This document shows positions 1 through 64,000 of a stretch of DNA of 64,000 nucleotides, piece after piece (position 1 is the first letter of the stretch; the number at the start of each line of letters is the position of its first letter). The stretch spans positions 6,304,169 to 6,368,168 of the forward strand of contig NZ_CM001558.1 of NCBI RefSeq assembly GCF_000281895.1, given 5' to 3'. The translations under genes were made by a program, and so were the position numbers. The notes under the pieces are model-generated. The model searched no databases and was not told the origin of the DNA. It saw nothing but the letters and a program-made list of their open reading frames with translations. Source of the DNA: Pseudomonas fluorescens Q2-87 (GTDB lineage Bacteria > Pseudomonadota > Gammaproteobacteria > Pseudomonadales > Pseudomonadaceae).

Positions 1-151
1 ACGAACATTCATTGCATACACTCCAGAGGACAAGTGGCCGTTAGACGCCGCCCACAGGCTTCGGTTCAGGCCTGGGGCAAGTGAATTAAATAGCGACATT
101 GGCGGTGGAAAATGGTCTGTTAAGCATCGAACATCAGGAGCAAGGTTACCC

Positions 152-1591
152 ATGGATTTTTTTGGCCCACATGTTTTCGGTTACCTGATTGCGCTGCTTC
201 ATACCCTGGGTTCCATCGCCGCTGTCCACGCGGTGCTGACCGTACGCACCGCCCAAGGCTCGATCGCGTGGGCCCTGTCATTGGTGTTCATTCCCTACCT
301 GACGTTGATTCCGTATCTGGTTTTCGGTCGCAGCACGTTCGACGGCTACATCAAGGCCCGCAGGCAAGCCAACGAAGAAATGCGCAAGGCCATCTCCGAG
401 CTGAACTGGCGCCCTTGGGTTGAGGAAGCCCTGACCGCCCGCGCTTCCCAGGCCTACGCCTCGTTACGAGCCATGCCCAAGCTGGGACGCACCCCCTGTC
501 TGGCGAACAATCAGGTGCGATTGCTCATCAACGGGCACGCCACGTTCGAGAGGATTTTCCAGGCCATCGACGGCGCGCGAGAGGCCGTGCTGATTCAATT
601 TTTCATCATCCATGACGATCGTCTCGGCCGGCGGTTGCACGCACTGCTGCTAAAGAAAGCCGCCGAAGGCGTCGCGGTGTATCTCCTTTACGACCGCATT
701 GGCAGTCATTCACTGCCCCACCATTACGTCCAGGCATTGCGCGACGGCGGTGTCCATGTAAAGGCCTTCGCCACACGCAGCGGCTGGCTCAACCGGTTCC
801 AGGTCAACTTTCGTAACCATCGCAAAATCGTTGCGGTAGACGGGGTGCTGGGCTTCGTCGGCGGGCACAACGTCGGCGACGAGTACATGGGTGAAAAACC
901 GCCCCTGGCGCCGTGGCGTGACACTCATGTCGAAGTACACGGGCCGGTGGTCGGGAGCATGCAGGAGTCGTTTGCCGAAGACTGGTTCTGGGCCGCTCGC
1001 TCGTTGCCGCCGCTGATCCTGCCGGACACTTACCCGGACGGCGGGGTGCTCTGTCAGTTGTTGGCCAGCGGCCCGGCGGACGCCTACGAAACCTGCTCGC
1101 TGTTTTTCGTCGAGGCTATTCACGCGGCCAGCGAACGGGTATGGATCACCACACCGTATTTCATTCCAGACGAGGCGGTATTCGCGGCGTTACGCCTGGC
1201 GGTACTGCGCGGCGTCGACGTTCGGATTCTGCTGCCGTCCCGACCGGACCACAAAATCGTCTATGCGGCGTCCAGCCTGTATGCATTCGAAGCAGTGCGG
1301 GCCGGTGTGCGGGTGTTTCGTTATTCGCCAGGCTTCCTGCATCAGAAAGTGGTTTTGATTGATCGGGAAATCAGCGCCATCGGCAGCGCGAACCTGGACA
1401 ACCGTTCGTTCCGGCTGAATTTCGAAGTGATGCTGCTGACCGTGGACATCCCCTTCGCCACGGAAGTCGAGCAGATGCTTGAGCAAGACTTCGCCCAGGC
1501 CCAGGAAATCGATAAACAGGAAAGCCGGGAGACCCACCGCCTTCAGAAAATCGGCATGCGGATCGCCCGGCTTATTTCCCCCATTCTTTAA
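152..1591 (+). CDS. cls: Cardiolipin synthase (ClsA-type phospholipase D family)
   Basis: Makes cardiolipin by phosphatidyl transfer between phosphatidylglycerol molecules at the inner membrane. The 479-residue protein has two N-terminal membrane helices (about residues 8-28 and 38-58) and two HKD motifs of the phospholipase D superfamily: HRKIVAVD starting at His223, and HQKVVLID starting at His397, each followed by the usual G-x2-N/G-S-A-N type sequence. Length fits the ClsA family. An AGGAG-like site precedes the ATG. The gene is convergent with the cyclopropane fatty acid synthase, and the two stop codons share a TTAA, so both neighbours act on membrane lipid but are not co-transcribed. 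Confidence 0.93.
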
Positions 1592-2775
1592 GGCACGTAG
1601 ATGTCGTCGCGGGTCCACGGCAGGTCGTGGCTGCCGTCCGCGTGCGGCTTCACCGCCAGGATCTGATGCAGGTTGATCCAGCCCTTGGCGAACGCATAAG
1701 CGCAGCCGGCCAGATACAAGCGCCATATCCGCAGTGCCTGCTCCGGCACCTCCTTCGACGCAGCCTCCAGATTGTCTTCCAGGCGCTCGCTCCAATGGTC
1801 GAGGGTGCGTGCGTAATGCAGGCGCAGGCTTTCCACGTCGACGATTTCCAGGCCCGCCTCGCTGATCTGGGCAGAAATCATCGACAGGTGCGGCAGCTCG
1901 CCATTGGGAAATACATACTTCTCAATGAATTCGCCCGCGCCGCGTCCGACCGGACGTCCGTCGGTGTGCTTGGCGGTAATGCCGTGGTTCATTACCAGCC
2001 CACCCTCCCGCACGGCGCCGAACAACGTCTTGCAGTACTGCTCCAGGTTGGCGTGGCCGACGTGCTCGAACATACCCACGCTGACAACTTTGTCGAAGCG
2101 GCCGTCCTGGGGCAGGTCGCGATAGTCGAGCAATTGCAGCTCCACCTGGTCTTCCAGACCTTGCGCCTTGACCCGTTCCCGGGCCAGCGTCAATTGCGCC
2201 TGGCTCAGGGTAATGCCAAACACCTTGGCGCCGAATTCCCGCGCCGCGTAGCGCGCCAATCCACCCCATCCGCAACCGACATCCAGCAGATAGTCACCCG
2301 GCTGCAGTCGTAGCTTGCGACACAAGTGCCGGAATTTGGCCTGCTGGGCCTGTTCGAGGGTTTCGCTGCCCGTCTCGAAATAGGCGCAGGAATAGGCCAT
2401 GTCGCTGTCGAGCCAGAGCTGATAAAACGCGTTGGAAAGGTCGTAGTGATAGGAAATCGCCTTGGCGTCGGTTTCCTTGTCGTGGACGGTACGCACCGGC
2501 AGATCATCCGGATCGTCCTCCACCAGCGCCTGGCTCCACTCATCGCAAACCCGGATGACCTCGTGGATCGAGCCTTCGAGTTCCAGTTTGCCTTCGACAA
2601 ACGCCGATCCCAGTGCATCCAGGCTGGGATGGGTGAATTGCGCGACCATTTGTGGGTCCTTTACCACGATCGTAACGCTGGGTTCGGCACCCAATATGTA
2701 TTCATGGCCATCCCAGAGCCGCAGCCGAAGCGGTAGGTGCAGATTCTGTAAGGCCGGTGGAAGTTGCGCGAGCAT
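1588..2775 (-). CDS. cfa: Cyclopropane-fatty-acyl-phospholipid synthase
   Basis: Uses S-adenosylmethionine to add a methylene bridge across double bonds of phospholipid acyl chains, typically on entry to stationary phase or under acid stress. The 395-residue protein has the SAM-binding motif LDVGCGWGG near residues 164-172, preceded by the family sequence [14 protein letters not shown], and has the full family length. The ATG at 2775 follows a strong purine-rich site (AAGGGGGG). A second ATG five bases upstream is out of frame. A 17-base inverted repeat lies just upstream. The gene faces cls and overlaps its stop codon. Confidence 0.93.
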
Positions 2776-2791
2776 GACATGACCCCCCTTG

Positions 2792-2808
2792 TTTCAGAAC
2801 GTCTGAAA
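2792..2808. promoter_or_regulatory. Inverted repeat in the cfa leader
   Basis: TTTCAGA-ACG-TCTGAAA is a perfect 7-base inverted repeat with a 3-base spacer, 17 bases upstream of the cfa start and directly before its ribosome binding site. It could be an operator or a small RNA hairpin. No regulator can be assigned from sequence alone. Confidence 0.4.
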
Positions 2809-2959
2809 TGAGGGTAGACCATGTTAGAAAAATAGCAGGCTATCGATTTATAGCCTTTTTCTATTGCGGTACAAATCCGTCCATTGAGTTCGGAACGCCT
2901 CGGCCGGTACACCCCTCTCACATAGCAGACTGCAAGAGCGGCGCACAGTTCGCCCAGAT

Positions 2960-4879
2960 TTACGACACGGATTGCTGGTCCGAAACTTTCGTCAGCGGCT
3001 CCTGGAATCGCAGCAAGCGCCCCGCGTTTCCCAACACCAGCAGCGTGCTCAAATTGTGCAGCAGCGCGGCGATCATGGCACCCGCCGCGCCGAGCCAGCC
3101 GAACGCTGCGAAGGCAACGATCGCCAGTGTCCAACCCAGGCCGATGATCACGTTGACCTGCAGCGTGCGCCTGCATTGGCGGCTGAGGCGTACACAAGTG
3201 CCCAACCGCCGCAGGTCACTGCCGATCAGTACGATGTCCGCCGACGCGAGGGCTATATCCGCACCGCCCGCGCCCATCGCGACGCCAACCACGCCGGCCT
3301 TGAGCGCCAGGGAATCATTGATGCCATCGCCCACCACCATGGGCCGGAACCCTTGGTTGATTTCGGTCATGACCCGCTTGAGTTTGTCTTCCGGCAAGGC
3401 CTGGGCCTGTACGTCACTGATGCCGATTCCCCGCGCCAAGGTGTTGGCCACGCTTTGACGATCACCCGTCAGCAGCAACTGACGTCCCAGGCCTAACGCC
3501 CGCAGTTCCGCCAATGCCACCTGTGCTTCCGGCCTGACGCTGTCCGCCAGCAACAGCCAGGCGAGGAATTGTCCGTCCAGGGCCAGACCGGCAATCGGAC
3601 CGTCGTGCTCGGGCACCGGTGAAGTCTTGATGCCTAACTGTGCGAACAGCTCCGGCCGGCCGAGCGCCGCTTCGCCCTGCCCGGTCATCGCCACCACGCC
3701 CAGTCCCTGCCGCTCATGGATATCCGTCAGGGACGGATAATTCTCCTGCGCCACCAGGCCCGCCAAGGCACGGCTGACCGGATGACTGCTGGCAGAGCCG
3801 AGGCTGGCGGCCAGAGGCAGCAACCCGGGCAAATGATCAGCCTGTGCTCTTTCAATGGTTTGCAGGCGCAAGGCTCCATGCGTCAGCGTGCCAGTCTTGT
3901 CGACGACCAGGGAGGTGAGGTCCGCCAGTTCTTCCAGGAAAGCCGAACTGCGGATGAGTATCCCGTGTCGTGCCGCCACGGCAATCCCGGCGATGGCCGT
4001 CGCCGGTGCCGACAGCACCAACGCACAAGGACACGCAGCAACCAGCACCGCCAGCATCGCCTGGGCATCGTTGGTCACGAACCAGGTCACCGCCGCCAAC
4101 AACAAAACCAGAACCAGATAGCTGCTGGCGTAGCGCTCCAGCAGACGGGTGATGGGCGGTTTTGAGCGTTCGGCGTTCTGCATCAGGGCAATCACTTTGC
4201 CCAGGGTTGATTCATCCCCCGTGCGCGTCACTTGCAGGCGCAGCAACCCATCAAGATTGATTGCACCACCGAAAACTTCGGTGCCGACGACGGCCTCCAG
4301 TGGCACCGACTCGCCGGTGATGGGTGCGGTGTCGAGGCTGGCCTGGCCCGACAGCACCCGGCCATCGGCCGGCACGCGATCACCAGCGCGTACTTCGACG
4401 ATATCGCCGGGCTGAAGCGTTCCGTTGTCCACCTCGATGATCGAGCCGTCTGCCTGGACTTTGCGCCCCTGGCTGCGAGTCAATTGGCCGAGGGCATGAA
4501 TCGCCTCCTGCGAGCCGATGACACTGCGCTCCTCCAGCACGTGCCCGAAGATCATGATGATCGGCAACAATGCCGCCGTCAGCAGATCCCCAGTGGCCCA
4601 GGCGCCAAGCATCGCCAGGGCGATCAATTGGTCAGTGATGCCGTGCAGGCTCGGGAAACGCAAGCTGTACCAGGCAGAACGCATCACCGGCACCGCCACC
4701 AATAGCGAGGCGAAGCCCAACAATAACTGGCTGACACCGGATGGCTCCGGGGACCAGCCGCGCCACACCAGCCCCAAGGCAAGCAATCCCAGGGCGAGCA
4801 TCGCCAACGTCAGTTGCCGGGCGGCGGCGCGTTGTTCGGCCGACGACAACATCGGTGCGGCAGGAGTTGAAGCGCTCAT
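2960..4879 (-). CDS. P1B-type heavy-metal translocating ATPase (HmtA-like, predicted Zn/Cu uptake)
   Basis: ATP-driven transition-metal transporter of the inner membrane, 639 residues. Hallmarks seen: TGES at 188-191, the CPC metal-binding motif at 283-285 in a membrane helix, the phosphorylated Asp in DKTGT at 327-331, the His-Pro locus at 366-367 and GDGIND at 517-522. There is no N-terminal HMA metal-binding domain. It is the last gene of an operon with three SPFH proteins and overlaps the preceding one by four bases (ATGA). The same association of ATPase with HflK/HflC-like genes is known around hmtA of P. aeruginosa, reported as a zinc/copper importer, so import is inferred from context. 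Export cannot be excluded from motifs alone. Confidence 0.85.
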   Translation of the reverse strand: MSASTPAAPMLSSAEQRAAARQLTLAMLALGLLALGLVWRGWSPEPSGVSQLLLGFASLLVAVPVMRSAWYSLRFPSLHGITDQLIALAMLGAWATGDLLTAALLPIIMIFGHVLEERSVIGSQEAIHALGQLTRSQGRKVQADGSIIEVDNGTLQPGDIVEVRAGDRVPADGRVLSGQASLDTAPITGESVPLEAVVGTEVFGGAINLDGLLRLQVTRTGDESTLGKVIALMQNAERSKPPITRLLERYASSYLVLVLLLAAVTWFVTNDAQAMLAVLVAACPCALVLSAPATAIAGIAVAARHGILIRSSAFLEELADLTSLVVDKTGTLTHGALRLQTIERAQADHLPGLLPLAASLGSASSHPVSRALAGLVAQENYPSLTDIHERQGLGVVAMTGQGEAALGRPELFAQLGIKTSPVPEHDGPIAGLALDGQFLAWLLLADSVRPEAQVALAELRALGLGRQLLLTGDRQSVANTLARGIGISDVQAQALPEDKLKRVMTEINQGFRPMVVGDGINDSLALKAGVVGVAMGAGGADIALASADIVLIGSDLRRLGTCVRLSRQCRRTLQVNVIIGLGWTLAIVAFAAFGWLGAAGAMIAALLHNLSTLLVLGNAGRLLRFQEPLTKVSDQQSVS

Positions 4880-5928
4880 TGTTCGGCTCCCTGGATGATC
4901 AGGCGAGAATCGTCTTTGGGATCGACCGTGGTCACTGCGCCGGCCTGACGAAGGATTGCGGGCATGCGCTCACGGTAGAGGCGCAATAACGTTTGCGGAT
5001 CATTGCCTTGGGTCTTCGCCAGGCCCAGCACCGTGGCGGTGTCGGCCGACGCTTTGGCGAGCCGTTCACTGGCCTGGGCATGGGCGACCAGAAGGGCTCG
5101 GTCAGACGACTGTCGCGCGGCCTGGGTGAGCTTTTCGGCTTCGGTGCGAGCATTGGCCACGGTTTTGTCAGCTTGCTGGCTGGCAGTCAGCACCGCATTG
5201 AAGGCACTCACGGCGGGCCCTGGCAGACTCGATTGCACATCGACCCGCACCACTTCGATGCCCAGTCCCTGCCCTGTTCCCGCAAGATCACCCAGCCGTC
5301 GATTGATGCCTTGGACCAGATCGCCCCGCAATCGCTCGCGGCGTTCGGCGGCCTGGCTATCGCTGCCCATCAGTTCCGGACGAGCCACCAGAATGGTATC
5401 CAGGTCCCGGGCCGCTGTCAGGGCCACGGCGCTACGTGCCGCCAGGCGATCCAATGCGGGCAGCACATGCTCACCCTGCAGAACGAAAGCGTAAGGGTCG
5501 GTCACTTTGTAGAACACCCGCACATCCAATTGCACCACGCCGGCATCACCGGTCAATAAATACCCAGAGCCTGCCAGTGCATCACTGACCGGCGTGGCGA
5601 AACTGGCCACTCGGTCGGCCTGCAAGGCTTCATCCGAACGCAACAAATTCTCTACCCGCCGCTCCAGCACCCGATCCGCCGCCGGCAGCAGAATGATTTG
5701 TTCCACAGGACTCGGCCAAGCCAATAGCAAGCCTGCGTTCTGGATTCGATCCAGCGCACCGAAGTGCAGTACCACCGCGCGGTTTTGCGGGTCGATCTGC
5801 CGCACATTGGAGAACACCCACGCCAGCGCTGCCAGGACCGTGACCGCATAAAGCGCTAGAAACGTGAGGCGCCCGGCCTGAATCCACGGGCTGGATAACT
5901 CGTTTGTTCCACGTGGAACCAAACTCAT
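4876..5928 (-). CDS. SPFH/band-7 protein, HflC-like
   Basis: 350-residue SPFH-domain protein with one N-terminal membrane helix (about residues 20-42), then a band-7 region and an alanine- and glutamine-rich coiled coil (about residues 230-300). It resembles HflC, which with HflK forms a membrane ring around the FtsH protease. Here it is a paralogue placed between a second SPFH gene and the metal ATPase, overlapping each by four bases, so it probably scaffolds the transporter and not FtsH. A perfect parS site occupies codons 3-8 (VPRGTN). This is not the canonical hflKC locus, which lies elsewhere in Pseudomonas near hfq. Confidence 0.8.
   Translation of the reverse strand: MSLVPRGTNELSSPWIQAGRLTFLALYAVTVLAALAWVFSNVRQIDPQNRAVVLHFGALDRIQNAGLLLAWPSPVEQIILLPAADRVLERRVENLLRSDEALQADRVASFATPVSDALAGSGYLLTGDAGVVQLDVRVFYKVTDPYAFVLQGEHVLPALDRLAARSAVALTAARDLDTILVARPELMGSDSQAAERRERLRGDLVQGINRRLGDLAGTGQGLGIEVVRVDVQSSLPGPAVSAFNAVLTASQQADKTVANARTEAEKLTQAARQSSDRALLVAHAQASERLAKASADTATVLGLAKTQGNDPQTLLRLYRERMPAILRQAGAVTTVDPKDDSRLIIQGAEQ
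5905..5920. promoter_or_regulatory. parS: parS centromere site (ParB binding)
   Basis: TGTTCCACGTGGAACC matches the Pseudomonas parS consensus, whose inner 14 bases are a perfect palindrome. ParB, encoded at 54.7-55.6 kb in this window, nucleates on such sites to organise and segregate the origin region. The site lies inside a coding sequence about 58 kb left of the oriC region. No second exact copy was found in the window. Confidence 0.88.
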
Positions 5929-6965
5929 GGTTGTGTTCCACCCTTGGGTTCCACGCCAGGAGGACCGTCCACCAAGACACGAAATGGCGCAGCGTCGGTA
6001 CGCAAAATCAGCTTCGTGCCCGGGCTCACGATGGTGCCCAAGGTGTCCAGCGAACGCAGCAAGTTGTAGAGCTGGGGCGCGCCCGCATACGCACGACCAT
6101 AAATCCCGGCCGCCTCCACTCGGGATTGCGCCTCGATATCAGCGGCCTTCACCGTCGCGTCCGCTTGCAATACTCGCGCATCCCGTTCTGCCGCAGAGCG
6201 GATCTGAGCCGCTTCGCGCTTACCGATGGCGGTGCGTTCGGTGGCAATGGTTTCGCGTTCGGCGCGCATGCGATCCACCGTCGCGGTCAGCGTCACCGAA
6301 GGCAAGGTCAGGCGCTCAATGCCCACCTGCAACACGCGCACGCCGTAAGTGGCGAGTAACTGTTGATCGATTTGCTGGCGCAATTGCGCTTCGAAATCGG
6401 CGATACGCACCTGGCTTGCGTCGGTGTTGACCAGGTTGGCCAAGTCAAAACTGGCCGCCGTGGTCTCCAGCGCCGAACCGACGAACGTGCGGATCTGCCG
6501 TGCGGCTTCATCTGGCTGATTCTGCACCGCACGCATAAATCGTTGCACGTTGTCCGGGTCGCCCTGTACCTGCCACGCCACGTAAGCCTGGACGATGATC
6601 CGCAACCCGTCGCGCGTACCGACGTCTTGCAGTCCGCTGGACGTGGTGCGCAGGCGCAAGTCCACCGGGATCGCCGCCTCGAACGGCGCCGGCCAACGCC
6701 AACCCAGGCCAGGTTGCAACAGCACCCGCGCCGGATTGCCGAAGCGAGTGATAACGGTAGCCTCCCCCGAACGCACTTGCACCAGGCTCGCGGCCGCGAC
6801 GGCAAACGCCACCAGCAATGCCGCCCAACCCATCCGCCGCCAGGGGAACGGGCCGGCGTCCTGCCCGGCGCCATGATGGTGGTGATGATGCCCATGGTGA
6901 TGACCGGCATGACGGTGATCATGTCCGGCGTGGTCATGATGATCGTGTGAAGAGGACTGGCTCAA
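5925..6965 (-). CDS. SPFH/band-7 protein, HflK-like, with a histidine-rich N-terminus
   Basis: 346-residue HflK-like protein. The cytoplasmic N-terminus carries 16 histidines within residues 7-31, mixed with Asp and Gly, which is a typical metal-binding stretch. A membrane helix follows at about residues 46-64, then the SPFH domain and a coiled coil (about 215-290). It overlaps both operon neighbours by four bases. The His-rich tail and the adjacent P1B ATPase suggest this SPFH pair binds or buffers zinc or a similar metal next to the transporter. That role is inferred. The membrane topology and SPFH assignment are clear. Confidence 0.82.
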   Translation of the reverse strand: MSQSSSHDHHDHAGHDHRHAGHHHGHHHHHHGAGQDAGPFPWRRMGWAALLVAFAVAAASLVQVRSGEATVITRFGNPARVLLQPGLGWRWPAPFEAAIPVDLRLRTTSSGLQDVGTRDGLRIIVQAYVAWQVQGDPDNVQRFMRAVQNQPDEAARQIRTFVGSALETTAASFDLANLVNTDASQVRIADFEAQLRQQIDQQLLATYGVRVLQVGIERLTLPSVTLTATVDRMRAERETIATERTAIGKREAAQIRSAAERDARVLQADATVKAADIEAQSRVEAAGIYGRAYAGAPQLYNLLRSLDTLGTIVSPGTKLILRTDAAPFRVLVDGPPGVEPKGGTQP

Positions 6966-8923
6966 TGGGCAGCTCCTGGCTGGACAGGGTTACGCGGCGA
7001 CGCGGGGTCTGCCGGCAGCGTGAAGGTACGCAGGTCAATGGTCGGCGCGTTACCGCTGCCGCCGAGGCGATGATCGAGGATCAGCAGTTTGGCATCGACA
7101 AGGCCTTGGCTCAGTTGGCTAAGGTATTGCTCCAGCACAAAGGCATGGCCGGCCTTGGCATAGGCTTGGCGATCCGCGCTGAATCGCAAATCGGCGGCCC
7201 GGGCGGTCGCGTCAATTTCCCGGGCGATGGCTTGGGCCTGGTCATGGACAATGCTGGCCTGCAATTGCGCCTGGTTGGTCTGTTCCGCCGCCGCACCGCG
7301 TTCCCGGGCGATCGATGCCTGGACGCCGATCTGCGCCGCTTGCACGCCGTGGTACGCATTGGCCGCACCGGCCGGTGGGTGAATCGCTTCGACGACCGTC
7401 GCGAGGATCTCCACACCGCTGTCCAATGATTGCAAATCAGCCTGTACGGCGCGACCGATCTCCTCGGCCAGGCTGACACGGTCCGCGCCCAGCAAACCGT
7501 CCAGCGTACGGGAAGCGAACTCATGGACCAGGACCCGACTGGCAGTGCTGCGGATCAACGTCGGCACATCGGCGCTGTTGTAGGTCGCCGCCAGCGCCGC
7601 CGAATCGCTCAGACCGATGCGATAGACGAAGCGCACGTCCATGTTGACGATCTGGAAGCTCTGTTGGTCGGCACGTTGGCTGGCGATAACCTGGGATTTG
7701 TCATTCACATGGCTAGCATCCCAGAGACGATTGGCTATCGCCGGGGCCGGTCCCTCCGCCGGACTGATATCGGAGGGTGCGCCACTGTCGCCAACATTGG
7801 AGGCCAATTCGTGCACGATCCCGTACTCGACGTTGAGCACCCTGCCCAAAGGCCAAGGCAAGGCGACATGCAGGCCCGGGCCGAAGACCTCCACCGGTTT
7901 TCCGAAACGTTCATAGATGCCGCGCCCTTGCAACGGCACCTCGTGCACACCCGTCAATAACCAGCCCACCAGCGCCACCAGGGCCAACACCGGCAAGAAG
8001 GCGCGGCGCATGTAGCTGAAAGCCCAGATCTGGCGCAAGTCGATGCCGAAACGGTTGTGCAATTCATGTTGCAAGGCCAGCAATGGTCGCGGCGGCCAGC
8101 GCAAGAGATCGGCGATGACACTACGGCCCAGCAGCGTCGGCTCCAGGGCATCGCGTCGCGGGATGAACAACGACAGTACCGCCCGCAGCAATAACTCAAC
8201 CGCCACCAGGCCCGGCAGAACGCCCATCAGCACGGCCAAGCGCACCGGCCAGACAGACGCGGGCGCGGCGAACAGCAAGCACAAGGCGCCGAACACCAGC
8301 ACGATGATCGCCACCCGGGTCAGTTGCGCCAAAGGTGACGCTTCGGGCCACTCCACGGCGGGCTGCTGGGCCAGTTGTCGCTCGAACACCAACAGCCCGA
8401 AGGCCAACAATAACGACAACACCGCACCCACACTGGCCGATGCGCCAAGGGTAGCCGCAGGCAACTGCAGGTTCCAGGCTTGCTGCAGGCTAACAAGCAC
8501 GAGCACCGCCCAACCGGCCAGCCACAGGGTGGGCGCACCGATTTGCTTGAACAGCTCAACCCAACGCGCGCCGACTCGCTCAAGCAAACGTTCATACCAG
8601 CCGAGGTTATCCACAATCCCAGGTTCCGGAACCTGATCATCCACCGCTGGCAGCAGCGCCCTGCTCCGCCACTGAGTGATCCACCAGGCCGACTGCAAGC
8701 CCGCCACCAATACCAATAAGCCGGCGCTCTGGCTGACCAACAAGGCCGGCCACACCGATTGTGGCGAAAACAGCCCGATGAAAAAACCAGCGATCAGCGC
8801 CAGTGCGGCCACGCTACCCAGCGCGAAGGCGATTCGCTTCAGGCGTTGCCCCTGAAACGACGCTCGCTGGAAGCGCGGCCATTCGGCCACTCGTGCCCCC
8901 TCGACATCAAGATCGACTTGCAT
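6962..8923 (-). CDS. Large polytopic SPFH protein, first gene of the metal-ATPase operon
   Basis: 653 residues, about twice the length of HflK. The N-terminal half has several hydrophobic segments (about residues 30-50, 58-78, 130-150, 155-180, 205-225, 228-250 and 310-328) separated by charged linkers. The C-terminal half (about 335-610) is an SPFH domain followed by an Ala/Gln-rich coiled coil. It is a distinct HflK-like subfamily member fused to a multi-pass membrane domain. The ATG at 8923 opens the operon and the next gene overlaps by four bases. A Zur-like palindrome lies about 75 bases upstream. No enzymatic motif was recognised in the membrane half. Confidence 0.78.
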   Translation of the reverse strand: MQVDLDVEGARVAEWPRFQRASFQGQRLKRIAFALGSVAALALIAGFFIGLFSPQSVWPALLVSQSAGLLVLVAGLQSAWWITQWRSRALLPAVDDQVPEPGIVDNLGWYERLLERVGARWVELFKQIGAPTLWLAGWAVLVLVSLQQAWNLQLPAATLGASASVGAVLSLLLAFGLLVFERQLAQQPAVEWPEASPLAQLTRVAIIVLVFGALCLLFAAPASVWPVRLAVLMGVLPGLVAVELLLRAVLSLFIPRRDALEPTLLGRSVIADLLRWPPRPLLALQHELHNRFGIDLRQIWAFSYMRRAFLPVLALVALVGWLLTGVHEVPLQGRGIYERFGKPVEVFGPGLHVALPWPLGRVLNVEYGIVHELASNVGDSGAPSDISPAEGPAPAIANRLWDASHVNDKSQVIASQRADQQSFQIVNMDVRFVYRIGLSDSAALAATYNSADVPTLIRSTASRVLVHEFASRTLDGLLGADRVSLAEEIGRAVQADLQSLDSGVEILATVVEAIHPPAGAANAYHGVQAAQIGVQASIARERGAAAEQTNQAQLQASIVHDQAQAIAREIDATARAADLRFSADRQAYAKAGHAFVLEQYLSQLSQGLVDAKLLILDHRLGGSGNAPTIDLRTFTLPADPASPRNPVQPGAAH

Positions 8924-8995
8924 ACCACTCCAGCGCTTTGAGGCGATCAGAACCCGGGGCCGTGGACAGACGCCACCGCCGCTCCGTTATATGGC

Positions 8996-9008
8996 GTTAC
9001 CTTATAAC
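8996..9008. promoter_or_regulatory. Zur-like operator before the SPFH/metal-ATPase operon
   Basis: GTTAC-CTT-ATAAC is an imperfect inverted repeat close to the GTTAT-N3-ATAAC core of zinc-uptake-regulator boxes in gammaproteobacteria, with one mismatch. Read on the minus strand it sits directly upstream of a TATAAC hexamer (8986-8991) that could be the -10 of the operon, so a bound repressor would cover the promoter. The assignment is by motif similarity and gene context only. Confidence 0.5.
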
Positions 9009-9075
9009 GATTACTGTGAAATTTCCGTTTTGAATTCTTCATGACAAACCCCGTCCCTACCCCTTGACTTAAGCC

Positions 9076-9105
9076 TTGACCCAAAACCCGGGAAACGCTC
9101 ATATT
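9076..9105 (+). promoter_or_regulatory. Candidate sigma70 promoter of lpd3
   Basis: TTGACC at 9076-9081 and CATATT at 9100-9105 are separated by 18 bases and lie about 40 bases upstream of the dihydrolipoamide dehydrogenase ATG, which has its own GGGAG ribosome binding site. Confidence 0.45.
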
Positions 9106-9145
9106 ACGTACATAATTTTTTATCAGGCCAAGCGGGAGAACAGCG

Positions 9146-10546
9146 ATGAGTCACTACGACGTAGTCATTCTGGGTGGCGGACCCGGTGGGTATAACGCGG
9201 CGATCCGCGCTGGACAGTTGGGGTTGAAGGCCGCCTGCGTCGAAGGTCGCGCCACTCTGGGCGGCACCTGCCTGAACGTTGGCTGCATGCCTTCCAAGGC
9301 GTTGCTCCACGCCTCGGAACTTTACGAGGCGGCCAGCGGCGCGGAATTCGCCAACCTGGGTATCGACGTCAGCCCTACTCTCAACCTCGCACAGATGATG
9401 AAGCAGAAAGACGAAAGCGTGGCGGGCCTGACCAAAGGCATCGAGTTTCTGTTTCGCAAGAACAAAGTCGAGTGGATCAAGGGTTGGGGCCACATCGACG
9501 GGCCGGGCAAGGTCACCGTAACCAGCGATGACGGGCTCAGGACCGAACTCAGCGCCAAGGACATCGTCATCGCCACCGGCTCGCAACCCATGCCATTGCC
9601 AGGCGTGACAATCGATAACCGGCGCATCCTCGACTCCACTGGCGCATTGTCCCTGAGCGAAGTGCCCCGGCACCTGGTGGTGATTGGCGCGGGTGTCATC
9701 GGCCTCGAATTGGGTTCTGTCTGGCGGCGCTTGGGAGCGCAGGTGACCGTGGTGGAATATCTGGATCGCATTTGTCCCGGGGTGGACGGCGAGGCCGGCA
9801 AGACCCTGCAACGAGCCCTGGCTAAACAAGGCATTCAGTTCAAGCTCGACTCCAAGGTCACCGGCGCCGTGTCCTCAGCCACTGGCGTGCAGCTACAGGT
9901 CGAACCGGCGGCGGGCGGCGAAGCACAGACCCTGGATGCCGATTACGTGCTCGTCGCCATTGGCCGTCGTCCTTACACTCAAGGCCTGGGGTTGGAGAAC
10001 GTCGGGCTGAGCCCTGACAAGCGTGGCATGCTCGCCAACACGCAGCATCGCACCGAAGCGCCGGGGGTCTGGGTAATCGGCGACGTGACGTCCGGGCCGA
10101 TGCTCGCGCACAAGGCTGAAGATGAAGCCATGGTCTGTATCGAACGGATCGCCGGCAAGGCTGCGCAGGTCAACTATGCGCTGATACCCAGCGTCATCTA
10201 CACCCGTCCGGAACTGGCCAGCGTCGGTAAGACCGAGGAACAGCTCAAGGCCGAAGGCCGCGCCTACAAGGTCGGCAAATTTCCGTTCACAGCCAACAGC
10301 CGGGCGAAGATCAACCATGAAACCGACGGCTTCGCCAAAGTCCTGGCTGATGAACGTACCGATGAAATCCTCGGGGTGCACCTGGTAGGCCCGAGCGTCA
10401 GTGAAATGATCGGTGAATATTGCGTGGCGATGGAGTTCGGCGCCTCAGCTGAAGACATCGCCCTGACCTGTCATCCACACCCGACGCGTTCGGAGGCCCT
10501 GCGCCAGGCGGCCATGGCTGTGGAGGGAATGGCGACGCAGATGTAG
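9146..10546 (+). CDS. lpd3: Dihydrolipoyl dehydrogenase (Lpd3-like)
   Basis: FAD-dependent oxidoreductase that reoxidises dihydrolipoamide with NAD+. The 466-residue protein has the N-terminal FAD motif GGGPGGYNAA (residues 10-19), the redox-active disulfide C42-LNVG-C47, an NAD-binding GAGVIGLELG segment, and the C-terminal HPHPTRSE active-site sequence. It stands alone, without genes for a 2-oxo acid dehydrogenase E1 or E2, and resembles the third P. aeruginosa lipoamide dehydrogenase more than the complex-associated LpdG or LpdV. It is divergent from the SPFH operon. The physiological partner is not evident from the window. Confidence 0.88.
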   Translation: MSHYDVVILGGGPGGYNAAIRAGQLGLKAACVEGRATLGGTCLNVGCMPSKALLHASELYEAASGAEFANLGIDVSPTLNLAQMMKQKDESVAGLTKGIEFLFRKNKVEWIKGWGHIDGPGKVTVTSDDGLRTELSAKDIVIATGSQPMPLPGVTIDNRRILDSTGALSLSEVPRHLVVIGAGVIGLELGSVWRRLGAQVTVVEYLDRICPGVDGEAGKTLQRALAKQGIQFKLDSKVTGAVSSATGVQLQVEPAAGGEAQTLDADYVLVAIGRRPYTQGLGLENVGLSPDKRGMLANTQHRTEAPGVWVIGDVTSGPMLAHKAEDEAMVCIERIAGKAAQVNYALIPSVIYTRPELASVGKTEEQLKAEGRAYKVGKFPFTANSRAKINHETDGFAKVLADERTDEILGVHLVGPSVSEMIGEYCVAMEFGASAEDIALTCHPHPTRSEALRQAAMAVEGMATQM

Positions 10547-10565
10547 GGGCAACGCAAAGTGAGAT

Positions 10566-10583
10566 GAGGGAGCTTGCTCCCTC
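10566..10583. repeat. REP-type palindrome between convergent genes
   Basis: GAGGGAGC-TT-GCTCCCTC is a perfect 18-base inverted repeat of the kind that makes up Pseudomonas REP elements (GAGGGAGCTTGCTCCCTCGCC family). It lies in the 66-base gap between lpd3 and the convergent gene, where it may also act as a terminator or mRNA stabiliser. Confidence 0.6.
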
Positions 10584-10612
10584 GCCACCTCCGAGATCGG
10601 CCGGTTGACCAT

Positions 10613-12763
10613 TTAGCTGGCCGAAATCCGGACCTTGCGCCGACGCCGACTGACCAATCCCAGCGCCACTGCCACCAACAGCACCACACCGCCCAGTTGC
10701 AACCAAGCCTTGTAAGGTCGCAATGCCGAGCGAATCGGGTCCAGGGCCTGGGTCACGTAGCGTTTGTCGGCATTGCGAAAGTCCGGCTCCTGGCATTGAT
10801 GGCCGAAATCTCCGGCCCAATCCACATAAGGACCGTCCTTCACGTACCGCTGATACAAAGCGCTTTGCTCTTCCAGGCTGGAGTTGTACCCGACCGCTTT
10901 GCACAACACCGCCGCAAATGCCTGGCTGGTGTGGGGGAGATAATCCGCCGCCTGGCTCGCCAGCGCTGTGGCAACGAACCGATAGTGATAACGCACGTCT
11001 GGTTGCGCGGCGCTGGCCTGCTGACGTTTCAGCTCCCCTTGCGCCACCAGCGGGCCGACTTCAAGCTCAACGGGCTCCAAACTGTAACTGCCGTCCAAAC
11101 TGGCGTAGTCCGGCGCCATCTCGTAGCCGAGCAACTCCATGCCAGATTTACGCGCCAACACGGACGCATTGAAATACGCCTCGGCCCGCCGGGTCGGCCA
11201 CCATTTGGACTCCGCGTCCTGACGCGACTGCCCGTAGGCCGAAGCCTTGCCCTGCAAATCGGCATTATCGAAATAGGCCGGCGCCTCGTCATAACGCCCT
11301 TCCCTCAGCAAGCGGCGGCCCAACAGGTTGCGCAGGTTCGCGGCGACCGACAGTGGTACGTAGTTATCGCGATCCTGTTGAGTCAGCTCGGGCGGCGCCG
11401 GAACGTTGGCATCGACGTACTGTTTCAGCTCATCGACCGTCAGCACCCGCTCGGCGACTGCCGCGGCGTCGTACCAATAGTTGCCCTGGCCGCGATAGAG
11501 CTGATCAAAGGCCTGCAAGTAATCACCCCGTTGCAATGCCAGGATCGCGCTTTCACCTTCGACCCGGCATTTGGGTTGTACCGTCTCGTAGTTCCAGTCC
11601 GGTGTACGTCGATTGCCCCAGGACTCATCGTTCGGGAAGGCCTGGGCGGCCTTGGCATAAGCGGCGGCCGCAGCGCCCTTGTCACCGTCACGCAACGCCA
11701 GTTTGGCGCGCACCCACCAGGCCAGACCCGTGTCGGCGGCTTTCTGCACAAAAGCCTTGGCGCCGTCGAAATCGCCGTGCTGGTAACTCACCGCCGCCAG
11801 GCGGTCGGCATCTTCCAGGTTGTCCCGGGCGTTGGCTTGCAGCAATTGGACGAGTTTCTTTTCGCCCGAAGGTTCTTCGCCGTCCCACCAACCGACGCGG
11901 CTGAGCAGATACGCCGCCGCCAAGCCTTGCACCGCTTTGGCCTTGAGCAATTCATTTAGGCGTTCCTCCGGCTGGGCGCTAAGGTCGCCCGCCAATTGCA
12001 ACAACGAGCTGTAGCCGACCGGGGAACCTTGCAAGGACTGGCTCGCATACAGGCCGATGGCACTGTTCCAATCGTCAGCGGTATAGGCCACCCGGGCTTC
12101 TTCGCCAAGGCTGGCGACGCCCAGCTCCAACGGGTCGCTGAAGCCGGCGATGCTCATCTCGCGGGCTTGGCGGAACGCTTCGCGCGCCTGGTTCTGCAAG
12201 ACCACAGGGTCGCCGCTGCCCGCCTCGGTGCTCACGGCAAACAAGGCCCGTCCCAGGGAATAGGCGGCCCAGGTGCTGCGCAACCGGCGCTGGTCGGCCG
12301 GCAGCGCCAGCAACTGTTGGAACGATTCCACGGCGAGCTGATGCTCACCGGCATTGAAAGCGGCCGCGCCGATGGCATACAGCCGCAACTCGGCGGGCAG
12401 GTTGGCCGCTTCGGCCGTCACCTGCGCGATATCGCCCAGCGCTCGCAAGCGTTCCACTACCGCGAGCTGCGGCGGGGTCAGGCCGAGCTGCTCGGCCTTG
12501 TTGCGTTGCTCGACATAGGAGGAAAGGTCGTCGTAGTTGTAGTCCGGGTTCCGGGTCGCCTCGGTAACCGGCTTGAGCCCGGCGATAGCCTGGCCCAGAC
12601 GGCTGATTTCGAAGCGAAAGTTGCCTTCGGGTAACTCGGCCAATGATTGGGCGCGGTTATCCAGCAGGCGCATCGGAAAGTCCGGCCCGCAGGCCAGCGC
12701 CTGGCCCAGCGGCAGGCTAAGGCTCAAACAAAGCAGGCGGCGAGGCCACTTACGGGTAAACAT
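10613..12763 (-). CDS. Exported repeat protein of unknown function (CGPDFP start, C-terminal anchor)
   Basis: I do not recognise a named function. The ATG at 12763 is preferred to the longer reading because it follows a GGAGGT site with good spacing, giving 716 residues. A signal peptide ends at ALA-C, and the mature protein begins CGPDFP. The cysteine could be lipidated, though the lipobox is not ideal. The body is Ala/Leu-rich helical with TPR- or Sel1-like patterns, for example GDFDGAKAFVQKAADTGLA. A single C-terminal hydrophobic helix is followed by RRRRK. The start overlaps the end of the DUF3142 gene by 14 bases, so the two are probably translated together. Confidence 0.75.
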   Translation of the reverse strand: MFTRKWPRRLLCLSLSLPLGQALACGPDFPMRLLDNRAQSLAELPEGNFRFEISRLGQAIAGLKPVTEATRNPDYNYDDLSSYVEQRNKAEQLGLTPPQLAVVERLRALGDIAQVTAEAANLPAELRLYAIGAAAFNAGEHQLAVESFQQLLALPADQRRLRSTWAAYSLGRALFAVSTEAGSGDPVVLQNQAREAFRQAREMSIAGFSDPLELGVASLGEEARVAYTADDWNSAIGLYASQSLQGSPVGYSSLLQLAGDLSAQPEERLNELLKAKAVQGLAAAYLLSRVGWWDGEEPSGEKKLVQLLQANARDNLEDADRLAAVSYQHGDFDGAKAFVQKAADTGLAWWVRAKLALRDGDKGAAAAAYAKAAQAFPNDESWGNRRTPDWNYETVQPKCRVEGESAILALQRGDYLQAFDQLYRGQGNYWYDAAAVAERVLTVDELKQYVDANVPAPPELTQQDRDNYVPLSVAANLRNLLGRRLLREGRYDEAPAYFDNADLQGKASAYGQSRQDAESKWWPTRRAEAYFNASVLARKSGMELLGYEMAPDYASLDGSYSLEPVELEVGPLVAQGELKRQQASAAQPDVRYHYRFVATALASQAADYLPHTSQAFAAVLCKAVGYNSSLEEQSALYQRYVKDGPYVDWAGDFGHQCQEPDFRNADKRYVTQALDPIRSALRPYKAWLQLGGVVLLVAVALGLVSRRRRKVRISAS

Positions 12764-13943
12764 TGAAACCTCCTTGGTCGATTCTCGTACAGCGCGCCCA
12801 GCCGATTGCCCGGTGGGTGCCAGCGGCCAGGCGGCCTTCCTGAATGCGGGTGAAGGTAAGCAGTCCGGGAGTTTGTTGCAACGTGTAACCCGCCAAGGCA
12901 TCGACGCCGTCACACCCGCCGACCTTCAGCGTCAGGCGCTGGGGCCAGGGGCTGTCGAGATTGCCGCGGTTAGCCAGGCGAATATCGTACAAACCGCCCT
13001 GCTCGTGCAGATCCAGGCCGAGGTGACTGTCCAGGCTGTCCCCCCGCGCCACGGCGCCGAGGGTGGTCAGGCTCCAGGCGCGCCGGTCGCCCGCCAACGG
13101 CAGGCGAAACCAGATCAGCCCGGCCAGGTGCCTGGGCGGTTCGGCACGCAACTGAGCCGCAAGCCCGGCCACCTGTTGCGGATCGGCCAGCAGTTCTCGA
13201 CGCTCGCCGCCCCGGTCGATCGGCACTTCACTTTCCACCACCGGCACGCCGCTTTCCTGGGTCAGCAACGCCACGCCATAGGCCGGCAGGGCCAGATAAA
13301 ACGGCCGCGTGGTGACGCCGCCCCAACGTTCGGCCCAGCGCCGGGCCTGTTCCGGATCGAACAGCCCTTGCCGCGGATCGCTCACCGCGTGGACCTGCAA
13401 CACACTGCTGTCCACCATTGCCAGCAACCCAGGCAACGCCGGGCTGTCGAGCCAGGCCGGCAGCGCCGTGATGCTGAGTTTCAGTGTGGCCGGCAAGACT
13501 TGCCGCAGTCGACCCAGGAATGATTCATAGGCGGGCAAACGTGCGTTGCCCGCGTCGTGGTCGATCTCCACGCCCACCGGCGCCAGGCCCTGGGCGCTCC
13601 AATCAGCCAATACCTGCTGAATCTGCCCGATCACATCGTTCTGGTCCAAGGACTTGAGCTGGCCGTCCAGGCGAATCACAGCGATCAGCGGGCGGCCGTC
13701 AGCCTTGAGCAAGGCCGGATCGATCCGCGCACGACTCCAACCCGCCCCGGGAAAAGCTTGCAACGCCAGCACCCGCAGGCTCGAGAAATCGCCCCGACTC
13801 TGGCGCAGCGCCTGCTCGTGAGCCGGTGTCCACTGGCGCTGCCAGATATAGAGTTGTTGATCGAGCGCCGCAGTAGGTGGCTTTTCGCAGCCGCTCAAGA
13901 GCAAGGCGGCGAGGGCCAGCGAAAGCCGGGGAAGTACAGTCAT
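12750..13943 (-). CDS. DUF3142 lipoprotein
   Basis: 397-residue protein with a lipoprotein signal (LLLSGC at residues 15-20), so it is probably anchored in the periplasm. The remainder matches the DUF3142 family, including the sequence LAPVGVEIDHDAGNARL, which has acidic residues in a TIM-barrel-like setting reminiscent of glycosidase-type folds. No enzymatic activity is established for the family that I can name with confidence. It is the upstream partner of the CGPDFP repeat protein (14-base overlap) and lies next to the polysaccharide modification operon, which hints at a cell-envelope carbohydrate role. Confidence 0.78.
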   Translation of the reverse strand: MTVLPRLSLALAALLLSGCEKPPTAALDQQLYIWQRQWTPAHEQALRQSRGDFSSLRVLALQAFPGAGWSRARIDPALLKADGRPLIAVIRLDGQLKSLDQNDVIGQIQQVLADWSAQGLAPVGVEIDHDAGNARLPAYESFLGRLRQVLPATLKLSITALPAWLDSPALPGLLAMVDSSVLQVHAVSDPRQGLFDPEQARRWAERWGGVTTRPFYLALPAYGVALLTQESGVPVVESEVPIDRGGERRELLADPQQVAGLAAQLRAEPPRHLAGLIWFRLPLAGDRRAWSLTTLGAVARGDSLDSHLGLDLHEQGGLYDIRLANRGNLDSPWPQRLTLKVGGCDGVDALAGYTLQQTPGLLTFTRIQEGRLAAGTHRAIGWARCTRIDQGGFNVYP

Positions 13944-14005
13944 GAAGCCTCACCGCAAAAGCCGAGCAGATTACCGTCACCCGGGCACCGCGAAAACAGC
14001 GGCTA

Positions 14006-14827
14006 TCAAACCCCGCCAGGCTTACGCGCAATAATGACCTGACTCTTGGCCACCACCCCATCGAGCGCCTGCTTGATCTGCGCACCGCGGGGCGAATTCA
14101 ACACGGCCTGCCAGGTGTCGGCCCAGTGGTTGAGCAATGGATGATCGGCGTTGCTGAAGTCGACCTTGGCCTCCCAGAACAAGAGCATCCACATCGACCA
14201 GTAAAAGCCGTATTGGCTATGGCTCAACACCTCCAGCCCGGCCTCGCTGACCATCGCCTTGAACTGCTCTTCGCTGATGATGCGAATGTGGTTGGGCTTC
14301 TGGAAATACTCCGGCGCGGCGATGTCCTTTTGCAAGTCCTCGGAGCTTGGGTGCGGCACGCTCAGCAGGTACAACGCGCCGGGTTGGCCGACCCGCACCA
14401 GTTCAGCAAGAAATTGCGCCGGATCGTCGACGTGCTCGATGACCTCGGTGGAGACCACGCGGGTGGCCGTGGCGTCGGCGATGGGCAACGGATTGCAGTC
14501 CGTCACGTGGCACTCGATGTCGCGCGCGGGTGTATCGCCCAGGCGCTGGCGGGTGGCTTCGACCTTGGCCGCGTCGATGTCGGCAATGATGATCTTTGCC
14601 CCGCGCATGCCGCAGAAATGCACATTACCGCCGTCGCCACAGCCCACATCCAATAGCGTGTCCTGGGCGGTCACCGGGAAACCGCTGAACAATTCGCCGG
14701 TCTGCTGGTTGAACCAGCCACTGAGCATCGCATCGTGCAGCCCGAGCATGTACGGATCGACTTTTTCGACCGCAGGCGTTGCGGGTGCGGGCGCGCCCGT
14801 GGCGAGTTTCTTAAAAAGGCTCAGCAT
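14006..14827 (-). CDS. SAM-dependent methyltransferase (CPA-associated, copy 1)
   Basis: 273-residue class I methyltransferase with the SAM motif LDVGCGDGG (residues 59-67) and the motif EVIEHVDDP further on. It is the last gene of a five-gene operon and overlaps the acyltransferase start by seven bases. It is a clear paralogue of the methyltransferase at 15972-16856: both share DAMLxGWF, TGEL, EHVDDP, YLLSVP and the C-terminal KSQVIIARKP. The corresponding gene set of P. aeruginosa (PA5455-PA5459) is needed for common polysaccharide antigen, whose chain end carries methylated rhamnose. O-methylation of the glycan is therefore the likely job, but the acceptor is not proven here. Confidence 0.85.
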   Translation of the reverse strand: MLSLFKKLATGAPAPATPAVEKVDPYMLGLHDAMLSGWFNQQTGELFSGFPVTAQDTLLDVGCGDGGNVHFCGMRGAKIIIADIDAAKVEATRQRLGDTPARDIECHVTDCNPLPIADATATRVVSTEVIEHVDDPAQFLAELVRVGQPGALYLLSVPHPSSEDLQKDIAAPEYFQKPNHIRIISEEQFKAMVSEAGLEVLSHSQYGFYWSMWMLLFWEAKVDFSNADHPLLNHWADTWQAVLNSPRGAQIKQALDGVVAKSQVIIARKPGGV

Positions 14828-15975
14828 GAAGGGGCTCCAGAGACGGGAAGGACGGTTCGAGCGGCGGACAGGCGTGCAACGAGGCGGGCGCCTCGGTTAC
14901 GCATGGGCATTTCCACCCAACGGTAATTGAGTTCGCTCAGCAGCCCGATCAACAGCAAGGCGCAGGCCAGGGCCAGCCAAGGGTGGCTCGCCGGGTCCGG
15001 CGAGCCCAAGGGCGAGAAACGAAACCACAGCTCGCGCAACAGGAAAAACACCGGGATGTGGATCAGGTAGATCGCGTAGGAACGACTGCCGACCCAGACC
15101 AGCGCTGTTTTCAACCGGCCACGGGGCATCAGGTAATCGCGGTCATAGGAGGCCACCCACACCAGTACGGCACTGGACACTGCAATGACGCCGAGGCGAT
15201 AGAACGACAGATTGAAATGCTCGGTGGCGATCCAGGCCATCAACCCACCGAGGAGCCCGATCAGCAGCACGCCCAGTCCAGGCCAGCGCAACCATGTGGG
15301 CTCGAACCGCCAATAGCTGGAGCGCAAGCTCCAGATCGACAGCAACACCCCGAGGGCCAGGGCGTCGGTGCGGATGACCGACAGCCACAGCGCCCGCCAG
15401 GTGAAAAACTGCACCAGTACCACCGCCAGCAGTACCCAGATCAGGTACCGGCGCGAGACAAACACCAGCAGCGGCAGGATCAGGTAGAACTGCTCTTCCA
15501 GCGACAGCGTCCAGTACACGAAGCTCGCTCCGTATTCATAACGCATGAACGCGTCGGCAAAACGCAGGTTGGCAAATTGCAGCAAGCCGGCCACGGTCGC
15601 CTGCAGGTTGGCCTCGACGCTGCCGAACGCGCCGGAACGGTTGAGGAAAAACACGGCGAACAGCACCAGCAGCAGCCAGAGCCAGGCCGAGGGCAACAGG
15701 CGGAAGGCGCGGCGAATCCAGAAATCCCGTGTCGTGGCCCAGAACTGCCGTCGCGTATCACAACGGCGCAGCTGCGCAATCAAGCTGCGCCCGATGACGA
15801 ACCCCGATATGGCGAAAAACAGGTCCACGCCCCACCACAACTGAAAACTGTCGGACAGGGCCGTCAGTCGCGGCCATCCACCAGGAAACGGCATGCCTTG
15901 CAGGTGGTGGAACAGCACCCCTATCACCGCGACAGCGCGCAGCAACTCGATGTCCATGATCCGCTTGCTACTCAT
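14821..15975 (-). CDS. Acyltransferase-3 family membrane protein (O-acetyltransferase-like)
   Basis: 384-residue polytopic inner-membrane protein of the acyltransferase 3 family, which transfers acetyl or other acyl groups to extracytoplasmic sugars. It begins with the typical IELLRAVAVIGVLFHHL segment holding the conserved Arg and His, followed by VDLFFAISGFVIGRSL and about ten hydrophobic helices. It lies between two paralogous methyltransferases, overlapping one by seven and the other by four bases. Context points to O-acetylation of the D-rhamnan or its terminal group. A role in the methyl-group pathway is possible but unsupported. Confidence 0.85.
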   Translation of the reverse strand: MSSKRIMDIELLRAVAVIGVLFHHLQGMPFPGGWPRLTALSDSFQLWWGVDLFFAISGFVIGRSLIAQLRRCDTRRQFWATTRDFWIRRAFRLLPSAWLWLLLVLFAVFFLNRSGAFGSVEANLQATVAGLLQFANLRFADAFMRYEYGASFVYWTLSLEEQFYLILPLLVFVSRRYLIWVLLAVVLVQFFTWRALWLSVIRTDALALGVLLSIWSLRSSYWRFEPTWLRWPGLGVLLIGLLGGLMAWIATEHFNLSFYRLGVIAVSSAVLVWVASYDRDYLMPRGRLKTALVWVGSRSYAIYLIHIPVFFLLRELWFRFSPLGSPDPASHPWLALACALLLIGLLSELNYRWVEMPMRNRGARLVARLSAARTVLPVSGAPSC

Positions 15976-16856
15976 GAAGTTCTCCCGGACAAAGGGTCGG
16001 GCTTGCGCGCGATGATCACCTGGCTCTTGGGCATGAACCGGTCCAGTACCTGCTTGACCGCCAACCCGCCGGGTTGCGTCAACAAGTCTTGCCAGACGCC
16101 CGCCCAGCGTTCCATCAGGGGTGGATAAGGAGCGTGGATACGGTCGCGCACGGCGCCCTCGGGGTTGCGCCCCGCCGCCTGTTCGCTGGCCCAGAAGAAA
16201 ATCATGCCCATGACCCAGAAAAATCCACTGGCCTGGCGATGCTCGATCACCAACCCGGCATCCTCCACCAGGGCGGCAAATCGTTCGGCGCTGAAAACCT
16301 GAACATGGTTGGGCGACTGGAAGTAGCTCGCCGGTGCGATGCCACGCTGTAGATCTTCGCCTACCGGCGCTGGCACGCTGAGCAGATACTGTGCCCCTGG
16401 CCGGCCCATGCGCACCAACTCCGCCATGAACGGTTCGGGATCATCGACGTGTTCGAGCACCTCCATGCAGACGATTTTGTTCGCGCAGCCATCGGCCAGG
16501 GGCAGCGGCAAGCTGTTGCTGACCAGCCCCAGGAAAGGCGCGGCGCCCTGGGCTTCGACCTGGCGAGCCAACTCTCGGACCTTGTCCTGTTCGCTGTCGG
16601 TAAAGATCACTGAAGCGCCTTGGCGCACCGCGAACAGCGTCGCCACGCCCTCGCCGCAGCCGACGTCGAGCAAGGTGTCACCCGCCGTGATGGCAAAGCC
16701 CTTGAGCAACTCGCCGGTTTCATTGCGGAACCAGCCATCGAGCATCGCGTCGTACAGGCCGGCGTCGCGGGGCGAAACAGCCGCCGCGGATGGCGCCGTC
16801 GACGGCGGCGACGGTTCGACCGGCGGCCTGAGCCAGGACAGTAATCGCCGGATCAT
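15972..16856 (-). CDS. SAM-dependent methyltransferase (CPA-associated, copy 2)
   Basis: 294 residues with the SAM motif LDVGCGEG (residues 63-70) and VLEHVDDPEPF. It is paralogous to the methyltransferase at 14006-14827 through most of its length, but has a longer Pro/Ser-rich N-terminus and an insertion near residue 235 (about EQAAGRNPEGAVRDRIH). It overlaps the upstream glycosyltransferase and downstream acyltransferase by four bases each, so the operon is translationally coupled. Its role is probably methylation of the D-rhamnan or its cap. Two methyltransferases may act on different positions, or one on sugar and one on a linker. Confidence 0.85.
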   Translation of the reverse strand: MIRRLLSWLRPPVEPSPPSTAPSAAAVSPRDAGLYDAMLDGWFRNETGELLKGFAITAGDTLLDVGCGEGVATLFAVRQGASVIFTDSEQDKVRELARQVEAQGAAPFLGLVSNSLPLPLADGCANKIVCMEVLEHVDDPEPFMAELVRMGRPGAQYLLSVPAPVGEDLQRGIAPASYFQSPNHVQVFSAERFAALVEDAGLVIEHRQASGFFWVMGMIFFWASEQAAGRNPEGAVRDRIHAPYPPLMERWAGVWQDLLTQPGGLAVKQVLDRFMPKSQVIIARKPDPLSGRTS

Positions 16857-18145
16857 GGCTGCGGGGCGTTCCGGCGACGCTCGCAGGCCTGTTCAATAAA
16901 TGCCCGCAAGCCTTGCTCGGCGTTGGCCTGGCTGCAGAATTTTTCCAGGCTGGTCACGGCATGGGCCGACATCCGGCGATAGCGCTCGGGATCATTGATG
17001 GCCACGTCGTAGCTCGCGCGGTAGGCCGAGCACAGCGAGTCCCAGTCGGTGACGTAGCGCAGGGTCCGATAGGCCGCTCGTGGGTCGTGGGGCCAGGCGG
17101 TCAGTTCTTCAGTCGAATCCACCACGAAGGCATTGTCGTGATCGATGTAGTCGGCCATCGCCGTGTTCAAGGGTGCGATGGCCGGACGGCCGCAGGACAT
17201 GAACTCCATCAGCGGCAAGCACTGCCCTTCTCCGTAGGAACAATTGACCACGTAGCGGGTGGCTTCCACCAGTCGCTCGTAGTCCGCGTCCGCCAGGTAG
17301 CCGTGGATCAGCACAATGCGGCAACGGTAGGACTGGTTCTTGTAGACGTGATGCAACATGTCGGTCAGCGCAGCGCTGACGTCGTGGTGGGTCAGCTTGA
17401 GCACCAGGGTCGCGTCAGGAACGTCGCGGAACGTCGTGCAAAACGCGCTGATCATGTCCTTCCAGTTCTTGCGCCCGTCGTAGGGGTTGAACACCGAGGT
17501 GTAGATCACGCCGTCCAGCAGCAACTCACAATCCTGCGCCGGGCCATCGAGCACCAGCGGAGTACCAGCCTGATGCGCCGGCGGGCCGTAGGGCCGCAAG
17601 TCAGTGGTGCGGCTGTCGATCAGCAGGCCACGCAATTGCAGGCGCATGTGATCGACCGTCGGCCGCTGGGCCAGCAGCGCGCCCCGGGCGGCAAACCGGT
17701 CCCAAACCGGCGCCGCGATGGCGACAATGGGGAAATCCGCGCCCATCGCTTCCCGGACGGTATCGACGGTGAAACTGGAATGTGTGATTGCCATGCCGGT
17801 TGTGCCAAGCACCACTCGCCAGTCATGGCGGGGTTCGCCCTGCCAGCTTTCGGTCGGGATGGTGCTGAATTCCCAGGCAAACACGGGGATGGTCGGGCAG
17901 GCATAGTGCACTGCGGTGCGATGAGGTGGTGAGAACGACAGGAACACGCAGTCTTCGCCACGCCGCAGGCAATCGGCATGCAGCAGGTCGACCTCTTCGT
18001 CCGGCCGGGTCACTTCCACGACTCGCCCCAGCCGTTCGAGTACCGGACGGAACTCCTTGAGCACGAAGTAGTAGCTGTACTCGGGCTTGCCAAGGTTTTC
18101 GAGGATGTTGCTCTGGTTGGTTTCCGAATGAATGATGATCAGCAT
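16853..18145 (-). CDS. Glycosyltransferase, GT4-like (CPA-associated, copy 1)
   Basis: 430-residue cytoplasmic glycosyltransferase of the GT-B fold. The nucleotide-sugar site motif E-x7-E is seen at Glu306 and Glu314 (YGEGQCLPLMEF), followed by the CGRPAIAP loop. The N-terminus (PEYSYYFVLK, RPVLERLG) matches that of the following glycosyltransferase almost word for word, so the two arose by tandem duplication. It overlaps its neighbours by four and seven bases. Orthologous genes in P. aeruginosa lie beside rmd and are required for normal common polysaccharide antigen. Priming, branching or capping is plausible, but the linkage it makes is unknown. Confidence 0.86.
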   Translation of the reverse strand: MLIIIHSETNQSNILENLGKPEYSYYFVLKEFRPVLERLGRVVEVTRPDEEVDLLHADCLRRGEDCVFLSFSPPHRTAVHYACPTIPVFAWEFSTIPTESWQGEPRHDWRVVLGTTGMAITHSSFTVDTVREAMGADFPIVAIAAPVWDRFAARGALLAQRPTVDHMRLQLRGLLIDSRTTDLRPYGPPAHQAGTPLVLDGPAQDCELLLDGVIYTSVFNPYDGRKNWKDMISAFCTTFRDVPDATLVLKLTHHDVSAALTDMLHHVYKNQSYRCRIVLIHGYLADADYERLVEATRYVVNCSYGEGQCLPLMEFMSCGRPAIAPLNTAMADYIDHDNAFVVDSTEELTAWPHDPRAAYRTLRYVTDWDSLCSAYRASYDVAINDPERYRRMSAHAVTSLEKFCSQANAEQGLRAFIEQACERRRNAPQP

Positions 18146-19770
18146 GATGCGGACCCCGCCTCGACCACCAGCGACAACTCATCGCCTTCTGGCACCGCGA
18201 GAAAATCAACCAGGCGCTGCTGCACCGGAGCAAAACCGCAATAACGGCGCATGCGCTCGTTGGCGGCCACGGCCATGGCCTGGTAGGCCTGCGGCTGGAG
18301 TTTGGCCAGGGCATAACTCTGCTGGTAGGCAAGCTTCAATGAACCCCAGTCGGGCCGATGGCGCAGGGTGCGGTACAAAATGCGCGAATCTTCCGGCCAG
18401 ATGGTCGGTTCGCGGCTGGACTTGACGATAAAGGCCACCTCGGCGTCGATGTAGTCGCGCATCGCCGTATGGTCCGGCGCAATGACCGGTCGCCCGCTAG
18501 ACATGAACTCCATCAGCGGCAGGCACAGGCCTTCGCAGCGGGACGCATTGACGTAAAAACTCGCCGCACCATACAGCCGGGCGAATTGCTCGTCCTCCAG
18601 ATAACCGTGCATCACCACCACTCGACAACTGAACGGCGACAACTGGGACAGCAGCGTCAGCAGTTCGACGTAATAGGTCGACAGGTCGTTCTGGGTCATT
18701 TTCAGCACCAGCGTGGCGTCCTCGACATCCCGCAGGGCCCAGCAGAACGCGGTGATCAGGTGATGCCAGTTCTTGCGCCCGTCATCGGGGTTGAACACGC
18801 TGACATACACCACCCCGTTGACTTCGATTTCCACCACCTGACTGGTGTCCGGCAGCACGGCTTGGGGATGATCAACGGGAGCTGGCTCTGGATCTGGCGC
18901 CGGCAATGGCTCGACAATCGGCAGTGACGGCGCCGGGCGGCCCCTCAGGATCCGGCTGACCAGCACACGTGCAGGCACCGGCACCAGGTCGCGGACCGCT
19001 TCGCGGTACCAGCACAGCAGATTGTGCTTGAACAACCACAACGGACCCTGCTCGGCCTTGCCGGTGAAGGCACGAATGACCTCACGCAAATAATGACGGG
19101 AAATGAACGCGCGGCGCCGCCAGGTCAAGGGTGGCGGCTCGATGATCGGTTCTGGTTCTGGTTCCGGCTCCGGTTCTGGCACCGGTGTGTCTTCCAGCAT
19201 TGGTGCGATCAAGCCATCGGCAGAGAGCCCGAGGGGGCGGCTATCGATAATGCAGCCCTTGATCTGCAGGACTGTCCCCGGGTTGACCGGCCTGCTCGGA
19301 AATTGCTCACGAACCGTCGCGAAACGCTCCCATAGCGGCGTCGGCAAGACCAGTACCGGGAATTCCTCGCCCAAGGTACGGCGGATCGCTTCGGCCGTGT
19401 GGCTGGACAAGGTAATCACCCGGCCATGACGGGCCAGGGTGCGGCTCCAGTCGTGGCGCAGGTCATCGTCCCAGTGCTCGGCCGGGATCGAATCGAACTC
19501 CCAGGCCACCACGCAGACCATTGGGCAGAGCAGATCGACAGGCGTCTTGTGGGGTGGGGAAAACGAAAGGAACAAGCAGTCCTGGCCGGCCTGCCGCAAT
19601 TTCTGGTAAAGCGGATCGACTTCCGCGACCGACGACACCACATGCACCGGGCCCAGGCTTTCAAGCACGGGCCGGTAAGCCTTGAGCACGAAATAATAGC
19701 TATATTCAGGGCGGCCAAGGCTCTGGCTGATGGAGTGATCGTTTACGTCCGAGTAAAGAATGAAATTCAT
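18139..19770 (-). CDS. Glycosyltransferase with a Pro-Glu repeat insertion (CPA-associated, copy 2)
   Basis: 543 residues, first gene of the left-going operon. The N-terminal (1-190) and C-terminal (315-520) parts align with the neighbouring glycosyltransferase, including E-x7-E at Glu413 and Glu421. Between them lies an extra segment of about 105 residues (roughly 195-310). It starts with repeated Glu-Pro dipeptides (about residues 197-208), continues with a basic, aromatic helix-rich section (WRRRAFISRHYLREVIR, WLFKHNLLCWYREAVRDL) and ends in another Pro-rich run. The insertion could be a membrane- or partner-binding module. The gene is divergent from rmd across a 424-base control region. 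Confidence 0.86.
   Translation of the reverse strand: MNFILYSDVNDHSISQSLGRPEYSYYFVLKAYRPVLESLGPVHVVSSVAEVDPLYQKLRQAGQDCLFLSFSPPHKTPVDLLCPMVCVVAWEFDSIPAEHWDDDLRHDWSRTLARHGRVITLSSHTAEAIRRTLGEEFPVLVLPTPLWERFATVREQFPSRPVNPGTVLQIKGCIIDSRPLGLSADGLIAPMLEDTPVPEPEPEPEPEPIIEPPPLTWRRRAFISRHYLREVIRAFTGKAEQGPLWLFKHNLLCWYREAVRDLVPVPARVLVSRILRGRPAPSLPIVEPLPAPDPEPAPVDHPQAVLPDTSQVVEIEVNGVVYVSVFNPDDGRKNWHHLITAFCWALRDVEDATLVLKMTQNDLSTYYVELLTLLSQLSPFSCRVVVMHGYLEDEQFARLYGAASFYVNASRCEGLCLPLMEFMSSGRPVIAPDHTAMRDYIDAEVAFIVKSSREPTIWPEDSRILYRTLRHRPDWGSLKLAYQQSYALAKLQPQAYQAMAVAANERMRRYCGFAPVQQRLVDFLAVPEGDELSLVVEAGSASC
19148..19187. repeat. Hexanucleotide repeat encoding Glu-Pro
   Basis: Imperfect tandem copies of GGTTCT/GGTTCC on the plus strand encode successive Pro-Glu pairs in the minus-strand glycosyltransferase. 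Being a multiple of three, changes in copy number would alter spacer length without shifting the frame. Confidence 0.6.
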
Positions 19771-20194
19771 GGCATCCCATCATGGAGCCGCCATCCCGGC
19801 CACTCCACTTCATGACGGTCGAGTCTCGAATCGAACCGGCCTGGGGCCGCATCCATTCGATCGTCTTCTGACCCGTCTCGTTCTTGTTTTTAGTAGCCCT
19901 GGCCGTGCGCTTCGATCCGAGAATCAGAATCGGGCCGGCGTAGTGACGAGGGCATTCTAAACACATCCACCAAGCGTTCGTGAACCGCTCGATGAGAATA
20001 AACCGGCTATAAATATGAGAACTGACCGGTCACGGTCTGCGCTGTTGAAATTGCGTTGAAATTGGCACAAATTGGCAACCAAACAACTACAACAAACGCT
20101 TCTCTACGCCGATTGTTGAGTGACTTTTCCCCGAACTTACGGAAATTTCCCACTCAGTTTGCGATAGACGAGGCAACCGTACGGGGGCTAGTGC
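19771..20194. promoter_or_regulatory. Divergent control region between the two CPA operons
   Basis: 424 bases without a convincing gene, separating the left-going modification operon from the right-going rmd operon. The right half is AT-rich compared with its surroundings. It contains TATAAAT near 20008-20014 and three phased AAATTG repeats at 20048, 20059 and 20069, the last two extending to AAATTGGCA with a 10-base period. The promoters themselves cannot be fixed by eye. Open frames here are short and have no coding character. Confidence 0.55.
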
Positions 20195-22074
<1,880 letters not shown>

Positions 22075-22077
22075 GCC

Positions 22078-23520
22078 ATGCTCATTCCCGTAATTCTCTC
22101 CGGCGGCGCCGGGACGAGATTGTGGCCGGTGTCCCGCGAGGGCCATCCCAAGCCATTCATGATCCTGCCCGACGGCCAGTCACTGCTGGGCAAGACCTAT
22201 CGACGCGCCGCCGGGTTGTTCGACGGCCGGGGCGACATCGTCACTGTCACCAATCGCGAGTACTACTTCCAGAGCCGCGACCACTATCAAAGCGCTCATC
22301 TGGAGCGTTATCGCGGGCACTTCGTGCTGGAACCGACGGGGCGCAACACCGCGCCGGCCATCGCCGCCGCTACCTTGGCGGTGCAGGCCCTGCACGGTGA
22401 CGACGCCATCCTGGTGGTCATGCCCGCCGACCACCTGATCCAGGACGAGGCGGCTTTCAAGGCCTCCGTGGGGCACGCGGTGGAGTTGGCAAAAAGCGGT
22501 CACCTGGTGACTTTCGGTGTGTTGCCCACGACACCGGAAACCGGCTTCGGCTACATCGAACGGGGCAAGCCCCTGGACACCAAGGGCGCGGCCAAGGTCG
22601 TGCGCTTCGTCGAAAAACCCGACCTGCCGACCGCAACCCAGTATCTGGAAAGCGGCCGCTTCCTGTGGAATTCGGGCATGTTCTGCTTTTCGGTCAAGAC
22701 ATTGCTGGCGGAGCTGCAAGCCCATGCGCCCGACTTGCTCGAACAGGCTCGTGCCTGCGTCGCGGCCAGCACGGCGGTGGAAACCTCAGGGTGCGTGCAA
22801 CAGGAATTGTCGGCAACGCACTTCGCCGAAATGCCGGACATTTCCATCGATTACGCCCTCATGGAACGCTCCGCCCACGTGGTGGTGATTCCAGCCGCAT
22901 TCGACTGGAGCGATATCGGCTCCTGGAGCGCCGTCGCCGGCCTGGTGCCCGCCGATGCTCAGAACAACCGCGCCACGGGCGAGACCTTGTTCATCGACAG
23001 CCAGAACAACTTCGTCCAGAGCGACGGACGATTGGTGGCCGCGCTGGGTGTGGAAAACCTGATCATCATCGACACCGCCGACGCCGTACTGGTGGCCCAT
23101 GCCGACCGCGCCCAGGATGTGCGCCGCGTCGCCCGGCAACTCAAGGACAAGGAACACGAAGCCTATCGCCTGCACCGCACGGTCAGCCGCCCGTGGGGCA
23201 GCTACACCGTGCTCGAGGAAGGCCCGCGCTTCAAGATCAAGCGCATCGTGGTCAAGCCCGGCGCGTCGCTGTCCCTGCAAATGCACCATCACCGCAACGA
23301 ACACTGGGTGGTGGTGGAGGGCATGGCCAAGGTCACCAACAACGGTTCGGGTTCGCACCTGGTGGCCAAGAACGAGTCGACCTTCATTCCCGCCGGCCAC
23401 AAGCATCGCCTGGAAAACCCCGGTGTCATCGACCTGGTGATCATCGAGGTGCAGAGCGGCGAATACCTGGGCGAAGACGACATCGTTCGTTTCGAAGACC
23501 ATTATGGCAGGGCCGTCTGA
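22078..23520 (+). CDS. wbpW: Mannose-1-phosphate guanylyltransferase / mannose-6-phosphate isomerase
   Basis: Bifunctional type II enzyme supplying GDP-D-mannose: it isomerises fructose-6-P to mannose-6-P and couples mannose-1-P to GTP. The N-terminal nucleotidyltransferase domain shows GGAGTRLWPVSREGHPKPF and FVEKP. The C-terminal cupin domain shows the isomerase sequence QMHHHRNEHWVVVEG. It has 480 residues, like WbpW, AlgA and PslB. Its place between gmd and wzm identifies it as the A-band copy and not the alginate or Psl copy. The RBS lies over the gmd stop codon. Confidence 0.94.
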   Translation: MLIPVILSGGAGTRLWPVSREGHPKPFMILPDGQSLLGKTYRRAAGLFDGRGDIVTVTNREYYFQSRDHYQSAHLERYRGHFVLEPTGRNTAPAIAAATLAVQALHGDDAILVVMPADHLIQDEAAFKASVGHAVELAKSGHLVTFGVLPTTPETGFGYIERGKPLDTKGAAKVVRFVEKPDLPTATQYLESGRFLWNSGMFCFSVKTLLAELQAHAPDLLEQARACVAASTAVETSGCVQQELSATHFAEMPDISIDYALMERSAHVVVIPAAFDWSDIGSWSAVAGLVPADAQNNRATGETLFIDSQNNFVQSDGRLVAALGVENLIIIDTADAVLVAHADRAQDVRRVARQLKDKEHEAYRLHRTVSRPWGSYTVLEEGPRFKIKRIVVKPGASLSLQMHHHRNEHWVVVEGMAKVTNNGSGSHLVAKNESTFIPAGHKHRLENPGVIDLVIIEVQSGEYLGEDDIVRFEDHYGRAV

Positions 23521-24317
23521 TGTTGCTGACCTTGCAACGCACACTGTGGAGCTATCGCGGCTTCGTCCTGGGTAGCGTCAAGCGCGAGTTCCAGGCGCGG
23601 TATCGCAACTCGCTGTTCGGCGCGTTGTGGACGGTGCTCAATCCGCTGTCGATGATCCTGGTCTACACGGTGATTTTTTCCCACATCATGCGTGCCCGCC
23701 TGCCCGGGGTCGAAGACGGCATGGCCTACAGCGTCTACCTCTGCGCCGGGCTGCTGACTTGGGGCCTGTTCGCGGAGATCACCACCCGCAGCCAGGGCAT
23801 GTTCCTGGAAAACGCCAACTTGCTGAAGAAGATCAGCTTCCCGCGGATCTGCCTGCCGGTCATTGTCTTGTTCAATGCCGGCATCAACTTCGCGATCATC
23901 CTCGGGCTGTTCCTCGGTTTCCTCCTCATCACCGGGCGCTGGCCGGGCATGGCCTTGCTGGCGTTGGTGCCGTTGCTGGTCTTGCAAGTGCTGTTCGCCG
24001 CCGGGCTGGGCATGTTGCTGGGGATTCTCAACGTGTTTTTCCGCGATGTCGGGCAACTGTTCGGTATCTGCCTGCAGTTCTGGTTCTGGCTCACGCCGAT
24101 CGTCTATCCAATGACAATCCTGCCGCCGTCGATCCAGCAACTGCTCGCCTTCAATCCCATGACCGCGCTGATGCAGAGCTACCAGAACCTGTTTCTGTAC
24201 AACCAGTGGCCGGTCTGGAGTTCGTTGGTACCGTTGCTGGTGGTCGGCCTGCTGTTATGCACCTTGGGCTTGCGCATGTTTCGCCGGCGCGGCGGTGAAA
24301 TGGTGGATGAACTCTGA
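23520..24317 (+). CDS. wzm: O-antigen ABC transporter permease
   Basis: Membrane component of the ABC exporter that moves completed polyrhamnose on undecaprenyl diphosphate across the inner membrane. The start is the ATG at 23520 (MLLTLQRTLWSYRG), overlapping the wbpW TGA stop by one base. A longer reading of this frame back into wbpW is not coding. The 265-residue protein has six hydrophobic helices and the ABC-2 export signature around FWFWLTPIVYPM. It pairs with the adjacent Wzt ATPase, whose start overlaps its stop codon. Confidence 0.94.
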   Translation: MLLTLQRTLWSYRGFVLGSVKREFQARYRNSLFGALWTVLNPLSMILVYTVIFSHIMRARLPGVEDGMAYSVYLCAGLLTWGLFAEITTRSQGMFLENANLLKKISFPRICLPVIVLFNAGINFAIILGLFLGFLLITGRWPGMALLALVPLLVLQVLFAAGLGMLLGILNVFFRDVGQLFGICLQFWFWLTPIVYPMTILPPSIQQLLAFNPMTALMQSYQNLFLYNQWPVWSSLVPLLVVGLLLCTLGLRMFRRRGGEMVDEL

Positions 24318-25582
24318 TGGGACATTTGCGCGTCACTGGCCTGGGCAAGGCCTATAAGCAGTATCCGAACCGCTGGAGCCGGCTGTTCGAATGGTTGATT
24401 CCCTTTTCCCGGCCGCGCCATCAGTTGCACTGGATCCTGCAAGGCGTGGATTTCGAGATCCAGCCCGGCGAAGCGGTGGGCATCGTTGGGGTCAATGGCG
24501 CCGGCAAGAGCACCCTGCTCAAGATGATCACCGGCACCACCCAACCGACCTGCGGCCACATCCAATTGCAGGGGCGCGTCGCCGCGTTGCTGGAACTGGG
24601 GATGGGCTTTCATCCCGATTTCACTGGCCGGCAGAACGCCTTCATGGCCGGTCAACTACTGGGCATGCAGGTGGAGGAAATCGAAGCCCTGATGCCAGAG
24701 ATTGAGGGGTTTGCCGAAATCGGCGACGCCATCGACCAACCGGTGCGCACCTATTCTAGCGGCATGCAGATGCGCCTGGCGTTCAGCGTCGCCACCGCCC
24801 GGCGTCCAGATATTCTGATCGTCGACGAGGCGCTGTCGGTGGGTGATGCCTACTTCCAGCACAAGAGCTTCGAGCGCATCCGCAGCTTTCGCAAGGCCGG
24901 CACCACGTTGCTGATCGTGTCCCACGACCGTTCGGCGATCCAGTCGATCTGCGACACCGCCATCCTGCTCGAACACGGGCGCATGGCCATGCGCGGCAAG
25001 CCGGAAGAAGTGATGGATTACTACAACGCCATGCTGGCCCAGCGCGAGGGACAGGTGGTGCGCCAGGAGATGCTCGCCAACGGCCAGGTACGCACCATTT
25101 CCGGCACCGGTGAGGCCGGCATCCTCGATGTGCAATTGCTCAACAGCCAGGACCAGCCGGTGGAAGTGGCCGAGATCGGCCAGCCGATGGTGTTGCAGGT
25201 ACGCGTGGAAATCCGCCAGGACATCGAGCGTCTGGTGCTGGGTTTCCTGATCAAGGATCGCCTCGGCCAGCCCATGTACGGCATCAATACTCATCGCCAG
25301 GACAAAGCCGTGACCGACCTCAAGGCCGGCGAACAGATCACCTTCCGCTTCAGCTTCGACATGCGCCTGGGCAAGGGCAACTACTCCGTAGCCCTGAGCC
25401 TGTCACGGCTGGATTCGCACCTGGACCGCAACTTCGAATGGCGCGACTACGGGCTGGTGTTTCACGTCATCAACAATCGCCAGGAAGACTTCGTCGGCTG
25501 TTCCTGGCTCCAGGCGCGGACCAGTATCCAGCGCTCGAGCCAGACTGCCGTCCAAGCGTTGCCGCAAAAGGAGCTGCCATGA
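24317..25582 (+). CDS. wzt: O-antigen ABC transporter ATPase with Wzt C-terminal domain
   Basis: Energises polysaccharide export through Wzm. The nucleotide-binding domain (about residues 1-240) has Walker A GVNGAGKST (K64), the signature YSSGMQMRLAFS and Walker B DILIVDEALS. The extra C-terminal region (about 260-410) is the Wzt carbohydrate-binding domain, which in related systems recognises the modified non-reducing end of the chain. That links this protein functionally to the methyltransferases of the neighbouring operon. It has 421 residues. Its stop overlaps the wbpX start (ATGA). Confidence 0.94.
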   Translation: MGHLRVTGLGKAYKQYPNRWSRLFEWLIPFSRPRHQLHWILQGVDFEIQPGEAVGIVGVNGAGKSTLLKMITGTTQPTCGHIQLQGRVAALLELGMGFHPDFTGRQNAFMAGQLLGMQVEEIEALMPEIEGFAEIGDAIDQPVRTYSSGMQMRLAFSVATARRPDILIVDEALSVGDAYFQHKSFERIRSFRKAGTTLLIVSHDRSAIQSICDTAILLEHGRMAMRGKPEEVMDYYNAMLAQREGQVVRQEMLANGQVRTISGTGEAGILDVQLLNSQDQPVEVAEIGQPMVLQVRVEIRQDIERLVLGFLIKDRLGQPMYGINTHRQDKAVTDLKAGEQITFRFSFDMRLGKGNYSVALSLSRLDSHLDRNFEWRDYGLVFHVINNRQEDFVGCSWLQARTSIQRSSQTAVQALPQKELP

Positions 25583-26946
25583 CCCGTCTACTGGTGGAGT
25601 GCACTTACGTATTTGAACATCCGGAAATCAATTCCGGCATCCAGCGCGTCGTGCGCAATGTGATTCGCGAATTGCCCGCCAAGGACGGTGAGCAAGAATG
25701 CATCCCCGTGGTCATGCTGGAAGGAAAGTTATACGAGGCCAAGAGCCTGGCACCGCTGTCGACCGATAAACTGGACCTGGTCAGCCTGCGGATCCGCTGG
25801 GAACAGATGGCCAACCTGTTCTGGTTCTGGCACCGGACACTGGCACGGCAGTGGCCCTTCGGCCGATCATCGTGGGCCCGCCGAATCCTGTATGTCGGCT
25901 GCCGCCTGTTCGCCCTGGGCTGCTTGAGCATTCCGATACGCTTGCTCGACCGCGCGCTCAAGGGCAAAGAACTACCGAAACGTTGCGTACCGCTGAAACA
26001 TCGGGCAGGCGATCAACTGGTCTTGCTCGATTCCTCCTGGCATTCGGATATCTTCCCCCTGGCCGAACAGCTCAAGCGTGATGGCGTCGGGATCATTTCG
26101 GTGGTCTACGACCTGATTCCCCTGTCCCATCCGCAATTTTGCGACGCGGGTCTGGTCAAGGTGTTCAACCATTGGTTCGACTGGATTGCCCGTACCGCCG
26201 ACGGCTACATCGCCATCTCCGCCACCATCCGCGACCAGCTTCGCCAGGAAATGGTCCGACGCATTGGCGAGGAGCAGGTGCAGGAACGCTGGTTCGACTA
26301 TTTTCATCTGGGCAGCGAGCTGGACCAGATTAATCCCGCCCACGCCGTCGATACGCAATTGCTGCGACTGTTCAAGCGCCCCGAGCCGGTATTCCTGATG
26401 GTCAGCACCATCGAGCCGCGCAAGAACCATGCTTATCTGCTCGATGCGTTCGAGCGGGCCTGGACCGCCGGTTCACAGGCGCGCCTATGCATCGTCGGGA
26501 AGATCGGCTGGAAATGTGAGGCGTTGATCGAACGTATCGAGCGTCATCCACAACTCAACAGCCGTCTGTTCATGTTCAATCGCCTCTCGGACCACAGCCT
26601 GGAACACGCCTATCGGCACTCCACCGCGCTGGTGTTCCCGTCTTATGTGGAAGGCTTCGGCCTGCCGCTGGTGGAAGCCATGCAGCGCGGCTTGCCGGCA
26701 ATGGGGAGCGACATTGAAGTGTTTCGGGAAATCGGCGGTGAGTTCATGGCCTACTTCGACCTCGAGGATCCTCAAAGCTTGACGAACCTGGTCACCGAGA
26801 TGGAACGCACCGGGGTCTTCCCGGCCAGTCGCAACCTGGATCAATGGCAATGGCTGAGCTGGCGCCAAGCCAGTGCGCAACTGGTCGAGCGAATCGAGCG
26901 ACACGTCGAAGCGGTGATTGTCGACAGGGAAACAGCATGCGGATAG
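25579..26946 (+). CDS. wbpX: D-rhamnosyltransferase WbpX-like
   Basis: GT4-type glycosyltransferase, 455 residues from the ATG at 25579, which overlaps the wzt stop and follows AAAGGAG. Upstream in-frame codons lie inside wzt and are not used. GT-B features include STIEPRKNH and the E-x7-E motif in SYVEGFGLPLVEA. Order and size match WbpX of the P. aeruginosa A-band cluster, one of three rhamnosyltransferases that build the D-rhamnan. The specific linkage cannot be told from sequence. Its end overlaps wbpY by ten bases. Confidence 0.9.
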   Translation: MTRLLVECTYVFEHPEINSGIQRVVRNVIRELPAKDGEQECIPVVMLEGKLYEAKSLAPLSTDKLDLVSLRIRWEQMANLFWFWHRTLARQWPFGRSSWARRILYVGCRLFALGCLSIPIRLLDRALKGKELPKRCVPLKHRAGDQLVLLDSSWHSDIFPLAEQLKRDGVGIISVVYDLIPLSHPQFCDAGLVKVFNHWFDWIARTADGYIAISATIRDQLRQEMVRRIGEEQVQERWFDYFHLGSELDQINPAHAVDTQLLRLFKRPEPVFLMVSTIEPRKNHAYLLDAFERAWTAGSQARLCIVGKIGWKCEALIERIERHPQLNSRLFMFNRLSDHSLEHAYRHSTALVFPSYVEGFGLPLVEAMQRGLPAMGSDIEVFREIGGEFMAYFDLEDPQSLTNLVTEMERTGVFPASRNLDQWQWLSWRQASAQLVERIERHVEAVIVDRETACG

Positions 26947-28067
26947 CCCTCAACGCGCGCATCCTCCAGGCGCCACGCACCGGCATTGGCCAATACGTGT
27001 CGGAATTGGCCACCGCCCTGGCCCGCGAGCCGGATGTGCAGTTATCGCTGTTTCACGGCTGGGGCTGGAACTCGCAGCTGCCACAAGCACCCGCGCCTGG
27101 CTATTCAAGGTTCAGCCCCTTGCTGCGGCGGGTTCCGGGGGCCTATCAGGCTCGCCGCTGGCTGGAACAGAAGCGCTTCGATCAAGGCCCTTCAAAAGCC
27201 ATCGACCTGTACCACGAACCCAGCCTGTGGCCGCTGGCTTTTGACGGCCCGACGGTGATGACCCTGCATGACCTCACCCATGTGCGGTATCCCGAGACGC
27301 AACCGCCGGCACGCCTGAAAGAAATCGAGCGACGGCTGGCCCGGGCGGTGGAACAGGCGCAGTTGATCATGACTGTTTCTCAGTTCATCGCCGATGAAGC
27401 CCAACAGTATTTCGGCCTCCCAGCCGAGCGCCTGCGCGTCGCCCCATTGGGCGTGGCGGCACGTTTCCATCCGCGCGAACCCGAGGCCATCGACGGAGTA
27501 CTCAAGGCCCATGGCCTGGAGGCGGGTCGTTATTTCCTCTGTGTGGGTACCCTGGAACCGCGCAAGAACCTGTCACTGGCCCTGCACGCCCATGCCGGAC
27601 TCCCAGAATCAGTGCGTCAGACCTTTCCTTTGTTCATTGTAGGAATGAGCGGATGGCAACAGGCACAGCTCAATGATGAGTTGAAACGCGCCCTGGCTGG
27701 AGGGCATGTTTGTCTGGCGGGTTACCTGCCTGACGAACAGGTCGCCCAATTACTGGCGGGGGCACGGGCACTGGTTTTCCCTTCGCACTACGAAGGCTTT
27801 GGCCTGCCGGTCCTCGAAGCCATGGCCAGCGGCACGCCGGTTATCACCACGCGTTGCTCGGCCATGCCCGAGGTGGCGGGGCCGGCCGGCAATTATTGCG
27901 ACCCGCAGGATCCCGAGGGCTTGCGCGAGGCGATGCTCCGCTTGATCGAAGATCACCCGCATTGGCAAGCCTGCCGGGAAGCAGGATTGCAGCAAGCGGC
28001 GCTTTTTTCCTGGGAACGCTGTGGGAAAGTCACTGCCCAAGCGTATCGCCAGGTTCTGGGAGGTTGA
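26937..28067 (+). CDS. wbpY: D-rhamnosyltransferase WbpY-like
   Basis: 376-residue GT4 glycosyltransferase. The ATG at 26937 (MRIALNARILQAPRTGIGQY) overlaps the wbpX stop. The N-terminal sequence has the TGIGQY donor/acceptor loop typical of mannosyl- and rhamnosyltransferases, and the C-terminal domain has TLEPRKN and E-x7-E in SHYEGFGLPVLEAM. It corresponds in position and size to WbpY. wbpZ begins immediately after its stop with no gap. It should act in the cytoplasm on lipid-linked D-rhamnan. Confidence 0.9.
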   Translation: MRIALNARILQAPRTGIGQYVSELATALAREPDVQLSLFHGWGWNSQLPQAPAPGYSRFSPLLRRVPGAYQARRWLEQKRFDQGPSKAIDLYHEPSLWPLAFDGPTVMTLHDLTHVRYPETQPPARLKEIERRLARAVEQAQLIMTVSQFIADEAQQYFGLPAERLRVAPLGVAARFHPREPEAIDGVLKAHGLEAGRYFLCVGTLEPRKNLSLALHAHAGLPESVRQTFPLFIVGMSGWQQAQLNDELKRALAGGHVCLAGYLPDEQVAQLLAGARALVFPSHYEGFGLPVLEAMASGTPVITTRCSAMPEVAGPAGNYCDPQDPEGLREAMLRLIEDHPHWQACREAGLQQAALFSWERCGKVTAQAYRQVLGG

Positions 28068-29198
28068 ATGCGAGTCCTGCACTTTTACAAAACCTATCTG
28101 CCTGAGTCCATGGGCGGCATCGAGCAGGTGATTTTCCAGCTGTGCGACAGCACTGACCGGATGAGTATCGATAACACTGTGCTTGCTTTGAGCGGGAATC
28201 CGTCCCCCACCCCTCTCCAGATTCGACAGCATGTCGTTCATCAATCCCGAATGGACTTCCAGCTCGCCTCCACCGGTTTTTCCTACAGCGTTTTCAAGAA
28301 GTTCCGCGAGCTCGCCGCTGAAGCAGACGTGATCAACTACCACTTCCCGTGGCCGTTCATGGATGTGGTGCATTTTTGCAGTGCCGTGAAAAAACCCTAC
28401 GTAGTCACTTACCATTCGGACATCGTTCGCCAGCGGCACCTGCTGACGCTGTATCGGCCCCTGATGCGGCGCTTTCTCGACGGCGCCGATCGCATCGTGG
28501 CGGCGTCGCCGAACTACGTGCACACCAGCGACGTGCTCAAGCAATACCCCGATAAAACGCGGATCATCACCTACGGGCTGAACAAAAGCAGTTATCCACA
28601 GCCGGACGCCGAGCGCATGGCCGGATGGAAGGCCAGGCTCGGTGAGCGCTTCTTTCTGTTCGTCGGAGTGATGCGCTACTACAAGGGCCTGCACATTCTG
28701 CTCGACGCCCTCAAAGGCGTGGATTATCCCGTGGTCATCATGGGGGCCGGTCCCCTGGAAAAACAACTGCATGCCCAGGCAGCGGCATTGGGTCTGCGCC
28801 ATGTGCATTTCCTTGGGCGCCTGGGGGACGAGGACAAAGTCGCCTTGCTGGAACTGAGCTACGCCATCGTGTTTCCGTCGCACCTGCGTTCCGAGGCCTT
28901 CGGTATCTCATTGCTCGAAGGGGTGATGTTCGGCAAACCGATGATCTCCAGCGAAATCGGCACCGGAACCAGCTACATCAATATCCACGATGAAACCGGC
29001 CTGGTGGTGCCTCCCAGCAATCCCGAAGCGTTCCGGGAGGCGATGCGTACCCTATGGGAAAACCCCACGCTGGCGCAGGCCATGGGCGTCAGGGCCGAAG
29101 CCCGTTACCGGCAGTTGTTCACCGCCGAGGAGATGGGTCGCAAGTGGGTGCAGCTGTATGAAGAGTTGCTGGAGGAAAAGGCGCTTTCCTACGCCTAG
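28068..29198 (+). CDS. wbpZ: D-rhamnosyltransferase WbpZ-like
   Basis: 376-residue GT4 glycosyltransferase, last gene of the CPA operon. Seen: the N-terminal PESMGGIEQ loop, RSEAFGISLLEGVMFGKP as the E-x7-E nucleotide-sugar site, and a VGVMRYYKGL loop. In P. aeruginosa WbpZ is thought to add the first D-rhamnose to the GlcNAc primer, and by position this protein is its orthologue. The start ATG abuts the wbpY TGA. A strong inverted repeat 20 bases after its stop probably ends the transcript. Confidence 0.9.
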   Translation: MRVLHFYKTYLPESMGGIEQVIFQLCDSTDRMSIDNTVLALSGNPSPTPLQIRQHVVHQSRMDFQLASTGFSYSVFKKFRELAAEADVINYHFPWPFMDVVHFCSAVKKPYVVTYHSDIVRQRHLLTLYRPLMRRFLDGADRIVAASPNYVHTSDVLKQYPDKTRIITYGLNKSSYPQPDAERMAGWKARLGERFFLFVGVMRYYKGLHILLDALKGVDYPVVIMGAGPLEKQLHAQAAALGLRHVHFLGRLGDEDKVALLELSYAIVFPSHLRSEAFGISLLEGVMFGKPMISSEIGTGTSYINIHDETGLVVPPSNPEAFREAMRTLWENPTLAQAMGVRAEARYRQLFTAEEMGRKWVQLYEELLEEKALSYA

Positions 29199-29217
29199 CA
29201 GCCTCTCATCCAACGAA

Positions 29218-29263
29218 ATGCCCGCTGTGGCCAGGGCGCTTGCTCACTGGCCACAGCGGGCAT
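29218..29263. terminator. Bidirectional stem-loop after wbpZ
   Basis: Perfect 17-base inverted repeat (ATGCCCGCTGTGGCCAG and its complement) around a 12-base loop, between wbpZ and the convergent GST gene. There is no long T-run, so it may act with Rho or as an mRNA 3' stabiliser. Confidence 0.6.
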
Positions 29264-29276
29264 TCAGCCTTGATTA

Positions 29277-29903
29277 TCAGGCATGTGTTTGCAAACCGAT
29301 CACTGTACGCGGCATGCCCACAAACCCAGGCAAGGCTTCGATACGCGCCAGCCAGGCTCGCACATTCCCGTAGTCCTGCAATGACACATTGCCTTCCGGT
29401 GCGTGGGCGATGTAGCTGTAGCCGGCCACATCGGCAATCGTCGGCGCATCGCCGGCCAGATAGGCGCTGCCGCTCAACTCTTGGTCGATGACTTTCAGCA
29501 CGTTATGGGAACGCGCGATCACGTCTTCAGCGTTATAAGGCGCACCAAACACCGTGATCAGCCGTGCCGTGGCCGGCCCCGCATGAATCGGCCCCGCGGC
29601 AGCCGACAACCAACGCTGCACCCGGGCCGCGCCGATCGGATCGGTCGGCAACCAGCGGCCCTTGCCGTATTTTTGCGCCAGGTACACCAGGATGGCGTTG
29701 GAGTCCGCCAGCACCACGCCATCATCGTCGATGACCGGTACTTGGCCAAAGGAGTTGAGCGCCAGGAAATCCGCCTGTTTGTGCGCCCCCTTGGCCAAGT
29801 CGACGAAGACTTCCTCGACGGGCAACTCGAGCAACGAAAGCATCAGCTGGACGCGGTGGGAATGGCCGGAAAGCGGGAAGTGATAGTGCTTGATGGGGTT
29901 CAT
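29277..29903 (-). CDS. Glutathione S-transferase family protein
   Basis: 208 residues from the ATG at 29903 ([22 protein letters not shown]), chosen because a GGAG-like site precedes it and the thioredoxin-like fold begins there. The N-terminal domain has the SGHSHRVQ segment at the glutathione site and the cis-Pro sequence [10 protein letters not shown]. The C-terminal helical domain has [19 protein letters not shown]. Members detoxify electrophiles or have other thiol-transfer roles; the substrate is unknown. A LysR-type regulator lies immediately upstream on the same strand with an operator-like palindrome between them. Confidence 0.88.
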
Positions 29904-30002
29904 GGTCGACTCCGGGGGAAGTGACGCCATCAGCACAACGGCGTCGATGGGGTCATCTTCCTCCCCAAGCCAAAACAAGAGAATCACCCGCAAACGCAAT
30001 CC

Positions 30003-30025
30003 ATTATTTCGTCTTTTGAAACAAT
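30003..30025. promoter_or_regulatory. LysR-type operator upstream of the GST gene
   Basis: ATTATTTC-N7-GAAACAAT is a near-perfect 8-base inverted repeat. Its centre has the T-N11-A form usual for LysR-family sites. It lies between the regulator gene and the GST gene about 100 bases before the GST start. Binding by the adjacent regulator is inferred. Confidence 0.5.
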
Positions 30026-30028
30026 ACC

Positions 30029-30931
30029 TCAGCCGCTCAAGGCCGGATGTTCGCGCAACGCGTTAACGGTGAAATCGACAAAACTGCGAACCCGCGCCGG
30101 TGCATTGCGCCCGCCCTGATACACCACATGGATCGGCAGCGGCGGCAATTCGAAGTCAGCCAGGACGATTTCCAGCTCACCGGCCGCCACATTGCTCGCC
30201 ACTTGATAGGACAACACCCGGGTCATACCCAACCCTTGGCAGGCAGCGGTGATCGCGGCCTGGTTGGCCGTCACCACCAGGCGCGGCACAGGCCGGACGG
30301 CCAGCGGTTGGCCTGCATCGATGAAGGTCCAGCTTTTGATCTGGCCAATGGCCGATGACGCCACCACCGGCATTCGCTCCAGATCCTCTGGATGGCGAGG
30401 CCGGCCGTGGCGGTCGAAGAATGCCGGGGAGCCACAAACGACCCTGCGCACCTCACCCACACGCACGGCGTGCAGATTGCTGTCCGGCAACTCGCCGATG
30501 CGCACGGCCACATCGATGCCCTCCTCGACCATGCTGACCGTACGATCCAGCAGCAAGGCATTAATACAGACCTCGGGATACCGGTGCAGATAATCGACCA
30601 GCAGCGGGGTGACGAACAACTGGCCGAACAATACCGGCGCAGTCACCGTCAGTTGTCCTCGGGGTTGGACATGGCTGCCGGCCGCCGAGTCCTCGGCTTC
30701 CTGCAGCTCACCCAGGATCCGCCGACAGTCCTCGAGAAAGCGCTGGCCCGCTTCGCTCAAGTAGACGCTACGGGTGGTGCGCACCAGCAGGGGCGTACCG
30801 ATGCGTTGCTCCAACCCTGCCACCGCACGCGTGACGCTAGCCGCCGACAGCCCCAGGCGCCGCGCCGCTGCCGAAAATCCGGCGTCCTGGGCCACCGCGA
30901 CAAACACCTGCATTTCCTGGAACCTGTCCAT
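30029..30931 (-). CDS. LysR-family transcriptional regulator
   Basis: 300 residues from the ATG at 30931 ([21 protein letters not shown]); the reading frame continues upstream through REP sequence but is not coding there. The N-terminal winged helix ([25 protein letters not shown]) is typical of the family, followed by the periplasmic-binding-like effector domain. It probably controls the downstream GST gene and perhaps itself. The inducer is unknown. Confidence 0.9.
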
Positions 30932-31262
30932 CCATCCCCCGATGAGAAATCCTGATACAAGTTTTTCGCGGCGTCTCAACGCAGCGCAGGGCCGCCATTG
31001 TAGAGGCCTGGGCCAGTGAACCACAGCGTAGCGCAGCCGGACACCGGGACATTGATCCGGCCACGGAAGGTACCCCTTGGTACCATCGCGTTTCATGACA
31101 ATTTTATGACCCGGAAAATAACCCTGTGGGAGCGAGCTTGCTCGCGATAGCGGTCCGTCAGTCGCCATGAATCCGACTGAGCCGACGCTTCGCGAGCAAG
31201 CTCGCTCCCACAAGGTCCGCCTGCTGTTTTATGGATTGGCTTCAACTGAAAGGCCTGTTGCT
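30932..31262. promoter_or_regulatory. Intergenic region with inverted repeats and a REPIN
   Basis: 331 bases between the divergent LysR and LTA-synthase-like genes. It contains GGTACC-CCTT-GGTACC at 31069-31084, a perfect inverted repeat that could be an operator, then an AT-rich stretch (31090-31125), then a REP pair (listed separately). No gene was seen here. Confidence 0.5.
31125..31212. repeat. REPIN (two inverted REP sequences)
   Basis: Starts with TGTGGGAGCGAGCTTGCTCG and ends with its inverted copy (CGAGCAAGCTCGCTCCCACA), separated by about 45 bases. This is the REP-doublet form common in P. fluorescens-group genomes and moved by a RAYT transposase encoded elsewhere. It lies just upstream of the LTA-synthase-like gene, and the longest open frame of that gene runs into it. 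Confidence 0.85.
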
Positions 31263-33476
31263 GTGAAAGTTTTTTACCACCGTCTAACTCATCCTCTCGC
31301 CTCACTGATCATGCTGGTCGGGTGCGTATTACTCGTCCCGATGATCCTGCGCCTGGCCCTGGGTTGGTCCGACCCGCTGGGCTATCTCTCGGACCTGGGC
31401 ATTGGCGGCTTGCTGATCGTGTTGCTTCATCGCCGTCCCTGGTGGCTGGCGCTTCCGGTATTGCTCGCCTGGAGCGTGTTGACCCTGGCCAGCATCGAGC
31501 TGGTCAGCGCCGTCGGACGGATGCCCACCCCCTCGGACATTCACTACCTGATCGACCCGCAATTCGTCGAAAACTCCACCAGCGGCGGCTTCGCGCATCC
31601 TTGGCTGGCTGTGTTGCAATTGGCCGCGCTGGCGTTATGGCTGATGACCCGCTGGGCCAGCCGACCCAGCTTGACGCCGCGTTTGCCGCGCCACGCCTGG
31701 GCGTTGCCGGTCATGCTCTTGCTGGCCCACGGTGCGTTGCAATCCTGGCGTCCTACCGAAGCAGACCAATGGAATGTCTTCAACCTACCCCATCAACTCG
31801 TTACGGCGGGCATTGTCGCGGGGCAGGAACGGGCCGAGCAGTGGTTCGAAGGCGATACGGTCGATCCGCTCCCGCCCATGGAAGGTCTTACCAGGCTGGA
31901 CCTCGATGGCGCGAAACTGCTGGCCGAACCGGGGGGCGCGCGCAACGTCTTGGTCATTGCTCTGGAAGGCATTCCCGGGGCCTACCTGAGCACCAATCGC
32001 CAAGCCCTGAACCGCCGCTATCAGGAAAACCTGATGCCGCGCCTCAGCGCCTGGGCCGAACGCGGCATGAACACGCCCGATTACGTCTTGCACAGCCACC
32101 AGACCATCCGTGGCTTATACGCAATGTTGTGTGGCGACTACGACAAACTCAACGACGGCACGCCCAAAGGCGTCGAGATGCTGAACCAGAGCCAGCGCAA
32201 CCAGGACTGCCTGCCCGCCCAATTGCGCCAGAACGGTTTTTCCACCCATTTCCTGCAGGGCGCGGGGCTACGTTTCATGGCCAAGGACCGGATCATGCCG
32301 CATATCGGCTTCGACACGACCCTGGGCATGGACTGGTTCACCCAACCGGCGTACTTGGAATTTCCCTGGGGCAAGGACGACAAGACCTTCTTCGAAGGCG
32401 CACTGGATTACGTCGGGCAGCTTCAGCAAGCGGACAAGCCATGGATGCTCACCCTGCTGACCGTGGGCACCCACCAGCCCTACTCCGCGCCGGACGACTA
32501 CCTGCAACGCTACGAGTCCGCCAAGCAGGCGGCCGTGGGTTACCTCGACGACGCCCTGGACAGTTTCCTGACGGGCCTGGAACGCCAGGGCATCCTGGAA
32601 AATACCCTGGTGGTCATCACCTCGGACGAATCCCACGGCATCGACGATGTGCGCCTGGCATCGTCCTGGGGATTCAACCTGACGCTGGCACCGGAGCCAT
32701 TGCCCACGATCAAATCGGGGACCTACGGCCATGTCGACTTGACCGCCTCGATCCTTGATTACTTCGGTTATGCGGTGCCCACGTCGCTGTCCGGCCGCTC
32801 GCTGTTCCGGGACTACGCAACCGGCCGGGAAATCATGTCGTTCACCAACGGCAAGCTGCGCCACCACGATGGCGACGGCACGTTTACCGAGTGTGATTTC
32901 CAGCAGCGTTGCCGTTATTACACCAGCGAAGGCTTCATTGCCGAACGCGCCCTCTATCGCGGGCAATACAGCGGCCAGCGCGCCCGGCTGATCAGCGCCC
33001 GGGCCACGGCGCTGGACCAGACCCTGCTGAGAACGCCGCTGAACCAGCATTATCAGTTTGGCAGCGCCGACAAAATCCCATTGCCGGCCACGGTCAGCAA
33101 CGACTGGACCGATAACCTCATCGGCGCCCAGTACCTGGAAATGCCCAAAGGCTCACAGACCCGCGTCAGCCTGACCATTCGCGCGGTGGAGGCAGACCAC
33201 GCGGCCTACATTTCGCTCAAGGCCAAGGAGTTCGAGCGGGATGTGCCGATAGATTTACCCACAGACGTGGCGGTGACACACGAGCAACCACTGGTGATGG
33301 ACATCCGTTTCGACAACCCGCTGCCGCGCAAGGCATTTTCTTTCCATTTGCTCGGCCATGGGGCCGGCGCCATCGAGATCAGCGATTTCAGCGTCGTCAC
33401 CGAATTGCCGGACCAGACCGACCAACCGCAATACCTGGACGACATGCAGGACGACAGCGAGGCCCAATCCAGCTGA
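31263..33476 (+). CDS. LTA synthase/sulfatase-family membrane protein (phosphoglycerol- or phosphoethanolamine-transferase-like)
   Basis: 737 residues from a GTG at 31263, preferred over an ATG 96 bases upstream because that one falls inside a REPIN and AAAGG precedes the GTG. There are about five N-terminal membrane helices (to about residue 165), then a periplasmic alkaline-phosphatase-like domain. Metal and nucleophile residues are seen in VIALEG (Glu235), HSHQTIRGL (Thr281) and ITSDESHG (Asp455-His458). A C-terminal beta-rich extension of roughly 170 residues ends in an acidic tail. Family members transfer phosphoglycerol or phosphoethanolamine to envelope glycans. The acceptor here is unknown. 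Followed by a strong terminator. Confidence 0.85.
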   Translation: MKVFYHRLTHPLASLIMLVGCVLLVPMILRLALGWSDPLGYLSDLGIGGLLIVLLHRRPWWLALPVLLAWSVLTLASIELVSAVGRMPTPSDIHYLIDPQFVENSTSGGFAHPWLAVLQLAALALWLMTRWASRPSLTPRLPRHAWALPVMLLLAHGALQSWRPTEADQWNVFNLPHQLVTAGIVAGQERAEQWFEGDTVDPLPPMEGLTRLDLDGAKLLAEPGGARNVLVIALEGIPGAYLSTNRQALNRRYQENLMPRLSAWAERGMNTPDYVLHSHQTIRGLYAMLCGDYDKLNDGTPKGVEMLNQSQRNQDCLPAQLRQNGFSTHFLQGAGLRFMAKDRIMPHIGFDTTLGMDWFTQPAYLEFPWGKDDKTFFEGALDYVGQLQQADKPWMLTLLTVGTHQPYSAPDDYLQRYESAKQAAVGYLDDALDSFLTGLERQGILENTLVVITSDESHGIDDVRLASSWGFNLTLAPEPLPTIKSGTYGHVDLTASILDYFGYAVPTSLSGRSLFRDYATGREIMSFTNGKLRHHDGDGTFTECDFQQRCRYYTSEGFIAERALYRGQYSGQRARLISARATALDQTLLRTPLNQHYQFGSADKIPLPATVSNDWTDNLIGAQYLEMPKGSQTRVSLTIRAVEADHAAYISLKAKEFERDVPIDLPTDVAVTHEQPLVMDIRFDNPLPRKAFSFHLLGHGAGAIEISDFSVVTELPDQTDQPQYLDDMQDDSEAQSS

Positions 33477-33480
33477 ACAA

Positions 33481-33517
33481 AAAACCCGCAGCCCTGGAGC
33501 AAGGCTGCGCGTTTTTT
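33481..33517. terminator. Bidirectional intrinsic terminator
   Basis: Stem CGCAGCC / GGCTGCG with a 9-base loop, flanked by an A-tract on the left and TTTTTT on the right. Serves the LTA-synthase-like gene and possibly the convergent nudK. Confidence 0.8.
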
Positions 33518-33552
33518 GGGCTCATCCGACTTGATCATATAAAAGCGCCGGG

Positions 33553-34149
33553 CTAATCCAGCAATCGATGCAGCTTGGCGTACTGCAACAACATGATGGT
33601 CTTGCCATCGCAAATCTCGCCGGTCTCGATCATGCCCAGGGCCTGATCCAATGGCATCTCCAACACCTCGATTTCTTCACCCTCCGCTTCCAACCCGCCG
33701 CCTTCGTGCTGCTTGTCTTCATCGAAGTACTCGCCGACGAAAAAATGCACTCGCTCCGTCACGGAGCCCGGGCTCATGAAGGCTTCGAACACCTTGCGCA
33801 CGTCCTGGATGATATAGCCGGTTTCTTCCTGGGTTTCCTTGCGGATGCAAGTGTGCGGATCGTCGTTGTCCAGCAGGCCGGCGCAGGTTTCGATCAACAG
33901 GTCATTATGCCCGTTGACGAAGGCTGGGAAGCGGAATTGCCGGGTCAACACCACGGTCTGCTTGGCCTTGCTGTACAGCAGGATGGTCGCGCCGTTGCCA
34001 CGGTCATAGGTTTCACGCGTCAGTTCGCGCCACTGGCCGTTGCGGCCCAGATAGTCATAGGTGGTCTTGCGCAGCACGTACCAATTGTCCGAGAGGACTT
34101 CGACTTGTTTGATGCGCACGCGATCCCTGATGCCGGTTGCCTGTGTCAT
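33553..34149 (-). CDS. nudK: GDP-mannose pyrophosphatase (Nudix hydrolase)
   Basis: 198 residues, closely following the E. coli NudK pattern: RETYDRGNGATILLY, then a Nudix box (IRKETQEETGY) after CAGLLDNDDP, then GSVTERVHFF. NudK hydrolyses GDP-mannose to GMP and mannose-1-phosphate. That is notable because this genome makes GDP-mannose for D-rhamnan 11 kb away. Related Nudix enzymes also cleave ADP-ribose, which would connect it to the adjacent NAD locus. It is not co-transcribed with nadE (130-base gap). Confidence 0.88.
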   Translation of the reverse strand: MTQATGIRDRVRIKQVEVLSDNWYVLRKTTYDYLGRNGQWRELTRETYDRGNGATILLYSKAKQTVVLTRQFRFPAFVNGHNDLLIETCAGLLDNDDPHTCIRKETQEETGYIIQDVRKVFEAFMSPGSVTERVHFFVGEYFDEDKQHEGGGLEAEGEEIEVLEMPLDQALGMIETGEICDGKTIMLLQYAKLHRLLD

Positions 34150-34279
34150 TCACCCACTCCATTTAGGGACTAGAGGTCCCGTTTGAAAGCCTGTTCAGCC
34201 ATCGCCGATGCTCACAAAACGTTCAAGATGGCCTAACTTCTGTTCCAGTTCGACTGAAAACTGTCGCAACCATTCCCGC

Positions 34280-35113
34280 TCACAACGATGAGGGGACACG
34301 TGGCAGTGCGCGTTTATGAGCCGTCCGCAGGTAGGCGCGTTCGATGATCTGTCGTACCTGGGGCGACACCTCTTCGCCCATCAGGTATGCATCGATTTCC
34401 TCGTAGCTGCATCCATGCGCCATTTCATCCAACTTACCAGGTGCCAAGTCTTCCAAATCAGCGGTCGGCGCCTTGCGCACCAGGTGCGAGGGCGCACCCA
34501 TCGCATCAGCCAACCACCGCACCTGGGTCTTTGTCAGCCCGGACAGTGGCGCCAGGTCGCAAGCGCCGTCGCCGAATTTGGTGAAGAAACCCATCACCGC
34601 TTCTGCACCATGATCGGTGCCGACCACCAACCCATTGCTCAGATTGGCGATGGCGTATTGCGCCAGCATCCGCGCCCGGGCCTTGACGTTGCCTTTGGCA
34701 AAGTCGATGAGTTCGGCCGAAGGCTGCAACCCGTCGATGGCGATATGGCTCATCAACCCGTCGACACAAGCGGCGATGTTACTGGTAGTCGTCGAGTCCG
34801 GCCGGATGAAGTCCAGGGAGTCCTGGGCGTCTTGCTCATCGGCCTGGGCCTTGTAGGGCAGTCGGACTGCGATAAAGCGCGCCTCATGACCTTCGTCCCG
34901 CAACTGCTGCACCGCCAACTGGCACAGGCGCCCGGCGGTGAGGGAATCGACGCCGCCACTGATACCGAGTACCAGGGACTGGCAACCCGACTCGCGCACC
35001 ATCTGCTTGATGAACTCGACGCGACGGGCAATTTCACTGGCTTCGCCGCCCTGTTTGAATTGACGGTCGATGCCCAGTTCCCGGGCAATGCTTTCTTGCT
35101 GAAGCGAAGTCAT
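34280..35113 (-). CDS. nadE: NH3-dependent NAD+ synthetase
   Basis: Last step of NAD synthesis: amidation of nicotinate adenine dinucleotide using ammonia and ATP. 277 residues from the ATG at 35113, which follows GGAGCC. The ATP-pyrophosphatase P-loop SGGVDS is present (LGISGGVDSLTAGRL), as is the GTDHGAEAVMGFFTKFGDGACD segment of the family. There is no glutaminase domain, so it is the short ammonia-dependent type. It lies one base after pncB and forms the end of the pncA-pncB-nadE operon. Confidence 0.94.
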   Translation of the reverse strand: MTSLQQESIARELGIDRQFKQGGEASEIARRVEFIKQMVRESGCQSLVLGISGGVDSLTAGRLCQLAVQQLRDEGHEARFIAVRLPYKAQADEQDAQDSLDFIRPDSTTTSNIAACVDGLMSHIAIDGLQPSAELIDFAKGNVKARARMLAQYAIANLSNGLVVGTDHGAEAVMGFFTKFGDGACDLAPLSGLTKTQVRWLADAMGAPSHLVRKAPTADLEDLAPGKLDEMAHGCSYEEIDAYLMGEEVSPQVRQIIERAYLRTAHKRALPRVPSSL

Positions 35114-35114
35114 A

Positions 35115-36344
35115 TCAGGCTCCCAGTTGTGGATTGGCAAGGGTGACGTTGAACACTTGCGCGGCATAACGCAGGAATGAGGCGTCCTCGCAGACGTTCT
35201 TGATCGGGTCGTCGGAGAACTTCACCACCGGCTCGCCGTGGACCCGCACCAGTTTCATGACGATGCTCAGCGGCTCGACGCCGTCGACATCGCAGGCCAG
35301 GCTGGTGCCCATGCCAAAACCGAATCTGGCCTTGCCACGAACGTGGCGCAGGATCGGCAGGCATTTTTCGAAATTGAGGCCATCGGAGAACATCAGGTCC
35401 TTGGTGCGCGGGTCGATACCCAGCTGCGCATAGCGCCCCAGTACCTTGTCGGCCCAGACGATAGGGTCACCGGAATCCTGGCGCAGGCCGTCATAGAGCT
35501 TGGCGAAGTAGAGGTCGAAGTCCTTGAGGAAAAAATCGGTGCTGATGCAGTCCGTCAGCGCGATACCGAGCCGACCGCGATATTCGTGCACCCAGTTTTC
35601 CAACGCCGCGTTCTGGCTCTCGCGCAACCGCCCGAGTTGCTGGTGCACCATCAGCCACTGGTGGGCCATCGTGCCAATCAGCGGAAGATCGAACTCATAA
35701 GCCAAGTGAGCGTTGCTGGTGCCGACAAACACCCCAGGGAAATCGCTGCGCATGACATTGACCACTTCACGCTGGGCCCTGAACGACAGGCGCCGACGGG
35801 TGGAGAAGTCCGAAACACGAAACTCGGCGAGTTCTTCACGGCTGGCATTTTTCTCCAGCCATTCGAACTTCTGGTAGAGCTTGCGGGTGACGTCGGCCAA
35901 CTCGACTTCGGGATATTTCTCGCGGTTGCGCAGTTCGCTGACCATCGCCAATACCGGTTGCTCGAACATGATGCAGTGCAGCATCGGGCCACGGACGCGG
36001 ATGTGCAGTTGGCCGTCGACTTCGGCAACGTGTATGTAGCGCAGGTTGAAGCGGAACAAGCCGAGAAACTGTTCGAAGTCCGGGGTCAGGTACTCTCGGA
36101 AACGCTTGTTGAACAGAAACCGTTGCTCGCCTTCACGCAGCTGCAAGCCGGCGAGTTTCTCCAATTCGACACGAATGTCCGGGATCAGGTGGCCGAGCCG
36201 CTCCTTGGAACGCACGATGAATTGATATTCCACCTCTACGTTTGGGTGCTGGTGCAACACCGCCTGCATCATGGTGAAGGTGTAGTAGTCGGTATCCAGA
36301 AGACTCTGGATGGTGGCGCTGCTTGTATCGAATGCACTGTCCAT
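35115..36344 (-). CDS. pncB: Nicotinate phosphoribosyltransferase
   Basis: Converts nicotinate and PRPP to nicotinate mononucleotide in the Preiss-Handler salvage route. 409 residues with the family sequences DTDYYTFTMMQAVLHQHPN near the N-terminus, the GTSNAHLAYEFDLPLIGTMAHQW active-site region containing the phosphorylated-histidine area, and the RQDSGDP phosphate site. A clear AAGGAAG site precedes the ATG. The pncA and nadE genes lie 9 bases before and 1 base after, so product and substrate flow match gene order. Confidence 0.94.
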   Translation of the reverse strand: MDSAFDTSSATIQSLLDTDYYTFTMMQAVLHQHPNVEVEYQFIVRSKERLGHLIPDIRVELEKLAGLQLREGEQRFLFNKRFREYLTPDFEQFLGLFRFNLRYIHVAEVDGQLHIRVRGPMLHCIMFEQPVLAMVSELRNREKYPEVELADVTRKLYQKFEWLEKNASREELAEFRVSDFSTRRRLSFRAQREVVNVMRSDFPGVFVGTSNAHLAYEFDLPLIGTMAHQWLMVHQQLGRLRESQNAALENWVHEYRGRLGIALTDCISTDFFLKDFDLYFAKLYDGLRQDSGDPIVWADKVLGRYAQLGIDPRTKDLMFSDGLNFEKCLPILRHVRGKARFGFGMGTSLACDVDGVEPLSIVMKLVRVHGEPVVKFSDDPIKNVCEDASFLRYAAQVFNVTLANPQLGA

Positions 36345-36353
36345 GGCTCTTCC

Positions 36354-37001
36354 TTATGCGTTTGCCAGACGGATCGTTTCTTCGCGAGTCGCGGCCACCG
36401 AGACCCCTGCTTGCTGCAAGCCTTCAATGGCTTGAACGGCCCCCTCCTCGCTGATTGCGCGACAGGCCGGGAGGTGAACGATCACCTTGAAGCCGGCGGC
36501 GGCCAGTTGCAGGGCGGTGGTCTTGACGCAGAAATCCAGCGCCAGCCCGCCGACAATCACCTGTTCCACCTTCAGGCCTTTCAAATACTCGATCACCCCG
36601 GTGGACAGCTTGCCGTGCAGGTCGTGGTAGCAAGCGCCGTAGGGGTGCAGATCGGGCTCGACGCCCTTCCAGACGAAATAGTCGTAGTCGTATGGGGTCG
36701 GCAGTTCGTCCAGCAGGGTGAAACCCTCGGTACCGGGAACACAGTGGCTGACCCAAGTGATATCGGCGTGCTCGAGCCCGGTTGGCACGAACATCTGCGA
36801 ATGATCGGCGACCACCCAAGGTGCCGGTGGCGAATGGGCGTCCTTGCTGCCGATGCGAATACTGGCCAGGGATGCGATGAAATTCAGCTCACTGCCGATC
36901 TGGTGACCACCTGGTACGGGAAGCTCATCAGGGCAAAGCGGTGTGAAGCTCTTTTGCGCATCGACATCGAAGGAAGCCGTTTTTCGGGTCAGGCTGTTCA
37001 T
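36354..37001 (-). CDS. pncA: Nicotinamidase
   Basis: Deamidates nicotinamide to nicotinate for salvage to NAD. 215 residues from the ATG at 37001 (MNSLTRKTASFDVDAQKSF), preceded by AGGAG; the longer reading extends through the regulatory palindrome and is rejected. The catalytic triad is suggested by Asp13 in FDVDAQ, a lysine, and the cysteine in GGLALDFCVKTTA. A metal-site sequence resembling D-x-H occurs in the middle of the protein. First gene of the pncA-pncB-nadE operon, divergent from nadD2. Confidence 0.9.
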   Translation of the reverse strand: MNSLTRKTASFDVDAQKSFTPLCPDELPVPGGHQIGSELNFIASLASIRIGSKDAHSPPAPWVVADHSQMFVPTGLEHADITWVSHCVPGTEGFTLLDELPTPYDYDYFVWKGVEPDLHPYGACYHDLHGKLSTGVIEYLKGLKVEQVIVGGLALDFCVKTTALQLAAAGFKVIVHLPACRAISEEGAVQAIEGLQQAGVSVAATREETIRLANA

Positions 37002-37031
37002 GCTGGTTTTCTCCTGTTGACGATCGAAAGA

Positions 37032-37046
37032 GTACACAACGTGTAC
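37032..37046. promoter_or_regulatory. NrtR-type operator of the pncA operon
   Basis: GTACAC-AAC-GTGTAC, a perfect 6-base inverted repeat, 31 bases upstream of the pncA start. The same palindrome occurs once more 105 bases away before nadD2. The adjacent nrtR gene makes NrtR the probable ligand-responsive repressor. Confidence 0.78.
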
Positions 37047-37150
37047 TTTCATAACAAGCGCCAAACAGAAATATTTTACAGCCTCCATTTTTCTGGATAT
37101 TCGAGCGGACATAAGATCTCGCTGTCCAAAATCTAGACTTCACTGATAGA

Positions 37151-37165
37151 GTACACGTGGTGTAC
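37151..37165. promoter_or_regulatory. NrtR-type operator of nadD2-nrtR
   Basis: GTACAC-GTG-GTGTAC, same half-sites as the copy before pncA, 17 bases upstream of the nadD2 start. Occupancy would overlap the 5' end of the transcript and would also autoregulate nrtR. Confidence 0.78.
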
Positions 37166-37181
37166 CTATCGGAGATAAGCC

Positions 37182-37727
37182 ATGTTCGAGATAGCCCTTT
37201 ATGGCGGCGCTTTCAACCCGCCGCATGCCGGTCACGCCCAAGTGATGATCGAAGCCTCGTGCCAAGCCAGACGTGTGCTGGTCGCCCCCAGCTTCAGGCA
37301 CCCCTACGCAAAGCGAATGATCGATTATGAGGTTCGCCTGAACTGGCTCGAATCGATCGCCCGGAAGGTCCAGCCACTGTGCCGTGCGCAAGTACGCGCA
37401 AGCCGGGTGGAGCAGGTCGTGGCGCGGGATGTAGAAGGCCCGATCTACAGCTACACCCTGCTCACCCACCTCGCCGACAGCCTGGCCCTGGACGGCAAGC
37501 AGATAGCGTTGGTGGTCGGCCAGGATGTCGCGCAACTGCTGCCGACCTTCTATCGCGGCGAAGCATTGCTGGAGCGCTTTTCCATCGTTTGCGTGGAAGA
37601 AACGATCCACGTGCGCAGCACCGTGGTTCGCGAGCGACTGGCCTTGGGCGAGCCGCTTCCCACCCACTGGATGGCACCCGGTATGAACCCGTTAAACTAT
37701 GACCTTTACGCAACCCACGGAAATTGA
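37182..37727 (+). CDS. nadD2: Nicotinate/nicotinamide-nucleotide adenylyltransferase (NadD2 type)
   Basis: Adenylyltransferase joining NMN or NaMN with ATP. The 181-residue protein has the nucleotidyltransferase HIGH motif in YGGAFNPPHAGHAQ at the N-terminus and the RSTVVRERL motif near the C-terminus. It is shorter and divergent from the housekeeping NadD, which lies elsewhere in Pseudomonas. The P. aeruginosa counterpart is in the same position next to pncA and nrtR. A GGAGATAAGCC site precedes the ATG. The stop lies one base before the nrtR start. Which mononucleotide it prefers cannot be read from sequence. Confidence 0.85.
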   Translation: MFEIALYGGAFNPPHAGHAQVMIEASCQARRVLVAPSFRHPYAKRMIDYEVRLNWLESIARKVQPLCRAQVRASRVEQVVARDVEGPIYSYTLLTHLADSLALDGKQIALVVGQDVAQLLPTFYRGEALLERFSIVCVEETIHVRSTVVRERLALGEPLPTHWMAPGMNPLNYDLYATHGN

Positions 37728-37728
37728 C

Positions 37729-38436
37729 ATGCCGAACCGCACAGCCCCCGCGCGCGACTACCTGCACACCATCGACCTGTGTGTGCTGCGCTTCTGCCGG
37801 GAAGCCCAGGCGCTTGAAATCCTGCTGAACCGACGCGAAACCGAGCCGTTCGCCGGCCATTGGGCGCTGCCGGGAATCGTGGTCAATGGGGGGGTTGAAG
37901 ACCTGACGCTGAACGACGCCGTAGAACGGCTGCGTAGCTCGAGCAAAGTGGGCATGCCGCTGGCCTGGATCGAACAAGTCGGCACCGTCGGCGACGCGTT
38001 CCGCGACCCGCGCTGCTGGTCGTCGTCGACGTTCTACCTGGCGATCGTGAGCGATGCGGTGCAGCTCGCCGAGCACCAGGGATTTTTCCCGCTCAAGGAC
38101 GTCGCCGACGCCTCGATCAAACTCCCTTTCGATCACAACAACCTGGTGGCCACCGTACAGGAGCGCTTGTTCTCCAAAGCCCTCTACAGCAGCCTACCGC
38201 TGATGTTCCTCGGCCCTGAGTTCAGCGCGCCGCAAGCCGTGAGCATTTTCTCCGTGGTGCTTGATCGCCCGGTGCTCAAGACCAGCATGCGCCAGCGTCT
38301 GCTGAAGATGACCGAAGCAGGCTATTTACAGGAAACTGGCCGCAAGAAAAGCGGCGACGGCGGCCGTCCACAACGCACGGTGGAAAACCTCAAGCCCGGC
38401 AGCGTCTATCTTTTCGATCGTTGTTTTCTGGATTAA
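37729..38436 (+). CDS. nrtR: NrtR, Nudix-related transcriptional regulator of NAD metabolism
   Basis: 235 residues from the ATG at 37729; an upstream in-frame ATG lies inside nadD2 and has no ribosome site. The N-terminal half is a Nudix-like domain in which the catalytic REUxEExGU residues are replaced (VEDLTLNDAVERLRSSSKVG), as expected for an ADP-ribose sensor and not a hydrolase. The C-terminal part (about 155-235) is a winged helix with RRPQRTVENLK-like DNA-contact residues. It is co-transcribed with nadD2 and flanked by two GTACAC-N3-GTGTAC palindromes. NrtR proteins repress NAD salvage genes and release DNA on binding ADP-ribose. Confidence 0.9.
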   Translation: MPNRTAPARDYLHTIDLCVLRFCREAQALEILLNRRETEPFAGHWALPGIVVNGGVEDLTLNDAVERLRSSSKVGMPLAWIEQVGTVGDAFRDPRCWSSSTFYLAIVSDAVQLAEHQGFFPLKDVADASIKLPFDHNNLVATVQERLFSKALYSSLPLMFLGPEFSAPQAVSIFSVVLDRPVLKTSMRQRLLKMTEAGYLQETGRKKSGDGGRPQRTVENLKPGSVYLFDRCFLD

Positions 38437-38449
38437 CGCGCGGACAAGC

Positions 38450-38496
38450 GCTAGACCACTTCGGCGCAGATGCCGGTGCTGCCGCCTGTGGTCAGC
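38450..38496. terminator. Possible stem-loop between nrtR and OYE genes
   Basis: GCTaGACCAC pairs with GTGGTCAGC (one bulge) around a GC-rich loop in the gap between convergent genes. The U-tract is weak, so the terminator call is tentative. Confidence 0.35.
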
Positions 38497-38546
38497 AATA
38501 CTTTTGCTTCAATACCTTGGCGTATGGCAGCACCTTTTTCTTTACG

Positions 38547-39680
38547 TCAAATTTCAGAGCAAGCATACAGCGGGTAGTCCGTGAAGCCTCGCTCACCGCC
38601 GCCATACAGGTTAGCGGCGTCCAGGGCATTGAGTGGCCAGCCCTTCTCGATGCGCTGGGGCAGGTCGGGGTTGGCGATAAACGGCCGGCCGAACGCAATC
38701 AGGTCGGCCAGGCCCGCATCCACTAGACGCGCGCCACGCTCGGCGGTGTACAGGCCTGCATACAGGATGCGGCCGCTGAAGGTGCTTCTGACCTCCCGGC
38801 GAAACGCGTCAGGCAGGTCTGGGGCATTCGGCCAGTCGGCTTCGGCAATCGACAGGTAAGCGATACCTGCTTGTTCCAGCACTTTGATCGCCTCGATATA
38901 GGTCTGATGCGGATCATCCTCGACGAAGCCGATATACACCCGATCTTCATCGGTACTGGTGAACAGCGGCGTGAAGCGTACCCCGACGCGGTCAGGTCCA
39001 ACCACGGCGCTGACGGCTTGCACTACTTCGCGCAGGAAACGCAGGCGGTCATGCAGCGAACCGCCGTATTCATCGGTGCGCTGGTTGGCGTGGGCGGAAA
39101 TGAACTGGTTGACCAAATAACCATTGGCCGAGTGAATCTCAACGCCGTCGAAACCGGCGCTGAGCGCATTGCGTGCCGCCTGGGCGTAGAGCTCGACCAG
39201 CGCCTTGATTTCCGTCACGGTGAGCTCCCGTGGCAGGGACGGTTCGACCAGGGTGCCGATACCCGGGGCCGTTTCAATGAAGGCTTTGGCCTTCCGGGCC
39301 TGGATCGCCGACGGCGCGACGGGTGCGGCATTGTCCGGTTGCAGGCCGGTGTGTGAGACCCGGCCGACGTGCCAAAGCTGGGCGAAAATCACGCCGCCTT
39401 CTGCATGTACCGCGTCGGTGACGGTGCGCCAGCCGTCGATCTGCGCCTGGCTGTAGATCCCTGGCGTCCAGGCATAACCCTTGCCGCGCGGTTCGATCTG
39501 GGTGCCTTCGCTGATGATCAAACCGGCGCTGGCGCGTTGCTGGTAATAAGTAGCCATCAGGGCCGTTGGCACGTCGCCGGGCTGGCCGCTGCGCTGACGC
39601 GTCAGGGGCGGCATGACGATGCGGTTTTTCAGTGTCAGCGGCCCGAGGGTAGTCGGTTCAAACAGGAAGTGGTGTTGCAT
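38547..39680 (-). CDS. Old Yellow Enzyme family NADH:flavin oxidoreductase (NemA/XenB-like)
   Basis: FMN-dependent ene-reductase acting on electrophilic alkenes, quinones, nitroesters or N-ethylmaleimide. 377 residues from the ATG at 39680 after AAGGA. It shows the N-terminal LGPLTLKNRIVMPPLTR, the paired catalytic residues in EIHSANGYLVNQF (His and Asn) and the RTDEYGGS sequence of the class I enzymes. It is last in a three-gene group with an aldehyde dehydrogenase and a DJ-1-type protein, under a TetR regulator with repeated operators. This parallels the nemR-nemA-gloA arrangement of E. coli. Confidence 0.92.
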   Translation of the reverse strand: MQHHFLFEPTTLGPLTLKNRIVMPPLTRQRSGQPGDVPTALMATYYQQRASAGLIISEGTQIEPRGKGYAWTPGIYSQAQIDGWRTVTDAVHAEGGVIFAQLWHVGRVSHTGLQPDNAAPVAPSAIQARKAKAFIETAPGIGTLVEPSLPRELTVTEIKALVELYAQAARNALSAGFDGVEIHSANGYLVNQFISAHANQRTDEYGGSLHDRLRFLREVVQAVSAVVGPDRVGVRFTPLFTSTDEDRVYIGFVEDDPHQTYIEAIKVLEQAGIAYLSIAEADWPNAPDLPDAFRREVRSTFSGRILYAGLYTAERGARLVDAGLADLIAFGRPFIANPDLPQRIEKGWPLNALDAANLYGGGERGFTDYPLYACSEI

Positions 39681-39710
39681 GATTCGATTCCTTTTTTGCA
39701 TCAGTCGGGC

Positions 39711-41180
39711 TTACAGACCGCCTAGGCTGAGGTACTTGAGGTTCAGGTATTCATCCAGGCCGTGGCTTGAGCCTTCACGACCAATGCCGCTGTCCTTGAC
39801 CCCGCCAAACGGGGCTTCCACGGTGGTGATCACCCCGGCGTTGATGCCGACCATGCCGCTCTGCAGGGCACGGGATACGCGGAAAGTGCGCGCCAGGTCA
39901 CGGGTGTAGAAGTACGCAGCGAGGCCGAATTCCGAGGCGTTGGCGGCGTCGATAGCCTCTTGCTCGGTACTGAAGCGCAACAGCGCGGCTACCGGGCCGA
40001 AGGTTTCTTCGTGGGCGATGAGCATGTCGGCGGTGGCGTCGGCGATCACGGTCGGCTCGAAGAAGGTCGCGCCTAGCGCATGGCGTTTGCCGCCGAGTAA
40101 TACGCGTCCACCTTTGGCTTGGGCATCTTGAACGTGGGCTTGGACTTTGCTGACGGCGGCCTGGTTGATCAGCGGGCCTTGTTCGACGCCGTCCTCGAAG
40201 CCGTTACCGACCTTCATCTGGCGCACGCGGTCGGTCAGGCGGCGGGCGAATTCGTCGTAGATGCCGTCCTGCACGTAGAAGCGGTTGGTGCATACGCAGG
40301 TCTGGCCGCTGTTGCGGAATTTTCCGGCGACGGCGTTTTCCACGGCCAGGTCCATGTCGGCATCGTCGAAAATAATCGTCGGTGCGTTGCCGCCCAATTC
40401 CATGGAGAGTTTTTTCATGGTGTCGGCGGATTGTTTGTAGAGCAGCTTGCCCACACGGGTCGAACCGGTGAAGGTTATTTTGCGCACCAGAGCGTTGGAG
40501 GAGAACTCTCCACCGACGACGGCGCCGTCACCGGTCACGACATTGACCACACCGGCGGGAATCCCGGCTAGCTGGGCCAGTACGCCATAAAGCAGGCCGG
40601 AAAATGGTGTGAACTCGGATGGCTTGATGACGATGGTGCAACCGGCGGCAAGCGCCGGGGCAATTTTGCGCGATAGCATGGAAAATGGGAAATTCCACGG
40701 TGAAATCGCGCCTACTACACCGACGGGTTCACGGGTAACCAGGATCTGGCGGTCTTTCCAGGGCGACGGAATGATCTCCCCATTGATGCGCCGTGCTTCT
40801 TCGGCAAACCACTGGATGTAATCGGCGCCGAGTTTCATTTCGTTGCGTGCTTCGGCCAGCGGCTTACCTTGTTCAAGGGTGAGCATGCTGGCGAGAATGT
40901 CGATGTTGTCGCGCACGATCTGCGCCATGCGGCCGAGAAAGCCTGCACGTTCTGCGGCGGTGGTCATCGACCAGGCGCTGAAGGCATCTTGTGCGGCATC
41001 GATGGCGCGGCGCGTTTCAGGGGCCCCCACCCATGGGATCTGGCCAATCTGGGCTTCGGTGGCCGGGTCAATGACGCTATAGACGTTGGCGTCATCCGCC
41101 GCCACCCATTGTCCACCGATGTAGTTGGCTTCCTTCAGCCAGCCAGCGGCTTTGATTTGCTCCACGTTGAACGTTGTCAT
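39711..41180 (-). CDS. NAD(P)-dependent aldehyde dehydrogenase, succinate-semialdehyde dehydrogenase type
   Basis: 489-residue aldehyde dehydrogenase. The catalytic cysteine is in GQTCVCTNR, the general base Glu in MELGGNAP, and the cofactor loop in FTGSTRVGK. Sequence resembles GabD-type succinate-semialdehyde dehydrogenases. Because it sits between a DJ-1/glyoxalase-like protein and an ene-reductase, its in vivo substrate may be a reactive or unsaturated aldehyde and not succinate semialdehyde. The gap to the upstream gene is 106 bases and holds a strong hairpin. Confidence 0.88.
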   Translation of the reverse strand: MTTFNVEQIKAAGWLKEANYIGGQWVAADDANVYSVIDPATEAQIGQIPWVGAPETRRAIDAAQDAFSAWSMTTAAERAGFLGRMAQIVRDNIDILASMLTLEQGKPLAEARNEMKLGADYIQWFAEEARRINGEIIPSPWKDRQILVTREPVGVVGAISPWNFPFSMLSRKIAPALAAGCTIVIKPSEFTPFSGLLYGVLAQLAGIPAGVVNVVTGDGAVVGGEFSSNALVRKITFTGSTRVGKLLYKQSADTMKKLSMELGGNAPTIIFDDADMDLAVENAVAGKFRNSGQTCVCTNRFYVQDGIYDEFARRLTDRVRQMKVGNGFEDGVEQGPLINQAAVSKVQAHVQDAQAKGGRVLLGGKRHALGATFFEPTVIADATADMLIAHEETFGPVAALLRFSTEQEAIDAANASEFGLAAYFYTRDLARTFRVSRALQSGMVGINAGVITTVEAPFGGVKDSGIGREGSSHGLDEYLNLKYLSLGGL

Positions 41181-41250
41181 GGTGTCTCCAGAGGTTGAGT
41201 GGCCTGCACCGAAGCCCCGGCGGGGCCTGCGGATGGGAATAGGGAATAGC

Positions 41251-41276
41251 GACGGGAGATGTTCGAGTCTCCCGTC
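41251..41276. other. Intercistronic stem-loop between the DJ-1 and aldehyde dehydrogenase genes
   Basis: GACGGGAGA and TCTCCCGTC pair perfectly around an 8-base loop. No T-run follows on the minus strand, so it is more likely an mRNA processing or stability element than a terminator. Confidence 0.55.
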
Positions 41277-41286
41277 AGCGGCGAGC

Positions 41287-41976
41287 TCAAGCGTTGGATT
41301 GGTTCAGTTTGGCGATCAGGAGTTGGGCGGCTTCGGTGGACGAACCCGGGTTCTGGCCGGTAATCAGCAAGCCGTCGCTGACGACGTAGGAGGACCAGTC
41401 AGCGCCCTTGGAGTACATGCCACCGTTGGCGATCAGCATGTCTTCAACCAGGAAGGGCACGACGTTGGTCAGGCCTACGGCTTCTTCCTCGGTATTGGTG
41501 AAACCGGCGACTTTTCTGCCTGCAACCAGTGGCGTACCGTCTGGATTTTTCACGTGGCGCAGCACGCCGGGAGCGTGGCACACCAGGGCAGCAGGCTTGC
41601 CGGCGGCCAGGAATGCCTCGATCAGTCGGATCGACTTCGGATCTTCAGCCAGGTCCCACAGTGGGCCATGGCCGCCTGGGTAGAACACTGCGTCGAAATC
41701 ATTCTGGGAGACGCTGTCCAGTCGCACGGTGTTGGCGAGCTGGGCGGTGGCCGCGGCATCGTTCTCGAAGCGGCGGGTCAGGTCAGTCTGGAACGATGGC
41801 TCATTGCTCTTCGGGTCCAGCGGTGGCTGGCCGCCTTTGGGCGAGGCCAGGACGATTTCGGCGTTGGCCGCGAGAAAGGTGTAGTAGGGGGCCGCCAGTT
41901 CTTCCAGCCAGAAACCGGTCTTGCGGCCAGTGTTGCCCAGGGTGTCGTGGGAGGTCAGCACCATAAGAATTTTCAT
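41287..41976 (-). CDS. DJ-1/PfpI family protein (glyoxalase III / Hsp31-like)
   Basis: 229 residues from the ATG at 41976, which has AGGA eight bases upstream; a second ATG nine bases earlier lacks spacing. The nucleophilic cysteine is in AALVCHAPGVL, after the strand DAVFYPGGHGPLWDL. Members remove methylglyoxal or repair glycated proteins without glutathione, or act as chaperones. First gene of the electrophile-detoxification group, immediately downstream of a TetR-type operator, with a second operator 120 bases further up. Confidence 0.88.
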   Translation of the reverse strand: MKILMVLTSHDTLGNTGRKTGFWLEELAAPYYTFLAANAEIVLASPKGGQPPLDPKSNEPSFQTDLTRRFENDAAATAQLANTVRLDSVSQNDFDAVFYPGGHGPLWDLAEDPKSIRLIEAFLAAGKPAALVCHAPGVLRHVKNPDGTPLVAGRKVAGFTNTEEEAVGLTNVVPFLVEDMLIANGGMYSKGADWSSYVVSDGLLITGQNPGSSTEAAQLLIAKLNQSNA

Positions 41977-42035
41977 GTTAAGCATCCTGTTTTCAGTTTG
42001 GGGTCGTGGGGTCGCAATAAATGAAGCAATTTAAT

Positions 42036-42050
42036 TAGACTGGTCGTCTA
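42036..42050. promoter_or_regulatory. TetR-type operator, proximal copy
   Basis: TAGAC-TGGTC-GTCTA, 60 bases upstream of the DJ-1 start. It has the same half-sites as two further copies near 42162 and 42965. Confidence 0.75.
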
Positions 42051-42110
42051 CAAACCGGGCAGCAAAAAGAGCGATGGGGAGATAAAGGCCAGCTTGGTAC
42101 GGGTGCTCAT
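42048..42110 (-). CDS. Possible 20-residue leader peptide
   Basis: ATG at 42110 with AAAGG eight bases upstream; reads MSTRTKLAFISPSLFLLPGL and stops inside the proximal operator. It is basic at the start and hydrophobic afterwards. It could be a leader peptide, a real small membrane protein or a gene remnant. No homologue is known to me. Confidence 0.25.
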   Translation of the reverse strand: MSTRTKLAFISPSLFLLPGL

Positions 42111-42161
42111 CGCTGTAACCTTTGCCGGGGTGAGTGAATGTGCGACTACAGTATCTACGAT

Positions 42162-42176
42162 TAGACCAGTCGTCTA
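42162..42176. promoter_or_regulatory. TetR-type operator, distal copy
   Basis: TAGAC-CAGTC-GTCTA, 126 bases (about 12 helical turns) from the proximal copy, which would allow cooperative binding or looping. Confidence 0.72.
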
Positions 42177-42341
42177 GTAACTTTTTAAAGTTTTTTAACG
42201 CGGCGCTTCTCAGGGGTTTTTCCAAGCGAGGAAAGGCTGCGAAAAAAGCGGCGGATTTATGTTCGAGGAGGATTGCGGGGGTGCTAAAGCAACGTGAGCG
42301 GTGCAGCGCCGCGATAGGCGATACACCACTCACGCCATGAA

Positions 42342-42944
42342 TCAGGATAGGTTGAGAATCTGGCGGGTCGTGGCCATCGCCGTCTCGAAGGGCTGAACAC
42401 TTTTGGTAATTTTCACCATGACGCTGGCGCCAAGCCACAATTGATAAAGGCTTTGCGCAACATTGTGAGGCGTACCGGTGACCGCCAAGGAACCTTCAGC
42501 CACACCGATTTCAATCCCGTTCGCAAGGCGATCGATAATCCCGGATGTACCGCGCTTGAGCACGGCACGCATGGTTTCCGAAAGATCGGCAACTTCCACG
42601 CCCAACTTCACGGCAAGGCACTTGCCCTGGCAATCCTGGAAGGACTGGGTGTCCTGCCAGATCTGGAAGTAGTTCTGCAGCCGCTGCGCCATTGTCTGGT
42701 TGGGCTGGGCGAGCGTCTGGTCGATGTCGTCGAGGTACGCCTCGAAATAGTTTTCGAGCAGGGCTTCGCCAAACGCGTCTTTGGAGCCGAAGTAGTGATA
42801 GAAGGAACCCTTCGGCACACCGGCAGTGGCCAGGATCTCGTTCAAGCCCACGGCGGTATACCCTTTGGCAGCCATGATTCGCTGGCCTACATCAAGGATT
42901 CCCTGGCGGACGTCGGATGTTTCGCGGGTCTTTGGAGTGTTCAT
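42342..42944 (-). CDS. TetR-family regulator (NemR-like) of the electrophile operon
   Basis: 200 residues from the ATG at 42944 (MNTPKTRETSDVRQGILDVGQRIMAAKGY); the longer frame crosses an operator-like palindrome, so it is not used. The HTH is seen in LNEILATAGVPKGSFYHYFGSKDAFGEALL. Cysteine in the ligand domain (DCQGKCLAVKLG) could sense electrophiles, as in NemR. The ribosome site is weak. Three TAGAC-N5-GTCTA-like palindromes flank it and the neighbouring operon, which supports autorepression and control of the DJ-1/ALDH/OYE genes. Confidence 0.88.
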   Translation of the reverse strand: MNTPKTRETSDVRQGILDVGQRIMAAKGYTAVGLNEILATAGVPKGSFYHYFGSKDAFGEALLENYFEAYLDDIDQTLAQPNQTMAQRLQNYFQIWQDTQSFQDCQGKCLAVKLGVEVADLSETMRAVLKRGTSGIIDRLANGIEIGVAEGSLAVTGTPHNVAQSLYQLWLGASVMVKITKSVQPFETAMATTRQILNLS

Positions 42945-42964
42945 GGGAGGATGGTAGTCGTTTG

Positions 42965-42979
42965 TAGTTGATCGGTCTA
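42965..42979. promoter_or_regulatory. TetR-type operator before the regulator gene
   Basis: TAGTT-GATCG-GTCTA, one perfect and one altered half-site of the same palindrome, 21 bases upstream of the TetR start, probably for autoregulation. Confidence 0.62.
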
Positions 42980-43084
42980 CTAGGCGCCCTGATTCTCCAC
43001 ACACACCATGCGGCTGGGTTTAACAGCCGAGGGATCGATCGATCCCTGGCCGTTTCCAACAGTATTTAATTTTCCAGCGACACG

Positions 43085-43160
43085 TCTAAATCCAAAGCCA
43101 GGGCTTGGATCAGGCGGTGCGACTCACTCCACCGTCACAGACTTCGCCAAGTTACGCGGC
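43085..43160. other. attTn7 region at the glmS 3' end (unoccupied)
   Basis: The end of glmS encodes the conserved [12 protein letters not shown] recognised by TnsD. Tn7 normally inserts about 25 bases beyond the stop codon, here near position 43099. No Tn7 ends or tns genes are present; the TetR control region begins only about 120 bases away. Confidence 0.7.
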
Positions 43161-44956
43161 TGGTCGACATCGGTGCCCTTGAGCACGGCAACGTAGTACG
43201 ACAGCAATTGCAGCGGGATGGTGTAGAGAATCGGCGACAGGATGTCGTGGATGTGCGGCATGTGCACCACGTGGGTGCCTTCGCCATTGGTCATGCCGGC
43301 TTTCTCGTCAGCGAACACAATCAACTGGCCGCCACGGGCGCGCACTTCCTGCAGGTTGGACTTGAGCTTTTCCAGCAGCTCGTTGTTCGGCGCCACGGTG
43401 ACCACCGGCATGTCGTTGTCCACCAGGGCCAACGGGCCGTGCTTGAGTTCACCGGCCGGGTAGGCCTCGGCGTGTATGTAGGAGATTTCCTTGAGCTTCA
43501 AGGCCCCTTCCATCGCCACCGGGAATTGCGCGCCACGGCCAAGGAACAGGGTGTGGTTCTTCTCGGCGAACAGCTCGGCGATTTTCTCCACGGTGCCGTC
43601 CATCGCCAAGGCCTCGCCGAGGCGGGCCGGCAGGCGGCGCAGTTCTTCGACCAGCTTGGCCTCGACGCCCTCGCCCAGCGTGCCGCGTACCTGGCCCAGG
43701 GACAATGTCAACAACAGCAGGCCCACCAACTGCGTGGTGAACGCCTTGGTCGACGCCACGCCGATTTCACGGCCGGCTTGGGTCAGCAGGGTCAGGTCGG
43801 ACTCGCGCACCAGCGAGCTGATCCCCACGTTGCAGATCGCCAGGCTGGCGAGGAAGCCCAGCTCCTTGGCGTTGCGCAGGGCAGCCAGGGTGTCGGCGGT
43901 TTCGCCGGACTGGGAGATCGTGACGAACAAGGTGTCTGGTTGCACCACCACCTTGCGATAGCGGAACTCGCTGGCCACTTCGACCTGGCACGGAATGCCC
44001 GCCAGCTCTTCCAGCCAATAACGGGCGACCATGCCGGCGTGATAACTGGTGCCGCAAGCCACGATCTGCACGTTACGGACCTTGGCGAACAGTTCGGCCG
44101 CTTGTGGACCGAACGCCTGGACCAGCACCTGACTTTGGCTCAGGCGGCCTTCCAGGGTACGTTGCACCACGGCCGGTTGTTCGTGGATTTCCTTGAGCAT
44201 GAAGTGACGGAATTCGCCTTTGTCGGCCGCTTCGGCACCGTCGCGGTACTGAACGGTCTCGCGTTCCACAGCTTTTCCATCGATGTCCCAGATCTGCACG
44301 CTGTCACGGCGAATCTCAGCGATGTCGCCTTCTTCCAGGTACATGAAGCGGTCCGTGACCTGACGCAGCGCCAACTGATCGGACGCCAGGAAGTTCTCCC
44401 CCAGGCCCAGGCCAATGACCAACGGGCTGCCGCTACGGGCCGCCACCAAGCGATCGGGCTGTTTCGCACTGATGACCGCCAGGCCATAGGCACCGTGCAG
44501 TTCCTTGACCGTTGCCTTGAGGGCGACGGTCAGGTCCACCAAGTCCTTGAGCTTGTGATTGAGCAGATGGGCGATGACCTCAGTGTCAGTGTCCGAAGTG
44601 AACACATAACCGAGCGCCTTGAGTTGTTCACGCAGGGCTTCGTGGTTTTCGATGATGCCGTTGTGCACCACGGCCAGGTCGCCGGAGAAATGCGGGTGGG
44701 CGTTACGCTCGCATGGGGCGCCATGGGTGGCCCAGCGGGTGTGGGCAACGCCGAGGCGACCCACCAGCGGTTCGGCGTCGAGCGCCTGTTCAAGCTCGCT
44801 GACCTTGCCCGGGCGACGCATGCGCTCAAGCTTCTCGTCGTTGGTGAATACCGCCACACCGGCGCTGTCGTAGCCGCGATATTCCAGGCGCTTGAGGCCT
44901 TCGAGCAAGATTGCTGTGATGTTGCGTTCAGCAACGGCGCCGACAATTCCACACAT
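43124..44956 (-). CDS. glmS: Glutamine:fructose-6-phosphate aminotransferase
   Basis: Makes glucosamine-6-phosphate, the first committed step to UDP-GlcNAc for peptidoglycan and LPS. 610 residues with the N-terminal nucleophile Cys2 (MCGIVGAV), the glutaminase domain with RWATHG, and two SIS domains ([36 protein letters not shown]) ending in LAKSVTVE. It follows the DeoR-type glmR gene by one base, with the GGAG site inside the glmR end. GlmU lies just beyond, so two steps of the same pathway are adjacent. Confidence 0.97.
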
Positions 44957-44957
44957 G

Positions 44958-45734
44958 CTATTTCTCCTGGCTGACAGGCGCGCAGATCACGGTGATGCCG
45001 CGGGCCTGAATCTGATCGCGAGCCTCTACGGGCAGGCGATCATCGGTAATAAGGGTATGGACGCTGCTCCACGGCAGCTCCAGGTTGGGAATCTTGCGGC
45101 CGATCTTGTCGGCCTCCACCATCACGATCACTTCGCGGGCCACTTCGGCCATGACACGGCTCAAGCCCAGCAATTCGTTGAAGGTGGTGGTACCTCGAAC
45201 CAGATCGATGCCGTCGGCACCGATGAACAACTGGTCGAAATCGTAGGAACGCAGGACCTGCTCAGCCACCTGCCCCTGGAAGGACTCGGAATGAGGGTCC
45301 CAAGTGCCTCCGGTCATCAACAGCACCGGTTCGTGCTCCAGCTCGCTCAAGGCATTGGCTACATGCAGGGAGTTGGTCATCACCACCAGGCCCGGCTGCT
45401 GGCCGAGCTGAGGAATCATGGCCGCCGTGGTGCTGCCGCTGTCGATGATGATGCGCGCATGTTCGCGGATCCGCTGCACAGCGGCCCCGGCAATGGCTTG
45501 TTTGTACTTGGAAACGGTTTGCCCGTTATCGGCCACCAACTCCTGCGGCATGGGAACCGCGCCACCGTAACGGCGCAGCAGCAGACCATTGGTTTCCAGG
45601 GCGGCGAGGTCCTTGCGAATCGTAACTTCCGAGGTTTCGAAGCGTTTGGCCAGCTCATCCACACTGACTTCGCCCTGCTCTTGGAGCAGCGCTAGGATGT
45701 TGTGGCGGCGTTGTGGCGTGTTGCGCTTCGACAT
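44958..45734 (-). CDS. glmR: DeoR-family regulator GlmR
   Basis: 258 residues with an N-terminal DeoR winged helix ([39 protein letters not shown]) and a C-terminal sugar-phosphate sensing domain ([27 protein letters not shown]). It is co-transcribed with glmS (1-base gap). The orthologue in P. aeruginosa is called GlmR and affects amino-sugar supply and beta-lactam response. A palindrome 12 bases before its start is a candidate autoregulatory site. Confidence 0.92.
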
Positions 45735-45745
45735 GATGGCTTAAG

Positions 45746-45758
45746 TTTCGATTCGAAA
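45746..45758. promoter_or_regulatory. Candidate GlmR operator
   Basis: TTTCGA-T-TCGAAA, a perfect 6-base inverted repeat around one base, 12 bases upstream of the glmR start. DeoR-type regulators often use TTTCG-type repeats. Assignment by position and form only. Confidence 0.5.
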
Positions 45759-45878
45759 GATAACGTAAGCAATCAAAACCTATTGTGGAGAAGTCGTCAA
45801 GGCGCAAGGAGAAAAATTCAGAAAGGAGATTCCCTAGGGATTTAGGCTGGGCACAGAACTCAAGTACACCTAGAACCC

Positions 45879-45969
45879 CTGTGGGAGCGGGCTTGCCGCG
45901 AAAGCGGCGGCACATTCAGCATCAATGTAGCTGAACCACCGCATTCGCGAGCAAGCCCGCTCCCACAGG
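45879..45969. repeat. REPIN between glmR and glmU
   Basis: Begins CTGTGGGAGCGGGCTTGCCG and ends with the inverted GAGCAAGCCCGCTCCCACAG; the two arms enclose about 45 bases. It is a slightly different REP variant from that at 31125 (GCGGGC versus GCGAGC). Confidence 0.85.
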
Positions 45970-45985
45970 ACAGCTGTGGATAACT

Positions 45986-47353
45986 TTAAGGCTTCTTGAT
46001 CTTCACAGGCCGCTTCCAGCCGTCGATGTTGCGTTGACGGGCGCGGGCCACGGCGAGTTGCGACTTATCCACATCCTGATTAATAGTCGAACCTGCCGCC
46101 GTGTTTGAGCCATCACCGATGGTCACGGGCGCAACCAGCGAGTTATTGGAACCGATGAACACGTCTTCACCAATGGTCGTCTGGTACTTGTTGGCCCCAT
46201 CGTAGTTACAAGTGATGGTTCCGGCACCAATGTTGGTGCGGGCGCCGATTTCAGCGTCGCCCAGGTAAGTCAGGTGGCCGGCCTTGGCACCTTCGCCCAT
46301 ATGAGCATTCTTCAGCTCGACGAAGTTACCCACATGGGCCCGAGCCTCCAGCACAGTGCCGGGACGCAGGCGCGCGAATGGGCCGGCATCGCTGCCCTCG
46401 CCCATGATCGCGCCTTCGAGGTGACTGTTGGCCTTGATCACCACGCCTTTGCGCAAGGTGCAGTCCTTGATCACGCAGTTCGGGCCGATGGCCACATCGT
46501 CTTCAATGACTACCTTGCCTTCAAGGATGACATTGATGTCGATGACCACGTCGCGCCCCACGCTGACCTCACCGCGTACGTCGAAACGGGCCGGATCGCG
46601 CAAAGTCACGCCCTGCGCCATCAGGCGGCGAGCGGCCCGCAGTTGATAGTGGCGCTCCAACTCGGCCAGTTGCCGACGGTCATTGGCGCCCTGCACTTCC
46701 ATGGCGTCCAGCGGTTGCTCGGTGGCGACGACCAGGCCGTCGCTGACAGCCATGGCGATAACGTCGGTCAGGTAATACTCGCCCTGTGCGTTGTTGTTGG
46801 ACAAGCGACTCATCCAGGCGCCCAGGTGTTCAGCCGGTACCGCCAGAATCCCGGTGTTGCCCTCAGTGATAGCGCGCTGCGCTTCGTTGGCGTCCTTCTG
46901 CTCGACAATCGCTGTTACCTGACCATCGGCGTTACGCACGATGCGGCCATAACCGGTGGGGTCGTCCAGCTCGACCGTCAACAGACCCAGCTGTTGCGGC
47001 GCAACATGCTTGAGCAGGCGCTGCAAGGTCTCGACTTCAATCAGCGGCACATCACCATAGAGAATCAATACGGTATCCGCCGTAATGAACGGCACGGCTT
47101 GGGCCACGGCATGACCGGTGCCCAGTTGTTTGTCCTGCAGGACGAAATTCAAGTCGTCTGCCGCCAGGCGCTCACGAACCGCATCGGCGCCGTGGCCGAT
47201 CACCACATGGATGCGCTGTGGATCAAGTTGCCGGGCGCTGTGGATAACATGGCCGAGCATGGAGTTGCCGGCTACCGGGTGCAAGACCTTGGGTAACGCC
47301 GAACGCATGCGGGTGCCTTGACCGGCCGCGAGGATAACGATTTCAAGAGACAT
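45986..47353 (-). CDS. glmU: Bifunctional UDP-N-acetylglucosamine pyrophosphorylase / glucosamine-1-phosphate acetyltransferase
   Basis: Acetylates glucosamine-1-P and couples it to UTP to give UDP-GlcNAc. 455 residues from the ATG at 47353 ([16 protein letters not shown]); the longer reading has no ribosome site. The pyrophosphorylase motif [18 protein letters not shown] lies at the N-terminus. The C-terminal half is a left-handed beta helix with hexapeptide repeats and the acetyl-CoA site [14 protein letters not shown]. It lies between the atp terminator and the glmR REPIN and appears to be its own transcription unit. Confidence 0.97.
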
Positions 47354-47412
47354 GACTGCTACCAATCCTGGGTGGTCAGCGGCTGCGACCAGATGAAGGG
47401 TGTCGGGAAAAG

Positions 47413-47441
47413 AAAAAAGGGTAGCCGAGGCTACCCTTTTT
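47413..47441 (-). terminator. Intrinsic terminator of the atp operon
   Basis: GGGTAGCC-GA-GGCTACCC with an A-tract on one side and TTTTT on the other, directly after atpC on the minus strand and before glmU. The symmetric A/T flanks would work in both directions. Confidence 0.9.
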
Positions 47442-47467
47442 AATCAATCGCACAGAAAGCAGACGGC

Positions 47468-47893
47468 TTAGCCGCCGAACTTCTTGCGGATCTGCTGGAC
47501 GGTACGCAGCTGGGCTGCGGCCTCGGCCAGACGTGCGGCAGCAGAACCGTAGTCGAAGTCCGCGCCTTTTTCGTGCAGAGCCTTCTCGGCGGCCTTGACG
47601 GCCTCCAGAGCGGAGGCTTCGTCCAGGTCGGCAGCACGTTGCACGGTGTCGGCAAGAACCTTGACCATGTTCGGCTGAACCTCGAGGAAACCACCGGAGA
47701 TGTAGAACACCTCCCTTTCCCCGCCCTGCTTGGTCAGAGTAATCGGACCTGGCTTCAAGCTGGTGATCAGCGGTGCGTGACCCAGGGCGATACCAAGATC
47801 ACCCAGCTCACCGTGCGCAACCACAAACTCGACCAGACCGGAGAAAATTTCCCCTTCCGCACTGACGATATCGCAATGGACTGTCATAGCCAT
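47468..47893 (-). CDS. atpC: ATP synthase epsilon subunit
   Basis: F1 epsilon subunit: couples gamma rotation to the c-ring and inhibits ATP hydrolysis. 141 residues: beta-sandwich N-terminal domain ([34 protein letters not shown]) and a C-terminal two-helix hairpin (about residues 90-138). Last gene of the atp operon, ending 27 bases before the terminator. Starts 46 bases after atpD, across a perfect 7-base stem-loop. Confidence 0.97.
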
Positions 47894-47915
47894 CTGATTG
47901 CCTCAACCTAAATTA

Positions 47916-47933
47916 GCGCCCGTTGCCGGGCGC
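47916..47933. other. Stem-loop in the atpD-atpC gap
   Basis: GCGCCCG-TTGC-CGGGCGC, perfect 7-base stem and 4-base loop between the atpD stop and the atpC start. Confidence 0.7.
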
Positions 47934-47938
47934 CGGGA

Positions 47939-49342
<1,404 letters not shown>

Positions 49343-50203
49343 TTAAACCGCGGCAGCGCCGCCGACGATTTCCGAGATCTCTTGGGTGATCGCAGCCTGA
49401 CGCGCCTTGTTGTAGATCAGCTGCAAATCGCTGATCAAATCACCGGCGTTGTCGGTAGCGTTCTTCATCGCGATCATCCGCGCCGCTTGTTCAGCTGCGT
49501 TGTTCTCGACCACCGCCTGGTAGACCTGCGACTCCACGTAGCGGACCATCAAGCCGTCAAGCAGCTCCTTGGCATCCGGTTCGTAGAGATAGTCCCAGTG
49601 GTGCTTGAGTTCCTGTTCCGGGGTTGCCACCAGTGGAATCAACTGCTCCACGGTTGGCTGTTGCGTCATGGTGTTGATGAACTTGTTGGATACCACGGAC
49701 AGGCGGTCGATCCGGCCTTCCAGGTAAGCATCCAGCATCACCTTGACGCTGCCGATCAGGTCATTGATCGACGGTTCTTCACCCAGGTGGCTGATAGCGG
49801 CGACGACGTTACCGCCGAAGTTGCGGAAGAAAGCCGCACCCTTGCTACCAACTACACACAGATCGATCTCGACGCCTTGTTCGCGGTTTACCGCCATGTC
49901 CTTGACCAGAGCCTTGAACAGGTTGGTGTTCAAGCCACCGCACAAACCACGGTCACTGCTCACCACGACGTAACCGACGCGCTTGATGGCGCGGTCGATC
50001 ATGAACGGATGGCGATATTCCGGGTTGGCGTTGGCCAGATGACCAATCACCTGGCGGATGCGCTCCGCGTAAGGACGGCTAGCAGCCATGCGCATTTGTG
50101 CCTTGCGCATTTTGCTGACCGCCACTTTTTCCATGGCGCTGGTAATCTTTTGCGTGCTTTTGATGCTCGCAATCTTACTGCGAATCTCTTTTGCGCCTGC
50201 CAT
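49343..50203 (-). CDS. atpG: ATP synthase gamma subunit
   Basis: Central rotor shaft of F1. 286 residues with the conserved N-terminal helix [27 protein letters not shown] and the C-terminal helix [15 protein letters not shown]...[13 protein letters not shown] that rotate inside the alpha/beta hexamer. Standard place between atpA and atpD, with a strong stem-loop in the gap after atpA. Confidence 0.97.
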
Positions 50204-50224
50204 GTAACACCTATCAGGTTAGCA

Positions 50225-50248
50225 AGCGGGAGCCTTGCGGCTCCCGCT
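50225..50248. other. Stem-loop in the atpA-atpG gap
   Basis: AGCGGGAGCC-TTGC-GGCTCCCGCT, a perfect 10-base stem with the same TTGC loop as the atpD-atpC hairpin. No T-run, so not a typical terminator. Confidence 0.72.
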
Positions 50249-50253
50249 GCGGC

Positions 50254-51798
50254 TTACCAGGTTTGGGTGGCCTTGAACTTCTCGATACCAGCCTTGAGGC
50301 CAGCGTCGATTTCGTCATTGAAGTCACCCTTCACGTTGATCTTCGCCATCAAATCGGCGTGATCGCGGTTGAAGAAAGCAATCAGCGCTTGTTCGAAGCT
50401 GCCGATCTTGGCGATTTCAATGTCAGTCAGGAACCCACGCTCAGCGGCATACAGCGACAGCGCCATGTCAGCGATCGACATCGGTGCGTATTGCTTCTGC
50501 TTCATCAGCTCGGTAACGCGCTGACCATGCTCAAGTTGCTTACGGGTCGCTTCGTCCAGGTCAGAAGCGAACTGGGCGAATGCTGCCAGTTCACGGTACT
50601 GGGCCAGGGCGGTACGGATACCACCGGACAGCTTCTTGATGATCTTGGTCTGAGCGGCACCACCCACACGGGATACCGAAACACCGGCGTTCACAGCAGG
50701 ACGGATGCCCGAGTTGAACATGGCCGATTCCAGGAAGATCTGACCGTCGGTGATGGAAATCACGTTGGTCGGAACGAACGCGGAAACGTCGCCAGCCTGG
50801 GTTTCGATGATCGGCAGAGCGGTCAGGGAACCGGTCTTGCCAGTCACTGCGCCGTTGGTGAACTTCTCTACGTATTCTTCCGAAACGCGCGATGCGCGCT
50901 CCAGCAGACGGGAGTGGAGATAGAACACGTCGCCTGGGTAGGCTTCACGGCCTGGTGGACGGCGCAGCAGCAGGGAAATCTGGCGGTAAGCCACTGCTTG
51001 CTTGGACAGATCGTCATAAACGATCAGCGCGTCTTCACCGCGGTCGCGGAAGTATTCGCCCATGGTGCAACCGGAGTACGGTGCCAGGAACTGCAGCGCG
51101 GCCGATTCGGAGGCACTGGCAGCAACGATGATGGTGTTAGCCAGTGCACCGTTTTCTTCCAGCTTGCGAACAACGTTGGCAATGGTCGATTGCTTCTGAC
51201 CGATTGCCACGTAGACGCAGAAAATGCCGCTGTTTTTCTGGTTGATGATCGCGTCGATCGCCAGAGCGGTCTTACCGATCTGACGGTCACCGATGATCAG
51301 CTCGCGCTGGCCACGGCCGACAGGAATCATGGCATCGACAGCCTTGTAGCCAGTCTGTACAGGCTGGTCTACCGACTTACGCCAGATCACGCCTGGAGCA
51401 ACTTTCTCGACCGCGTCGGTCTCGGTGTTGTTCAGCGGACCTTTGCCGTCAACAGGGTTACCCAATGCGTCGACTACGCGACCCAGCAGTTCCTTACCCA
51501 CTGGAACCTCGAGGATGCGGCCGGTGCACTTGGCGCTCATGCCTTCAGCCAGACTCGTGTACGCGCCCAATACAACGGCACCTACAGAGTCTTGCTCCAG
51601 GTTGAGGGCCATACCGTAGACGCCGCCCGGAAACTCGATCATCTCGCCGTACATGACGTCGGCCAGACCGTGAATCCGCACGATGCCGTCAGATACGCTG
51701 ACGACAGTGCCTTCGTTACGGGCTTGGGAGGTCACATCGAGCTTATCGATGCGGCCCTTGATAATTTCACTTATTTCGGAAGGATTGAGTTGCTGCAT
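50254..51798 (-). CDS. atpA: ATP synthase alpha subunit
   Basis: Non-catalytic nucleotide-binding F1 subunit. 514 residues with Walker A GDRQIGKT (K176), [12 protein letters not shown], the SYGC-like [18 protein letters not shown] segment and the conserved catalytic-interface Arg in VSRVGGAAQ. The start [14 protein letters not shown] is the usual one. 21 bases separate it from atpH. Confidence 0.98.
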
Positions 51799-51819
51799 TG
51801 CTCTGCTGCCCCTTCAAAC

Positions 51820-52356
51820 TCAAGATTTCAATGCTTCGGCAAGTTTCGCGATTTTGCCGCGAATCGAGCCATCGATAACCAGGTCGCCGGCGCGGATTAC
51901 AACGCCCCCTATCAGGGACTTGTCTTCCTCGACTTGCAGGCGCACTTCCCGGTTGAGTCGTGCACTGAGAACCTTGGCGAGTTTGTCTTGCTGTTCTTGG
52001 TTCAATGCAAAAGCACTGGTTACTTCCACGTCTACCGATTTCTCTTGCTCGGCCTTGTACAGGTCGAAAAGAGCGGCGATCTCCGGCAAAAGCGGGAGAC
52101 GGTCGTTTTCGGCAACGACGTGAATGAAATTCTGTGCCTTGGCATCGAACTTGTCGCCGCACACGTCAATGAACGTGGCGGCCTTTTCTGCGCTCGTCAG
52201 TCGCGGGGCCTTGAGCACGCGCTGCATGGTGTCGTCTTGCGACACCGCTGCTGCCAGGCCGAGCATGGCTGACCAATTGGCCAGTTGCTGGTGGGCCTGA
52301 GCGTGCTCGAAGGCCGCCTTAGCGTAAGGTCGGGCCAACGTGGTCAGTTCTGCCAT
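51820..52356 (-). CDS. atpH: ATP synthase delta subunit
   Basis: Links the top of F1 to the b-subunit stalk. 178 residues: N-terminal helical bundle ([19 protein letters not shown]) and C-terminal region with [27 protein letters not shown], which is the family signature. Gap to atpF is 12 bases. Confidence 0.97.
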
Positions 52357-52368
52357 GATCGCCCTCGC

Positions 52369-52839
52369 TTAGATTTCAGCAGCCAGTTGGTTTACCAGCT
52401 CTGCGTGCGCGTTTTGATCGATTGTGGCACCCAGGATCTTCGAAGCACCGCCAACGGCCAGAGCACCCACTTGGGCACGCAGCGCGTCTTTGACACTGTT
52501 GAGTTCCTGTTCGATCTCGGCTTGAGCCTGAGCCTTCACACGGTCAGCTTCGACGCGAGCCTGTTCACGGGCTTCGTCGACAATCTGGGTACCGCGTTTC
52601 TTGGCTTGCTCGATGATTTCAGCTGCTTGAGCCTTCGCTTCGCGCAGTTGCTGACCCACTTTCTCATGGGCCAACTCCAGGTCGCGAGCTGCACGGCTGG
52701 CAGCGTCCAGACCATCAGCGATCTTCTTTTGACGTTCGTGCAATGCCGCAATGACCGGAGGCCATACGAACTTCATGCAGAACAGTACAAAAATCAGGAA
52801 CGCAACGGACTGGCCAATCAGGGTCGCATTAATGTTCAC
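52369..52839 (-). CDS. atpF: ATP synthase b subunit
   Basis: Peripheral stalk of the enzyme. 156 residues: one N-terminal membrane helix ([29 protein letters not shown]) and a long charged, Ala/Glu/Lys-rich helix that dimerises along F1. Correct length and position between atpE and atpH. Confidence 0.97.
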
Positions 52840-52877
52840 GCCAACACCTCGCAGTTACGTTGTCCATCACACCAATC

Positions 52878-52896
52878 TACTCGAGACATCCGAGTA
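52878..52896. other. Small stem-loop in the atpE-atpF gap
   Basis: TACTCG-N7-CGAGTA, a 6-base stem just after the atpE stop. Weaker than the other atp hairpins. Confidence 0.4.
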
Positions 52897-52897
52897 A

Positions 52898-53170
<273 letters not shown>

Positions 53171-53241
53171 TTACGTCGTATGGTTTAGGTTTTTTAGATT
53201 AAAGCGGTAAAACAAATCGTTTCATCAGCCCTGGTCGGGCT

Positions 53242-53263
53242 CCTTCCCGTTTGACCGGGAAGG
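53242..53263. other. Stem-loop in the atpB-atpE gap
   Basis: CCTTCCCG-TTTGAC-CGGGAAGG, a perfect 8-base stem. The gap between atpB and atpE is the longest in the operon (132 bases). In other bacteria the atpE leader controls the high stoichiometry of subunit c. Confidence 0.7.
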
Positions 53264-53287
53264 ACATCAGACTAGTCGAGACTGGCC

Positions 53288-54581
<1,294 letters not shown>

Positions 54582-54655
54582 CGCTTTTACTCTCCAGTGG
54601 TCGGCTGCCATGATTCAATAACTTGGCATAATTTGTGCCGACAAAATGCGCGCAG

Positions 54656-54684
54656 AGTATAGGGGCGGTTCTGCCCCTATTCAA
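54656..54684 (-). promoter_or_regulatory. Promoter of the atp operon
   Basis: On the minus strand: -35 TTGAAT (54679-54684), exactly 17 bases, then -10 TATACT (54656-54661). The spacer contains an inverted repeat (AGGGGC / GCCCCT) that fills the space between the two hexamers. The start codon of atpI is about 75 bases downstream. Confidence 0.75.
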
Positions 54685-54729
54685 CCTTCGGGTAGTGATT
54701 TCCGACTGCGCGCTACAAGAGCAATTGTT

Positions 54730-55602
54730 TCAGCGAATGTGTGCAAGGACACCCTGCAACTCATCGAGGGAGTTATAGCCAATCACCAGTTGCCCTTTGC
54801 CCTTCTTGCCGTGGCGAATCTGCACCGCAGAGCCCAGGCGCTCGGCCAGGCGCTGTTCCAGGCGAGCGATATCAGGATCGGTTTTGGGGGCTTCCACTGG
54901 GGCCGGTTTGCCGCTCAGCCACTGACGAACCAGTGCCTCGGTTTGGCGCACGGTGAGGCCCCGTGCGACAACATGTCGCGCCCCTTCAACCTGTTGATTT
55001 TCCGGCAAACCAAGCAATGCCCGGGCATGACCCATTTCCAGATCGCCATGGGACAGCATGGTCTTGATGACTTCCGGCAACGCAATCAGGCGCAACAGGT
55101 TGGCCACGGTCACGCGGGACTTGCCCACCGCCTCGGCAACTTGTTGCTGGGTCAGCTGGAATTCCTGTTGCAGACGTTGCAGCGCCACTGCCTCTTCGAT
55201 CGGGTTGAGGTCTTCGCGCTGGATGTTCTCGATCAGCGCCATGGCGATGGCGGTTTCGTCCGGGACGTCGCGGACCATCGCCGGAATGGTTTCCTGGCCG
55301 GCCTGCTGGCTGGCGCGCCAGCGACGTTCACCGGCAATGATTTCGAAGCGCCCGTTGGCGATCGGTCGCACCACGATCGGCTGCATCACGCCCTGGCTCT
55401 TGATCGACTGTGCCAGTTCTTCCAGCGCCTGCGGGTCCATGTCCCGGCGTGGCTGGTATTTGCCGCGCTGGATCAGGTCCAGCGGCAGGTGTTGCAGCTC
55501 ACGCTGATCGGCCTGTACCGCCTGTTCTTCAAGCGAGCTGACAGTCGGACCGCTGAGCAATGCATCCAGTCCACGTCCGAGACCTCGTTTCTTGACGGCC
55601 AT
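54730..55602 (-). CDS. parB: Chromosome-partitioning protein ParB
   Basis: CTP-dependent DNA-clamp protein that binds parS and condenses the origin region. 290 residues: N-terminal KKRGLGRGLDALL, the ParB box GERRWRAS, the HTH around LTQQQVAEAVGKSRVTVANLLRL that reads parS, and a C-terminal dimerisation domain. A matching parS site is in this window at 5905. Starts 9 bases after parA. Confidence 0.97.
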   Translation of the reverse strand: MAVKKRGLGRGLDALLSGPTVSSLEEQAVQADQRELQHLPLDLIQRGKYQPRRDMDPQALEELAQSIKSQGVMQPIVVRPIANGRFEIIAGERRWRASQQAGQETIPAMVRDVPDETAIAMALIENIQREDLNPIEEAVALQRLQQEFQLTQQQVAEAVGKSRVTVANLLRLIALPEVIKTMLSHGDLEMGHARALLGLPENQQVEGARHVVARGLTVRQTEALVRQWLSGKPAPVEAPKTDPDIARLEQRLAERLGSAVQIRHGKKGKGQLVIGYNSLDELQGVLAHIR

Positions 55603-55611
55603 GGGGTTTCC

Positions 55612-56409
55612 TTAAGTTGGCTGGGCTGCAGCTGTGCGTGGGTTACGGCGCTGACGACGAACCATCTCGCCCGCCAGGGCCAGGTAGGCCAGTGCACCAC
55701 GGGATTGTTTGTCGTAGGCCAAGGCCGGCATGCCGTAGCTTGGCGCTTCGGCCAGGCGGATGTTACGCGGAATGACCGTGTCGTAGAGCTGCTCGCCAAA
55801 ATGTTCCTTGAGCTGGGCCGACACGTCATTCATCAGGCTCAGGCGCGGGTCGTACATGGTCCGCAACAGGCCTTCGACTTTCAGCTCGGGGTTCAGCAGC
55901 TCGGCGATGCGCTTGATGTTATCCACAAGGTCGCTCAAGCCTTCCAATGCGAAGTATTCGCATTGCATGGGGATAATTACCCCATCGGCGGCCACCAGGG
56001 CGTTGAGCGTCAGCATCGACAGCGACGGAGGGCAGTCGATCAGGATGTAGTCGTAGTTTTCCCGGATCGGCGCCAAGGCACTGCGCAGGCGGCTTTCCTT
56101 CATCTGCATTTCCAGCAGGACCACTTCGGCCGCCGTCAGATCACGGTTGGCCGGCAGCAGTTGATAACCGCCGTGTTCGGAGAAATGCATGGCCTGACCC
56201 AGATCGCATTCACCGATCAGTACGTCGTAGATGGAGTTTTCCAGGCCATGTTTATCCACACCGCTACCCATGGTGGCGTTGCCCTGTGGATCGAGATCGA
56301 TCAACAGCACCCGACGCTTGGTCGCGACCAGGGATGCTGCGAGGTTGATACAGGTGGTGGTCTTGCCCACGCCACCCTTCTGGTTCGCTATCGCGAATAC
56401 CTTAGCCAT
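55612..56409 (-). CDS. parA: Chromosome-partitioning ATPase ParA
   Basis: Walker-type ATPase that moves ParB-parS complexes. 265 residues from the ATG at 56409 (MAKVFAIANQKGGVGKTT); a TTG six codons upstream is a weaker alternative. The deviant Walker A has the signature Lys11 and Lys16; Walker B DYILIDCPPSL. Gene order rsmG-parA-parB is standard for the origin region of pseudomonads. Confidence 0.96.
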   Translation of the reverse strand: MAKVFAIANQKGGVGKTTTCINLAASLVATKRRVLLIDLDPQGNATMGSGVDKHGLENSIYDVLIGECDLGQAMHFSEHGGYQLLPANRDLTAAEVVLLEMQMKESRLRSALAPIRENYDYILIDCPPSLSMLTLNALVAADGVIIPMQCEYFALEGLSDLVDNIKRIAELLNPELKVEGLLRTMYDPRLSLMNDVSAQLKEHFGEQLYDTVIPRNIRLAEAPSYGMPALAYDKQSRGALAYLALAGEMVRRQRRNPRTAAAQPT

Positions 56410-56427
56410 TCTTGCTTGTGTTCCCAA

Positions 56428-57072
56428 TCATGCCGTGCGGCGCAGTATCAGCAGATGGCGTTGGCCTTGGCAACCGGGTACGGCCAAGGCGTGTTCGCTA
56501 TCGAGGTGGAAGTCTGCCGGCAATGCTACCAGCTCATCGGCCGGATGAACGCCCTTCATTGCCAGCCAGCGCGTGTCGGTGTCGCCCAAGTGGCGTGTCC
56601 AGTTGCTAAAATTCTCCATGCTGCTGAATGCCCTGGAGATAATCCCGTTGAACGGCTGCGCAGGCTGGAACGCTTCGACACGGCTGTGGATAACTTGCAG
56701 GTTATCCAGTTTGAGTTCGAGTTTGACCTGGGTCAGGAACCGGGTTTTCTTGCCGTTGCTGTCCAGGCAGGTCACTTGCGACTCAGGAAACAGGATTGCC
56801 AGTGGGATTCCCGGCATGCCCCCGCCACTGCCCACATCCAGCCAGCGACCGTTTTCGATGAAAGACATGACGCTCAAACTGTCGAGCAGATGCCGGGAAA
56901 CCATTTCATCTGGATCGCGCACGGCGGTCAGGTTGTATGCCTTGTTCCATTTGATCAACAAGGCCAGATAGCCCAGCAATTGCCCATGCTGGGCTTCACT
57001 CAGGCTGACGCCGAGTTGGCGGGCGCCTGTGGATAACTCTTCGGCGTGTTGCGAGGTGACCATCGAACTCAA
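56428..57072 (-). CDS. rsmG: 16S rRNA (guanine-N7) methyltransferase
   Basis: Methylates G527 of 16S rRNA. 214 residues with the SAM motif [15 protein letters not shown]. The TTG at 57072 (reading MSSMVTSQ) has GGAG at eight-base spacing, better than the ATG at 57063, and overlaps the mnmG stop; it is my preferred start. Co-transcribed with mnmG. Confidence 0.95.
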
Positions 57073-58961
57073 GCGCTTTGCTCCAACTGACGGCCCGCGC
57101 CGCGTTTTTTCAAATGGATCATTAACAGCGAAATGGCCGCCGGGGTTACGCCAGGGATACGCGAAGCCTGGCCCAAGGTTTCTGGGCGCGTCGCTCCGAG
57201 CTTGCTCTGGATTTCTTTCGACAATCCGGAAATGCCGGTGTAATCGATATCCACAGGCAGCTTGGTGTCTTCGCTGGCGCGCAGACGGGCGATTTCATCC
57301 TGCTGGCGATCAATGTAGCCGGCGTATTTGGTCTTGATCTCGACCTGCTCGGCCACTTGCGGATCTTCCGCGCCCTGGCCGGTGACTTCCACTAGCCCGA
57401 CGTAATCGATTTCCGGACGGCTCAACAGGTTGAGCAGGTTGTATTCGTGAGTCAGCGGCGTGCCGAATTTGGCTGCAATGGCATCGCCCTGCTCGGTACC
57501 GGGACGAACCCAGGTGCTTTTCAGGCGTTGTTCTTCCAGCTCGATGCTCTCGCGTTTCTTGCAGAATGCTGCCCAGCGCACGTCATCGACCAACCCCAGC
57601 TCACGACCTTTTTCGGTCAGGCGCAGGTCGGCGTTGTCTTCGCGCAGGATCAGGCGATATTCGGCGCGGGACGTGAACATCCGATACGGTTCCTGGGTAC
57701 CCAGGGTAATCAGATCATCCACAAGCACACCGATGTATGCCTCATCGCGACGCGGGCACCAGCTGTCTTTGCCCTGGGCGCGAAGTGCGGCATTGGCGCC
57801 GGCCAACAGGCCCTGGGCACCGGCTTCTTCGTAACCTGTGGTGCCGTTGATTTGCCCAGCAAAGAACAAGCCGCCGATGACTTTGGTTTCCAGACTGTAT
57901 TTCAGGTCACGCGGGTCGAAATAATCGTACTCGATGGCGTAGCCCGGTCGAACGATGTGGGCGTTTTCCATGCCGCGAATCGACTGCACGATTTGCAGTT
58001 GCACGTCGAACGGCAAGGAGGTGGAAATCCCGTTCGGGTACAGCTCATGTGTCGTCAGGCCTTCGGGCTCGATGAAGACCTGGTGGCTTTCCTTGTCGGC
58101 AAACCGATGAATCTTGTCTTCGATCGAAGGGCAATAACGCGGGCCGATACCCTCGATGACGCCGGAATACATCGGCGAACGATCCAGGTTAGCGGCAATG
58201 ATTTCGTGGGTACGGGCGTTTGTATGGGTAATCCAGCAGCTCACCTGTCTCGGGTGCTGCTCCTTGGAGCCCATGAACGACATCACCGGAATCGGCGTAT
58301 CGCCTGGCTGCTCGGACATCACCGAGAAATCCACGGAGCGACCATCGATACGCGGCGGGGTACCGGTTTTCAGGCGACCGACACGCAGCGGCAATTCACG
58401 CAGGCGCTGGGCCAGGGCAATCGATGGCGGATCGCCGGCGCGGCCGCCGGAATAGTTCTGCATGCCAATGTGGATAAGTCCACCGAGGAAGGTGCCGGTG
58501 GTCAGCACCACGGAATCGGCGAAAAACCGCAGGCCCATTTGTGTGACGACACCGCGGACCTGCTCCTGCTCGACAATCAGGTCATCGGCTGCCTGTTGAA
58601 ATATCCACAGGTTCGGCTGGTTTTCCAGGATCTCGCGAACCGCGGCCTTGTACAGGACGCGGTCGGCCTGGGCGCGGGTGGCGCGCACGGCTGGGCCTTT
58701 GCGGCTGTTCAATACGCGGAATTGGATGCCGCCCTTATCGGTGGCCATGGCCATTGCGCCACCGAGGGCATCGATTTCCTTGACCAGATGGCTTTTACCG
58801 ATGCCACCAATGGCGGGGTTGCAACTCATGGCGCCGAGGGTTTCCACGTTATGCGTCAGCAACAGGGTCTTTGCTCCCATGCGTGCTGATGCAAGTGCTG
58901 CCTCGGTACCGGCATGACCGCCGCCGATGACGATCACTTCAAAACGGGAAGGGAAATCCAC
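57069..58961 (-). CDS. mnmG: tRNA uridine-5-carboxymethylaminomethyl synthase, subunit MnmG (GidA)
   Basis: With MnmE makes cmnm5U34 in tRNAs reading split-box codons. About 630 residues. FAD motif [18 protein letters not shown] at the N-terminus; conserved cysteine-containing ISYNP-like CNPAIGG; C-terminal helical tail binding MnmE. Two adjacent GTG codons occur; the second (58961) has better spacing to GAGG. Overlaps rsmG. Confidence 0.96.
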
Positions 58962-59527
58962 CACGCACCTCGTGCCTGCTTAATTCAGGTAATTCGGGAA
59001 TTAGGTTTTGGGTTCGGCCCTGGGTGTCTTTCGAGCCAGGTCGGCAAGTATAGGGACTTCGCCCCTCCTAAAGAACCCTTTGGACAAAATTTAACCAGCT
59101 GTGGAGAACTCGCGGTTAAAAAAATAAAAAAGAAAGAAATTTATAAAATCTTTGTTTTTATGTTTATTCTTACTGAGGCACCTTTCTGTGGATAAAGCGC
59201 TGTAGCCCTTTATTTTCAGTATGTACAGAGGTTCAAAACCCTGTGTTCAGGTGGCAGTGAGTGGCTTGGATAACCGGTGTAAGCCTGTGGATGAATGACG
59301 ATGTTATCCACAGAGGCGATTATCTTCAGTTTTGAAGGGGGTTTATCTACTGACCTCAAGGCCAGTTATTCACAGGTCTTAATCCACAAGCAGCAGCCCA
59401 ATGGGGACACCGTAGCGTCCATAGGCACGCCGCCATCAAGGGCAATCGTTTAAAAAAAGAAAGGGGAGGAACCGGGTTTGCGTTGCGCTCGATAGTTTCG
59501 AGAACAAACCCGGTTGCAAAGGTGGTG
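58962..59527. other. DnaA-box-rich intergenic region between mnmG and mnmE
   Basis: 566 bases without a gene. A very AT-rich tract (about 59114-59170) is followed by DnaA-type boxes: TGTGGATAA at 59187, TGTGGATGA at 59286, TTATCCACA at 59304, TTATTCACA at 59366 and TAATCCACA at 59380; a degenerate TGTGGAGAA lies at 59100. Arrangement resembles an origin or a DnaA-regulated promoter of mnmG. The mnmE terminator is at its right end. Confidence 0.7.
59470..59515 (-). terminator. Stem-loop after mnmE
   Basis: AACCGGGTTTG and CAAACCCGGTT form an 11-base stem with an inner CTCGA/TCGAG stem. A T-run (minus strand) follows about 12 bases later. Probable terminator of mnmE, though the U-tract is displaced. 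Confidence 0.6.
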
Positions 59528-60898
59528 TTATTTACCGATGCAAAAGCTTGAAAAGATTCGGCCCAGCAAATCATCAGAGCTGAAAGCGCCGGTAATTTCA
59601 CCAAGGGACTGTTGCGCCAGTCGAAGGTCTTCGGCCAACAGCTCACCAGCCCCCGCCAAGGTCAGCTGCGCACGACCGTGTTCCAGGGCTGTGCTGGCGT
59701 GACGCAGAGCCTCTAGATGCCGCCGACGGGCGCTGAAGCTGCTTTCCGAGGTTTGCTCGTAGCCCATGCAGGCCTTGAGGTGTTCGCGCAACAGTTCCAG
59801 ACCCTCACCTGCCGATTTGGCGCTGAGGCTGATAGTCACGTGGCCATCGTCGCTGATTTCCAGGACGATTGCTTCACCGGTCAGGTCCGCCTTGTTGCGA
59901 ATCAACGTAACCTTTGCCGGATCCGGGCGCACTTCCAGGAATTCGGGCCACAAGGCGAAGGGATCATCTGCTTCCGGCGAGGTGGCATCCACTACCAGCA
60001 ACACCCGGTCGGCTTCACCGATGGCCTTCAATGCCCGCTCGACGCCAATCTTTTCCACCTGATCGTCAGTGTCCCGCAGGCCTGCGGTGTCCACCACATG
60101 GAGCGGCATCCCGTCGATGTGGATATGTTCGCGCAAGATGTCTCGGGTAGTGCCGGCAATTTCGGTAACGATGGCTGCCTCACGGCCGGCCAAGGCATTC
60201 AGGAGGCTGGATTTGCCCGCGTTTGGTCGTCCAGCGATTACCACGGTCATGCCATCGCGTAACAATGCACCTTGCCCTGCTTCACGCAACACTGTGGATA
60301 ACTCATCGCGGATCTTGTCGAGCATGCTCAACACATGGCCATCGGCGAGGAAGTCGATTTCCTCTTCCGGAAAGTCGATTGCGGCCTCGACGTAGATGCG
60401 CAGGCCGATCAATTGCTCGGTGAGGTTATGCACACGCTGCGAAAAGGCGCCCTGCAAGGAGCGCAGCGCGTTGCGCGCGGCCTGTGCAGAGCTGGCTTCG
60501 ATCAAATCGGCGATGGCTTCAGCCTGGGCCAGGTCGAGCTTGTCGTTAAGAAACGCCCGCTCGCTGAACTCCCCGGGCCGAGCCAGGCGACAACCGAGTT
60601 CAAGGCAGCGCTTGAGCAGCATGTCCAGTACGATCGGTCCGCCGTGCCCTTGCAGTTCGAGCACGTCTTCGCCAGTGAAAGAATTCGGTCCCGGAAAATA
60701 CAAGGCCAGGCCTTCATCCAACACTTGCTGGTCATCACTGAAAAACGGCCCGTAGTGAGCAAACCGCGGCTTGAGTTCACGACCGCTGATCGCCTTGGCC
60801 GCAACACCGGCCAAGGGCCCCGAAATACGGACAATGCCGACGCCCCCGCGACCTTGGGCGGTGGCAACGGCGGCAATGGTTTCACGCGGTGCGTTCAT
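59528..60898 (-). CDS. mnmE: tRNA modification GTPase MnmE (TrmE)
   Basis: Partner of MnmG in wobble-uridine modification. 456 residues from the ATG at 60898 ([21 protein letters not shown]). Formyl-THF-binding N-terminal domain, G domain with [24 protein letters not shown] and NKAD, and the C-terminal FCIGK with the essential cysteine. Confidence 0.97.
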
Positions 60899-60930
60899 AA
60901 ACCGGTATCCAGACAAAAGTGGTAGATAGC

Positions 60931-60955
60931 AAAACGCCCCACTAGGGGGCGTTTT
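60931..60955 (-). terminator. Intrinsic terminator after yidC
   Basis: AAAACGCCCC-ACTAG-GGGGCGTTTT, perfect 10-base inverted repeat with A/T ends, between mnmE and yidC. It probably ends the rpmH-rnpA-yidD-yidC transcript. Confidence 0.85.
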
Positions 60956-60977
60956 GTGTGGTTATCCACAGAGCAAG

Positions 60978-62660
60978 TTACGCCTCGGCTTTTTTCGTAG
61001 CCGCTTCGATCTTACGCGTGATGTACCACTGCTGAGTAATGGACAACACGTTGTTCACAACCCAGTACAGCACCAGGCCAGCTGGGAACCACAGGAAGAA
61101 GAAGGTGAAGATGATTGGCATCATTTTCATGACCTTCGCCTGCATTGGGTCCGGAGGCGTTGGGTTCAGCTGCTGCTGGATGAACATGGTCGCGCCCATG
61201 ATGATCGGCAGGATGAAGAACGGATCCTTGATCGACAGGTCGGTAATCCACAGCATGAACGGTGCCTGACGCATCTCCACGCTTTCCAGCAGAACCCAGT
61301 ACAGCGACAGGAACACCGGCATCTGCACAAGAATCGGCAAGCATCCACCCAACGGGTTGATCTTCTCTTTCTTGTACAACTCCATCATGGCTTGGGACAT
61401 TTTCTGCCGGTCATCGCCATGTTGCTCTTTCAGCGCAGCCAGTTTCGGTGCCACTGCGCGCATGCGCGCCATGGATTTATAGCTGGCAGCCGACAGCGGG
61501 AAGAAGATCCCTTTGATCAGCATGGTCAGGAAGATGATCGACCAGCCCCAGTTGCCGACGATGCTGTGGATATGTTGCAGCAGCCAGAAGATTGGCTGGG
61601 CAATGAACCACAGGAAACCGTAGTCGACGGTCAATTCCAGACCTGGGGACAACTCTTTCAGCACCGCCTGGCTTTTAGGGCCGGCATACAGAATGGCGCT
61701 GGTTTCGGCTTTTGCACCTGGCGCGGCAGTCAATGTCGGGCCGGTGTAGCCGATGATGAAGTTGCCTTTGCTGTCTTTACGCGTCTGGACGATGTTGCTG
61801 TCGCCCTTCTGCGGGATCCAGGCGGTTACGAAATAATGCTGCAGCCAGGCAACCCAACCACCTTGGACGGTTTCCTTGAGCGGTCCCTTGTTCATGTCCT
61901 TCATGGACACTTTCTTGTACGGCTCCGAACTTGTCCACAGGGCAGCGCCCAGGTAAGTCGCGGTGCCGGTAGCAGTGCTGGAAGAAGGATCGTCGCTGGC
62001 GTCACGCTTGAGTTGGGCAAACATCGCGCCGGACCATGGCTGGGCGCTCTGGTTGTCGATCAGGTACGAGACGGTGACGTCATACAGGCCGCGTTTCAAG
62101 GTGAAACGCTTGATGTAGTTGACGCCGTCCTGGCTGAACTTCAGGTCTACGACCAGTTGGTCCTGACCGTCAGCCAGTTGATAAGTCTTCTTCTCGGCGG
62201 AGTACACAGGGCGACCGGCCGGGCTTGCATCCGGACCATTGGTGCCGATCAGGCCACTTTGGGCCAGATACGTGCGCTCGTTACCGTTGTCGAACAACTG
62301 GAACGGGATTTCCGGATGATCCTGGCGGCGCGGATACAGCGGCAGCTTCAGCTGGGCGACGTCACCACCTTGTGGATCGATGGCCAGCTCGAGCACGTCC
62401 GTCTTGATCTGGATAAGATCTTTGCTCGCAGCCACTGGGGCTTCGGCAGGAGCGCTGGTATCGCTTGCCGCGCGCGGGATATCGTCATTGCCAGCGGTGC
62501 TATTGGCAGTTGGGACATCCGGCAGGCTCGGTGCGGTATTGCTGGCTGCAACATTCTGAGTCGGCAAGGCAGCCTGGCCATAGTCCTGGTTCCATTTAAG
62601 GACCATGACATAGGACACGATTGCCAGGGCGACGATCAGGATCGTGCGTTTGATATCCAT
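60978..62660 (-). CDS. yidC: Membrane protein insertase YidC
   Basis: Inserts and folds inner-membrane proteins, including F0 subunits encoded nearby. 560 residues: N-terminal membrane anchor, large periplasmic domain (about 40-340), then the conserved insertase core of five helices with the hydrophilic-groove region KGIFFPLSAASYKSMARM and a basic C-terminus. Second-to-last membership of the rpmH operon is typical. Confidence 0.97.
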   Translation of the reverse strand: MDIKRTILIVALAIVSYVMVLKWNQDYGQAALPTQNVAASNTAPSLPDVPTANSTAGNDDIPRAASDTSAPAEAPVAASKDLIQIKTDVLELAIDPQGGDVAQLKLPLYPRRQDHPEIPFQLFDNGNERTYLAQSGLIGTNGPDASPAGRPVYSAEKKTYQLADGQDQLVVDLKFSQDGVNYIKRFTLKRGLYDVTVSYLIDNQSAQPWSGAMFAQLKRDASDDPSSSTATGTATYLGAALWTSSEPYKKVSMKDMNKGPLKETVQGGWVAWLQHYFVTAWIPQKGDSNIVQTRKDSKGNFIIGYTGPTLTAAPGAKAETSAILYAGPKSQAVLKELSPGLELTVDYGFLWFIAQPIFWLLQHIHSIVGNWGWSIIFLTMLIKGIFFPLSAASYKSMARMRAVAPKLAALKEQHGDDRQKMSQAMMELYKKEKINPLGGCLPILVQMPVFLSLYWVLLESVEMRQAPFMLWITDLSIKDPFFILPIIMGATMFIQQQLNPTPPDPMQAKVMKMMPIIFTFFFLWFPAGLVLYWVVNNVLSITQQWYITRKIEAATKKAEA

Positions 62661-62662
62661 GA

Positions 62663-62908
62663 TTACTCGGCCATCGAAGAAGAACGGGAGGTAGGGATAG
62701 GCGGAACCGGGTCATAACCGCCGGGATTCCACGGATGACAGCGACCTAAACGACGAAAGGTCAGCCAGCCACCGCGCAGAAGGCCATGATTTTCTATGGC
62801 TTCGTACGCGTAGCAGGAACAGCTGGGGTAGAAACGACAGTGACTGGCCATCAAAGGACTAATGGCATAGCGATAAAACTGGATCGGAACGAGTGCCAGT
62901 TTACGCAT
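62663..62908 (-). CDS. yidD: Membrane protein insertion efficiency factor YidD
   Basis: 81 residues. Amphipathic N-terminus ([17 protein letters not shown]) and the conserved cysteine-rich [15 protein letters not shown] and [13 protein letters not shown]. Overlaps the rnpA end by eight bases and ends two bases before yidC. Confidence 0.95.
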
Positions 62909-63302
62909 CGGGACTGTCTACCCCTACAGTTTCGGTGTTGACTGCTGGTACTGGCTTGCTGCGTGCCAGACGCTTCCAGAGCTTGCCGAAATGCTGAATC
63001 AATTCGGGGTTTTCTACATCACCCAAACCTTTGCGCGCGACGATAACGATGTCCCATCCGACCAGTGAATCCTGGTTCAGGCGAAACGATTCGCGCATCA
63101 GACGTTTGAGGCGATTGCGCTCAACGGAGAGCTTGACGCTCTTTTTCCCGATAACCAGCCCTAGTCGGGGGTGATCGAGATCGTTGTTGCGCGCAAGGAG
63201 CAGGAGATTTTTCCCCGGAACCTTGCCGGTAGGGGAGTCAAAGACTGCCTTGAAATGCCGGGGTGTAAGCAGACGCTTTTCCCGACTGAAGTCCTGACTC
63301 AC
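62901..63302 (-). CDS. rnpA: Ribonuclease P protein component
   Basis: Protein subunit of RNase P, matures tRNA 5' ends. About 133 residues. The GTG at 63302 ([17 protein letters not shown]) is preferred from family alignment, but the purine run CTGGAG abuts it, so spacing to the ribosome site is unusually short. The RNR motif [14 protein letters not shown] is present. 16 bases separate it from rpmH. Confidence 0.95.
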
Positions 63303-63318
63303 CTCCAGTGCCGGATTA

Positions 63319-63453
63319 TCAAACTGCCAGACGCGCACGACCTTTGGCGCGACGACGCGACAGGACGGCACGACCGTTCTTGGTAGCCATGCGAGCACGG
63401 AAACCGTGGGTACGAGCGCGTTTGATAGTGCTTGGTTGGAAAGTACGTTTCAT
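63319..63453 (-). CDS. rpmH: 50S ribosomal protein L34
   Basis: 44-residue basic ribosomal protein, [20 protein letters not shown] at the start and [12 protein letters not shown] at the end. Standard first gene of the rpmH-rnpA-yidD-yidC operon, divergent from dnaA across oriC. Confidence 0.98.
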
Positions 63454-64000
63454 GTCGTGTTACCTGGTTCGTCCACAACGGGCCGGAATGGCCCCCGTTT
63501 TAAGAGACCGGGGATTCTAGAGAAAGCAAGCCTCTAGGTCAATTTCCAACCAGCGTTTCCTTTAAATAGATATCCGCTCCCCTGGTTGCCTTCGTCACGC
63601 AACGCTAGATATAGAAATAAAGAAGGGAATTATTTAAAGCTTTTCTGTAAAGCTTATAAAAGCAAGGCCGCCATCCTTCTGTGGATAACTGCCTTGGGCC
63701 CAGGTATCACGCTGTGTACAGAGAATGACAACTACGGGGGAAAGCGGTGGCAAGCCTGTGCCGCGCTGTCGGATAAGCTGTGTGTGGAAAGGGTAGTTAT
63801 CCACAGTCGGGTTATCCACCGACTTCAACCCCCACTTGTACAACGAGCTCATGGGGGGTTATCCACAGAGCTTATCCACCGACCGCCGGTCGGCTTTCTT
63901 TCTGTTAAGACATTGATAAATCATGGGCGAACAGCAACCTGCATGTGGATAAGTGGGCGCCTGCTCGCTACAATGGCCGCTTGTTTTTGCCTCACCGGCT
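63454..64000. other. oriC: Chromosomal origin of replication (oriC), left of dnaA
   Basis: 547 bases without a gene between rpmH and the expected dnaA. DnaA boxes: TGTGGATAA at 63680, TTATCCACA at 63797, TTATCCACC at 63812, TTATCCACA at 63859, TTATCCACC at 63872 and TGTGGATAA at 63944. An AT-rich segment at about 63598-63662 is the probable unwinding element. Also holds the rpmH promoter, and the window ends before the dnaA start. Confidence 0.9.

Follow-up and report, generated by a model that had tools for sequence, protein, structure and literature searches.

A very probably zinc-starvation-induced operon linking three SPFH proteins to an HmtA-type P1B ATPase in Pseudomonas fluorescens Q2-87

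Genes and products of the operon

The stretch of DNA that was analysed (64,000 nucleotides, hereafter the window) contains an operon on the minus strand, which spans positions 8923 to 2960 and encodes SPFH-A, SPFH-B and SPFH-C, followed by the P1B ATPase D (Table 1). A sequence-only reading had described an SPFH trio and a P1B ATPase joined by four-base overlaps, and this layout could be confirmed. Adjacent genes overlap by 4 bases at 3 of 3 junctions, Band_7 exceeds the Pfam gathering score in all three SPFH proteins, which makes them members of the SPFH / Band 7 superfamily, and in the fourth gene product E1-E2_ATPase and Hydrolase likewise exceed theirs. The fixed stoichiometry that had been deduced from the overlaps is not supported because just 39 of the 71 genomes with the operon keep all three of them.

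Table 1. Features of the operon and its promoter
Feature	Position	Strand	Description
SPFH-A	6962..8923	minus	first gene, 653 aa; HflK-like SPFH domain preceded by six-helix membrane domain at the N terminus
SPFH-A membrane domain, residues ~18-257	8153..8872	minus	six-helix fold predicted to be CDF-like; no conserved metal ligands
Band 7 (SPFH) domain, SPFH-A residues 332-544	7292..7930	minus	Pfam
SPFH-B	5925..6965	minus	346 aa, HflC-like; TTG start overlaps SPFH-A stop
His-rich tail at the N terminus, SPFH-B residues 1-34	6864..6965	minus	precedes RR-flanked membrane helix
SPFH-C	4876..5928	minus	350 aa, HflK-like
HmtA-type P1B ATPase (D)	2960..4879	minus	639 aa; E1-E2_ATPase + Hydrolase (Pfam)
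CPC metal motif, ATPase residues 283-285	4025..4033	minus	ACPCA in 85/85 homologues
HNLST, ATPase residues 608-612, last membrane helix	3044..3058	minus	position of ZntA/CadA Asp and P1B-4 HEGxT
Zur-like box	8996..9008	minus	operon strand GTTATAAGGTAAC; first base 85 bp 5' of SPFH-A ATG
Companion promoter element ACGGAAATTTCAC	9016..9028	minus	7 bp upstream of Zur-like box

SPFH-B, SPFH-C and the C-terminal half of SPFH-A are sequence relatives of the E. coli HflK/HflC proteins that act with FtsH. Band_7 was found in SPFH-A with an E value of 1.3e-19, and a profile of 43 SPFH-A proteins matches HflK in the PDB entry 7vhp (8.5e-11). Moreover, SPFH-B matches HflC in 7vhp (3e-16) and SPFH-C matches HflK in 7vhq (7.5e-06). 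Since HflK and HflC are the closest relatives, the trio could be a zinc-starvation version of HflKC that modulates the zinc protease FtsH, while its linkage to the ATPase would reflect shared regulation only. Indeed, two papers on zinc link the trio to FtsH. However, all three proteins stay below the curated NCBIfam cut-offs for HflK/HflC equivalogs: SPFH-A and SPFH-C reach 57.1 and 90.1 bits with the HflK model (cut-off 159.4) and SPFH-B reaches 90.3 bits with the HflC model (cut-off 134.4). Furthermore, a separate Band_7 gene pair of hflK/hflC size is present elsewhere in the genome.

The six-helix domain at the start of SPFH-A is predicted to resemble CDF zinc transporters such as YiiP and ZnT, and this resemblance is new here as a prediction. 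The domain was modelled alone because the full-length model is poor in the SPFH half (mean pLDDT 64.7). The domain differs from the CDF transporters in lacking both a sequence match and conserved metal ligands. Cation_efflux did not match any of the 43 SPFH-A members up to an E value of 5, the first 263 residues of the window's SPFH-A had no match in the PDB, and the SPFH-A profile A2 retrieved SPFH chains only. The Asp/His metal site in helices 2 and 5 of YiiP served as reference; in the 43 homologues, columns with at least 30% Asp, His or Cys between residues 20 and 260 are confined to positions 50, 131, 183 and 215, none of which forms an Asp/His pair in helix 2 or 5. In the locus L056, SPFH-A is split.

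The His-rich tail of SPFH-B is also new here. Of the 71 called proteins, 68 have at least seven His among residues 1 to 45, the other three being start-call artefacts, and it is the composition of the tail that is kept and not its sequence. The tail is probably cytoplasmic because it precedes a membrane helix flanked by RR, and we think it likely that it binds zinc. The starts of SPFH-B, as called by a script, are TTG in 61 of 71 cases. The SPFH-B protein of Klebsiella has no His tail, and in L204, which is an Enterobacterales-like locus, an in-frame stop interrupts SPFH-B.

The ATPase exceeds the cut-offs of the NCBIfam models TIGR01525 (519 bits) and TIGR01512 (488 bits), and it is 81% identical over 620 aa to P0196, a protein cluster whose 1424 sequences bear the name P. 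aeruginosa and which we infer to be PA2435 (HmtA) itself. Thus, the likeness to HmtA holds. An N-terminal heavy-metal-binding domain was not found in the ATPase. The nearest solved structures by sequence are those of the P1B-4 ATPase sCoaT and the P1B-2 ATPase ZntA, from both of which the enzyme differs. In place of the SPC and HEGxT motifs of P1B-4 (CoaT) enzymes, it has CPC and HN-x-S/G-T, of which the latter is present in all 83 homologues that include the C-terminus. P1B-2 (ZntA/CadA) enzymes have a Lys in the penultimate and an Asp in the last membrane helix; this pair is absent, and the respective positions are taken by GLGWT and HNLST. By contrast, the genome's own CadA-type pump, which was compared by eye together with its CopA-type pump, keeps both residues.

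Promoter elements and control by zinc

The Zur-like box at positions 8996-9008 is GTTACCTTATAAC and reads GTTATAAGGTAACG on the operon strand, which agrees by eye with the Pseudomonas Zur consensus GWWAYWNNNTWHCR, as quoted in PMC10393844, at 14 of 14 positions. A first-guess 14-mer for the box was dropped because its spacing was wrong. Compared to GTTATANTATAAC, the best upstream site has two mismatches in 65 of the 71 Pseudomonas operons and three in the remaining six; in a partly overlapping set of named loci, 79 of 80 have a box with at most two mismatches. Across the 71 operons the box is conserved and most of the other upstream sequence is not. In the 6.37-Mb genome, 12 sites lie within two mismatches of GTTATANTATAAC, whereas the reversed-pattern control gave 41, so that the motif by itself shows no enrichment. 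The palindrome search is thus weak alone, and the case rests on conservation and neighbouring genes. Zinc-linked genes are found at 4 of the 12 sites in three loci, of which two sites lie between zigA and folE2, one lies before a ZrgA-family gene and one is the box described here. By eye, the other eight (L010-L015, L017, L020) lie before or inside genes that have no visible link to zinc. In the same genome, a box with three mismatches is located between zur and znuA. The box before SPFH-A is not a chance match.

Control by zinc is largely known already from publications on P. aeruginosa, given the 81% identity between the ATPases and the published binding of Zur at the P. aeruginosa promoter. 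The window operon carries a Zur box in its promoter, as expected for a member of the Zur regulon, and the PA2439 promoter of the corresponding P. aeruginosa cluster is bound by Zur in a zinc-dependent manner in EMSA experiments (PMC8531726). Moreover, the P. aeruginosa cluster is induced in a znuA mutant (PMC4542158), and both proteomics (PMC11761036) and an N-acetylcysteine transcriptome (PMC9431628) support its zinc-repressed control. In P. aeruginosa, the products of the cluster go up at low zinc; not every measurement is significant, and one mRNA study is contrary. The hmtA mRNA was low throughout and not repressed by added zinc (PMC8531726). A review exempts hmtA from the Zur-bound promoters (PMC10393844), a statement at odds with the EMSA result for the PA2439 promoter. 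Taken with the conserved box, these data give good support to the zinc-repressed control by Zur that had been proposed from the sequence. It is nearly certain that Zur controls the operon, and zinc depletion very probably turns it on. However, five plasmid loci and a genome from another class yielded no box within three mismatches, and Zur control of this form is thus not universal for the cassette.

The box is accompanied by a second conserved element, of which five positions are invariant in 71 of 71 operons and whose spacing to the box is fixed. This second promoter element with fixed spacing is new here. The genome contains exactly three copies of its strict form and 16 further copies with one mismatch, and the operon copy is the only one near a Zur-like box. 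The element was not seen in two Enterobacterales-like loci. It was rejected as a sigma-70 -35 box because, judged by eye, its spacing to the -10-like stretch does not fit, and conservation through the divergent lpd gene is unlikely because a relative of lpd lies in only 35 of the 71 fetched stretches. The element beside the box would fit a different regulator as the owner of the box, in which case the operon would not respond to zinc in the window species. The same can be said of one half-site, where GTAAC replaces the consensus ATAAC and the G is kept in 68 of 71 operons. However, the zinc-dependent gel shift with the P. aeruginosa promoter and the occurrence of similar boxes upstream of zigA/folE2 and of the ZrgA-family gene make this highly improbable.

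Distribution of the cassette and coupling of ATPase and SPFH proteins

The ATPase was found in 71 of 119 genomes and so was SPFH-A; these are the same genomes, and each has all four genes in order (Fisher p 2e-34 for joint occurrence of ATPase and SPFH, relatedness among the 119 genomes being ignored). Nine further genomes with an ATPase of at least 68% identity, five of them outside the genus of the window, all have three SPFH genes. Class-wide searches returned the own genome as the sole match among 369 and understated the spread, whereas a phylum-wide search and a plasmid search revealed the cassette beyond this result. Indeed, Enterobacterales-like genomes and plasmids from other classes also carry the four genes as a group; five of the ten plasmid records found were opened, and all five carry three SPFH genes and the ATPase. 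The common distribution of ATPase and trio and the spread beyond Pseudomonas are new here. Their inheritance as a set suggests that the ATPase and the three SPFH proteins work as one machine, and a physical or functional coupling between them is likely. Shared regulation alone would leave unexplained both the joint presence and absence in the 119 genomes and the joint carriage on plasmids in other classes, and we consider it quite unlikely that the trio is an FtsH modulator tied to the ATPase by regulation only.

The P. aeruginosa cluster PA2439-PA2434, in which HmtA is PA2435, also combines an HflK/HflC-like trio with a P1B ATPase. In contrast to the window operon, it has the additional genes PA2434 and PA2436 (by locus numbering), and its ATPase starts with a His stretch of its own. 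The SPFH genes of the PA14 cluster have been named PaFlo5-7. Deletion of the trio caused slight phenotypes only, and the assays in the outline of that paper omit zinc limitation (PMC13086221).

On balance, we favour the view that zinc starvation induces an HflKC-like SPFH assembly, in which the HmtA-type pump is housed or by which it is stabilised. The four genes would form one unit that is repressed by Zur and induced when zinc is scarce. SPFH-A (HflK-like), SPFH-B (HflC-like) and SPFH-C (HflK-like) may build a mixed assembly with periplasmic SPFH domains, as HflK and HflC do around FtsH, and the ATPase would be housed or stabilised in it. In comparison with HflK/HflC-FtsH, the proposed partner is thus a P1B ATPase, and SPFH-A has six extra membrane helices. 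The CDF-like membrane domain of SPFH-A and the His tail of SPFH-B would be placed beside the pump, and the tail might buffer or hand over zinc at the cytoplasmic side, where the ATPase has no metal-binding domain of its own. The pump would then help to supply zinc to the starved cell. Points that speak against this view are the contrary hmtA mRNA result, the review that exempts hmtA, the slight phenotypes of the trio deletion, the cassettes without a box, the Klebsiella SPFH-B without a His tail, and the disrupted SPFH genes at L056 and L204.

The regulon of the pump makes inward transport somewhat more likely than outward transport, and we give net import by the ATPase an even chance. Characterised P1B ATPases are exporters for the most part. 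Overexpression of HmtA reportedly raised the zinc and copper contents of the cells and made them hypersensitive (Lewinson 2009, summarised in PMC10393844), and a review states that the import claim needs confirmation. Alternatively, the ATPase could be an ordinary outward pump: under zinc starvation, derepressed, unselective importers would admit Cu, Co and Cd, which HmtA and its SPFH platform would expel or load onto periplasmic enzymes, as in PacL/CtpC. The need to confirm import fits this possibility, as does the alignment of HN-x-S/G-T with HEGxT of sCoaT, which is said to release ions outward. Moreover, PacL1/CtpC provides an example of P1B export from a scaffolded platform, and the Paraburkholderia cassette has an ABC importer for zinc and a copper chaperone of the PCu(A)C type beside it. 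However, the effects of HmtA overexpression speak against export, and the genome already has pumps of the CadA and CopA types (typed by motif). Export is a serious but tentative alternative to the zinc-supplying pump that we prefer. The most far-reaching version of the latter is a new machine, in which a P1B ATPase with CPC and HN-x-S/G-T sits in a three-protein SPFH cage, one subunit contributing a dead CDF fold as membrane adaptor and another a cytoplasmic His-rich zinc buffer, and which imports under zinc starvation and whose genes travel together among alpha-, beta- and gammaproteobacteria; taken as a whole, it is speculative and rather improbable.

If the favoured view is true, it assigns a physiological role to SPFH proteins that had shown only slight effects when deleted, accounts for the FtsH-modulator names carried by SPFH proteins that are not HflK/HflC, and offers a clean system for deciding if metal import by a P1B ATPase is possible. 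Since ATPase and trio have one distribution, their coupling can be tested with a single deletion strain and a zinc chelator.

Two other systems resemble the proposed one. In mycobacteria, PacL1 is a scaffold termed flotillin-like in function, which keeps the P-ATPase CtpC within efflux platforms and does not depend on flotillin for this (PMC9374683). In line with the role proposed here for the SPFH proteins, PacL1 is a membrane protein that has a metal-binding tail, is encoded in the operon and stabilises its partner, a P1B ATPase; however, the system serves resistance to zinc excess and not starvation, PacL1 functions without flotillin, and the paper does not contain the word SPFH (PMC9374683). 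In staphylococcal heme uptake by FloA-IsdF, the transporter is a heme ABC permease and the scaffold belongs to a different SPFH subgroup, but there too a transporter for a metal nutrient needs an SPFH scaffold.

Gene arrangement and inheritance of the operon

The window lies in a complete Pseudomonas chromosome of 6.37 Mb. Three SPFH genes, together called the trio, precede the gene for the P1B ATPase D. A Pfam search placed Band_7 above the cut-off in SPFH-A, SPFH-B and SPFH-C and both P-type ATPase domains above it in D, in which no N-terminal heavy-metal-binding domain was found. Among the NCBIfam models, HflK is nearest to SPFH-A and SPFH-C and HflC to SPFH-B; the curated cut-off for HflK/HflC is reached by none of the three proteins.

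Features of the SPFH/ATPase operon and its promoter
Feature	Coordinates	Strand	Description
SPFH-A	first gene of 8923-2960 operon	minus	653 aa
SPFH-B	second gene of 8923-2960 operon	minus	346 aa, TTG start at 6963-6965
SPFH-C	third gene of 8923-2960 operon	minus	350 aa
D (P1B ATPase)	fourth gene of 8923-2960 operon	minus	639 aa
Zur-like box	8996-9008	minus	GTTATAAGGTAAC (operon strand)
Companion element	9016-9028	minus	ACGGAAATTTCAC; fixed 7 bp from Zur-like box (71 operons)

The sequence-only reading had described genes joined by four-base overlaps, and these are indeed present at all three junctions in the window. The overlap is kept at A/B in 45, at B/C in 64 and at C/D in 59 of 71 operons, some of the gaps being artefacts of the script that called the start codons. 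Since all three overlaps occur together in only 39/71 operons, the fixed stoichiometry previously derived from them does not follow. The TTG start of SPFH-B, again script-called, recurs in 61/71 operons, including that of the window, and this weak start, kept across operons, may lower the output of SPFH-B. Next to the operon lie a phospholipase-D-family gene (152-1591), which we take to be cardiolipin-synthase-like, and a cyclopropane-fatty-acid-synthase-like gene (1588-2775), a relative of which is present in 40/71 fetched stretches.

Of 119 Pseudomonas genomes, 71 have the ATPase at an E-value of 1e-150 or lower, and 71 have SPFH-A at 1e-40 or lower. The four genes stand close together and keep one order throughout the 71 ATPase regions, two ATPases being cut by contig ends; in one of these regions (L056), SPFH-A is split into two frames, with the remaining operon present. 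In a phylum sample of 398 genomes, 12 had ATPase matches at 1e-90 or better, 11 of them with an identity of at least 68%. The genus set already contained two of the 11. All nine that were newly fetched carried A, B, C and D; in one of these loci (L204) SPFH-B is interrupted by an in-frame stop after 161 codons, with the remaining operon present. The twelfth ATPase (36% identical) had no SPFH match within the 13.9 kb fetched, and two class-wide searches (369 genomes) gave no match except the own genome. Moreover, a relative of SPFH-B (E 1e-30 or better) was found in ten plasmid records (Rhizobium 7, Burkholderia 1, Paraburkholderia 1 and Klebsiella 1), and the four genes were present in all five that were opened. 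The four-gene cassette behaves as a single inherited unit. The ATPase and the trio are likely coupled because joint loss and joint transfer are not forced by shared regulation alone.

In locus L201, also among the nine fetched, C and D are separated by about 680 bp, leaving space for an extra gene (cf. PA2436 by P. aeruginosa numbering). In Paraburkholderia sprentiae, the plasmid-borne cassette has a PCu(A)C copper chaperone and an ABC transporter for zinc as neighbours.

Promoter elements and the zinc regulon

Zinc-repressed control by Zur, as proposed from the promoter, is now close to certain for this operon. In the 71 operons (the window and 70 loci), the best-matching site in the 300 bp before SPFH-A has two mismatches in 65 and three in 6 cases. 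When each promoter was dinucleotide-shuffled 100 times, no more than 4 of the shuffled versions did equally well. Among 80 named loci, which share part of their members with this set, 79 promoters have at most two mismatches and one has six. Beyond the genus, one and two mismatches were counted in two Enterobacterales-like loci, three each in two loci from the window's family, four in one genome of another class, and four to five in five plasmid loci. Judged by these counts, the box is firm in Pseudomonas and near kin only. In both L203 and L230, the region upstream of SPFH-A contains GATACGTAATAACGTATC, a near-palindrome that may be a local metal operator in that lineage.

Sites with at most two mismatches from GTTATANTATAAC number 12 in the genome versus 41 for a control pattern. 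Two lie between the gene for a ZigA-type GTPase and folE2, one upstream of a ZrgA-family zinc-uptake gene and one at the window operon; the remaining eight show no evident zinc link. A box with three mismatches lies between zur and znuA; the best match of the zur product is the Zur model, with a score below that model's cut-off. Immediately before the window, at 6298.9-6303.6 kb of the chromosome, the ZigA gene, folE2, an ABC-ATPase-like frame (recognised by eye) and a ZnuA-family protein are encoded, with one perfect and a second Zur box. This zinc-starvation cluster and the SPFH/ATPase operon are about 10 kb apart.

The companion element has the consensus ACRRAWWTTTCAC (columns -20 to -8 relative to the box), and its conservation almost equals that of the box in the 71 operons, with positions -20, -12, -11, -9 and -8 invariant in all of them. 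Beyond the stretch from -20 to about +18, conservation is at background level, and a strict pattern of the companion element and the start of the box matches 69/80 named promoters. As the divergently oriented lpd gene has a relative in only 35/71 fetched stretches, the element belongs to the SPFH/ATPase operon.

Pump signature and the His-rich tail of SPFH-B

The ACPCA motif is kept in 85/85 ATPases, and HN-x-S/G-T in the last helix in all 83 with an intact C-terminus. The CadA-type pump of the same genome has the Lys and the Asp, whereas D lacks both. In the aligned sCoaT chain 7qbz, HEGST stands at the place of D's HN-x-S/G-T. The roles of the motifs follow passages of PMC8880997.

The N-terminal tail of SPFH-B in the window has 16 His within its first 50 residues and precedes RR and a membrane helix. 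By the positive-inside reading of these features, and drawing on the membrane topology of HflK/HflC, the tail probably lies in the cytoplasm and the SPFH domain in the periplasm. At least seven His occur in the first 45 residues in 68/71 SPFH-B proteins; the other three are start-call artefacts, because the His run is present in their frames. Such tails also occur in the Rhizobium, Burkholderia, Paraburkholderia and Enterobacterales-like loci. The SPFH-B of the Klebsiella plasmid has no His tail, and the ATPase there has a short His-rich start. A His-rich stretch also begins the ATPase itself in a cluster of P. aeruginosa sequences (P0196) and in L091-L093, and the His element can thus sit on the pump too. 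On the best reading, a mixed SPFH assembly formed by the trio would house the pump, the His tail would lie close to the cytoplasmic entry or exit, and transport could run in either direction. HmtA (PA2435 of P. aeruginosa) is said, in reviews relating Lewinson 2009, to import metal.

Relation to data from P. aeruginosa

The SPFH/ATPase finding is real and partly known already; new are the ATPase-trio linkage, the His tail, the CDF-like domain (a predicted six-helix membrane domain at the N-terminus of SPFH-A), the ATPase signature and the companion promoter element. In a znuA mutant of P. aeruginosa, PA2434, PA2435 and PA2437-PA2439 were up 5.6- to 14.4-fold, and a weak Zur site was predicted for this cluster; PA2436 is absent from the table passage concerned (PMC4542158). 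According to passages of PMC8531726, Zur with zinc shifts the PA2439 promoter, but hmtA mRNA was low and showed no repression. Excerpts of two further papers report that HmtA and the PA2437-PA2439 proteins were up, not all significantly, upon zinc depletion (PMC11761036) and that PA2437-PA2439 were modestly up (log2 0.6 to 0.8) with N-acetylcysteine (PMC9431628). In a 2026 paper, the trio was named PaFlo5-7 and horizontal transfer of the operon suspected; its main text contains zinc once, and the words Zur, ATPase and HmtA were not found there (PMC13086221). Deletion of PaFlo5-7 caused slight phenotypes, including a drop in biofilm of about 20% and attenuation in wax-moth larvae, and the authors saw the trio in 2/10 other Pseudomonas species, compared with 71/119 genomes here (PMC13086221).
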